This document shows positions 1 through 47,556 of a DNA stretch of 47,556 bases, in pieces. The stretch's first letter is position 1, and every line of letters begins with the position of its first letter. The stretch lies in contig SKWO01000009.1 in assembly GCA_007128895.1 (NCBI GenBank), forward strand, positions 1-47,556, written 5' to 3'. Made by a program: the position numbers and the translations under genes. The DNA is from Gammaproteobacteria bacterium (GTDB taxonomy: Bacteria > Pseudomonadota > Gammaproteobacteria > SKWO01). The notes beneath the pieces were generated by a model. The model saw nothing but the letters and a program-made list of their open reading frames with translations, was not told the DNA's origin and made no database searches.

Positions 1-2675
1 CGGGGCGGGTGGTCTCGGTGCTGCTCGATCCGGCCCGGTTGGCGGGCTACGGTCTCGCCTTCGATGATCTGCAGCGCGCCCTGCAGCTTGCCAATGTACG
101 GATGCCGGCCGGTACGCTGGTCGAGAGTGGCGTCGAAATCCAGGTCGATGCCGGCAACTTTTTGAGCAGTGTGGATGAGGTGGCCGATCTGGTGGTCGGC
201 CTGCACGCCGGGCTGCCGATCTTCCTGCGTGATGTCGCCGATGTCACCTTCGGTGCGGCCCAGCCGCAGCAGTATGTCCGTTACGGTGTCGGCGAGGCCG
301 GCCGCGATGTCGATGCAGCACTGGTCGGCGACTTTCCCGCCGTGACGGTGGCGATAGCCAAGCAACCGGGGACCAATGCGGTCCAGATCGCCGATTCGGT
401 GATCGAGCGCTTCGAACAGCTCAGGGGCATCTATGTGCCGGAAGGGATAGTCGCCTCGGTGACGCGCAACTACGGCGAGACGGCCAACGAGAAGGCGCAG
501 ACGTTGATGCTCAAGCTCGCCTTCGCCACCGGTTCGGTGGTGTTGCTGATCTGGATCGCGCTCGGTTGGCGCGAGGCGATCGTGGTCGGCGCCGCTGTGG
601 TCATCACCCTGGCGATCACCCTCTTTGCCTCGTGGGCGTGGGGCTTTACCCTGAACCGGGTCTCACTCTTCGCGCTGATCTTCTCCATCGGCATCCTCGT
701 CGATGATGCCATCGTGGTGGTCGAGAACATCCACCGCCACATGAGCATGGGCGGCAAGAAGCTGCTCGAGGCGATCCCCGAGGCGGTCGACGAGGTCGGC
801 GGGCCGACCATCCTGGCCACTTTTACCGTGATCGCCGCCCTGCTGCCGATGGCCTTCGTCACCGGGTTGATGGGGCCGTACATGAGCCCGATCCCGATCA
901 ACGCCAGCATGGGGATGTTCATCTCGCTGGTGGTCGCCTTTGTCATCACGCCGTGGATGAGCTACCGCTTCCTGGGTAACCACTACGCCGCGCTGGCCAG
1001 CCACGGGGGAGGCCATGGCGAGGGCGCCAGCGACCGCATGTACGCCTTCTTCCAGAAGAGCATGGGCCCCTTCCTGCACGGCGACGCCGGCCGTGGTCGT
1101 CGTTACCAGCTGCTGGCGGTGGTGCTGGTGCTGATCCTCGCCTCGGTCAGCCTGGCCGGCTTCAAGCTGGTGATCCTGAAGATGCTGCCATTCGACAACA
1201 AGTCGGAGTTCCAGGTCGTCGTCGACATGCCGGAGGGGACGCCGCTGGAGCAGACCGCGCGGGTGCTGGATGAGCTGGGTGCCTATCTGGCCACCGTGCC
1301 CGAGGTGACCGATTATCAGGTCTACGCCGGTACCGCCAGCCCGATCAACTTCAACGGTCTGGTGCGCCAGTACTACCTGCGCGGCGAGCCGCATCAGGGC
1401 GATATTCAGGTCAATCTGGCTCACGCCAGCGAACGCCGCCGCAGTAGCCACGAGATCGCCCTCTCGGTGCGAGAGCCGCTGCAGAGCATCGGTGCGCGCT
1501 TCGACGCCAACGTCAAGATCGTCGAGGTGCCGCCCGGCCCGCCGGTGCAGGCGCCGCTGGTGGCCGAGATCTACGGCCCCGACTACGCCGGTCAGCAGCG
1601 TGTGGCTCAGGCGGTGCGCGCCGTCTTCGAAGGCACCGCCGAGGTGGTCGACGTCGACGACAGTGTCGAGGCAGCGCAGCCGCGCCTGCTGGTGCAGGTC
1701 GATCGACAGCGTGCCGCCCGGCTCGGCGTGGCCCAGGCTGCCGTGGTCGAGGCCGTGGCCGCCGCCTTGGGTGGCGCCGACGTCACCTGGCTGCACGACG
1801 ACCACGCCAAGTACGCCATCCCGATCCGGATCGAACTGCCGCGCGGGGAGAAGGTCGACGCCCAGCGCCTGCTCGATCTGCGCGTACGCGGCCACGAGGG
1901 TGCCCTGATCCCGCTCGGCGAGCTGGTCACCCTCGAACACTCGGTGCGCGAGCAGACCATCTACCACAAGGACCTGCTGCCGGTCGTCTTCGTCACCGGC
2001 GATGTCGCCGGCCAGACCGACAGCCCGCTCTACGGCATGTTCGACATCTTCTTCACCTTGATGGGTAAGGAGATCGACGGGCGCATCCTGCCGCAGTACC
2101 TGATCAATACGCCGGAGAACCCGTACCAGTACTCGATCAAGTGGGACGGCGAGTGGCAGGTCACCTACGAGACCTTCCGCGACATGGGGCTGGCCTACTC
2201 GGTCGGGCTGATCCTGATCTACCTGCTGGTGGTGGCGCAGTTCCGCTCCTACCTGGTACCGCTGATCATCATGGCACCGATTCCGCTGACCATCATCGGC
2301 GTCATGCCGGGCCACGCCCTGCTCGGTCAGCAGTTCACCGCCACCTCGATGATCGGCATGATCGCGCTGGCCGGTATCATCGTGCGCAACTCGATCCTGC
2401 TGGTCGACTTCGTCAACGACGAGGTGCGCAAGGGGGTCGATCTGGAAGAGGCGGTGATCCGCGCCGGCGCTGTACGCGCCAAGCCGATCGCCCTGACCGG
2501 CGCTGCGGCGATGATCGGCGCGCTGTTCATCATCGACGACCCGATCTTCAACGGTCTGGCCATCTCGCTGATCTTCGGCATCTTCGTCTCCACCGTGCTG
2601 ACCCTGATCGTCATCCCGGTGATGTACTACGCCTTCATGCGCAACCGGCTGACGCAGATCACCGCCACCGCATGA
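1..2675 (+). CDS. RND efflux transporter permease subunit (AcrB/HAE-type), 5'-truncated by window edge
   Basis: 888-aa open frame; motifs 'FSIGILVDDAIVVVENIHRH', 'GPTILATFTVIAALLPMAFV', 'TSMIGMIALAGIIVRNSILLVDF', normal C-terminus 'VIPVMYYAFMRNRL'. Frame is open to the window start. Confidence 0.93.
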   Translation, partial: GRVVSVLLDPARLAGYGLAFDDLQRALQLANVRMPAGTLVESGVEIQVDAGNFLSSVDEVADLVVGLHAGLPIFLRDVADVTFGAAQPQQYVRYGVGEAGRDVDAALVGDFPAVTVAIAKQPGTNAVQIADSVIERFEQLRGIYVPEGIVASVTRNYGETANEKAQTLMLKLAFATGSVVLLIWIALGWREAIVVGAAVVITLAITLFASWAWGFTLNRVSLFALIFSIGILVDDAIVVVENIHRHMSMGGKKLLEAIPEAVDEVGGPTILATFTVIAALLPMAFVTGLMGPYMSPIPINASMGMFISLVVAFVITPWMSYRFLGNHYAALASHGGGHGEGASDRMYAFFQKSMGPFLHGDAGRGRRYQLLAVVLVLILASVSLAGFKLVILKMLPFDNKSEFQVVVDMPEGTPLEQTARVLDELGAYLATVPEVTDYQVYAGTASPINFNGLVRQYYLRGEPHQGDIQVNLAHASERRRSSHEIALSVREPLQSIGARFDANVKIVEVPPGPPVQAPLVAEIYGPDYAGQQRVAQAVRAVFEGTAEVVDVDDSVEAAQPRLLVQVDRQRAARLGVAQAAVVEAVAAALGGADVTWLHDDHAKYAIPIRIELPRGEKVDAQRLLDLRVRGHEGALIPLGELVTLEHSVREQTIYHKDLLPVVFVTGDVAGQTDSPLYGMFDIFFTLMGKEIDGRILPQYLINTPENPYQYSIKWDGEWQVTYETFRDMGLAYSVGLILIYLLVVAQFRSYLVPLIIMAPIPLTIIGVMPGHALLGQQFTATSMIGMIALAGIIVRNSILLVDFVNDEVRKGVDLEEAVIRAGAVRAKPIALTGAAAMIGALFIIDDPIFNGLAISLIFGIFVSTVLTLIVIPVMYYAFMRNRLTQITATA

Positions 2676-2683
2676 TGTGGATA

Positions 2684-2709
2684 GGGTGGCCGTAGCCCGA
2701 CGGCCACCC
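2684..2709. repeat. 10-bp perfect inverted repeat GGGTGGCCGT-AGCCCG-ACGGCCACCC
   Basis: Read directly; 9 bp after the stop of the RND gene; no T-tract. Confidence 0.6.
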
Positions 2710-2751
2710 GGCCCGTGTGCATTAAGACTACGGTTCGCTGCCAGCCGGTAG

Positions 2752-2776
2752 GCCCGATAAGCGCAGCGCATCGGGC
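2752..2776. repeat. REP-like palindrome GCCCGAT-AAGCGCAGCGC-ATCGGGC
   Basis: 7-bp arms around AAGCGCAGCGC; resembles the GGCGGATAAGCGCAGCGCATCCGCC type REP common in gammaproteobacteria. Confidence 0.5.
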
Positions 2777-2848
2777 GGAAGTGACTGTGGTTTCATTGCC
2801 GGAGCGGTTGGCGTGGTGTAATCTGACGCCATTTGTCAGGAGTGGGAG

Positions 2849-4777
2849 ATGGAGTCAGGCTCGGCAGCCGTGCTCGGTGCATCAGGCCCGCTGGCCGCGG
2901 CCCTTGACGGTTTTGCTCCGCGTGTGCAGCAGCAGGAGATGGCGGCCGCCGTCGAGGCGGCGCTGGAGCAGGGCCACTGCCTGATCGCCGAGGCCGGCAC
3001 CGGCACCGGCAAGACCTTTGCCTATCTGGTGCCGGCATTGCGCTCTGGGCAGCGGGTGATCATCTCCACCGGTACCCGCCATCTGCAGGACCAGCTCTTT
3101 CATCGCGATCTGCCTCTGGTGCGTCACGCGCTCGGCCTGCCGGTCTCGGTGGCCCTGCTCAAGGGGCGTGCCAACTACCTCTGTCTGCACCGTCTGGAGG
3201 CGACCATCGAAGGCGGTCGGCTGCGCCGGCGTGAGGAGATCGATGCCGTGTTGCGGGTGCGTGACTGGGCCGGTCGCACCCGCTCTGGTGATATCGCCGA
3301 GGTGACTGAGATTGCCGAGGACTCGCCGATCTGGCCACGGGTGACCTCGACCAGTGAGAATTGTCTGGGCCAGAACTGCCCCGATTTTCAGGAGTGCCAT
3401 CTGGTCAAGGCCCGCCGTGCGGCGCAGGAGGCCGAGGTGGTGGTGGTCAACCACCACCTGCTGTTGGCCGACATGGCTCTGCGTGGCGAAGGAATAGGGG
3501 AGGTGCTGCCCGGCGCCAATGCCTTCATCATCGATGAGGCGCACCAGTTACCCGAGGTGGCGACCCAGTTCTTTGGCGAGAGCCTCTCGCTCTACCAGCT
3601 ACAGGAGCTGGGGCGCGACAGCGAGAGTGAGCTGCTCAAGGAGGCGAGCGACGCGCGCGGCGCGCTGCAGCCGATCCTGGCGGCACTGGAAAAGGCGGCG
3701 CTCGACCTGCGTCTGGCCTTCGGCGAGCAGGAGCGGCGCGAGCCGTGGCAGGCGGTGGCGCAAGAGCCAGCGGTGATCGACGGCCTGGCGGCAGTGGCCG
3801 AGGCATTGAAGACTCTGCACGGTGCGCTGCAGCCGTTGAGTGTGCGCGGGCGCGGACTGGAGGGGTGCGAACGGCGTGCGGCCGATCTGGCACAGCGTAT
3901 CGAAGCGTTTCGTGGCCCGGTGGCGACCGGCTATGTGCAGTGGTTCGAGACCTACCGACGTGGTCTGCGCATCCACCGCACCCCGATCGAGATCGCCGAC
4001 CGCTTCCGCCAGCAGGTGGCCGGTCAGGCGGCCTGGATCTTCGTTTCGGCGACCTTGGCTGTGGATGGTCGCTTCGACCACTTTGCCGAACGGCTCGGGC
4101 TGGATGAGGCCGAGACCGGCTGTTGGGAGAGCCCTTTCGACTACCGCCAGCAGGCGGTCTTCTATGTGCCGCGTGGCCTGCCCGAGCCCTCCGACCGTGG
4201 CTACACCGACGCGGTGCTGGCGGCGGCGCTGCCGGTGCTGGAGGCCAGTGGTGGGCGTGCCTTCCTGCTCTTTACCAGCCACCGCGCCCTGCGCCGAGCG
4301 GCTGAGCAGCTCAAGGGCCGGCTCGACTACCCGCTGCTGGTCCAGGGGGAGCGCCCTCGCGGTGAGCTGCTGGAGCGCTTTCGTCGGCTGGGCAACGCGG
4401 TGCTGCTGGGTACCGGCAGCTTCTGGGAGGGGGTCGATGTGCGCGGTGAGGCGCTCTCGCTGGTGGTAATCGACAAGCTGCCCTTTGCCGCGCCGGACGA
4501 CCCGGTGCTGCAGGCGCGTATCGAGGTGCTGCGCAAGGCGGGCGGCAGCCCCTTCATGGAGATCCAGCTACCGGCTGCGGTGATCACCCTCAAGCAGGGG
4601 GTGGGACGGCTGATCCGCGATGTGACCGACAGCGGCGTGCTGATGATCTGTGATCCGCGCCTACTCTCCAAGGGCTATGGCCGCACCTTCCTCAACAGTC
4701 TGCCGGCGATGACCTGTACCCGCGACCCGGAACGGGTACGCGCCTTTTTTCAATCCGACAAGGAGGTGGCCACATGA
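2849..4777 (+). CDS. DinG/YoaA-family ATP-dependent DNA helicase (XPD-like, Fe-S)
   Basis: Walker A 'EAGTGTGKTFAY', 'DEAH' box, Fe-S cysteines 'CLGQNCPDFQEC', C-terminal 'GVGRLIRDVTDSGVLMICDPR'. Confidence 0.9.
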   Translation: MESGSAAVLGASGPLAAALDGFAPRVQQQEMAAAVEAALEQGHCLIAEAGTGTGKTFAYLVPALRSGQRVIISTGTRHLQDQLFHRDLPLVRHALGLPVSVALLKGRANYLCLHRLEATIEGGRLRRREEIDAVLRVRDWAGRTRSGDIAEVTEIAEDSPIWPRVTSTSENCLGQNCPDFQECHLVKARRAAQEAEVVVVNHHLLLADMALRGEGIGEVLPGANAFIIDEAHQLPEVATQFFGESLSLYQLQELGRDSESELLKEASDARGALQPILAALEKAALDLRLAFGEQERREPWQAVAQEPAVIDGLAAVAEALKTLHGALQPLSVRGRGLEGCERRAADLAQRIEAFRGPVATGYVQWFETYRRGLRIHRTPIEIADRFRQQVAGQAAWIFVSATLAVDGRFDHFAERLGLDEAETGCWESPFDYRQQAVFYVPRGLPEPSDRGYTDAVLAAALPVLEASGGRAFLLFTSHRALRRAAEQLKGRLDYPLLVQGERPRGELLERFRRLGNAVLLGTGSFWEGVDVRGEALSLVVIDKLPFAAPDDPVLQARIEVLRKAGGSPFMEIQLPAAVITLKQGVGRLIRDVTDSGVLMICDPRLLSKGYGRTFLNSLPAMTCTRDPERVRAFFQSDKEVAT

Positions 4778-5451
4778 GGCTGCTGGCCATCGATACCGCC
4801 ACCGAGGCGTGCTCGGCAGCGCTGCTGGTTGACGGGGCGGTGAGTGAGCGCCATGAGGTGGCGCCGCGTCGCCACGGTGAGCTGATTCTGCCGATGGTGC
4901 AGACGCTGCTGGCCGAGGCGCAGTTGCATGCGGCCGATCTCGACGGCGTGGTGCTCGGTCGCGGACCGGGCGCCTTCACCGGCCTGCGGATTGGCTGCGG
5001 GGTCGTGCAGGGCCTCGCCTTTGCCGCCGACCTGCCAGTGGCGCCGGTCTCGACGCTCGCGGCACTGGCGCAGGGTGGCTGGCGGGAGACGGGCTGTGAA
5101 CGGATCGCTGCCGCCATCGATGCCCGCATGGGGGAGGTCTATCTGGCGCACTTCCGGGTCGAGGCGGGCCTGGTAGTGATCGAAGGCGAAGAGCGGGTGG
5201 TGGCGCCTGATCAGGTCGAGTTGCCGACGGACGGTTGGTGCGGCTGCGGCACCGGCTGGGCGGCGGCCGATGGGGCCATGGCGACACGCAACCGCGATCG
5301 CCTCATCACGGTGTTGCCGCAGGCGCTGCCGCGGGCGCGGGACCTCTTGCCGTTGGGTGAAGCACAGCTGAAGGCCGGTCTCGGTGTGGTTGCCGAGGCG
5401 GCACTCCCGGTCTATGTTAGAAACGAGGTGGCCTGGAAAAAGGCCACGTGA
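4774..5451 (+). CDS. tsaB: tRNA threonylcarbamoyladenosine biosynthesis protein TsaB
   Basis: 'MRLLAIDTATEACSAALLVDG', 'GRGPGAFTGLRIG'; ATGA overlap with the helicase gene. Confidence 0.92.
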   Translation: MRLLAIDTATEACSAALLVDGAVSERHEVAPRRHGELILPMVQTLLAEAQLHAADLDGVVLGRGPGAFTGLRIGCGVVQGLAFAADLPVAPVSTLAALAQGGWRETGCERIAAAIDARMGEVYLAHFRVEAGLVVIEGEERVVAPDQVELPTDGWCGCGTGWAAADGAMATRNRDRLITVLPQALPRARDLLPLGEAQLKAGLGVVAEAALPVYVRNEVAWKKAT

Positions 5452-5466
5452 CCAAAGGAGAACGGC

Positions 5467-5901
5467 ATGGACAAGATCTGGATAGTGGCTGCGGACAGCA
5501 CGCGTGCGCGCATCTTCGAGGCGCAGAGCCAGGCAGAGCTGAAGGAGGTCGAGACACTGACCCACGGCGAGGGGCGTCTGCAGGAACAGGAGCTGCAGAG
5601 TGACCGACCAGGGCGTACCTTCGACAGCCGGGGTGATGGGCGCCACGCTTACGTTCAGGAGACCGATCCCAAGGTGAACGAGGCGCAGCGCTTTGCGCGT
5701 GCCGTGGTCGACTATCTTGAGCAGGGACGCAACGACCACCGCTATGAACGGCTGCTGCTAGTCGCCGCGCCGGCCTTCCTCGGCCAATTGCGTGAGAGCA
5801 TGCACGCCCCGCTGGCCAAGACGGTCTCCGCCTCGGTGGCCAAGAATGTGGTGACGCTGAGCCCTGGCGAGATCCGCCAGCACCTGCCCGATCGGCTCTG
5901 A
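5467..5901 (+). CDS. Host attachment protein family (baeRF-like)
   Basis: 'KIWIVAADSTRARIFEAQ...EGRLQEQELQSDRPGRTFDS...HAYV...FARAVVDYLEQ...LLLVAAPAFLGQLRESM' pattern of PF10116-type proteins. Confidence 0.8.
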   Translation: MDKIWIVAADSTRARIFEAQSQAELKEVETLTHGEGRLQEQELQSDRPGRTFDSRGDGRHAYVQETDPKVNEAQRFARAVVDYLEQGRNDHRYERLLLVAAPAFLGQLRESMHAPLAKTVSASVAKNVVTLSPGEIRQHLPDRL

Positions 5902-5904
5902 GCT

Positions 5905-7254
5905 TCAGGCGATGCTGTGGCGTACCATCTTGCGCCACAGCGTCGAGCGGTCGATACCGAGCGAGCGGGCGGCCTCACTGCGGTTGCCACCGGCCGTTTG
6001 CAGCGCCATCAGGATGCGTTCGCGCTCGTTGTGTTCGCTGCTGTCGTTACGGTCGCGTGCGGTGGTGCAGCGGTACAGGTCGGACGTCTGGCTGCAGCGG
6101 ATGTCCGGCGGCAGACTCTCCGGCTGGATAACGCCGTCAAAGGCGCAGACCACGCCGTGTTCAATCGCATTCTCCAGTTCACGAACATTGCCCGGCCACG
6201 GGTAGTCCATCAGCAGGCGCAGCGCCTCGGGTGAGATGGATATCTCTTCCGGGTAGCCGCGCTCACGCATCAGCTCAAGGAAGTGCTCGACCAGCAGGGC
6301 GATGTCGCCCGGCCGCTCGCGCAGCGCCGGGATGCAGAGCGGGATCACCGCCAGACGGTAGTAGAGGTCGGCGCGAAACCGCTCTTCATCGACCAGCGTG
6401 CGTAGACTGCGGTTGGAGGCGGCGATGATGCGGACATCGACCTGGATCGGCTTGTCGCTCCCGACCATCTCGAACGACTGGTCCTGGATCACGCGTAGCA
6501 GCTTGGCCTGCAGATTGATCGGTATCTCGCTGATCTCATCGAGAAAGAGGGTGCCGCCGTCAGCCGCGCGAAAGCGACCCTGTCGGTCACTGGTGGCGCC
6601 AGTGAAGGCGCCCCGTACATGGCCGAAGAGCTCCGATTCGATCAGCGTTTCGGGGATCGCCGCGCAGTTGACCTCGATGAAGGGGCGCCGTGCTCGGTCA
6701 CTCAGTCCGTGGATCATGCGCGCGATGCGTGTCTTGCCGGTGCCGGATTCGCCCTGCAGCAGGACGAAGGCGTTGCTCGGGGCGATCTGTTGCAACCGTT
6801 GCAACAGGTCGAGCATGGTGGCATCACGGGTGATGATGCCGCTGTCGCTGCCGCCGAGCAGGCTTTGCAGACGGTGCTGATGGGTGCGGTCCTTGATCAG
6901 CACCACACGCACCCGTGCCGGGATCTGCTTCAGGTCGACGATGCCGCTGTGGATCTCCAGGTAGCGCTGGTCGTTGTCGAGCCGCACCTGCTCGGTAAAG
7001 CGGACAAAGCGACCGCTCGGTCGGCCGGCGGCATCGGCTTCACCGGAGTCGATGGCTGCGCGCAGGATGCTCTTCTGCAGATTGATGTTGCCCAACTTGC
7101 GTACATTCTTGGGTGTGTCGCCTTCGGGCAGCCCGAGCAGGTGGCCCACAGCGGCATTGGCGTAGATGACATCGCCGTCTTCGCGTGCCAGGATGACCCC
7201 TTCGTCGACCACGCTGACGATCGACTCCAACATGGCTATCAGTGTGTTGAGCAC
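5905..7254 (-). CDS. PAS domain, sigma54-interacting AAA+ transcriptional activator (bEBP) with Fis-type HTH
   Basis: N-terminal PAS-like region; 'GESGTGKT', 'GAFTGA', 'FLDEISEIP', C-terminal 'GNRSEAARSLGIDRSTLWRKM'. Confidence 0.93.
   Translation of the reverse strand: MLNTLIAMLESIVSVVDEGVILAREDGDVIYANAAVGHLLGLPEGDTPKNVRKLGNINLQKSILRAAIDSGEADAAGRPSGRFVRFTEQVRLDNDQRYLEIHSGIVDLKQIPARVRVVLIKDRTHQHRLQSLLGGSDSGIITRDATMLDLLQRLQQIAPSNAFVLLQGESGTGKTRIARMIHGLSDRARRPFIEVNCAAIPETLIESELFGHVRGAFTGATSDRQGRFRAADGGTLFLDEISEIPINLQAKLLRVIQDQSFEMVGSDKPIQVDVRIIAASNRSLRTLVDEERFRADLYYRLAVIPLCIPALRERPGDIALLVEHFLELMRERGYPEEISISPEALRLLMDYPWPGNVRELENAIEHGVVCAFDGVIQPESLPPDIRCSQTSDLYRCTTARDRNDSSEHNERERILMALQTAGGNRSEAARSLGIDRSTLWRKMVRHSIA
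6787..6807. promoter_or_regulatory. Candidate regulator-binding palindrome CTGTTGCAAC-C-GTTGCAACAG inside the activator CDS
   Basis: 10-bp perfect arms, 1-nt centre; similar half-sites to the intergenic palindrome at 7340-7361. Confidence 0.3.
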
Positions 7255-7339
7255 ATTTGCCCCCTGTTTGCCTGACAGGGCAGCAGATGGGTGGCTGCCC
7301 GGGAATATTATTCTTGGCTTATATAGGCTAGGTTATCGG

Positions 7340-7361
7340 GTGTTGCAGAGCGTTGCAACAC
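7340..7361. promoter_or_regulatory. Candidate upstream activating sequence GTGTTGCA-GAGCGT-TGCAACAC
   Basis: 8-bp perfect arms in the divergent intergenic region, ~130 bp upstream of the sigma54 promoter. Confidence 0.55.
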
Positions 7362-7490
7362 TTATTTCCTTGTCCAACTGCATGAAAATGCATTTGAAAT
7401 CGTCTTTCACAGGCGTTGTTTCCAGCACGCTGGCGGTGGCCCGCAACGGCGCCTCATCAGTAGGTTTAGTAAAAACAGCCTGTTATGGTA

Positions 7491-7507
7491 TGGCACGCCA
7501 TTTGCTT
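7491..7507 (+). promoter_or_regulatory. Sigma54 (-24/-12) promoter TGGCACG-CCAT-TTGCTT
   Basis: Matches consensus TGGCACG-N4-TTGC with GG-N10-GC spacing; faces the RND adaptor and lies opposite a GAFTGA-type activator gene. Confidence 0.8.
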
Positions 7508-7565
7508 TAGGTGACGGGCCGTGATGGCACGATTCGAATTCAATCTGACTGCAAGCAGCGAAACC

Positions 7566-8741
7566 ATGACCTACAACGTAAAGTCCGTTACCCCATCGCT
7601 CAGAACTGTTGTTGCCCTGACCACTCTGGTGGCGGCAGCATGGGCCGTACTGCCAGCCGCCCACGCCGACAGCCCGCTGGGGCGCATCGTCTCCGTCGAG
7701 GCGGCGCCGGCTGCCGGGCAGCGTGTCGGCGGTACCGTGGTGCCCTTCAAGGTGGTCACGCTGACCGCACAGGTCAACGGCCGGGTGGTGCAGGTGGCCG
7801 GTGAGGTGGGTGAACATTTTCAGAACGGTGCCGTGCTGGCGGCGATCAACGATGCGCGCTTTCTGGCCCAGCGCCAGGCGGCGATAGCCGAGTTGCGCAC
7901 GGCCGAGTCGGCGCTGCGCGAGGCGCAGATGCAGTTCAGTCGCGAGATCTACTCGCCGCAGTCACAGAACATTGGCATGGCGCCCGGCTTTGGTATTCCC
8001 TCGCTCTTTGACCAGATGTTCACCCGCCCGGCTGGACAGATGATGGGCTACGGAAACCCCTGGGTCGATCGCCAGGCCGACCTCCACTCGCGCCATACCG
8101 GCATCGATCAGGCGATGGCGCGCGTGCATCAGGCGCGTTCACGACTGGATGAGCTCGATACGATGATTCGGGATACCCGCTCGATAGCGCCGTTCGATGG
8201 CACGATCATGGCCAGACACGTCGAAGAGGGCGATACGGTGCAGCCGGGGCAGCCGCTGATCACCTTCGGCCATACCCGGTTTCTGCGCGTCGAGGCCCAT
8301 GTGCCGGTGCGGCTGGTCGAGCGGCTTGAGGTCGGCATGCTGATCCCGGCTGTGCTCGATATCGGGCGTACCGAGGTGATGGCGCGTGTGGCACAGATCT
8401 ACCCGCTCGCCGACCCCGAGCGTCATACCGTCCTGGTCAAGCTGGATCTGCCGCAAGGGGTGCCTGGCGGGCCGGGCATGTACGTCGATCTGCAGCTCCC
8501 TGGGGCGGGGCGTGACGGCGGGGTACTGACCATCCCGGCCAGCGCCATCATCCCCGGTGCCTCTTTGCCGCGAGTCGTTGTGGTGGATGCGCAGGGGCAG
8601 GCGCAAGTTCGCATGGTACGCCTGGGCGGCGAAGAGGGCGGGCGCGTGACGGTGCTGTCTGGCCTGAATGAGGGTGAGCGGTTACTCGATGCTCCGCCAG
8701 CCAATATCCGTTCCGGTCAGCCGGTGGGCGGTCGGCGCTGA
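7566..8741 (+). CDS. RND efflux periplasmic adaptor (HlyD/MFP family)
   Basis: Signal peptide 'LRTVVALTTLVAAAWAVLPAAHA', 'AQVNGRVVQVAGEVGEHFQNGAVLAAIND', 'SIAPFDGTIMARHVEEGDTVQPGQPL'. Track ORF begins at GTG 7521; ATG 7566 preferred because the predicted sigma54 transcript starts near 7517. Confidence 0.9.
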   Translation: MTYNVKSVTPSLRTVVALTTLVAAAWAVLPAAHADSPLGRIVSVEAAPAAGQRVGGTVVPFKVVTLTAQVNGRVVQVAGEVGEHFQNGAVLAAINDARFLAQRQAAIAELRTAESALREAQMQFSREIYSPQSQNIGMAPGFGIPSLFDQMFTRPAGQMMGYGNPWVDRQADLHSRHTGIDQAMARVHQARSRLDELDTMIRDTRSIAPFDGTIMARHVEEGDTVQPGQPLITFGHTRFLRVEAHVPVRLVERLEVGMLIPAVLDIGRTEVMARVAQIYPLADPERHTVLVKLDLPQGVPGGPGMYVDLQLPGAGRDGGVLTIPASAIIPGASLPRVVVVDAQGQAQVRMVRLGGEEGGRVTVLSGLNEGERLLDAPPANIRSGQPVGGRR

Positions 8742-8808
8742 TTGTCGGCGCACCGCTGTTGAGTTGTTTCCCGCTAGATTCACGTAACCGAACACGATTT
8801 GAGTGACC

Positions 8809-11800
8809 ATGTCTGACAAAGCGACTAACGATCAGGGGCAGGGCAAGCACGGCTTCGACATGGCGGGGGCCATGGCTGCCGCCTTCATTCACTCGCCGCT
8901 CTCACCGCTGCTGCTGGTGGCCAGTATTGCGGTGGGCATCCTCGGTCTGATGATGACGCCACGCCAGGAAGATCCGCAAATCTCGGTGCCGATGGTGGAC
9001 ATCTTTGTCAGCTACCCCGGTGCGTCAGCCGAGCAGGTGGCCAGCCTGGTGGCCAGCCCGCTGGAACGGATCATGAGCGAGATTCCCGGGGTTGAACACG
9101 TCTACTCTGCCTCGCACCGCGACCATGCCATGGTCACCGTGCAGTTCGAGGTCGGTGAGCAGATGGAGTCGTCGCTGGTCAAGCTCTACGACAAGCTGGC
9201 CTCGAATCGAGATCGAATACCCCCAGGTGTCTCCGAACCGTTGGTCAAGCCCAAGGGGGTCGACGACGTCCCGGTCGTCACCGTGACACTCTGGTCGCAT
9301 GAACTGGATGACGCCATGCTGCGCCAGATCGGCTTGGAGGCGTTGCAACGGGTCAATGAGGTGCCCAATACCAGTCAGAGCTTCATCGTCAGCGGTCGCG
9401 AGGAGCAGATGCGCATCGAGCTGCTGCCGGAGCGCATGATGGGCTTCAATATCACCACGGATCAGATTGCCAATGCCGTGCGTGCCGCCAACAGCGAACG
9501 CGGCGTCGGTCGCATCGAGGCAGAGGGGCAGACGTTCTCGGTCTATACCGGTGCCTTCCTGCGCCACGCCGGTGATCTGGAGCGGCTGCTGGTGGCCGTA
9601 CACAACGGCCGTCCGGTCTATCTGCGTGATGTGGCCCGCATCAGCCACGGACCGGGCGAGACCCAGCGCATGGTCAAGTACTACCCCGGTGTCGCCGGCA
9701 ACCTCGGCCTGGAGGTTGACGGTGCCCAGGCTGTTACCCTGGCCGTGGCCAAGAAGGTCGGCTCCAATGGTGTCACCGTGGCCAATGGGGTGCTTGCGCA
9801 GATCGAACAGCTCAGAGGGGTCGTGATCCCGGACAACGTCAATGTCGCGATTACCCGAAATTATGGCGAGACCGCCAACGACAAGGTCAACGAGCTGATC
9901 TTCAAGCTCTTCATCGCTACCGGTGCGGTGACCCTGCTGGTCTGGCTCTTTCTGGGCGTGCGGGCTGCCGGTGTGGTGCTGGTGGTCATCCCGGTGGTCA
10001 TTCTGTTTACCGTCTTTTCGGCTTGGGTGCTGGGCTATACCATCGACCGGGTCAGCCTCTTTGCCCTGATCTTTGCCATCGGCATTCTGGTCGACGACGC
10101 CATTGTCGTGGTCGAGAATATCTATCGGCGCTGGTTGATCAAGAAGGATATCGATACCGAGACCACCATCGATGCGGTGCGTGAGGTCGGTAACCCAACC
10201 ATCCTGGCCACCTTCACCGTCATTGCAGCCCTGCTGCCGATGGGCTTTGTCTCCGGCATGATGGGGCCGTACATGGAGCCGATCCCGGCGCTCGGATCGG
10301 TTGCCATGCTCTTCTCGTTGGTGGCCGCCTTCCTCTTTACGCCGTGGCTGACCATGCGCTTGCGTCCGAGCATGGCCTCGCTGGCCAAGGCGGCAGAGAA
10401 GGAGCACCGCCAGAGCGAGCAGCTCGGCAGGCTCTTTCGCCGGATGATCCCCGGGCTGGCCGAGAACCGCCTGCGTGGTTGGGGCTTCCTGCTGGCGATC
10501 ATCGCGCTCTTCTTCATCAGCGCGTCGCTTTTTTACACCACGGATGTCCGCGTGAAGATGCTGCCGTTGGACAACAAGCCCGAGTTCAACGTGGTCATCA
10601 ACTTCCCCGCCGGCACCGCCCTGCCGGTGACCGCCAACCTGACCCACGACCTGGCCGAACGGCTGCGCCAGATCCCTGAGGTGACGGCGGTTCAGACCTA
10701 TGTCGGCACCGCTTCGCCGTTCAACTTCAACGGCCTGGTGCGCCACTACTACCTGCGCCAGGAGCCGTGGCAGGCCGATATTCAGGTCCAGCTGCAGCAC
10801 AAGCGTGATCGTCGGCGCTCCAGCCACGAGATCGCTGTTCAAGTGCGCGAGCAGCTGGCGCCGATCGCTCGAGCAGCCGGTGCGCGGATTCAGGTGGTCG
10901 AGATGCCGCCCGGCCCGCCGGTGCTGCAGTCGGTCGTGGCCGAGATCTACGGCCCGGACGCCGAGACCCGACGCCAGTTCGCTCGTGACATGATGGCCAT
11001 GTTCGAACAGGCCGAGCACCTGGACGACGTCGACAGCTACCTGCAGGAGCCGCATCAGGTCTGGCACTTTGAGGTCGACCGCGACAAGGCGCTGCGGCTG
11101 GGGATTACCGTCGATGCGATCAACCGCACCCTGGAGTACGCGCTGGGCGGTGCTACCCTGGGCAGCATCAAGCCGATCTCGATGGTCGAGCCGACCCTGA
11201 TCGTGATGCAGGTGCCGCTCGAGCTGCGCGCCAACCTCGATCAGCTCACCATCCTGCCGGTCGCCTCGATGTTCGGTGGCAGTGTCGCCCTCGGCGAGCT
11301 GGGTCAGTTCCAGCGCCGCTGGCAGGACGATCCGATCTACCACAAGGATCTGCGCCCGGTCGAGTTCGTCACCGCCGAGACGGTCGGGCGGCTGGCGGCG
11401 CCGATCTACGGTATGCTCGAGGTGCAGCGGCTGCTGGACGACTACACCGCGCCCGACGGCGTGCAGCCGACGGCCCACTGGATTGCGCCGCCGCCGGGCG
11501 ACAGTCAGTCGGCCTTCGAATGGAGCGGTGAGTGGACGGTGACCTATGAGACCTTCCGCGACATGGGTATCGCCTTTGCCATCGCCCTGGTGCTGATCTA
11601 CATGCTGGTGGTCTGGGAGTTCGGCAACTTCGTCCTGCCGGCGATCGTCATGGCGCCGATCCCGCTGACCCTGATCGGTATTATCCCGGGTCACTGGCTG
11701 TTCAACGCCGAATTCACCGCCACCTCGATGATCGGCTTCATCGCCCTGGCCGGGATCATCGTGCGCAACTCGATCCTGTTGGTGGATTTCTCGAGGCAGG

Positions 11801-12801
11801 CGATGGATCAGGGCGCGGGCATCATGGATGCGCTGGTCGAGGCGTGCCAGGCGCGTACCCGTCCGATCATCATTACCGCGCTGGCGCTGGTTGCCGGCTC
11901 CAGTGTCATCCTGTTCGATCCGATCTTCCAGGGCATGGCGATCTCGCTGATGTTCGGTACCGTGGTCTCGACCCTGCTGACCCTGCTAGTCATTCCGCTC
12001 GGCTGCATCAGTGGGCGACGCGCCTTCTGTCCAGCCTCGCTCAGTGGCAGCGGTGCACTGGTCTGTGATGACGGCCACGGCAATGGCCATGGTCACGCCG
12101 CTGGACGCTCTGCCGACATGCGCGGTGCCGTGGGTGTGGGGCGTCGGCCGGGGCCGATCTCCACCGCGCTGGGTTATGCCGGACTCTACCTGCAGGCGCT
12201 GGCATTGAGCCTGCTGGAAGGGCTGGTTGACCTGTACAAGGCGGCGCTGAAGCTGGTGCGTCGGCTGCTGCAGCGTCGTCGCTCGGCACCTCTCCCACCG
12301 CCACCAGCGGCGCCCACGCCGCCCAGTCCACCCCCAGTGACGGAGCCGGGGGCGGAGACTCCGGCGGTCGAGCGGCCGGTCACGAGCGATACTGAAAAGC
12401 CGCAAAAAACGGGGAGTGCAACCGCACGCAAAGCGGTTCACAATGAAGCATCCGGGGCAGCGCGCCCGGCCAGCAAGAAGGCCGACGCTGCGGATGGGGA
12501 GGAGACGGTGGACAAGCCGGTCGTGAAACGGGTGCGCAAGACGGCTGCCAAGCCTCGCGCTCGGACCGGTGCCACCGAAGAGGGGAAAGAGACGGCCAAA
12601 AAAGGAGCACGTACCTCCGGTTCGCGTGCCTCCAAAAGCAAGAGCAAGGCCGATGAAGGGGAGGGCAAGGTGGCCGCCAAGGCCACCTCTGCCAAGCCAC
12701 GGGCCACGGCAAGCGGGCGTACGGCTAGAACCCGTCGTGGTATCCGGCTCAAGTCCACCGAGCAAGCAACCGATTCGAAAAAAGACGAAGGCAAGGAGTA
12801 A
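8809..12801 (+). CDS. RND efflux permease with long Pro-rich plus Lys/Ala/Arg-rich (histone H1-like) C-terminal extension
   Basis: Full RND core with 'FAIGILVDDAIVVVENIYRRW', 'GIIVRNSILLVDFS'; core ends near 'LTLLVIPLGCIS', followed by ~265 further residues. Start taken as ATG 8809. Confidence 0.92.
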   Translation: MSDKATNDQGQGKHGFDMAGAMAAAFIHSPLSPLLLVASIAVGILGLMMTPRQEDPQISVPMVDIFVSYPGASAEQVASLVASPLERIMSEIPGVEHVYSASHRDHAMVTVQFEVGEQMESSLVKLYDKLASNRDRIPPGVSEPLVKPKGVDDVPVVTVTLWSHELDDAMLRQIGLEALQRVNEVPNTSQSFIVSGREEQMRIELLPERMMGFNITTDQIANAVRAANSERGVGRIEAEGQTFSVYTGAFLRHAGDLERLLVAVHNGRPVYLRDVARISHGPGETQRMVKYYPGVAGNLGLEVDGAQAVTLAVAKKVGSNGVTVANGVLAQIEQLRGVVIPDNVNVAITRNYGETANDKVNELIFKLFIATGAVTLLVWLFLGVRAAGVVLVVIPVVILFTVFSAWVLGYTIDRVSLFALIFAIGILVDDAIVVVENIYRRWLIKKDIDTETTIDAVREVGNPTILATFTVIAALLPMGFVSGMMGPYMEPIPALGSVAMLFSLVAAFLFTPWLTMRLRPSMASLAKAAEKEHRQSEQLGRLFRRMIPGLAENRLRGWGFLLAIIALFFISASLFYTTDVRVKMLPLDNKPEFNVVINFPAGTALPVTANLTHDLAERLRQIPEVTAVQTYVGTASPFNFNGLVRHYYLRQEPWQADIQVQLQHKRDRRRSSHEIAVQVREQLAPIARAAGARIQVVEMPPGPPVLQSVVAEIYGPDAETRRQFARDMMAMFEQAEHLDDVDSYLQEPHQVWHFEVDRDKALRLGITVDAINRTLEYALGGATLGSIKPISMVEPTLIVMQVPLELRANLDQLTILPVASMFGGSVALGELGQFQRRWQDDPIYHKDLRPVEFVTAETVGRLAAPIYGMLEVQRLLDDYTAPDGVQPTAHWIAPPPGDSQSAFEWSGEWTVTYETFRDMGIAFAIALVLIYMLVVWEFGNFVLPAIVMAPIPLTLIGIIPGHWLFNAEFTATSMIGFIALAGIIVRNSILLVDFSRQAMDQGAGIMDALVEACQARTRPIIITALALVAGSSVILFDPIFQGMAISLMFGTVVSTLLTLLVIPLGCISGRRAFCPASLSGSGALVCDDGHGNGHGHAAGRSADMRGAVGVGRRPGPISTALGYAGLYLQALALSLLEGLVDLYKAALKLVRRLLQRRRSAPLPPPPAAPTPPSPPPVTEPGAETPAVERPVTSDTEKPQKTGSATARKAVHNEASGAARPASKKADAADGEETVDKPVVKRVRKTAAKPRARTGATEEGKETAKKGARTSGSRASKSKSKADEGEGKVAAKATSAKPRATASGRTARTRRGIRLKSTEQATDSKKDEGKE

Positions 12802-12804
12802 GCA

Positions 12805-13629
12805 ATGCATTCAATCAACCACGCCGATCGCACGGCACCCCTGCGCAGAACACCACTGGCTGCACTGGTCATGCTGACCATCGGCATGGGTGTGCCCGCC
12901 GCCGTATTGGCCGAAGAGGGCGCGGCAGAGCGGGCCTCCGAGGCGGTTCAGGCACCGCCACCGCCGGGGCCGTTCCAGTCGTTTGGCCAGGACCACCGCT
13001 TCGAGCAGCGTGGCTCGATGGGTTCGCGCGGCCAGTATGGCCACTTTCCCCCGCCGGGATACGACCCTGAGCAGCGTGCGCAGGGCCGTCCGGCCATGCC
13101 GATGCATCCGCCGATGCCGCCCCATCAGGGTGGGCAGCCCTTCCCGCCGCACGGGTATGGCCACCCGGCGCCGCCGGCAGGCGGTATGTCCGTCCCACCG
13201 AGCCACGCGCCGGCCCATGGCTACAGGTCGGCCCCACCGGGACATGCGCCTCAAGCTGGGCGCCCAGACCACGCTGGCCGTCCCGGTCACGCCGGACCAC
13301 CCCAGCATCGCCCAATGCCGCACGGCCAACACCCCTACGGGCGTTCGCCTGAGCACGAGGCGTGGATGCAGCAGCGCCAGGCCGAGCGTGAAGCGTTTCT
13401 GCGTGAGCAGGCGGCCGAGCGAGAGGCCTTCCAGCGCCATCAGGAAGAGCGTCGTCGGGCCTGGGAGGCGCGCCAGCAAGAGCGTGATGCCCGTTGGGGC
13501 GAGCGTGGCGAGCAGCGCGGCATGCCGGACGATTTCGGCCAGCGTCCGATGGCGCCACAGCATGGCTATGGCATGCCCCCGTACCCGGGCTATCCCCAGC
13601 CGGGCTGGTCGCCAAGAGGGCGTGACTGA
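12805..13629 (+). CDS. Secreted Pro/His/Gly-rich protein with charged helical (QAEREAF-type) segment
   Basis: Signal peptide ending 'MGVPAAVLAEEG'; low-complexity 'PPMPPHQGGQPFPPHGYGHPAPP'; 'QRQAEREAFLREQAAEREAFQRHQEERRRAWEARQQERDARW'. Starts 3 nt after the permease stop. Confidence 0.7.
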   Translation: MHSINHADRTAPLRRTPLAALVMLTIGMGVPAAVLAEEGAAERASEAVQAPPPPGPFQSFGQDHRFEQRGSMGSRGQYGHFPPPGYDPEQRAQGRPAMPMHPPMPPHQGGQPFPPHGYGHPAPPAGGMSVPPSHAPAHGYRSAPPGHAPQAGRPDHAGRPGHAGPPQHRPMPHGQHPYGRSPEHEAWMQQRQAEREAFLREQAAEREAFQRHQEERRRAWEARQQERDARWGERGEQRGMPDDFGQRPMAPQHGYGMPPYPGYPQPGWSPRGRD

Positions 13630-13656
13630 GGTGGTTTCCGGTGATGGACAACGGGT

Positions 13657-14091
13657 ATGCCGATGAGTGAGCGTACAACAGTGGCCCGGGTCGGGCTGGC
13701 GGTAACCGTGTTGGCCGTCAGCTCGCTGGCCGTGGCTGAGATGCGAGGGGGAAATCCCTGGAGTCTATCGCCACCGCCGTCCGCCCCGGTCTTCTCGGTC
13801 GATGGCGGACACACGGGTGCGTTCCCGCCCCAGGGTTACCGTCCATCCTCGGGTCCGGGTGGTGACGGCCCAGCCTCGGGCTGGCCCGCACCTGTGCCGA
13901 TGCCGCACACCTCTACCCACGGGATGCCTTGGGGTGCGCAGTACGGGACCCCCTTTGGGCATACGCCTCATGGGAGTGGATGGCCCTACTCGGCACCGCC
14001 TCATCTGGGCATCCCCCCCTATTCGGGAGTTCAGCCTTGGGTGCCATCCCACAGCTACTTTCCGTTTACCGGGTTTCCCCTGCTCTACTGA
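13657..14091 (+). CDS. Small secreted Pro/Gly-rich protein
   Basis: N-terminal hydrophobic signal 'VARVGLAVTVLAVSSLAVAEM'; Pro/Gly/Ser/His-rich remainder, ends 'YFPFTGFPLLY'. Confidence 0.6.
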   Translation: MPMSERTTVARVGLAVTVLAVSSLAVAEMRGGNPWSLSPPPSAPVFSVDGGHTGAFPPQGYRPSSGPGGDGPASGWPAPVPMPHTSTHGMPWGAQYGTPFGHTPHGSGWPYSAPPHLGIPPYSGVQPWVPSHSYFPFTGFPLLY

Positions 14092-14194
14092 TCAGGAACC
14101 CTTGAAACCCCGTGCACCGACCTGATTGTCCTCCAGGTCGCTGCCCTGTATCTGGTCGGAGAGGACGTCTTAAATCAACTGGAGGTAGTTTCTT

Positions 14195-14674
14195 ATGCGC
14201 AAACTTATCAAGATGGCCGCTGTTGCCGTGGCCCTGGGCTCCCTGCCGATGGCCGCTTCTGCCCAAGCCTGGGGACCGGGCTGGGGTGGTCCGGGTTGGG
14301 GCGGTCCAGGCTGGGGTGGCCCGGGCGGCTGGGGTGGTCCGGGCTACTACGGTGCCCCGTGGGGCGGTCCGGGTCATTATGGTGCCGCTCCGTGGGGCGG
14401 TCCGGGCTGGGGCAACTGGGGGCCGGGCACCGGTACGGGATTCGGCGATACCTTCGGCGACATGTTCGGTGACATGGACTTCAGCATGCGTGGCAGCGGC
14501 CGCGGTCGTGGTCACGGTACCGGCCAAGGCTATGGCCACCAGCAGCCGTACGGCTACGGCCATCCTGGCCACTGGGGTGGTGCACCGCACTGGGGCCAGC
14601 AGGCGCCGCACTGGGGTCAACAGGCTCCGCAGTGGGGCCAGCCGCCGCAGCAGGCCCCTCAGGGCGGTAACTAA
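14195..14674 (+). CDS. Sulfur globule protein-like secreted Gly/Trp/Pro-rich repeat protein
   Basis: Strong SD GGAGG; signal '[20 protein letters not shown]'; GWGGP repeats; '[25 protein letters not shown]', resembling the GFGD...GDMDF.M segment remembered from Chromatiaceae sulfur globule proteins. Confidence 0.65.
14276..14354 (+). repeat. In-frame tandem 15-nt repeat array encoding (GWGGP)n
   Basis: ggctggggtggtccg / ggttggggcggtcca / ggctggggtggcccg units read directly. Confidence 0.75.
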
Positions 14675-14686
14675 GCTGGCAGCTGT

Positions 14687-14708
14687 GCGCCCACACGGAT
14701 GTGGGCGC
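14687..14708 (+). terminator. Hairpin GCGCCCACA-CGGA-TGTGGGCGC; possible intrinsic terminator/attenuator or mRNA-stabilising stem
   Basis: 9-bp perfect stem with 4-nt loop 13 bp after the globule-protein stop; followed by CACGCCTTTCTTGT (interrupted T-tract). Confidence 0.5.
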
Positions 14709-14739
14709 CACGCCTTTCTTGTCAACGTATGGGGGAGCG

Positions 14740-15366
14740 ATGATCACCGTTATCGGTAACCTGAAGGGAGGGACCGGCAAGAGCACGGTCGCCTTCAACC
14801 TCGGTCTCTGGCTGGCTGTGCGTGAGCGCACGGTCACCATGATCGATCTCGATCCGCAGGCGACCCTCAGCGAGGTCCTGTCGATTCGGCAGGAGGAGGG
14901 GTATCAGCCCGTACTTCAGGGGTATGCAGCGCTCTCGGCGCTCAGCGACAGCCAAGCGGACGAGACGATCATCGATGTCGGTCCTTCGGCGCTTGAAACC
15001 ATGATGGAGGCGATCCGCCGTGCCGATCGCGTGGTGATTCCGGTGCCGCCCAGCCAGGCGGATGTCTGGTCGACCGAACGTTTTGTTGGCATGATCGACG
15101 ATGCCTGCGGGCGCGCCAAGCGTCGTCCCACCCTGCATGCCTTTATCAATCGTGCCGATACCCATCAGGCGGTACGCGAAAGCGACGAGGCCAGTGAGGC
15201 GTTGTCGATGATCTCGCAGATTGACGTGCTGACGCCTCGATTGGCGCAGCGCATGGCCTTCCGCCGCTCATTCAGTGAGGCACTGGCGGCCTTTGAACTT
15301 GAACCCGCGGGCAAGGCGGCGCTGGAGCTCGACTCCCTGGCGACCCTGTTGTACCCGTCGGTCTGA
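14740..15366 (+). CDS. ParA/MinD-family (McdA-like) P-loop ATPase, no adjacent ParB
   Basis: 'MITVIGNLKGGTGKSTVAFNLGLWL' (deviant Walker A with signature Lys), 'MIDLDPQATLSEVL'. ATG 14740 with GGGGGAG SD. Confidence 0.88.
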   Translation: MITVIGNLKGGTGKSTVAFNLGLWLAVRERTVTMIDLDPQATLSEVLSIRQEEGYQPVLQGYAALSALSDSQADETIIDVGPSALETMMEAIRRADRVVIPVPPSQADVWSTERFVGMIDDACGRAKRRPTLHAFINRADTHQAVRESDEASEALSMISQIDVLTPRLAQRMAFRRSFSEALAAFELEPAGKAALELDSLATLLYPSV

Positions 15367-15400
15367 TCCGATTCTTACCTTATCCTTCAGGAGTGATTGC

Positions 15401-16063
15401 ATGAACGTCTTACGCTGGATCTTCAGCCACCTCTTTCTCGTCATGGTCCTTATCATCCTCGCCTACGGCTGGTTCATCCGCGAGGATCTGGCCGACTGGT
15501 ACCGAGGTGGTGACCGTCAGAGCGTCGAGCTTGAGGCGACGACTGAGGTCGCACCCGTGGTGACGCAAGGGCGTCAGGAGGCAGCGGAGCGACGGGCGCG
15601 GGAGTCGGTTGAGGCCCTGCGTGAAGAGGCGCGCTCCGTACGTCAGGACGCGCCTTCGGTCGTGCCGACTGAGCGGTCGACTCGGGAGCGTGCGCCGACA
15701 CAGCCGGCTGAGCCCGCTGGTGTGGAACAAACAGAGACCGTCAGCCTGCAGCAGGCGCGTACGGCCTTCTGGCAGGGGGAGCATGAGCGGGCCATCGAGC
15801 TCTATCAAGCGCTAATCGCTCAAGGCAAGGCCACGCCAGAACTGCATGGTGAGTTGGGCAACATCCTGGGCTGGGTTGGACGCATGGATGAGGCGCTCGA
15901 CGCGCTCGAACAAGCGGCAGAAGGGCTGTTGGCCGAGCAGCGTTTTGCGGAAGTGGTGGCCATGCTGCCGGCGATCCACACGCACCGTCCGCAGTTGGCC
16001 GAGCGACTCCATCAGCGCCTGCTCGAAGCCCGGCGCAAGGCGGTTCAGCCGAGCGTCGACTGA
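15401..16063 (+). CDS. Single-TM protein with C-terminal TPR-like repeats
   Basis: 'WIFSHLFLVMVLIILAYGWFI' TM; 'ARTAFWQGEHERAIELYQALIAQGKATPELHGELGNILGWVGRMDEALDALEQAA' TPR pattern. ATG 15401 preferred over upstream 15275. Confidence 0.75.
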   Translation: MNVLRWIFSHLFLVMVLIILAYGWFIREDLADWYRGGDRQSVELEATTEVAPVVTQGRQEAAERRARESVEALREEARSVRQDAPSVVPTERSTRERAPTQPAEPAGVEQTETVSLQQARTAFWQGEHERAIELYQALIAQGKATPELHGELGNILGWVGRMDEALDALEQAAEGLLAEQRFAEVVAMLPAIHTHRPQLAERLHQRLLEARRKAVQPSVD

Positions 16064-16107
16064 CGGGCCTGTTTTGATAATAACGATAACCATGGGGCAA
16101 TGAGCCG

Positions 16108-16629
16108 ATGAGCCAGTTGGACCGCGAAGTCACCACCAGTATCCGTATCTCCAAGCAGCTGCAGTTGATTGTCTATTCGGCGATGATTGCCTTCATTGTT
16201 CTGGCGGCGTACGGCTTCTTTCTGGTCAACAGCCTGACCCGAGACGTCAATGTGCTGGCCAAGGAGGTGGCCAACATGGCGCAGACGGTGAATCGTGAGG
16301 TGGTGGCGATCTCCCACCGGATGCAGGATATCTCGTCGGCCATCACCGAGATGGATGGCAACATGGGTCAGATGAGCGTCAACATCCGCTCAATGGCGGC
16401 CGATACCCGCAGTATGGCAGTGACCACCTACAACATGCAGCGCGACATGTGGAGTCTCAATCAGAACGTCTCGGCACCGTTCGGCTTCATGAACCAGATG
16501 GTGCCGTGGGGTGGGGTCAATCAGGGGCCGTACCCGGGATCTGTGCCGGCACCACCGCCGGGCTTCAGCCCGATGCCGCCGGTGCAGCAGCGCCAGGCGG
16601 CGCCGGCAACGCCCCGGTCGCGCGACTGA
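16108..16629 (+). CDS. Single-TM coiled-coil protein with Pro-rich C-terminus
   Basis: 'LIVYSAMIAFIVLAAYGFFLV' TM followed by a long predicted helix 'NVLAKEVANMAQTVNREVVAISHRMQDISSAITEMDGNMGQMSVNIRSM', then 'PAPPPGFSPMPPVQQ'. Confidence 0.7.
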   Translation: MSQLDREVTTSIRISKQLQLIVYSAMIAFIVLAAYGFFLVNSLTRDVNVLAKEVANMAQTVNREVVAISHRMQDISSAITEMDGNMGQMSVNIRSMAADTRSMAVTTYNMQRDMWSLNQNVSAPFGFMNQMVPWGGVNQGPYPGSVPAPPPGFSPMPPVQQRQAAPATPRSRD

Positions 16630-16650
16630 CCTTACGGATGGGAGAGTATA

Positions 16651-18177
16651 GTGTTCAACCGAGCAGACAAGCGGGTCAATGAGCAGCTGAAACGGCTGAG
16701 TGAGCGATTGGCGGAGGAGAACCCGCTGCTCAAGGACATCGTCGGCCAGTTTCAGCGGCTTGACCGGCTGGCCTACCGCATGGGGTTGCTGGGTCCGGAA
16801 CAGTCGTATGCCTTTACCATCTCCTGGTGGCCGATGGTGGCCGTGCTCGGCACCTTCTCCGCCGGCAAATCGAGCTTCATCAACGCCTATCTTGGCCAGG
16901 ATGTGCAGCGTACCGGCAACCAGGCGGTCGATGACCACTTTACCGTCATCTGCTACGGCGCCTCCGACGCGGTCAAGGAGCTGCCGGGGGTCGCGCTGGA
17001 TGGCGATCCACGCTTTCCCTTTTATCGGGTCAGTGACGAAATTGCGCGGGTCGGCAGTGACCGTGGACGCAGCGTCGACCACTACCTGAAGATGAAGACG
17101 TGCCGCGCTGAGCCGTTGCGCGGGCGCATACTGATCGACTCACCGGGCTTCGATGCCGATGAGCAGCGTACCGAGATCCTGCGCCTGACCGATCACATCA
17201 TCGATCTGTCGGACCTGGTGCTGGTCTTCTTCGACGCCCGCCACCCCGAGCCGGGCGCGATGCGCGACACCCTCGAGTATCTGGTCAGCCGCGTGGCCGA
17301 GCGCAACGACGCCGGCAAGCTGATGTTCATCCTCAACCAGATCGACACCACCTGGCACGAGGACAACCTGGAAGAGGTGGTCTCCGCCTGGCAGCGCGCC
17401 GTGGTACGCAAGGGGAGCGATACCGGACGCTTCTACTGTATCTACAATCCGCAGCAGGCGGTGCGGATCGAAGAGCCGCTGATCGAGGAGCGCTACCGTC
17501 AGAAGGCGGGCCATGACCGCGATGAGATCCACCAGCGCATTGCCGGCGTGACCCTGTCGCGTAGCTACCGCATCGTCGGCTCCCTGCAGGCGATGGCCGA
17601 CCGCATCGAGCAGCAAGCCGTGCCGGCGCTGTGCGAGGCGTTGGCCCGCTGGTCGAAACGGGTGGCTCTCTACGACGGACTCGCCTACGCGGCATTGGCT
17701 GCCGTCGTACTGGCTGCGACCCATCTGGTAACCGGTTCGGTCACCGTGCTCTTCCAGCCGGGCTGGATCGACTACCTGGCCGAGCGTCCAATGACTGCCA
17801 GTCTGGTCGGGGCCGGTGTGATTGCCATACTGGGGGCGATCCACTACACCATGCGTCGTACGGCTGCCCGACAGATCGCTCGCCAGATGGCCACCGAGCA
17901 GCCGGAGGGCAATCTGCAGCGTGCCTTTCTCAAGAATACCCGTTTCTGGCACAGTCTCTGGCGCAACCGGCCGACCGGGTGGGGCCGTTCGGCCAGTCGT
18001 CTTTTGAGGGATTTGCGTGAGAATGCCGAGGGCTATGTCCAGCGGCTTAACAATGCCTTCGTCGATCCGGTCGGACGCCATCCGGAGGGCGAAGCGGCGC
18101 ATCAGGCGACGAGCGTACAGCAGAATAACCATAATGTGAGCGAGGGGAGCAACGAGGAACGCTCAACAGGAGGGTGA
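16651..18177 (+). CDS. Dynamin-like GTPase with C-terminal TM segments
   Basis: G1 'GTFSAGKSS', G3 'DSPGF', G4 'NQID'; C-terminal hydrophobic segments 'AALAAVVLAATHLVTGSVTVLF' and 'LVGAGVIAILGAIHYTM'. GTG start. Confidence 0.82.
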   Translation: MFNRADKRVNEQLKRLSERLAEENPLLKDIVGQFQRLDRLAYRMGLLGPEQSYAFTISWWPMVAVLGTFSAGKSSFINAYLGQDVQRTGNQAVDDHFTVICYGASDAVKELPGVALDGDPRFPFYRVSDEIARVGSDRGRSVDHYLKMKTCRAEPLRGRILIDSPGFDADEQRTEILRLTDHIIDLSDLVLVFFDARHPEPGAMRDTLEYLVSRVAERNDAGKLMFILNQIDTTWHEDNLEEVVSAWQRAVVRKGSDTGRFYCIYNPQQAVRIEEPLIEERYRQKAGHDRDEIHQRIAGVTLSRSYRIVGSLQAMADRIEQQAVPALCEALARWSKRVALYDGLAYAALAAVVLAATHLVTGSVTVLFQPGWIDYLAERPMTASLVGAGVIAILGAIHYTMRRTAARQIARQMATEQPEGNLQRAFLKNTRFWHSLWRNRPTGWGRSASRLLRDLRENAEGYVQRLNNAFVDPVGRHPEGEAAHQATSVQQNNHNVSEGSNEERSTGG

Positions 18178-18180
18178 GAG

Positions 18181-18372
18181 ATGAACTATCTGGTCTGGGT
18201 GCTGTTCGGTGTGGCCATGCTGCTGGTGCCGATCTCGCTGCTGGCGGCGCTGACCGCCTTTGGCGTCTGCGTCGGCTGCGCCACACTGCGTGATCTGCGT
18301 CGTCGCTGGGGGCTGCGGCGTCAGCCATCCGAAGCGGCTGATTCGACAAAATCGTTCACACAATCACAATGA
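18181..18372 (+). CDS. Small membrane protein
   Basis: 63 aa, hydrophobic N-terminal two thirds; ATG with 'AGGAGGGTGAGAG' SD; 3 nt after the dynamin-like gene. Confidence 0.6.
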   Translation: MNYLVWVLFGVAMLLVPISLLAALTAFGVCVGCATLRDLRRRWGLRRQPSEAADSTKSFTQSQ

Positions 18373-18390
18373 CGAGAGGGAGATTTGCGC

Positions 18391-18858
18391 ATGAGTGAGA
18401 AAAAACTGGCCATCATCGCCACCAAGGGGAGCCTCGACTGGGCCTATCCGCCCTTCATCCTGGCCTCGACTGCTGCGGCACTGGGCTATCAGGTACAGAT
18501 ATTCTTTACCTTCTATGGTCTGCAGTTGCTGAAGAAGAAGCTCGATCTGGAGGTCACTTCGCTGGGTAATCCGGGCATGCCGATGCCGATGCCCATGCCG
18601 GTGCTGCTGCAGGCGCTGCCGGGCATGCAGAAGATGATGACCATGATGATGAAGAAGAAGATGCAGTCCAAGGGGGTCGCCAGCCTGGAAGACCTGCGCG
18701 ATCTTTGCATCGAGGCCGAAGTACGCATGACGGCCTGTCAGATGACAGTCGACCTCTTCGAGATGGAGACGGCCGAGTTCATCAGCGGGATCGAGTATGC
18801 CGGCGCAGCGGCCTTCTTCGAGTTTGCCGGCGAGTCGGATATCTGCCTGTATATCTGA
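18391..18858 (+). CDS. DsrE2-type DsrE/DsrF-like sulfur carrier family protein
   Basis: 'LAIIATKGSLDWAYPPFILASTAAALGYQVQIFFTFYGLQLL', 'PMPMPMPVLLQALPGMQKMMTMMMKKKM', 'MTACQMTVDLFEM' with the conserved Cys. Confidence 0.85.
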   Translation: MSEKKLAIIATKGSLDWAYPPFILASTAAALGYQVQIFFTFYGLQLLKKKLDLEVTSLGNPGMPMPMPMPVLLQALPGMQKMMTMMMKKKMQSKGVASLEDLRDLCIEAEVRMTACQMTVDLFEMETAEFISGIEYAGAAAFFEFAGESDICLYI

Positions 18859-18878
18859 GCCGGCCGGAACCCTCAGCG

Positions 18879-19388
18879 TCAGAGGTGCAGCCGGCGCAGG
18901 TCGGCCGGCACCTCGGCGTGCGCCCATACGGCATCGAACAGGCGTAGCTGCTGCTGCGCCTCGGCCGGGGCATTGAAGCTGACCTGGGCGCGATAGCTGG
19001 TAGCCAGAGGGCGGCGGATCATGCCGGTGGCATCGACGATCAGCAGGGCATCCACTGCGTCGCGCTGCTCGCGCGCCGGTTGGCGGATCTCGATGAAGCT
19101 GGTCAGCCGGCGGGCGGTTTCCAGCAGCTGGTGCCCCTCTTTGATTGCCCGCGCCGGGTCCAGTACCAGAATCCGGATGCGGGCGTTGCGATTGCTGGTG
19201 GCCAACTGGGTCAGCGTCTGGGTGAACTCGGCGTTATCGTACAGCGCCGGATCGAGGTCGTGGCTGAAGAGGTCGATGCTGCGCCGGGCCTGCGTAGCCA
19301 TGCTCAGCGAGACCGTGCGGTTATCCTCCAGACCATCGATCTCGAAGGACTCGCTGTCCTTGCCCAGTACCCGCTGCTCACTCTGCAT
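18879..19388 (-). CDS. Conserved hypothetical protein (phospholipase D-like fold candidate, DUF7931-like)
   Basis: 169 aa; 'QARRSIDLFSHDLDPALYDNAEFTQTLTQLATSNRNARIRILVLDPARAIKEGHQLLETARRLTSFIEIR'. Confidence 0.6.
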   Translation of the reverse strand: MQSEQRVLGKDSESFEIDGLEDNRTVSLSMATQARRSIDLFSHDLDPALYDNAEFTQTLTQLATSNRNARIRILVLDPARAIKEGHQLLETARRLTSFIEIRQPAREQRDAVDALLIVDATGMIRRPLATSYRAQVSFNAPAEAQQQLRLFDAVWAHAEVPADLRRLHL

Positions 19389-19447
19389 CGCTGTACTCCT
19401 CTATCTGCCGGTGGTATGCCACAACCATAGCATCTTCATGGGCGCGG

Positions 19448-21349
<1,902 letters not shown>

Positions 21350-21364
21350 AGGGGGGGAGACAAG

Positions 21365-22288
21365 ATGGAACGACGCACTTTTCTTAAATACAGTGGACTG
21401 ACGTTGGCCGGTGTTGGCCTGACCGGCTGCAAGGAGCTCGACATGAGCGGCTTCAGTCAGGCGATGAGTGGTCTGGGGCAATCGATGCCGGGCACAGGTG
21501 GTGGTGACCAGTTCTCCTCCCTGATGCGTGCTGGTGGCGCCGTGGCGCGAGCGATGGAAGATCTCGATCCCGAGCAGGAGTACTACCTCGGTCGCACCGT
21601 GGCCGCCAACGTGCTGACCCGTTATCCGGCCTGGAACAACCGTGAAGCGAATGACTACATCAGTCAGGTCGGTCGTTATGTCAGCCTGGCCTCTGCGCTG
21701 CCCGAGACCTTTGGCGGTTACTACTTCCAGATCGCCGACTCCGATGAGATCAACGCCTTTGCTGCGCCGGGTGGGCTGATCATCGTGACCCGTGGTCTGC
21801 TGCGCTGCTGCAAATCGGAGGATGCCGTGGCCGCGGTGCTGGCCCACGAGGTGGGCCACGTGCAACACCGCCACGGTATCCAGGCGATTCGCCGCTCACG
21901 CATCACCTCGGCGGTTGCCATCGTCGGCACCGAAGCGGCCCGTCACGCCGGCTCGCCAGAGGTGCGCCAGCTGGCCCAGCTCTTCGATGGCGCCATTAAC
22001 GACATCATTACCACCATGGTCGATAACGGCTACTCGCGTGCGTTTGAGCGCGATTCGGACCGGGCGGCACTGGCCATTTTGCAGCGCACCGGGTATGACG
22101 ATCGTGCCTTGATCGATATGCTGCAGGAGATGGATGGACGCCTGCAGCCCGGAGCCAAGGACTTTGCCGCGACCCACCCGAGCCCATCGGCTCGCATGGG
22201 TGAGATCGAGCCGAATCTGCTGGCCGAGCGCCGTGCCATTCCACGCTCTCGCCAGAGTCGCTTCCAGAGAGCCATGCGCAATGTATGA
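21365..22288 (+). CDS. M48-family zinc metalloprotease, putative lipoprotein
   Basis: 'MERRTFLKYSGLTLAGVGLTGCKEL' (lipobox LTGC), 'HEVGHVQHRHG', downstream 'FERDSDRAALAIL'. Confidence 0.9.
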   Translation: MERRTFLKYSGLTLAGVGLTGCKELDMSGFSQAMSGLGQSMPGTGGGDQFSSLMRAGGAVARAMEDLDPEQEYYLGRTVAANVLTRYPAWNNREANDYISQVGRYVSLASALPETFGGYYFQIADSDEINAFAAPGGLIIVTRGLLRCCKSEDAVAAVLAHEVGHVQHRHGIQAIRRSRITSAVAIVGTEAARHAGSPEVRQLAQLFDGAINDIITTMVDNGYSRAFERDSDRAALAILQRTGYDDRALIDMLQEMDGRLQPGAKDFAATHPSPSARMGEIEPNLLAERRAIPRSRQSRFQRAMRNV

Positions 22289-22306
22289 GCCGCTCTGAAT
22301 GAAGAC

Positions 22307-24424
22307 GTGACAGCCTTCGTTCAGCGTCTGATGGATGGCCGTCAGCGCAGCCTGGTGGCGGCGCTGGCGGCCTTTTTGTTGGCCACTTTCATAGGGCAGG
22401 CCGGTTGGCTGGACCGCTGGGAGGCCCGCAGTTGGGATATGCGTGTCGACTGGTTGGCCGCACCCGGCCCGGCGAGCGAGCAAATCGCCGTGATTCTGCT
22501 CGATCAGGCAAGTCTGGACTGGGCCAGTCAGGAGAGCGGGCTAGGCTGGCCATGGCCGCGCGAGCTCTACGGCGTTCTAACCGATTTTGTCGCACGCAGT
22601 TCAGCCCACGCGCTCGCCCTCGATGTGCTCTATCTGGAGCCCTCTGTTTACGGCGTGGGTGATGACCAGCGCTTTGCCGAGGCGATGGAACGGCATGGGC
22701 GTACCGTCTTGCCGCTCTTTGCCAGCCGAGCGGGAGAAGAGGAGGGGCAAGGCTGGCCGGAAGGATATGGCGATGCCCCGTTGCCGCTGTCGCAGCAGCC
22801 GTGGTGGCCGGTCAGCCAGCGCGTTCATCTGCCTATCGAGCCGTTGGCGGTGGCTTCGGCCCAGTTGGGCAATGCCCGCTTCTCGCCGGACGACGATGCC
22901 ATCTATCGACGCCTCCACCCGTTTGAATGGTTCGATGGCCGGGCGATTCCCGCTCTGGGGCTGGCCGCCTGGCGCGCCGCCTATCCCGAGGCCGAGGTCG
23001 TGCTGGAGGCGGGCCGCTTGCGACTGGGCGAATACAGCGTGCCACTGGGGGCCGACGGCACCGCACTGCTGCGCTTTCGCGGCCCCTCCGGGACTCACGA
23101 AACGGTCAGTGCCGCCGCCGTGCTGCAGTCGGAGTTGCGCCTGCGTGCCGGCGAACAGCCGGTCATTGATCCTACGCTGTTCGATGATCGCTACGTCTTC
23201 TTCGGCTTTTCGGCGCCAGGTCTGTTCGATCTGCGCCCGACCCCGGTCAGCGGGATCTATCCCGGGGTCGAGATCCAGGCAACCCTGCTCGACAACCTGC
23301 TCTCGGGCGACTTCCTGCGTCAGCCGCCGCGCTGGGTTGGTCTGGCCGTGGCGGCATTCCTGGCCTGGCTCAGTGCCATGCTGCTGACCCGCTACACGTC
23401 AGTGGCCGGTACGCTGGCGGTGGGGGGGGGGCTGCTGTTGTTGCCGCTACCGCTGGCAGCCGCCGCCTATCAGTTCGGCTACTGGCTACCCCTGATGTTG
23501 CCAGCGCTGGCGGTGGCGCTGGCCATCCTCTTTGCCACGGTGCTCAACCAGGCCACCGAAGGGCGGCAGAAGCGCTTTATCCGCAACGCCTTTCAGCGCT
23601 ATCTGAGTCCGCAGGTGATCGAGCAGCTGGTCAACCATCCCGAGCAGTTGCGTCTGGGCGGCGAGCGCCGCGAGTTGAGCATCTTCTTCTCCGACCTGGC
23701 TGGTTTTACCGCCCTCTCCGAAGGGCTGGAGCCGGAGCCGTTGACCGAACTGCTTAACGACTACCTGTCCGAGATGAGCGAAATCATCCTGGATGAAGGT
23801 GGTACCATCGACAAGTACGAGGGCGATGCAATCATTGCCTTCTGGAATGCGCCGCTCCCGGTCGCGGACCACGCACAGCATGCGGTACGCGCCGCTGTTC
23901 GCTGTCAGCAGCGTCTGGCTGAGCTGCAGCCGCGCTACATCGAACGGGTCGGACGCCCTCTGTCAATGCGTATCGGCCTGCACACCGGCCACGCTGTGGT
24001 CGGCAACATGGGCTCGCGCACCCGCTTCGACTACACCATGCTCGGCGATGCGGTCAATCTGGCCGCCCGCCTGGAGGGGGTCAACAAGGTCTTTGCCACA
24101 CAGACGCTGCTCTCGGGCAGCATGGCCGGGCTGGTGCGCGACCACTGCCCGCTGCGCGAAGTCGGGCGCGTGGCCGTGGTCGGCCGCGCTGAGCCGGTCA
24201 CGCTTTTCCAACCACGCCCGGAAGCGCTCGAAGCGGATGCGGTAGACGCCTTCCACGCCGCCCTTGAGCTCTTCTATCAGGGGGACTTCCATGCTGCCGA
24301 GACGGCGTTTGCCCGGCTCGCCGATCACGACCCGGTCGCGGCGTGCTATGTCGACCACAGTCGCCGCCTGTCGCTGTCGACTCAGGCCGCGTGGAGCGGC
24401 GTCCTGGTGCTCGACAGCAAGTAA
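22307..24424 (+). CDS. CHASE2-domain adenylate/guanylate cyclase
   Basis: N-terminal CHASE2-like periplasmic domain, TM segments, class III cyclase 'LSIFFSDLAGFTALSE', 'YEGDAIIAFWNAP', 'RIGLHTGHAVVGNMGS'. GTG start. Confidence 0.9.
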   Translation: MTAFVQRLMDGRQRSLVAALAAFLLATFIGQAGWLDRWEARSWDMRVDWLAAPGPASEQIAVILLDQASLDWASQESGLGWPWPRELYGVLTDFVARSSAHALALDVLYLEPSVYGVGDDQRFAEAMERHGRTVLPLFASRAGEEEGQGWPEGYGDAPLPLSQQPWWPVSQRVHLPIEPLAVASAQLGNARFSPDDDAIYRRLHPFEWFDGRAIPALGLAAWRAAYPEAEVVLEAGRLRLGEYSVPLGADGTALLRFRGPSGTHETVSAAAVLQSELRLRAGEQPVIDPTLFDDRYVFFGFSAPGLFDLRPTPVSGIYPGVEIQATLLDNLLSGDFLRQPPRWVGLAVAAFLAWLSAMLLTRYTSVAGTLAVGGGLLLLPLPLAAAAYQFGYWLPLMLPALAVALAILFATVLNQATEGRQKRFIRNAFQRYLSPQVIEQLVNHPEQLRLGGERRELSIFFSDLAGFTALSEGLEPEPLTELLNDYLSEMSEIILDEGGTIDKYEGDAIIAFWNAPLPVADHAQHAVRAAVRCQQRLAELQPRYIERVGRPLSMRIGLHTGHAVVGNMGSRTRFDYTMLGDAVNLAARLEGVNKVFATQTLLSGSMAGLVRDHCPLREVGRVAVVGRAEPVTLFQPRPEALEADAVDAFHAALELFYQGDFHAAETAFARLADHDPVAACYVDHSRRLSLSTQAAWSGVLVLDSK

Positions 24425-24471
24425 CTTTGGTATCATGAAATGTTTGCACCACTGTCAGGGAAGGAGACGGC

Positions 24472-27036
24472 ATGTCATTCATCGAAACCTATGCAGCCCA
24501 CGTCGCCGAACGCGCAGGGCAGGGGTTGCCGCCGCTGCCGCTGGATGCCCAGCAGACGGCTGAGCTGGTTGAGCTGCTCAAGCAGCCGCCGAAGGGGCAC
24601 GAGGCCGAGTTGGTCGAGTTGCTGAGCGAGCGCGTGCCGCCCGGCGTCGATGACGCCGCCTACGTCAAGGCCGGTTTTCTGGCCGCACTGGCCAAGGGCG
24701 AGGCGAAAAGCCCGCTGATCGACCGCAAACAGGCGGTCCGGCTGCTCGGCACCATGCTCGGCGGCTACAACGTACTGCCACTGGTCGAGCTGCTCGATGA
24801 TGACCACATGGCGCCGGTGGCGGCTCACGCCCTGGCGCGCATGACACTGGTCTTCGACGCCGCCAACGACGTCATTCACAAGGCCAAGAGCAATAATTTT
24901 GCCAAGGAGGTCGCCGAGGCGTGGGCCAACGGCGACTGGTTCACCGGCCGTCAGGCGCTGCCGGAGGCGATCACCGTGACCGTCTTCAAGGTCGACGGCG
25001 AGATCAATACCGACGACCTTTCGCCGGCCTCCGAGGCATGGAGTCGCCCCGACATCCCGCTGCACGCCCAGGCGATGCTCGGCAGCCGCATCGACCGCGC
25101 GCTGGAGACGATCGCCGAGCTCAAGGCCAAGGGCCATCCGCTCGCCTTCGTCGGTGACGTCGTCGGCACCGGCTCGTCGCGCAAGTCGGCGATCAACTCG
25201 GTGCAGTGGCACATCGGTCAGGCAATCCCCCATGTGCCGAACAAGCGCACCGGCGGCGTCATCCTCGGCGGCAAGATCGCGCCGATCTTCTTCAACACCG
25301 CCGAGGACTCCGGCGCGCTGCCGATCGAGTGCGACGTCAGCGGCCTGAACAGCGGCGACGTGATCACCATCCACCCTTATGAAGGGCGCATCGTCAACGA
25401 GGCCGGGGCGGAGGTTGCCCGTTTCGAGCTGCGCCCGACCACGCTGGCCGACGAGGTGCGCGCCGGTGGCCGTATCCCGCTGATCATCGGCCGCTCGCTG
25501 ACCGACCGTACCCGCGAGGCGCTCGACTTGCCGCCCTCCGACCTCTTTACCCGGCCGGTTGCCCCGGCCGACAGCGGCAAGGGCTTTACCCTGGCGCAGA
25601 AGATGGTCGGTCGCGCCTGCGGCGTCGACGGTGTGCGTCCCGGCACCTACTGCGAGCCGCGCATGGCCACGGTCGGCTCGCAGGACACCACCGGGGCGAT
25701 GACCCGCGATGAACTCAAGGAGCTGGCCTGCCTTGGCTTCTCCGCCGATCTGGTGATGCAGAGCTTCTGCCACACCGCGGCCTATCCGAAGCCTGTCGAC
25801 GTCAAGCTGCAGCACGAGCTGCCGCCCTTTATCACTCAGCGCGGTGGGGTAGCGCTGCGCCCCGGTGATGGCATCATCCACTCTTGGCTCAATCGCATGT
25901 TGCTGCCCGACACCGTCGGTACCGGCGGGGATTCGCACACCCGCTTCCCGATCGGCATCAGCTTCCCGGCCGGCTCCGGGCTGGTCGCCTTTGCCGCCGC
26001 TCTCGGGGTGATGCCGCTGGACATGCCGGAGTCGGTGCTGGTCCGCTTCAAGGGGCAGATGCAGCCCGGCATCACCCTGCGTGACCTGGTCAACGCGATC
26101 CCCTACGTGGCGATCCAGCGCGGCCTGCTGACGGTGGAGAAGAAGGGCAAGAAGAACGTCTTCTCCGGCCGCGTGCTGGAGATCGAGGGGCTGCCCGACC
26201 TCAAGGTCGAGCAGGCCTTTGAATTGGCCGACGCCTCCGCCGAGCGCTCCGCCAACGGCTGCACGGTGCGCCTCAACCGCGAGTCGATCGCCGAGTACCT
26301 GACCTCCAACATCACCCTGCTCAAGTGGATGATCGCCAACGGCTACGAGGATGGCCGCACCCTGCAACGACGCATCGACGCGATGCAGGCGTGGCTGGAC
26401 GACCCGCAGCTGCTGGAGCCGGACCGCGATGCCGAGTACGCCGAGGTGATCGAGATCGACCTCGACCAGATCACCGAGCCGCTGCTCGCCTGCCCGAACG
26501 ATCCCGACGACATCAAGCCGCTGTCGGCGGTCGCCGGCGGCAGCGTAGACGAGGTCTTCATCGGCTCGTGCATGACCAACATCGGCCACTACCGCGCCGC
26601 CGGCAAGCTGCTCGAGGATGTCAACGACGTGCCGGCCCGGCTCTGGGTCTGCCCACCAACGCGCATGGATCAGCGCCAGCTCACCGAGGAGGGCTACTAC
26701 GCCATCTTCGGCCGCGCCGGGGCGCGTACCGAGATGCCGGGCTGCTCGCTCTGCATGGGCAACCAGGCGCGGGTCAAGGAGAACAGCACCGTCGTCTCGA
26801 CTTCGACGCGCAACTTCCCCAACCGGCTCGGCAAGGGGGCCAATGTCTATCTGGCCTCGGCCGAGCTGGCCGCGGTCAGCGCCCGTCTCGGCCACCTGCC
26901 GACGGTCGCCGAGTACCTGGAGCACGCCGCGCGCATCGCCCCGCTGGCCGACAACATCTACCGCTACCTCAACTTCCACGAGATCGCGGCCTACCGGGAC
27001 GAGGCCGACAAGGTGATTCCCATCGCGGTGGCATGA
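24472..27036 (+). CDS. acnB: Aconitate hydratase B (bifunctional aconitase/2-methylisocitrate dehydratase)
   Basis: 854 aa; '[18 protein letters not shown]', '[42 protein letters not shown]', '[13 protein letters not shown]'. Confidence 0.97.
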
Positions 27037-27866
27037 TTCTCTACGGCTACTTCCCGTTCGACCGTCTCGACGTCCTGCGCAACTGCGTGCTGCCGTTCGA
27101 GGCGGTCTGTACGCGGGACGACCCGTTCGAGCTCAACCGGCCGGCCGCCCCGCCGCCAGAGGCGCAGGGGCCGATCACCCGGCGTGAGTTCGATGCCGAG
27201 GTACGGCGCCAGTACGAGGCGTTGCCCGACCACCTGCAGGCGATGCTGCCGTTCAATGCGTTCCGCGACCACGCCCATCAGGATGTGACGAAGAAGGCCG
27301 CCTTCATCCAGGCGATCCGCCAGCGGCGCAGCCCGCGGCCGAAGCTGCCGACGGCGGAGGCGTACCGTGCCCTGGCTGTCTGCAACCTCTACGCCTCGGC
27401 GACCAACCCGGTGCTCTGGGAGCGCCATGCCGATCATCACCGCGGCTTCGTGGTCGGTTTCGACAGTCGCCACGAGAGCTTTTCCGCAGCGAATTACCGA
27501 GAGCGGCCGCAGGCCCTCGGGCAGGTGCGCTACAGCAACGAGCGCCCGACCGCCGACGGGCCGGGGCAGCCCTTCCCAGCGCTCTTTCACCAGCCGGTGC
27601 AGTGGGCGCATGAGCAGGCGTGGCGGCTGATCCGCCCGATCGCCGCCGGCAAGCCCGATCCGCAGGGCGGGGCGGGGCGATATCTGTACAAGTTTCCTGC
27701 CACCTCGGTCAAGGCGGTGGTGGTCGGCGCCAGTGCCGATCCGCAGCGGGTTGAGGAGCTGGGCCACTTTCTGGCCAACGATATGCGCCTGAAGCGGCAT
27801 CGCCTGGCCCGCTGCATGCCGGATGCCAGCCACTATACCCTGCACATCGTTGCCGAGGAGGGATGA
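27033..27866 (+). CDS. DUF2971 domain protein
   Basis: '[31 protein letters not shown]' matches the DUF2971 signature. Start ATG 27033 overlaps the acnB stop (ATGA). Confidence 0.75.
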
Positions 27867-29137
27867 TGGAGTCGTTGCCACTGCTGGAACAGCTGCAGCT
27901 CTACCTGGCCGACTGGCCGATCCTGCACACCGTGATCATGTTGTTGCTGCTGATCGTCCTCTCCTGGGTCGTTCTGCCCCTGGCCCGGCGCTGGGCCGTG
28001 GTCGGTGTGCGCAGTATGGTTCGCCGCAGCGGGTCGCGCTGGGGTGGTCACCTGATCGAGCACAACGTCTTCGATCGCCTCTCCTGGGCGGTACCGCTGA
28101 TCGTCTTCCAGCAGGGGCTGCGCTTCGTACCGGGGCTGAGCGAGGAGTTCACCGCCTTCCTGGTACGTCTGGCGCTGGCATTGCTGGTGGTGGTTGGCGT
28201 GCGCGCCTTCTCGGCGCTGCTGGCGGCGGTCAATGCGATCTACAACAGCTACCCGGTGGCGCGCAACCGACCGATCAGCAGCTACCTCCAGGTCGTCACC
28301 ATCGTCGCCCACCTCTTCGGCCTGATCCTGATCATCGCCACCCTGATCGGCCAGTCGCCGTGGTTCTTCCTGAGCGGCCTCGGCGCCATGATGGCGGTGA
28401 TCCTGCTGGTCTTTCGCGACACCCTGCTCTCGCTGGTCGCCGGTATCCAGCTGGTCAACAACAACCTGATCCGTATCGGCGACTGGATCGAGATGCCGCA
28501 GTTCGGCGCCGACGGTGACGTGATCGACATCTCGCTGCACGCCATCCGGGTGCAGAACTGGGATCGCACCATCACCACCATCCCCACCCACAAGTTCCTC
28601 GACCACTCGTTCAAGAACTGGCGCGGCATGCAGGACTCGGGGGGGCGGCGCATCAAGCGGGCGCTGAACATTGATCTGACCACGGTGCGCTTCCTCACCG
28701 AGGCGGAGATCGCCCGTTTCGAGAAGTTCGTCCTGCTGCACGACTATATCCGTGAGAAGCGCGGCGAGCTGGCCGAGTACAACCGCAACCACGGCTTCGA
28801 TCAGAGCTACGTCGCTAACGCCCGTCGTCTGACCAACATCGGCACCCTGCGTGCCTACATTATCAACTACCTGCGCCAGCGCAGTGACATTCGCCAGGAC
28901 ATGACCTTCCTGGTGCGCCAGCTCGAACCGACCCCGCAGGGGCTGCCGCTGGAGCTCTACGTCTTCTGCGCCGATATCCGGTGGCCGGTCTATGAGGGGA
29001 TCCAGTCCGACATCTTCGATCACATCCTCTCGATCGTGCCGGAGTTCGGTCTGCGCGTCTTCCAGCAGCCGAGCGGCAACGACTTTCAGGCGGCGCTGCG
29101 TGCCGGCGGCAGTGAACCAACAGGAGAACAACCGTAA
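27863..29137 (+). CDS. MscS-family mechanosensitive ion channel (YbdG/MscM-like)
   Basis: N-terminal TM region, 'LSLVAGIQLVNNNLIRIGDWIEMPQFGADGDVIDISLHAIRVQNWDRTITTIPTHKFLDHSFKNWRGM'. Confidence 0.92.
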   Translation: MMESLPLLEQLQLYLADWPILHTVIMLLLLIVLSWVVLPLARRWAVVGVRSMVRRSGSRWGGHLIEHNVFDRLSWAVPLIVFQQGLRFVPGLSEEFTAFLVRLALALLVVVGVRAFSALLAAVNAIYNSYPVARNRPISSYLQVVTIVAHLFGLILIIATLIGQSPWFFLSGLGAMMAVILLVFRDTLLSLVAGIQLVNNNLIRIGDWIEMPQFGADGDVIDISLHAIRVQNWDRTITTIPTHKFLDHSFKNWRGMQDSGGRRIKRALNIDLTTVRFLTEAEIARFEKFVLLHDYIREKRGELAEYNRNHGFDQSYVANARRLTNIGTLRAYIINYLRQRSDIRQDMTFLVRQLEPTPQGLPLELYVFCADIRWPVYEGIQSDIFDHILSIVPEFGLRVFQQPSGNDFQAALRAGGSEPTGEQP

Positions 29138-29391
29138 TGCAACGCATCCTTGCGCTACTCGACCGCATGCCGCTGCTCCACGTGGTGATTCTTGGCCTGC
29201 TGATCGGCTTCTCGCCCTTCGTGCCCGAGCCCCACCTGATCGAGAAGCTGCGCATGCTGGCCCACGGCACCCTGACCCGACCGCTGGACATCTTCGACCT
29301 CTTGTTCCACGCCTCGGCCCTGCTGATCCTGATTCTGAAGCTGTGGCGGGTCGCCTGGCTACGCAATCAGGGGCAGGGGAGTGGCGCATGA
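29137..29391 (+). CDS. Small two-TM membrane protein
   Basis: 84 aa; TAATG overlap with the mscS stop; two hydrophobic segments. Confidence 0.65.
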   Translation: MQRILALLDRMPLLHVVILGLLIGFSPFVPEPHLIEKLRMLAHGTLTRPLDIFDLLFHASALLILILKLWRVAWLRNQGQGSGA

Positions 29392-30470
29392 AGTGGCTAC
29401 TGCTCGCTCTGTTGCTGTTGCCGACACAGCTCCTGGCACAGACCGAGGCGACGGTTGACGGGCTACAGCCGGTGGAAGGGCCGCTCAAGGTCGGCGTGCG
29501 TGTCGCCCCGCCCTTTGTCATGCCGGACGGCGCCGGTGGCTACGACGGTCTGGCGGTGCGCCTGTGGCAGGCGATCGCCGCCGAGCTGGGGGTCGACTAC
29601 ACCCTGCACGAGCGCGACATCAGCGAGCTGCTCGAGCAGACCGGTCGCGGCGAACTCGATGTCGCCGTGGGCGCGCTGACCATCACTGCCGAGCGCGAGC
29701 GCTACCTCGATTTCAGCCACGCCTGGTACCGCACGGGCCTTGGGGTCGCCTCCAGCGTGCGCAGTGAGAGCGGCTGGTGGGCCGTCACCCGCCTTTTCCT
29801 GTCGCGCGACTTTCTCATGGTGGTCGCCGTGCTGGCGCTGGTGTTGACCTTCTGGGGCGCGCTGCTATGGCTGGTCGAGCGCAAGCGCAACCGGGAGCAG
29901 TTCAGCGACCGGCCACTCTCCGGCATCGGCGCCGGCTTCTGGTGGGCGGCGGTGACCATGACCACGGTCGGCTACGGCGACAAGGCACCGGTCACCGTGG
30001 CCGGGCGCATCGTCGGTCTGGTCTGGATGTTCGCGGCCTTGATCACCGTCTCTGCCTTTACCGCCACCATCGCCTCCTCGCTGACCGTGGGGCAGCTGGA
30101 GACCCGCGTCGCGGCCGCCTCCGACCTGCACCGGGTCCCGGTCGCCGCACTGCCCGGCACGACCGCAGCCGAGTGGCTGGATGGCGAGGGGATCGCCTTC
30201 CGCCACTACTCCTCGCTACCCGAGGCACTGCGCGCTCTCGATCGCGGCGAGGTTGAGGCGGTCGTCTCCGACGAGGCGCTGCTGCGTTACCAGATCCGCG
30301 AGCACGGCCTGCGCCGTCTGCAGGTGCTGCCCTTCACCCTCGATGTGCAGGACTACGGCTTCGCCGTGATCGAGGCCGGCGCCCTGCGCGAGCCGATCAA
30401 CCGCGCCCTGCTCGAGATCACCTCCGGTGACCGCTGGCCGACCTGGAAGCGAGAACTGCTCGGGGAGTAG
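29388..30470 (+). CDS. GluR0-like ligand-gated potassium channel (periplasmic binding domain split by a TM-P-TM pore)
   Basis: Signal peptide, SBP lobes 'GPLKVGVRVAPPFV', TM1, P-loop with selectivity filter 'TTVGYGDKAP', TM2, second SBP lobe. ATGA overlap with the preceding gene. Confidence 0.88.
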   Translation: MKWLLLALLLLPTQLLAQTEATVDGLQPVEGPLKVGVRVAPPFVMPDGAGGYDGLAVRLWQAIAAELGVDYTLHERDISELLEQTGRGELDVAVGALTITAERERYLDFSHAWYRTGLGVASSVRSESGWWAVTRLFLSRDFLMVVAVLALVLTFWGALLWLVERKRNREQFSDRPLSGIGAGFWWAAVTMTTVGYGDKAPVTVAGRIVGLVWMFAALITVSAFTATIASSLTVGQLETRVAAASDLHRVPVAALPGTTAAEWLDGEGIAFRHYSSLPEALRALDRGEVEAVVSDEALLRYQIREHGLRRLQVLPFTLDVQDYGFAVIEAGALREPINRALLEITSGDRWPTWKRELLGE

Positions 30471-30473
30471 TCG

Positions 30474-31163
30474 TTAGGCAAAGCGGCCGTGGTGCAGGAA
30501 GTGAGCGGTCTGTGTGGCGACTTCGTGGCTGGCGAGCATTGGCAGGTGGGCGGCGTGGACGACGAGGCGGTCGGTGGCACCGGCGATGGCTGTCTCGCAC
30601 AGCGCCACGGTGCCGTCGTGCGGTTTGGGCATGCCCGGCATGATCAGGCCAATACCAAGCCCATGATCGCCGGCAATCACCCCCAACGGCGGGGTGTGCC
30701 GCCATTCCGGTACGCTGTTCAACAGCACGGCACGGGCCTGGCCGACCAGTAGGCCGCTCAGCCGCGTGCGGCACAGGACGCGGTCGACGTGGCTGCCGCC
30801 GAACGGGGTGCCGAGGGTGACCACTCGGCCGATCCGTTCAAGCAGCGTGTTCCCGGCCTGCTGGTTCAGTAGCCGCTCGATGACCCGCCCTCCCATGCTG
30901 TGGCCGACCAGATGGACGGTCGGCTCGGGCAGCCGTTGGATGAAGCGGGCCAGCGCCGCAGCGCTGTGGTCGGGGTGGCTGCGCAGTGAGGAGTACGCAA
31001 AGCGGTAGGGGGGCAGCCCCTGCCGTCGAAGGCGCCGCCCGAGCAGCGCCATCTCAAAGCCAGTCATCCAGATGCCGTGGACCAGCACGACCGCCTCGCC
31101 CGAGGCAGCCGGCGCGTGTTCGCTCAGACTTCTTCTCCCATCGCGATGTAGCCGCACGGGCAC
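30474..31163 (-). CDS. Alpha/beta hydrolase (lipase/esterase-like)
   Basis: 'VVLVHGIWMTGFEM', 'LVGHSMGGRV' (GHSMG nucleophile elbow). Confidence 0.85.
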   Translation of the reverse strand: MPVRLHRDGRRSLSEHAPAASGEAVVLVHGIWMTGFEMALLGRRLRRQGLPPYRFAYSSLRSHPDHSAAALARFIQRLPEPTVHLVGHSMGGRVIERLLNQQAGNTLLERIGRVVTLGTPFGGSHVDRVLCRTRLSGLLVGQARAVLLNSVPEWRHTPPLGVIAGDHGLGIGLIMPGMPKPHDGTVALCETAIAGATDRLVVHAAHLPMLASHEVATQTAHFLHHGRFA

Positions 31164-32815
31164 TCATGGGCACACAGCCCGCAGCCTTTGCAGTAGTCGT
31201 AGTCGAAGCGGTAATGAGAGCCGTCGCGAGCCAGCTCGGTGGTCTTCAGCACGGCCGAGTCGGGGCAAAGGGTCCAGCAGTTGTCGCACGCCAGGCAGTT
31301 GCCGCAGGAGAAGCAGCGGGCCGCCTCGCGGTCGGCGCCGGTGGTCTCGATCGAGCCTTCGATCTCGTTGTCGAGGCCGCGCTCGCCGACTGCCAGCAGC
31401 GGCTCCTGAGCGCGGTCGGCATGCTCGTAGTAGTGCAGGTTGAGCTGACCGATCTCGATGACCTCTTCCAGCCGCTCCTTGGGTGGTGCCTCGCCGCGGA
31501 TGTGGCGGACCAGGGCGAGGGCCGCGCGGCGCCCGTCGCCGATCGCGGCGGTGACGGTGCCGTGGCCGCCGCGGGCATCGCCGCCGGCGTAGAGGCCGCT
31601 GTGGCCGGAGACCACGCCCCAGTGGTCGACTTCGAAGGCGCCCTGGCCGTGCAGCAGTGGCTCCATGCCGAACGGTTCGACTTCCTGGCCGATCGCCGGG
31701 ATGACCTGGTCGACGTGGAGCACGGTCTCGGTCCCCTCGAAGGCGACCCGCTCCATGCGGCCGTTGGCGCGCACCATCTTCTTCATGCGCACCATCTCGA
31801 CGCCGACCACCCGTTCACCGCGCAGCATCAGGCGGCGGATGCCGCGCTGGTCGTGGAAGGTGACCCCCTCTTCCTCGGCCTGACGGATCTCACGGACGAT
31901 CGCGCTCATGGCGTCGTCGCCGCGGACGTGGTCGCGTGGCAGGGTCTGGTGGGTGATGACGTGGACCTGGGCGACTCCGGCCCGCTTGAGGGCGCGGGCA
32001 AGGTCGACGGCGGTGTTGCCGCCGCCGACGATGGCGGCGCTGGTCATCGGCGGCACGTCACCGACGCTGACCCACTCCTTGAGCAGGTCGAGGCCGACGT
32101 GCAGATCGCGTGGGGTGACGCCGTCGACGCTCCATTCGCGGCTGCGCTGGTTGCCGGGTGCGAGGAAGACGCCGGCGTACTCCTGGCGCAGCTGATCAAG
32201 TGAGATGTCTCTGCCGAGCCGGTGCAGGGGGCGGAAGTCGATGCCGGAGAGTTCCAGCAGGCGACCGGTCTCGGCGGCGAGCAGGTCACGCGGCAGGCGG
32301 TAGGCGGGGATGGCGGTGCCAAGGGTGCCGCCGGCCTGTGGCAGCTCGTCGAAGAGCACCGACTTGATGCCGTGGCGCAGCAGGTGCCAGGCGCAGGAGA
32401 GGCCCGCCGGGCCGGCGCCGACGATGGCGACGACCGGGGCGTTGCCACTCGGGGCGTCGACCGGGTAGCGCCAGTTGTTGGCGATCGCCTCGTCGCCGAG
32501 GACCCGCTCGCAGGCGTGGATGGCGATCGCCTCGTCGTACTGGCTGCGGTTGCAGGCGCTCTCGCACGGGTGGTGGCAGACACGGCCGGTGATCGCCGGC
32601 AGCGGGTTGGCCTCGATCAGCTTCTCCCAGGCGGCGCGGCGGTTGCCTTCGGCGATCAGGGCGAGCCACGCCTGCGCGTCTTCACCGGCCGGGCAGGCGT
32701 GGTGGCACGGCGCTGCGCGGTGGCGGTGTTCGGGGCGTTGTACACGCCAGCTGCCGGTGTGGTAGTTGAGGGTGGTGCCGGGCAGGGCGTAGGCGCCACG
32801 GGTCATGGTGGTCAT
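31124..32815 (-). CDS. GltD-like NAD(P)H:ferredoxin-type flavoprotein fused to a C-terminal 2x[4Fe-4S] (PorD-like) domain, oxidoreductase partner subunit
   Basis: 'CHHPCESACNRSQYDEAIAI', 'VVAIVGAGPAGLSCAWHLL', 'AAIVGGGNTAVDLA'; C-terminal 'CLACDNCWTLCPDSAV...DYCKGCGLCAHECPCGYI'. Start taken at 32815. Confidence 0.88.
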   Translation of the reverse strand: MTTMTRGAYALPGTTLNYHTGSWRVQRPEHRHRAAPCHHACPAGEDAQAWLALIAEGNRRAAWEKLIEANPLPAITGRVCHHPCESACNRSQYDEAIAIHACERVLGDEAIANNWRYPVDAPSGNAPVVAIVGAGPAGLSCAWHLLRHGIKSVLFDELPQAGGTLGTAIPAYRLPRDLLAAETGRLLELSGIDFRPLHRLGRDISLDQLRQEYAGVFLAPGNQRSREWSVDGVTPRDLHVGLDLLKEWVSVGDVPPMTSAAIVGGGNTAVDLARALKRAGVAQVHVITHQTLPRDHVRGDDAMSAIVREIRQAEEEGVTFHDQRGIRRLMLRGERVVGVEMVRMKKMVRANGRMERVAFEGTETVLHVDQVIPAIGQEVEPFGMEPLLHGQGAFEVDHWGVVSGHSGLYAGGDARGGHGTVTAAIGDGRRAALALVRHIRGEAPPKERLEEVIEIGQLNLHYYEHADRAQEPLLAVGERGLDNEIEGSIETTGADREAARCFSCGNCLACDNCWTLCPDSAVLKTTELARDGSHYRFDYDYCKGCGLCAHECPCGYIAMGEEV

Positions 32816-32852
32816 CTGGGGCTCCTTCTCAGCCTGCTTGTCTGGTGCTGTG

Positions 32853-32959
32853 GCCTGCCGGGGGCGTTCCCTGGCGCGGGACGCCGTGAACCCGTCCCTG
32901 GGGGCTTGGATGCGGCGTCCATGCCGCATACACCCGTGCCAGGGAACGCCCCGGCAGGC
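32853..32959. repeat. 107-bp nested palindromic element (outer 22-bp IR with 1-nt bulge; inner hairpins GGGACG/CGTCCC and ATGCGGC/GCCGCAT)
   Basis: Left arm 32853-32875 GCCTGCCGGGGGCGTTCCCTGGC; right arm 32938-32959 GCCAGGGAACGCCCCGGCAGGC; inner stems 32878-32898 and 32910-32929. Confidence 0.85.
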
Positions 32960-32987
32960 GCGAACGTTGGCTGCCGCTTCATGTGCA

Positions 32988-33971
32988 TCACGCCCACCTT
33001 GCACCACCGCGTCGGACGGTGTCGGCCCCTTCGCTGTCGAGGGCGTCGGGGCGGTCGCCGCGCAGGCCGTAGCGTTCGATGTTGTGGTCGGCCAATGCCT
33101 GGATGTGGTCGAGCTCCTCGCGGGCGCGCGGGTCGTCGGCGAAGAGGTGGACGAAGCGCTTCTGCGCACGCAGGTAGTCGCGCACCGGGCGCACCTCGCG
33201 GATCGGCATGACGCCGGTCAGCGAGCCGCGCTCCAGTTCGACCAGCGGAAAGAGGCCGGTCTGTACGGCGAGGCGGGCGACCTCGATGCTGACGGCGCCG
33301 TCGTGACCCCAGCCGAGCGGGCAGGGGGAGTGGACCTGGAGGAAGGTCGCGCCTTCCACGGCCATCGCCCGGCGCACCTTCTTGCGCAGGTCGGAGGGGT
33401 AGGCGACCGAGGCGGTGGCGGCGTAGGCGACGTGGTGGGCGGCGATGATCGAGACGATGTCCTTCTTCAGGTGGCGCTTGCCCATGCGCGCCTTGCCGGC
33501 CGGGGAGGTGGTCGTGGTCGCGGCGTGCGGGGTTGAGCTGGAGCGCTGGATGCCGGTGTTCATGTACGCCTCGTTGTCGTAGCAGACGTAGAGGACGTTG
33601 TGGTCACGTTCGAGCATGCCAGAAAGGGCCTGAAAGCCGATGTCGAAGGTGCCGCCGTCGCCGGCGAAGGCAAGCACCTTGGTCGGACGCCCTTGGGCCT
33701 TCAGTGCCGCCTCCATGCCGGAGGCGATGGCGCCGGCGTTCTCGAACAGCGAGTGGAGCCACGGCACCCGCCACGACGACTGCGGCCAGGCGGTGGTGAA
33801 GACCTCCAGACAGCCAGTGGCGTTGGCCACCAGTACGTCGGGGCCGGCCGCCTCGGTGACCAGGCGGGCGCCGAGCGCCTCGCCGCAGCCGGTGCAGGCT
33901 CGGTGGCCGGATTCGAGACCGGAAAAGCGCGGCTGGTGGCGGCGCAGGTCGGCAATCGGCTGCTCGCTCAT
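32988..33971 (-). CDS. porB: 2-oxoacid:ferredoxin oxidoreductase (pyruvate synthase-type) beta subunit
   Basis: 'CTGCGEALGARLVTEA', TPP motif 'GDGGTFDIGFQALSGMLERDHNVLYVCYDNEAYMNTGIQRSS'. Confidence 0.9.
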   Translation of the reverse strand: MSEQPIADLRRHQPRFSGLESGHRACTGCGEALGARLVTEAAGPDVLVANATGCLEVFTTAWPQSSWRVPWLHSLFENAGAIASGMEAALKAQGRPTKVLAFAGDGGTFDIGFQALSGMLERDHNVLYVCYDNEAYMNTGIQRSSSTPHAATTTTSPAGKARMGKRHLKKDIVSIIAAHHVAYAATASVAYPSDLRKKVRRAMAVEGATFLQVHSPCPLGWGHDGAVSIEVARLAVQTGLFPLVELERGSLTGVMPIREVRPVRDYLRAQKRFVHLFADDPRAREELDHIQALADHNIERYGLRGDRPDALDSEGADTVRRGGARWA

Positions 33972-35143
33972 CAGCGATCCTCCTCGGGCAGTTGTTCCAG
34001 GTTGACGTCGAGGATGCGGAAGCGCTCGCTCTCCGGCACCGCCAGCGCCTCGAGTACCCGCGGCAGGGTGCTCAGCGGGATGTCGCGTCCGCCGAGCCCG
34101 ACGGCGTAGTCACGGATGTGCAGCGTGCCCTCGAGGTCGGCGAGGGCGGCGCGCACCTCGGTGCCGACGATGCCGCCAAGGCCCGGCGAGAGGGCGCGCT
34201 CAAGGATGGCGAGCTGCTCCAGCCCCGCGCACGCCCGGCGCAGCGCCTCGAACGGGAAGGGGCGGAAGCAGCGCAGCCGGATCAGCCGTACCGGACCGAG
34301 GTCGGGGTACTCGTCGAGCGCCTCGAGCAGGGTGCCGGTGGCCGAACCGAGGGTGAGGATGCCGATGCGCGCCTCAGGGTCGCCGAGCACTTCGACCAGT
34401 CCGCCACTCGAACGACCGCTGACCTCGGCCCAGTCGCGGTCGGCCGCCTCGATCTCATCGATCGCGCGCTCCAGCGCCTTGTGGTTGGCGTGGCGCACCT
34501 CGGAGAAGTACTCCGGCGCGACCAGGGTGCCGATGCTGATTGGTCGGCGCGGGTCGAGGGCGCGGTTGAACCGGTAGGGCGGCAGGAAGCCGTCGACCTG
34601 TTCTTGGGTCGGCAGGTCGATCGCCTCCATGGTGTGGGTGAGGACGAAGCCATCGACGCAGACCATGACCGGGATCTCGCAGCGCTCGGCGATGCGGTAG
34701 GCCTGGATGGTGGTGTCGACCGCCTCCTGGTTGTCGGCGCAGTAGAGCTGGATCCAGCCGGCGTCGCGCACCGCCATCGAGTCCTGCTGGTCGTTCCAGA
34801 TCGAGAGCGGCGCGCCGATGGCGCGGTTGGCGCAGGTCAGCACCAGCGGGATGCGCAGGCCGGCGATGTTGAACAGCACCTCGCTCATCAGCATGATCCC
34901 CTGCGACGAGCTGGCGGTGTAGGCGCGTGAGCCGGCGGCGGCGGCGCCGAGGGCGACCGAGGCGGCGGAGAACTCACTCTCGACACTGACCAGCTCGGTG
35001 GTCAGCTTGCCGTCGGCGACCAGCTTGGAGAGGTTCTCGACGATGTGGGTCTGCGGGGTGATCGGGTAGGCGGCGACCACCTGCGGCCGGCACAGCGCCA
35101 CGGCGCGGGCGATGGCCTGGGAGCCTTCCAGCATGTCACGCAT
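33971..35143 (-). CDS. porA: 2-oxoacid:ferredoxin oxidoreductase alpha subunit
   Basis: 'GSQAIARAVALCRPQVVAAYPITPQTHIVENLSKLVADGKL', 'ESEFSAASVALGAAAAGSRAYTASSSQGIMLM'. Confidence 0.92.
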   Translation of the reverse strand: MRDMLEGSQAIARAVALCRPQVVAAYPITPQTHIVENLSKLVADGKLTTELVSVESEFSAASVALGAAAAGSRAYTASSSQGIMLMSEVLFNIAGLRIPLVLTCANRAIGAPLSIWNDQQDSMAVRDAGWIQLYCADNQEAVDTTIQAYRIAERCEIPVMVCVDGFVLTHTMEAIDLPTQEQVDGFLPPYRFNRALDPRRPISIGTLVAPEYFSEVRHANHKALERAIDEIEAADRDWAEVSGRSSGGLVEVLGDPEARIGILTLGSATGTLLEALDEYPDLGPVRLIRLRCFRPFPFEALRRACAGLEQLAILERALSPGLGGIVGTEVRAALADLEGTLHIRDYAVGLGGRDIPLSTLPRVLEALAVPESERFRILDVNLEQLPEEDR

Positions 35144-35693
35144 CGTTCCACCCTCCTTCCGGCACCTGACGTGCCGCCTCTTCGATCAGCTGGCTGTTCT
35201 TCTCCAGCAAGTCACCCTTGAAGCGCTGGGCGAGCGCCTTGATCAGCGCTTCGCGCGGCAGCAGGCCGGTCAGGGTGAGGAAGGCGGAGAGCAGCGCGGT
35301 GTTGGGCATCGGTCGGCCGAGGAACTGCTTCGACAGGCTGTCAGCGGCGAGTACGGTAGTCTCCAGGCCGGTGCGCTCGTGCAGCGCTTCGGCGCTGCGG
35401 GCCGAGTTGACCAGGATGCGCCCACCCGGCTTGAGGCCGGCACTGACGCCGCCGGCGGTGAGCAGGGCGTCGTCCTGGACGATCAACCAGTCGGGGTGCA
35501 GGACCTGGCAGCGGCGCCGGATCGGGGCATCGGCGATGCGCACGAAGGCGACCACCGGCGCACCGCGTCGCTCGGCACCGAAGTTGGGGAAGGCCTGGGC
35601 GTGGCGGCCGGTCTCGAAGGCGGCCCCGGCCAGCAGGTAGGCGGCGGCGACGTTTCCCTGTCCGCCGCGCCCGTGGATGCGGATCTCGAGCAT
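35136..35693 (-). CDS. porG: 2-oxoacid:ferredoxin oxidoreductase gamma subunit
   Basis: 'MLEIRIHGRGGQGNVAAAYLLAGAAFETGRHAQAFPNFGAERRGAPVVAFVRI'. Confidence 0.92.
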   Translation of the reverse strand: MLEIRIHGRGGQGNVAAAYLLAGAAFETGRHAQAFPNFGAERRGAPVVAFVRIADAPIRRRCQVLHPDWLIVQDDALLTAGGVSAGLKPGGRILVNSARSAEALHERTGLETTVLAADSLSKQFLGRPMPNTALLSAFLTLTGLLPREALIKALAQRFKGDLLEKNSQLIEEAARQVPEGGWNDA

Positions 35694-35786
35694 GCAGATG
35701 CTCCTTTGGGTGGATGGCGCTATTAGAGCAGCGCCTTGTTACAGTATGATAATGATCCAGCGTAATTCAAGAGAGAGCCGCTTTCC

Positions 35787-36521
35787 ATGACCTACTGTCT
35801 GGCCATCGCTACCGATGAGGGGGTCGTCTTTGCCTCCGATTCGCGTACCAACGCCGGGGTCGACTATGTCAGCACCTTCAGCAAGATGCACACCTTCGGC
35901 GTGGAAGGCGAACGCCAGATTGTGCTGCTTACCGCCGGCAACCTGGCCACCAGTCAGGCGGTGGTCCATCTGATTCGGCGTGATATCGACAAGCAGGCGC
36001 CGACCCACCTGCTCAATGTCGAGTACCTTTTCGAGGCGGCGCGCTACATTGGCGCGCTCAGCCAGCAGGTGCAGGGGGAGCATGCCGAGGCGGTCAGCGG
36101 CGGCGGCTTCGATGTCAGCGCCAGCTTCATCATCGGTGGCCAGATCGCCGGTCAGGAGCCGCAGATCTTCCTGGTCTATCCGCAGGGCAACTACATCAGC
36201 GCCGGGGAAGAGACGCCCTACCTGCAGATCGGCGAGAGCAAGTACGGCAAGCCGATCCTCGACCGTCTGCACATGGTCAGCCACCTTTCGCTGGAGGATG
36301 CCGCCCGCTTTGCCCTGCTCTCGATCGACTCGACCATGCGCTCCAACCTGACCGTGGGGCCACCGATCGACCTGCTGCTCTATCGGCTTGATGCCCTGTC
36401 GATCGATCACCGCCTGCGCTACAAGGCCAATTCACCCTACTACGCCGCCTTGCGCAAGAGCTGGAACGACAGTCTGGTGAAGACTTTCGGTGTGTTGCCT
36501 CGATTCGACTGGGAGACGTAG
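35787..36521 (+). CDS. Anbu / bacterial proteasome-homolog (BPH) peptidase
   Basis: 'MTYCLAIATDEGVVFASDSRTNAGVDYVSTFSKMHTF' with Thr2 as putative N-terminal nucleophile; Ntn-hydrolase pattern of predicted proteasome-type proteases. Confidence 0.88.
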   Translation: MTYCLAIATDEGVVFASDSRTNAGVDYVSTFSKMHTFGVEGERQIVLLTAGNLATSQAVVHLIRRDIDKQAPTHLLNVEYLFEAARYIGALSQQVQGEHAEAVSGGGFDVSASFIIGGQIAGQEPQIFLVYPQGNYISAGEETPYLQIGESKYGKPILDRLHMVSHLSLEDAARFALLSIDSTMRSNLTVGPPIDLLLYRLDALSIDHRLRYKANSPYYAALRKSWNDSLVKTFGVLPRFDWET

Positions 36522-36594
36522 ATAAATTGATTCGTATTTTCATGCGGTTAACAATTTGTTAAAGTTGGGTTACACCATGCCTGGGGGGCGATAC

Positions 36595-38523
36595 ATGGCA
36601 GACGATCACGACGAGGAGCTGGGTCGACTTCTTGCCTACAGCAGCTTTATCCAGGTTCAGCCCGGTGCGGTGCTGATCGATCTGGCCACGCTTGATCGTG
36701 CCGAGCGGTTCCAAGCCTTCGTCGAAGGGCTCTTTCTCGGCGATTTTCGTTTTCAGCAGCTCAATTACGCCGTCTTTTCCCGCATCCTCTACGAGTTCGA
36801 CAAGGTTGAGCGTATCCGCCAGCTGGCCGAACAGAGTGGGCGCGTCCCTCCGCCTCTGCGTTTGGCCCACTCCATCGTTCCCTTTCCCGCACACCGGCAG
36901 CGGCTCTACCAGAACCTCAAGCAGGTCGGCAAGCGGGTTGAGGAGAAGCGCGCCGAGTTTCTGTTCGATACCCCGTTCGAGCGCTATGAGGAGGACGGCA
37001 TGCTGCATGAACGGGAGACTCGGCGCGATGTCGACGAGTTCATTGCCGCCCTGTGGGCCCAAGGGGTACGAGCCGGACTCGACGTGGTCAGCATCAACCG
37101 CCTGATCAGTGAGGGCGGCCAGGCGCGGGAGACCGTTGCCGAGCCGATACCGCCCCGTCTGGGGCGCGATGCTACCTATGAAGAGGTCAGCGAGCTGCTT
37201 CACCGCGACGTCAGCCCCGTCTCGGGCATGGCTGGTCGGGTCAATTTCAAGCGCTACAAGAACACCTTTCCCCAGGTCAAGGCGGGGGTACGGCTGCTGC
37301 GCAAGGTGCCGCTGCAGCACGGCTTCCCCGGGCGGGCGATCAATGGGGAGCCGATCGCCCCGCCGGAGCCGGCCGACTTTGATTTGGCCAGTCTGGCCGG
37401 CGAGGGCGCGATGATCCGTGAGGAGCAGGGTGAACAGTACCTGCTCTCGGCGATGGAGGGCTTCATCGGTGTCGACAATCAGAGCGGACGGATCTCGATC
37501 ACCCGTCAGATCATCAACCACGAAGGCATCGGCAGCCGCACGGGCGATATCGACGTGGTCGCCGACGCCTTCGAGACCCACGGTGACGTGGTCGAGAACT
37601 ACGTCCTCGAGGGCAAGAGCATCGATGTGTACGGGGATGTCTACGGTACGGTCATCTCCAAGGGTGGGCTCATCCGGCTGAAGGGCAATGTCTCCGGTGG
37701 CACGGCCGAGAACCACGATGGTGACATCGAGGTTCATGAAGGGCTCGTCTCGCGGGCCACGCTGATCGCTCGACAAGGGGCCATCTATTGCGGTCGGGTC
37801 GAGAACAGCCTGTTGGTGGCCGACTACATCGATGTGCATGAGTGCAAGAACAGCACATTGATTGGCAACCGCATCCGGATAGCCGGCACCTCTCTGGGTA
37901 CCTCCCTGCTGGCGCGGCAGCTGGATATCCACGCTGTGGCCGAGCCACGTGGTGGCCGGGAGACAGTCATCGCGCTGATCGTGCCGGATGAGCGCGCCTA
38001 TCGGCACCGGGTGGCGCGCCTGGAGCGGTCACTCGATGAGGTGCTGGAGCGGCTGGACGTGCGCAAGCAGGAGCGGAGCCTGATGGCTGCCGACGAGTCG
38101 CTGGTGGCGATGGAGGCCATCGCGCAACGGCTCAAGGCCGAGGGGCGCAAGCCAGAGGCAGCGGAGTTGGCGGCCTATCGCGAGCACGCCCGGGCAGCCG
38201 CGCCGATCAAGACGCGGCTGCAGGCGATCGAGACCGAAGTGGTCACGCTGCAGGATCGTTCCGCCGAACTGGCACAGGCTCTGGAGCAGGAACAGAGTGA
38301 CTTTCTGCGCGAGCTCAACGCCGTCTCGTGTGACGTGGACGAAGTCAGCGGTCTGGTCGTGTTGAAGGCGTGCACCCCCCCGCTGGTCAACGCGAGCCTG
38401 CCGCTCAACGAGTTGGATATTCTGCGCAAGCTGGCCACCACCAGCACGGCCAGTGGTGATTGCCGTCTGGTCAGCAGCGGGGCCAATCCGATCAGTTGGC
38501 GACCGTCGCTGGGCGCCGAATGA
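36595..38523 (+). CDS. DUF342/FapA-family protein
   Basis: Beta-helix-like 'GDIDVVADAFETHGDVVENYVLEGKSIDVYGDVYGTVISKGGLIRLKGNVSGG', C-terminal coiled-coil. Start uncertain (TTG 36556, ATG 36577 or ATG 36595; the last has a GGGG SD). Confidence 0.82.
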   Translation: MADDHDEELGRLLAYSSFIQVQPGAVLIDLATLDRAERFQAFVEGLFLGDFRFQQLNYAVFSRILYEFDKVERIRQLAEQSGRVPPPLRLAHSIVPFPAHRQRLYQNLKQVGKRVEEKRAEFLFDTPFERYEEDGMLHERETRRDVDEFIAALWAQGVRAGLDVVSINRLISEGGQARETVAEPIPPRLGRDATYEEVSELLHRDVSPVSGMAGRVNFKRYKNTFPQVKAGVRLLRKVPLQHGFPGRAINGEPIAPPEPADFDLASLAGEGAMIREEQGEQYLLSAMEGFIGVDNQSGRISITRQIINHEGIGSRTGDIDVVADAFETHGDVVENYVLEGKSIDVYGDVYGTVISKGGLIRLKGNVSGGTAENHDGDIEVHEGLVSRATLIARQGAIYCGRVENSLLVADYIDVHECKNSTLIGNRIRIAGTSLGTSLLARQLDIHAVAEPRGGRETVIALIVPDERAYRHRVARLERSLDEVLERLDVRKQERSLMAADESLVAMEAIAQRLKAEGRKPEAAELAAYREHARAAAPIKTRLQAIETEVVTLQDRSAELAQALEQEQSDFLRELNAVSCDVDEVSGLVVLKACTPPLVNASLPLNELDILRKLATTSTASGDCRLVSSGANPISWRPSLGAE

Positions 38524-39529
38524 CCGACTCGACGAAGGCAAGCTTCTCCACCGCCGCCGGTGAAAGGACAAAGGGCCAGGCATCGTTCAGCCCCATGCTG
38601 CGGTTGAGGGCGTTGATCACGGTACTGGTGGTGCTCCACTCCTGGATGCGCTGGGCGAAGTTGAGTCCCTCGAACCGGGCGATGCCGGCGTCGGCGGCAC
38701 TCTCCAGCGTATCCTGAATCAGCAGATAGTGGGCCCAGCTCTCGGCCCAGTCCTCCCACGGGTGGCTACTGGCGTAGGCGCTGATGTAGCGGCTCTGCCA
38801 GTCGGGCGGTGCCCCTTTCGCGTAGTAGCGTTGCAGCGCCTCCGGGTAGGGGGTGCGCTCGTCGCCGAAGAGCTCGCGAAAGCGCGAACGGCTGGGCCCC
38901 TGCAGCAGTTGCTCCCAGAAGTAGTGGCCGCTCTCGTGGCGGAAGTGGCCCAGCAGGGTGCGATAGGGTTCCATCATTTGCTGGCGTATGGTTTCTCGGT
39001 GGGCGTCGTCGGCCTCGGCCAGGTTGATCGTGATGACCCCGTCATGGTGGCCTGTTGCTATCCGTTCCGGATAACTGCCGTTGAGTAGTCCGCTGTCGCT
39101 GTCGGCCAGAAAGGCGAAGGCCAGGCCGTGCTCCGGATCATCCAGCTTCGGGGTGATCGGCAGGCCGAGTTGGATAAGGGTGTAAAGCAGGCGCCGCTTC
39201 GCCATTTCCAGTCGCGACCAGTAGAGGCGCGCGTTCGGTTCGGCCAGGTTGGGGATGGTCTGGTTGAGGCGACAGGCAGGGCACCAATTATGCGACGTCT
39301 CCACCGGGATCATCCAGTTGCATACGCCTTCATGCACATAATTGGCGCACTTGCGATAGTGCTGCCGGAAGAGGTCGCCGGAGAGGGCCAGCCAGGCCTC
39401 GTTGCCGAGCGGTTCCAGCGCGCTCAACAGCCCCTGTTCCGGCAGGTAGCCCAGCTCGCGGCCGCAACTCAGGCAGCGCGTGTTCTCAAAAAAGAGGGTG
39501 TTTCCGCAGTGGCAGCGGAAGGTTCTCAT
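38492..39529 (-). CDS. Zinc-ribbon putative zinc-binding metallopeptidase (Peptidase_Mx-like)
   Basis: 'CHCGNTLFFENTRCLSCG' zinc ribbon; 'LLGHFRHESGHYFWEQL'. Confidence 0.85.
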   Translation of the reverse strand: MRTFRCHCGNTLFFENTRCLSCGRELGYLPEQGLLSALEPLGNEAWLALSGDLFRQHYRKCANYVHEGVCNWMIPVETSHNWCPACRLNQTIPNLAEPNARLYWSRLEMAKRRLLYTLIQLGLPITPKLDDPEHGLAFAFLADSDSGLLNGSYPERIATGHHDGVITINLAEADDAHRETIRQQMMEPYRTLLGHFRHESGHYFWEQLLQGPSRSRFRELFGDERTPYPEALQRYYAKGAPPDWQSRYISAYASSHPWEDWAESWAHYLLIQDTLESAADAGIARFEGLNFAQRIQEWSTTSTVINALNRSMGLNDAWPFVLSPAAVEKLAFVESVIRRPATVAN

Positions 39530-40458
39530 TGTCGGAACCAGATCTCGGTGATCTGTGCGTGGAGCTGGCTCATCCCCAGCTGGAGGCCATCGATGAACCG
39601 GTGCAGATCATCCGGCGCGTTGGCCAGTTCGGCCACATCGGCTTCGGCTACCTGCAACTGCAGGGCGCGGATATGCGGCTTGACCGCCTCGCTGCGCGGC
39701 ATCCGCTCGGCGCAACCGGCCACCTCTTCCAGACAGTGGGCGATGGCACGCGGGAACTGGAAGTCCTGCAGCAGGAAGCGCAGCACCTCGGTGCCACGCA
39801 CCCGGATACGAAAGTGCTGGCGATACATCTGGTAGGCGCTGACCGATTTGAGCACGCTCATCCACTGGATGTTCTCGAACGGGGTCAGCTCGTCGGCACT
39901 GCGCGGCAGCAGGTTCTGCGAGCGGATGTCGAGGATGCGCGAGGTCATGTCGGCGCGTTCCAGATTACGTCCGGTACGGGCGAAGTGGTAGCCGATGTCG
40001 TGGCTCATGGTGCCGGCGAGCAGGCCGGTGAGCTGCTGACAGCCGGCGATGACCCGCTTGAGAAAGTCGTGGCGGTGGGAGCGACCGATGCCGTGGACCA
40101 GCTCGCGGCGCACCTCCAGAAAGAGGGTGTTGACCTGCTCCCACGCCTCGCGCGGCACCACATCGCGCACCGTGCGCAGGTTTTCGCGCGCCATCGCCAG
40201 CGCCGAGAGGATCGACGACGGGTTGTCGCGGTCGGCGGCGAGGAAGTGGATCACGCTGGCCTCGTCGGCACTCGGGTAGCGGCTATTGAACGCCTCTTCT
40301 GCCGAGATCAGGCTGACCAGCGAGGCCCAACTGATCGGGGTGGTACGCGGCAGGTCGAGCAGCAGGTGGCTGCTGACGCTGAGCAGGCGTGCGGTATTTT
40401 CGGCGCGCTCGATGTAGCGCGCCATCCAGTAGATGTTTTCGGCGACCCGCGAGAGCAT
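39526..40458 (-). CDS. Alpha-E domain protein (DUF403)
   Basis: 'MLSRVAENIYWMARYIERAENTARLLSV', 'VPREAWEQVNTLFLEV'. Confidence 0.93.
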   Translation of the reverse strand: MLSRVAENIYWMARYIERAENTARLLSVSSHLLLDLPRTTPISWASLVSLISAEEAFNSRYPSADEASVIHFLAADRDNPSSILSALAMARENLRTVRDVVPREAWEQVNTLFLEVRRELVHGIGRSHRHDFLKRVIAGCQQLTGLLAGTMSHDIGYHFARTGRNLERADMTSRILDIRSQNLLPRSADELTPFENIQWMSVLKSVSAYQMYRQHFRIRVRGTEVLRFLLQDFQFPRAIAHCLEEVAGCAERMPRSEAVKPHIRALQLQVAEADVAELANAPDDLHRFIDGLQLGMSQLHAQITEIWFRQ

Positions 40459-41915
40459 CAGTCGGCCCCTCCCGTGTCGACGATCCAGGTGTCCTTGCTG
40501 CCGCCCCCCTGCGAGGAATTGACCACCAGCGAGCCCTCGCGCAGCGCCACGCGGGTCAGCCCGCCGGCGGTGACGTGGCTCTGCTCGGCCTGCAGGATGA
40601 AAGGGCGCAGGTCCAGGTGGCGCGGTGCGATGGTGCCGTCGTCGATCAGGGTCGGGGCGACCGAGAGGGAGAGGGTCGGCTGGGCGATGTAGTTGCGCGG
40701 CTGCTTCTCGATCAGTTCGGCAAAGCGCTTGCGTTCCATCTCGCTGGCGTGCGGCCCCACCAGCATGCCGTAGCCGCCCGACTCGTTGGCCGGCTTGACC
40801 ACCAGCTGGTCGAGGTTAGCCAGTACATGGGCGCGCTGCGCATCGTCCATACACAGGTAGGTCGGCACGTTGGGGATGATCGCCTCTTGATCGAGGTAGT
40901 AGCGGATGATCTGCGGCACGTAGGCGTAGACCACCTTGTCGTCGGCTACCCCGGCGCCGGGGGCGTTGGCCAGCGCCACGTTGCCGGCGCGCCAGGCACG
41001 CATCAGACCGGGCACGCCGAGCATCGAATCGGGGTGGAAGACCTCCGGGTCGAGAAAGAGGTCGTCGATGCGCCGGTAGATCACGTCGACCCGCTCCAGA
41101 CCGGCCACAGTGCGCATGTAGACGCAGTCGTCGTCATCCACCAACAGGTCGCGCCCCTCGACCAGTTCGACCCCCATCTGCTGCGCCAGGTAGGCGTGCT
41201 CGAAGTAGGCCGAGTTGTAGATGCCGGGGGTAAGCACCACCACCTCGGGGTAGTCGACCGGGCGCGGCGAGAGGGCGGCCAGGGTGTCGAAGAGCTGCGA
41301 CGGGTAGTCGTCCACCGGCAGGATGGTGGCGTTCTCAAAGAGCTCCGGCAGCACCCTTTTCATCACCTGCCGGTTCTCCAGCATGTAGGAGACGCCGGAG
41401 GGGACGCGCAGATTGTCCTCCAGCACATAGACGGTGCCGTCGGCATCGCGCACCAGGTCGCTGCCGCAGATGTGGGCCCAGACGCCAAAGGACGGGCGCA
41501 CGCCGACGCACTCGGGGCGGAAGTTCTTCGACTCCAGGATCAACTCGCTCGGGATCACGCCGTCGCGCAGGATGTGCTGCTCGCCGTAGAGGTCGTCGAT
41601 GAAGCAGTTGAGCGCCTGCAGCCGCTGCTTCAGCCCCGCCTCGATGCGTTGCCATTCGCGCAGTTCGATCACCCGCGGGATGATGTCGAAGGGCCAGGCG
41701 CGGTCGACATCGCCCCCCTCGCCGTAGACGGTGAAGGTGATGCCCATGGTCAGGATGGCCAGCTCCGAGGCGTCCTTGCGCTCGCGCAGCTCGCTGTCGC
41801 TGAGCGAGGCGAGGTGGTCACACAGGGCGCGTGCAGCAGGGCGCGGCTGGCCGTCGTCGCCGATCAGCTCATCGAAGAGGCCGGGCCGGTGGTACGTTTT
41901 CCAGTCGATGCTCAT
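40458..41915 (-). CDS. Circularly permuted ATP-grasp protein (DUF404/DUF407 type)
   Basis: 'GITFTVYGEGGDVDRAWPFDIIPRVI', 'VLEDNLRVPSGVSYMLENR', 'VVKPANESGGYGMLVGP'. Confidence 0.93.
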   Translation of the reverse strand: MSIDWKTYHRPGLFDELIGDDGQPRPAARALCDHLASLSDSELRERKDASELAILTMGITFTVYGEGGDVDRAWPFDIIPRVIELREWQRIEAGLKQRLQALNCFIDDLYGEQHILRDGVIPSELILESKNFRPECVGVRPSFGVWAHICGSDLVRDADGTVYVLEDNLRVPSGVSYMLENRQVMKRVLPELFENATILPVDDYPSQLFDTLAALSPRPVDYPEVVVLTPGIYNSAYFEHAYLAQQMGVELVEGRDLLVDDDDCVYMRTVAGLERVDVIYRRIDDLFLDPEVFHPDSMLGVPGLMRAWRAGNVALANAPGAGVADDKVVYAYVPQIIRYYLDQEAIIPNVPTYLCMDDAQRAHVLANLDQLVVKPANESGGYGMLVGPHASEMERKRFAELIEKQPRNYIAQPTLSLSVAPTLIDDGTIAPRHLDLRPFILQAEQSHVTAGGLTRVALREGSLVVNSSQGGGSKDTWIVDTGGAD

Positions 41916-41935
41916 GCCGTTCAGAATACCACGAC

Positions 41936-42826
41936 TCAGTCACGGTAGCGGCGGGTCAGGTCGTGGTAGTCGTCGATGCGCCGGTCGCGCAGGAAGGGCC
42001 AGATGCGCCGCACCTGCTCGCTGCGCGCCCGGTCGATCTCGACCACCAGCGTCTGCGGCTGTGCGCCCGCCTCGGCCAGAAACTCGCCCTGTGGGCCGCA
42101 GACGAAGCTGTTGCCCCAGAAGTCGATCCCGGCGCCGCCGGCCGGGTCCGGCTCGTGGCCGCAGCGGTTGCACGCCAGCAGCGGCAGGCCGTTGGCGATC
42201 GCGTGGCCGCGCTGCACGGTGACCCAGGCGTCGCGCTGGCGGGCCTGCTCGTCGGCGGCGTCGTTCGGCTCCCAGCCGATCGCGGTGGGGTAGAGCAGCA
42301 GCTCGGCGCCGGCCAGCGCCATCAGCCGCGCCGCCTCCGGGTACCACTGGTCCCAGCAGACCAGCACCCCGAGCCGCCCCACCGAGGTCTCGATCGGCGT
42401 GAAGCCGAGGTCGCCGGGGGTGAAGTAGAACTTCTCGTAGAAGCCGGGATCGTCCGGGATGTGCATCTTGCGGTAGGTGCCGGCGATAGTGCCGTCGCGC
42501 TCCAGCACTACGGCGGTGTTGTGGTAGAGACCGGCGGCGCGGCGCTCGAAGAGCGAGGCGACGATGACCATACCCAGCTCCGCCGCCAGCCGCCCCAGCC
42601 GCTCGCTGGTCGGGCCGGGGATCGGCTCGGCCTGATCGAACCGATCGGTCGACTCGGTCTGGCAGAAGTAGACGCCGGTGTGCAGCTCCTGCAGCAGCAC
42701 GAGCTGCGCGCCGCGCGCGTGGGCGTCGCGGATACCGGCCTCACTGGCGGCCAGGTTGGCCTCGTACGACTCGCTGCACGGGTGCTGGACGAGGCCGACG
42801 GTGAGCGGGGTGGCGGATCGGGTCAT
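41936..42826 (-). CDS. aguB: N-carbamoylputrescine amidase
   Basis: Nitrilase-family 'LVLLQELHTGVYFCQTE', 'YRKMHIPDDPGFYEKFYFTPGDLG', 'LVCWDQWYPEAARL'. Start at 42826. Confidence 0.93.
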   Translation of the reverse strand: MTRSATPLTVGLVQHPCSESYEANLAASEAGIRDAHARGAQLVLLQELHTGVYFCQTESTDRFDQAEPIPGPTSERLGRLAAELGMVIVASLFERRAAGLYHNTAVVLERDGTIAGTYRKMHIPDDPGFYEKFYFTPGDLGFTPIETSVGRLGVLVCWDQWYPEAARLMALAGAELLLYPTAIGWEPNDAADEQARQRDAWVTVQRGHAIANGLPLLACNRCGHEPDPAGGAGIDFWGNSFVCGPQGEFLAEAGAQPQTLVVEIDRARSEQVRRIWPFLRDRRIDDYHDLTRRYRD

Positions 42827-43869
42827 GGCAGGACTCCCTCGGGCAGCTGCATGGTCAGGCAGTGCAGGCTGCCGTACTGTTCGATGATCGGGCGGCAGTC
42901 GATGGCGACGATCTCGCGCCCGGGAAAGCAGCTGGCCAGCCGCTCCAGCGCCACCGCATCGGCCGGGTCGCGGTAGGTCGGCACCAGCACGGCACCGTTG
43001 ATGATCAGAAAGTTGGCGTAGGTCGCCGGCAGCCGCTGGCCGTCGGCGGAGAAGGCCGGGCGCGGCCACGGCAGCGGTACCAGCCGATAGGGCCGGCCGT
43101 CGCGGTCGCGCAGGGCGGTCAGTTCGGCCTCCATCGCCTTCAGGGCGGGGTAGTGGCTGTCGTTCGGGTCGTCGCAGGCGACGTAGGCGATGGTGTGTGG
43201 GTCGCAGAAGCGGGCGAGGGTGTCGATGTGGGCATCGGTATCGTCGCCCTCCAGGTGGCCCTCGCTCAGCCACAGCACCCGGTCGATACCGAGCCACTGG
43301 CCCAGCCGGGCCTCGATCGCTGCCCTGTCCAGCTCGGGGTTGCGCGTCGGCGTGAGCAGGCAGTGGCTTGTGGTGAGCAGGGTGCCGAGGCCGTCGACCT
43401 CGACCGAGCCGCCCTCCAGCACCATCGCGACCGCCTCCAGCGGCGTCGTGCCGAAGGCGCCCTGGGCGTGCAGTGCGGCGGTGATGCGGTTGTCGCGTGC
43501 GTGCGCGTGCTTGCCGCCCCAGCCGTTGAAGGTGAAGTCGAGCAGGCGGGCGCTGCCGTTGCCGTCGAGAACGGTGAGCGGGCCGTGGTCGCGCGCCCAG
43601 GTGTCGTTGCTCGGGGCCAGATGCAAGGTGACCCGCTCCATGGCGCAGCCGGCCTGCTCTAGCAGCGCCCGCACGCGGTCGCGCAGCGGCGCGTCGTGGC
43701 AGGCGACCAGCAGCCGTTCGCGCGCGCTGATCTCGCGTGCGATGGTGGCAAAGACCGGCTCCACTTCATCGAGCAGCGGCCCCCAGTCGCTGTCGGCGTG
43801 CGGCCAGGTCAACTGCACGCCGCTCTGCGGGTGCCACTCCGGGGGGAGGCGGTACGTCATGTCAGCCAT
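42823..43869 (-). CDS. aguA: Agmatine deiminase
   Basis: 'MTYRLPPEWHPQSGVQLTWPHADSDW', 'APSNDTWARDHGPL', 'LEGGSVEVDGLGTLLTTSHCLL', C-terminal 'GSLHCLTMQLP'. Start MADM 43869 or MTYR 43860. Confidence 0.92.
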   Translation of the reverse strand: MADMTYRLPPEWHPQSGVQLTWPHADSDWGPLLDEVEPVFATIAREISARERLLVACHDAPLRDRVRALLEQAGCAMERVTLHLAPSNDTWARDHGPLTVLDGNGSARLLDFTFNGWGGKHAHARDNRITAALHAQGAFGTTPLEAVAMVLEGGSVEVDGLGTLLTTSHCLLTPTRNPELDRAAIEARLGQWLGIDRVLWLSEGHLEGDDTDAHIDTLARFCDPHTIAYVACDDPNDSHYPALKAMEAELTALRDRDGRPYRLVPLPWPRPAFSADGQRLPATYANFLIINGAVLVPTYRDPADAVALERLASCFPGREIVAIDCRPIIEQYGSLHCLTMQLPEGVLP

Positions 43870-44941
43870 CTTGGCGCCGTAGTTCAAGGGGGTTGTCAGG
43901 GTCGACACCGTCGCGGAACGGGCGGTGCCGGTCGATATGGGTAAGCTGGTAGACGGTGCCGATCCAGTTGTTGATGATCGCCTCGGCGCTGTCGTGCCAG
44001 GTGTTGTCCAGCCGTGTGGCCAGCAGCGGCTCGGGGAAGGGCGGCTCCGGCTCGCCGCGCGCAATCGCCGTCAGCAGCCGGTCGCGGTGCTCTTCCAGGA
44101 TCGCCTGCGACTGCAGCGGCAGGTAGTCGACCGGCACCGGCGGATAGTCGTCGCGCTGGCCGCGCACGAAGCGCACCATCTCGCGCTTGTACTCCTTGAG
44201 CAGGCTGATGGTGTCGTACTCCGGGTGGCCCTGGAAGAAGACGATGCGGAAGCGGTCCTCGCTCACCGCCAGATGGACGCCGGCCTCCTCGCTCTCCACC
44301 AGCACATGCACCCCGGCGTCCTCGAATTGGGCGCGCGAGATCTCGTTGAAGCGCGAGTGGGGCACGTCAAAGCGGGTATTGACCCCGTTGACCAGCGGGT
44401 GGCCGCGGTCGACCACCTCGTGCGGATAGACCCCCCAGCGCTTGAAGCCGAGGTGGCGGCGGGTCTGGCCGTAGCGGAACTGCATCACCGCATGGGTGGC
44501 CAGACAGGAGCAGAGGGTGGAGGTGACGTTCTCCCACGCCCAGTCGATCACCTCGATCAGCGGCTCCCAGAAGGGCTCGCGGGCCAGATCGGGCTGGGTC
44601 ACGTTGGCCCCGGTGATGATCAGCGCATCCAGCCCCTTGTCGCGGATGTCGTCGAAGTGCTCGTAGTAGCGCTCGACGTGGGCCAGCCCCTCCGGCCCGC
44701 GCGGCAGCGCGTCGATGGTGAAGGGGTGGAGGTAGAACTGGGCAATCTGGTTCGACTCGCCGATCAGGCGGAAGAACTGGCGCTCGGTGGCGGCCAGCGC
44801 CGCATCCGGCATCATGTTCAGCAGGCCGATGTGCAGCTCGCGGATCTCCTGCTTGAGGGCGAACTCCTGGCTCAGTACGTTGTGGCCTTCCTGCTTCAGG
44901 CGCTCGAAGGCCGGCAATGGATTGTGGGCAACCAGCGGCAT
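43862..44941 (-). CDS. metA: Homoserine O-succinyltransferase (MetA family)
   Basis: 'LHIGLLNMMPDAALAATERQFFRLIG', 'STLCSCLATHAVMQFRYG', 'FFQGHPEYDTISLLKEYKRE'. Confidence 0.92.
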   Translation of the reverse strand: MPLVAHNPLPAFERLKQEGHNVLSQEFALKQEIRELHIGLLNMMPDAALAATERQFFRLIGESNQIAQFYLHPFTIDALPRGPEGLAHVERYYEHFDDIRDKGLDALIITGANVTQPDLAREPFWEPLIEVIDWAWENVTSTLCSCLATHAVMQFRYGQTRRHLGFKRWGVYPHEVVDRGHPLVNGVNTRFDVPHSRFNEISRAQFEDAGVHVLVESEEAGVHLAVSEDRFRIVFFQGHPEYDTISLLKEYKREMVRFVRGQRDDYPPVPVDYLPLQSQAILEEHRDRLLTAIARGEPEPPFPEPLLATRLDNTWHDSAEAIINNWIGTVYQLTHIDRHRPFRDGVDPDNPLELRRQDG

Positions 44942-44942
44942 C

Positions 44943-45785
44943 TCAACTCCTTTCGATGGCGCGCGCGATCAGCTCGATCAGCTCGGCCTCGTTCTGCACC
45001 GCCCACAGTTCGTCGGAGGTGACGGTATAGCCGTGCTCGGCGGCAATCGCTTCATAGCGCGGGATGCGTGAGCGGAAGAGGTGGGGGAAGACCCAGCGCA
45101 CAAAGTCGTCCGGCGAGACCTGGGCGACGTACTCCAGCTGCTGCTCGGCCATGTAGCGGGCCAGGTGGTCGTCGAGAAAGGCCTCGCGGTAGTAGAGCGG
45201 CTTCGGGTCGCTCTGCGCACGGCGGATCAGCTCCTCCTCATCCTTGGGCGTGGCCTGGATGTAGAGGATCAGGGTGTGTTCGGCCAGCGCCGCGATCGCC
45301 TCCGGGCTGTCCAGCTCGCAGACACTGCCGCCGGCGTCGTTGATGAAGCGGTCGTAGCCGTAGATGGTACGCGCCTTGTTGATGAAGGCCGGCACATCGA
45401 GCATGGCGGCAATCTCCGCCTGATGGTGCAGCTCCTGACGGCGCTTGAACTCGGCCAGCGGCAGGCCGCCCTCTTCCGGGTTGCCCAGCTTGCCGAGAAA
45501 GGTCGAGACCGGGTGCAGGTTGTCGACCGTGATGTTGTTGGCGATATAGATCGAATCGTTCAGCAGCAGATCGCGCAGAAAGGGCACCTGCATCGCCTGG
45601 TGCTTGATGTTGTCGAGAATCGGCTCATCCAGATAGCGGGTACCGATGCGGTAGTCACCGGAGTAGTGGAACCAGTGGCTGCGTCGGAGCATGTGGGCCA
45701 GCCGCGTCTTGCCCACCCCGGACATGCCGAGCAGGGTAATCGACTTGTGCTTCCACTGGCGGAATTGGTCGGCGCTGAGTCTCAC
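44943..45785 (-). CDS. P-loop ATPase/kinase-like protein
   Basis: '[21 protein letters not shown]' Walker A; 280 aa, adjacent to metA. Confidence 0.75.
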
Positions 45786-45848
45786 GGGGGGCTCCGGTTC
45801 ATCTCTGAGCCGATCATTTTAGCCGGAACCGCGTATAATTTCCCGTCA

Positions 45849-47556
45849 ATGGATACCCCCAAAGAGCTCTTCTCCTGGCGCCCCTACTGGGCCAAGCGGT
45901 TTGGCACCGCCCCCTTCCTGCCCATGTCGCGCGCCGAGATGGAGGCGCTGGGCTGGGATGCGTGCGATGTCATCCTGGTCACCGGCGACGCCTACGTCGA
46001 CCACCCCAGCTTCGGCATGGCGCTGATCGGCCGCCTGCTCGAGGCGCACGGCTTTCGCGTCGGCCTCCTCAGCCAGCCGGCGTGGGAGAGCGCCGAGCCC
46101 TTCACCGCCCTCGGCCGGCCGAACCTCTTCTTCGGCGTCACCGCCGGCAACATGGACTCGATGGTCAACCGCTACACCGCCGACCGCAAGCCGCGCTCCG
46201 ACGACGCCTACACACCGGGCGGGGAGGGTGGCAAGCGGCCCGACCGCTCCAGCCTCGTCTACGCCCAGCGCTGCCGCGAGGCTTACCCCGACGTGCCCAT
46301 CCTGCTCGGCGGCATCGAGGCCTCGCTGCGCCGCGCCGCCCACTACGACTACTGGCAGGACAAGGTACGCCGCTCGATCCTCTTCGACGCCAAGGCCGAC
46401 CTGCTGCTCTACGGCAACGCCGAACGCGCCCTGGTCGAGGTCGCCCACCGCCTCGCCGCGCGTGAGCCGGTCGAAAACCTCACCGACATCCGCGGCACCG
46501 CGTTGATCCGCAGCGCCATCGCCCCCGACTGGCACGCCATCGACGCCACCACCTTGCCGGCAGAGGCGGCCGGGCAGGGCGAGACCGTTCGCCACCTGCA
46601 CCGCGACGACGGCGCCCACCCCGTGGTCCTCCACCCCCGTGCGCCGAAGGCCGACCGCAGCCGACAGTACGTCCGCCTGCCCCCCTTCGAGGCGGTGCGC
46701 GGCGACCCCGCGCTCTACGCCCACGCCTCGCGCGCCCTGCACCTGGAGACCAACCCGCACAACGCCCGCCCGCTGGCTCAGCGCCACGGCGACCGCGAAC
46801 TGTGGATCAACCCGCCGCCGCTGCCGCTCACCAGCGAAGAGCTCGACCGCGTCTACGAACTGCCCTACGCCCGCGCCCCGCACCCGGCCTACGGTGGCGC
46901 CCGCATCCCCGCCTGGGAGATGATCCGCTTCTCCGTCAACATCATGCGCGGCTGCTTCGGCGGCTGCACCTTCTGCTCGATCACCGAACACGAAGGGCGC
47001 ATCATCCAGAACCGCTCCACCGACTCGATCCTGCGCGAGATCGAAGAGATCCGCGACCGCACCGACGGCTTCACCGGCATCATCTCCGACCTTGGCGGCC
47101 CCACCGCCAACATGTACCGCCTGCACTGCAAGGAAGCCAGAATCGAAGCCGCCTGCCGCCGCCTCTCCTGCGTCTACCCCGGCATCTGCGAAAACCTCAA
47201 CACCGACCACGCCCCGCTGATCGACCTCTACCGCCGCGCCCGCGCGCTGCCCGGCATCAAGCGCATCTTCATCGCCTCCGGCCTGCGCTACGACCTCGCC
47301 GTCGAATCGCCCGAATACATCCGCGAACTCGCCACCCACCACACCGGCGGCTACCTCAAGGTCGCCCCCGAGCACACCGAAGAGCGCGTATTGAACAAGA
47401 TGATGAAGCCCGGCATCGCCAGCTACGACCGCTTCGAAAAGCTCTTCCAGCGCTACAGCCGCGAAGCCGGCAAAGAGCAGTACCTGATCCCCTACTTCAT
47501 CGCCGCCCACCCCGGCGCCGACGACGAAGCCATGCTCAACCTCGCCCTCTGGCTCA
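45849..47556 (+). CDS. YgiQ-family radical SAM protein, 3'-truncated by window edge
   Basis: Translating from ATG 45849: '[56 protein letters not shown]', radical SAM '[12 protein letters not shown]', '[21 protein letters not shown]'. No stop before the window end, so absent from the ORF track. Confidence 0.93.

Follow-up and report, generated by a model that had tools for sequence, protein, structure and literature searches.

A conserved gene module, consisting of a membrane-fusion protein (MFP), an RND permease, secreted low-complexity proteins (one of them a Pfam sulfur globule protein, SGP), a ParA-family ATPase, a TM-anchored TPR protein (TM-TPR), and a TM-coiled-coil protein (CC), often with a DUF302 protein and often with a dynamin-like GTPase, is found across Gammaproteobacteria, Alphaproteobacteria, and Magnetococcales. 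Its co-occurrence with SGP and with Dsr/Sox genes ties it to SGP-encoding sulfur oxidizers. We lean, by a small measure, toward the view that the locus is an envelope machine for periplasmic sulfur globules, in which the RND pump would act as a ParB-equivalent adaptor through docking of an RRGIxLK motif on ParA.

The module was encountered in a gammaproteobacterial genome (assembly GCA_007128895.1). The window, i.e., the whole stretch of DNA that was analyzed, is 47,556 nucleotides long and represents one contig (SKWO01000009.1) of this draft genome (1.65 Mb, 81% complete). Because the genome encodes SoxB as well as fragments of DsrA and DsrB at a contig edge, the source organism is considered a sulfur oxidizer, and it most likely uses the reverse Dsr pathway. 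All nine same-strand genes that the first-pass annotation reported at positions 12805-18858, with gaps of 3 to 103 bp, are present (Table 1). However, the operon starts further 5′ than described there: the MFP gene and, behind it, the RND permease gene, which ends 3 bp before g1, had been missed. In domain scans, g1, g2, CC, and the small TM protein matched no family above threshold, and the window contains no tRNA genes.

Table 1. Features of the window, with the number of dynamin loci (of 81) in which the gene recurs
Feature	Coordinates	Strand	Loci (of 81)	Remarks
Second AcrB-type RND permease	9-2675			Cut by contig start
Sigma-54 activator (PAS, AAA, HTH_8)	5908..7254	-		Pfam; divergent, possible regulator, outside conserved core
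Sigma-54-type promoter TGGCACGCCATTTGCT	7491..7506	+		Sole exact consensus match in window; just upstream of MFP
MFP, HlyD-type membrane-fusion protein	7521..8741	+	29	Pfam HlyD_D23/HlyD_3
RND permease	8803..12801	+	36	ACR_tran at residues 25-1066; C-terminal tail at 12001-12798
RRGIRLK motif near RND C terminus	12733..12753	+		Proposed ParA-docking peptide
g1, secreted low-complexity protein	12805..13629	+		PPPPGPF after signal peptide; charged coiled-coil-like stretch
g2, secreted low-complexity protein	13657..14091	+		NPW motif
g3, sulfur globule protein family	14195..14674	+		SGP, PF17228
ParA-family ATPase, ParF-like	14740..15366	+	43	Signature Lys present
TM-TPR, TM-anchored TPR protein	15401..16063	+	36	TPR by domain scan
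CC, N-terminal TM and coiled coil	16108..16629	+	42	Module-specific marker
Dynamin-like GTPase, C-terminal TM region	16651..18177	+	81	Dynamin_N; nucleotide motifs intact
Small TM protein, accessory	18181..18372	+		Thioalkalivibrio-type loci only
DsrE2 sulfur carrier protein, accessory	18391..18858	+		Thioalkalivibrio-type loci only

An alignment of the dynamin-like GTPase was used as query and yielded 80 named loci; their open reading frames were clustered, and genes were counted over 81 loci. Since ParA, CC, RND, and TPR genes each recur in 36 to 43 of these, the arrangement is not attributable to chance. Further neighbors are a TM-DUF302 protein (23/81) and a DUF4412 protein (17/81). The genes are usually arranged as MFP-RND-secreted proteins-(DUF4412)-ParA-TPR-(DUF302)-CC-dynamin, except that the dynamin gene of Sedimenticola and Thiodiazotropha is divergent from the MFP-to-CC block. 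Besides these two genera, hosts of dynamin loci include Thioalkalivibrio, Thiothrix, Cocleimonas, Leucothrix, Magnetovibrio, and a Rhodospirillaceae bacterium, and ParA and a tailed RND are present in Magnetococcales. The expectation of a conserved neighborhood thus holds for ParA, TPR, the coiled-coil protein, and dynamin but fails for DsrE2 and the small TM protein, which are confined to the window and five Thioalkalivibrio-type loci and are therefore regarded as accessories. The window DsrE2 scores well within its family (290.9 bits against a cutoff of 210 for NF047629), and a second DsrE2 is encoded elsewhere in the source genome; as a core component, DsrE2 was rejected, being limited to one group of relatives. 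Loci L203 and L286 (G042) show apparent decay of the module: the DUF302 and MFP frames are broken, no RND or CC was found, and ParA, TPR, dynamin, and SGP are kept.

Gene co-occurrence was examined in a profile set of 94 gammaproteobacterial genomes, one per family, with the gene sets transcribed by hand from tables. The 16 genomes that have CC are exactly those that have the RND orthologue; ParA is present in 15 and SGP in 16. The p values that follow are indicative only, because the 94 genomes share ancestry and are not phylogenetically independent. SGP is encoded in 15 of the 16 genomes with CC and RND versus 1 of the 78 others (p = 2.7e-15), and ParA also co-occurs with SGP (p = 1e-13). 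The association of CC and RND with SGP persists when only copies outside the operon are considered (p = 2.5e-12), even among dsrA-positive genomes alone (p = 4e-5); for dsrA itself, p = 4e-8. Judging from the SGP and dsrA values, the module follows SGP more tightly than sulfur oxidation in general. On the whole, the earlier interpretation is partly supported: its globule connection and core neighborhood are borne out, while the inclusion of DsrE2 and the small TM protein is not.

Three secreted low-complexity proteins had been proposed, and all three are encoded, but only g3 is a recognized SGP (PF17228; E = 8e-10; 39.9 bits, gathering cutoff 26.7). In relatives, the interval between RND and ParA encodes two or three exported proteins of low complexity, which have short motifs in common. 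In simple pattern searches, which give rough counts, counterparts of PPPPGP[FY] (g1 type) were found in 9 of 32 loci, NPW (g2 type) in 14 of 32, and the GD..M..GRG stretch (g3, SGP type) in up to 18 of 32, the last pattern also picking up some spurious frames. SgpA to SgpD of Allochromatium vinosum are likewise Sec-exported low-complexity coat proteins. The abundant coat protein SgpD localizes to globules, and its gene adjoins one for a hydrophobic/amphiphilic exporter, as g1 adjoins the RND gene, a likeness of gene position only. In contrast to the locus described here, the account of the A. vinosum system includes neither ParA nor dynamin nor a tail link, and sgpD is reported to be its own transcription unit (PMC10386293).

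The ATPase matches AAA_31/CbiA above the Pfam cutoff and has the deviant Walker A motif KGGTGKST with the invariant signature lysine (K9) that defines the ParA/MinD family. Its closest solved relative, in both sequence and fold, is ParF of plasmid TP228 (TM-score of 0.84 for the predicted structure, pLDDT 94). The best NCBIfam model is NF041546 (ParA family partition ATPase), for which the score of 127.4 bits lies below the cutoff of 180. Among the operon proteins, there is no match to ParB and none to McdB or carboxysome proteins. In the initial description as a ParA/McdA-like ATPase without ParB, "McdA-like" is loose, since the signature lysine is kept and ParF is closest.

The RND permease shares the ACR_tran core and an MFP partner with HAE-family efflux pumps, such as MdtB and AcrB. 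It differs from them in its long disordered tail with RRGIxLK and in its scores against multidrug models (474 bits for NF033617 and 346 bits for NF000282), both below the cutoff of 1250. No outer-membrane factor gene was seen in the operon. After TM12, RND tails (n = 45) extend for 126 to 354 residues of low complexity, often rich in lysine, alanine, or proline, a composition from which their disorder is predicted. The motif RRGI[RQK]LK lies 0 to 19 residues from the C terminus, with 37 tails carrying RRGIRLK, 4 in RRGIQLK, 2 in RRGIKLK, 1 in RRGIRLR, and 1 in YRGIRLK. Motif identity is 95%, versus 14% in the 60 residues preceding it; shuffled tails contained the motif in 0 of 90,000 cases, and other open reading frames selected in the loci lack a motif of this type. 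A function of the tail as a histone-like nucleoid tether is not favored, given that the tails listed have net charges between -7 and +45 and that the motif, not lysine richness, is conserved.

Every RND that adjoins ParA and has a readable C terminus carries the motif. Apparent exceptions are explained by variants (YRGIRLK in L091 and RRGIRLR in L254) or by a frameshift (G056, with RRGIKLK in the next frame), and the tails of G074 and G009 are cut at contig ends. The motif is still present where ParA lies on another contig (G083 and G105) and, as a point against the link to ParA, in two draft genomes in which ParA was undetected (G106 and G087). Four genomes (G079, which is complete, G094, G095, and G112) have no ParA orthologue genome-wide and keep an RND orthologue with a short tail that lacks the motif. 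In the tree, these four RNDs group together as a single clade inside the motif-bearing ones; thus, the coupled loss of ParA and the RND tail is a single evolutionary event and counts as one data point. Extra RND copies unlinked to ParA (G015, G056, G062, and G083) lack the motif, one having a degenerate RRGIRA. The paralogue L272 (G062:C71) has a tail ending in a different, non-low-complexity sequence in place of the motif, and the tails of L087 and L261 consist of tandem AEK or AAAEK repeats, which in L261 reach the contig end.

In known pumps (AcrB), RND termini are cytoplasmic. Because, in addition, RRGIRLK fits the peptides of known partners and the operon has no ParB, we propose the RND pump as the adaptor of ParA, and on these sequence grounds the link between ParA and the RND tail is a strong hypothesis. 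To our knowledge, known ParA partners use their N terminus, not their C terminus, which counts against docking by the RND C terminus. In combining a disordered terminus with a motif of basic and aliphatic residues (RRGI[RKQ]L[KR] in 45 tails), the tail resembles the partners of ParA/MinD ATPases, which engage the ATPase via short disordered peptides of this kind (PMC10241942, PMC12462528, PMC12204374). ParG, the partner of ParF, stimulates it through a flexible tail to which the RND tail may be likened; however, ParG is small, binds DNA, and has its tail at the N terminus, and the locus has no DNA-binding partner. The locus may also be likened to the carboxysome-positioning system McdAB, in which a ParA-family ATPase distributes an inclusion together with an adaptor whose terminus is charged and disordered (PMC12204374, PMC13052382). 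Unlike McdAB, it would serve extracytoplasmic cargo, and it has a ParF-like ATPase; the adaptor proposed here is a pump with 12 TM segments whose peptide is C-terminal.

The dynamin-like GTPase belongs to the dynamin superfamily, as indicated by Dynamin_N (54.5 bits, cutoff 27) and conserved G motifs (GTFSAGKS, DSPGFD, and NQxD). The structure model has a moderate mean pLDDT of 75, and its top fold matches are EHD4, the C. jejuni DLP pair, IniA, and mitofusin. Although the Dynamin_N GTPase is shared with EHD and bacterial dynamin-like proteins, the locus dynamin is a distinct family with a C-terminal TM region and a low TM-score overall (0.42), and a membrane-shaping role may be inferred from the model. 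In PADLOC it gave a weak match to LeoA, in the GTPase domain only. The protein was rejected as a defining marker because it exists without the module elsewhere (Nitrosomonas communis, Wenzhouxiangella limi, and Granulosicoccus-type genomes; L131, L065, L106, and L116) and also in three genomes without SoxB and DsrA above cutoff. A gene family lies 3′ of dynamin in L112, L110, L136, and L139; in L112, its member matches the phospholipid-transport protein MlaC, a hint of envelope lipid work.

In the machine that we propose, MFP and RND would form an inner-membrane exporter or scaffold, whatever substrate it may export. In the periplasm, SGP would coat or nucleate the globule together with the remaining secreted proteins of low complexity. 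The disordered RND tail would reach into the cytoplasm, where the terminal RRGIRLK would dock on nucleoid-bound, ParF-like ParA, probably stimulating it. As a ParB-equivalent adaptor, the RND pump may thereby place or space itself along with the globule attached to it. Scaffold parts would be TM-TPR, DUF302, and CC, and dynamin might shape the inner membrane around the globule. The first-pass annotation had the TM proteins joining ParA to periplasmic cargo; such a link stays a proposal, for which the RND tail motif is a better candidate than TM-TPR or CC. The fuller claim, that ParA acts across the inner membrane to position an organelle in the periplasm, via the RND pump and its C-terminal RRGIxLK, with dynamin shaping the membrane, and that this constitutes a dedicated globule biogenesis and segregation machine of Gammaproteobacteria, Alphaproteobacteria, and Magnetococcales, is tentative, and we rate it somewhat short of an even chance.

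Several other explanations were considered. ParA might space only pump clusters, with RND/MFP exporting for envelope traffic of sulfur oxidizers (an SGP-linked lipid, polysulfide, or other substrate) and globule location left uncontrolled. The tail motif indeed connects ParA to the pump and not directly to globules, and some loci have DUF4412 and MlaC-type neighbors suggestive of envelope transport; however, the module co-occurs almost perfectly with SGP, also when SGP lies outside the operon or when dsrA-positive genomes alone are considered, and SGP-type genes are located between RND and ParA, which makes this explanation rather unlikely. It also counts against a globule machine that module genes are present in some lineages without documented globule storage. 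An improbable explanation is that these are merely coregulated genes of a sulfur lifestyle with no joint mechanism, ParA serving something else. The exact coincidence of the CC and RND sets in 94 genomes and a tail motif that follows ParA and is lost with it speak against this, even though dynamin is found alone elsewhere, gene order is variable with ParA at times on another contig, and accessory genes vary by lineage.

The remaining explanations concern the tail and ParA itself. Following TM12, most tails have a hydrophobic stretch some 25 to 45 residues long, strong in many of them; were this stretch to cross the membrane, the tail would lie in the periplasm, and the basic, in many cases lysine-rich, tail might bind SGP or the sulfur of the globule, the ParA link being coincidental. 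Since the stretch is absent in L234 and L115 (where the motif is kept nonetheless), weak in the window, and followed by basic residues (lysine/arginine), a cytoplasmic tail is favored; together with the loss coupled to that of ParA, this makes the explanation very unlikely. Finally, ParA might have nothing to do with the operon and be a stray ATPase of plasmid or chromosome partition, as the best NCBIfam model could suggest. Its score is under the model cutoff, the operon is without parB, and the orthologues hold their neighborhood in Gamma- and Alphaproteobacteria; this synteny largely refutes the suggestion, to which we assign next to no probability.

Our literature searches on sulfur globules with ParA or dynamin found no described system, in agreement with the first-pass annotation, which knew of no described system that combines these parts, nor, in the literature searched, any machinery for making, placing, or sharing sulfur globules beyond the Sgp coat proteins. 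A review of bacterial organelle positioning deals with carboxysomes, magnetosomes, and granules of PHB and polyphosphate and leaves sulfur unmentioned (PMC13052382). Sulfur globules abound in sulfur oxidizers, both environmental and symbiotic, and the proposed machine, if real, would be the first known for building or placing them. ParA acting across the inner membrane through a transporter tail would likewise widen the range of ParA cargo. RRGIxLK is a short peptide open to direct testing, and CC and the tailed RND may serve as marker genes for globule-forming lineages.

With respect to regulation, a promoter and terminator scan gave nothing above chance. Most relatives lack a counterpart of the sigma-54-type promoter, and in four loci (L064, L066, L110, and L115) sites with one mismatch to the sigma-54 consensus lie 5′ of MFP.
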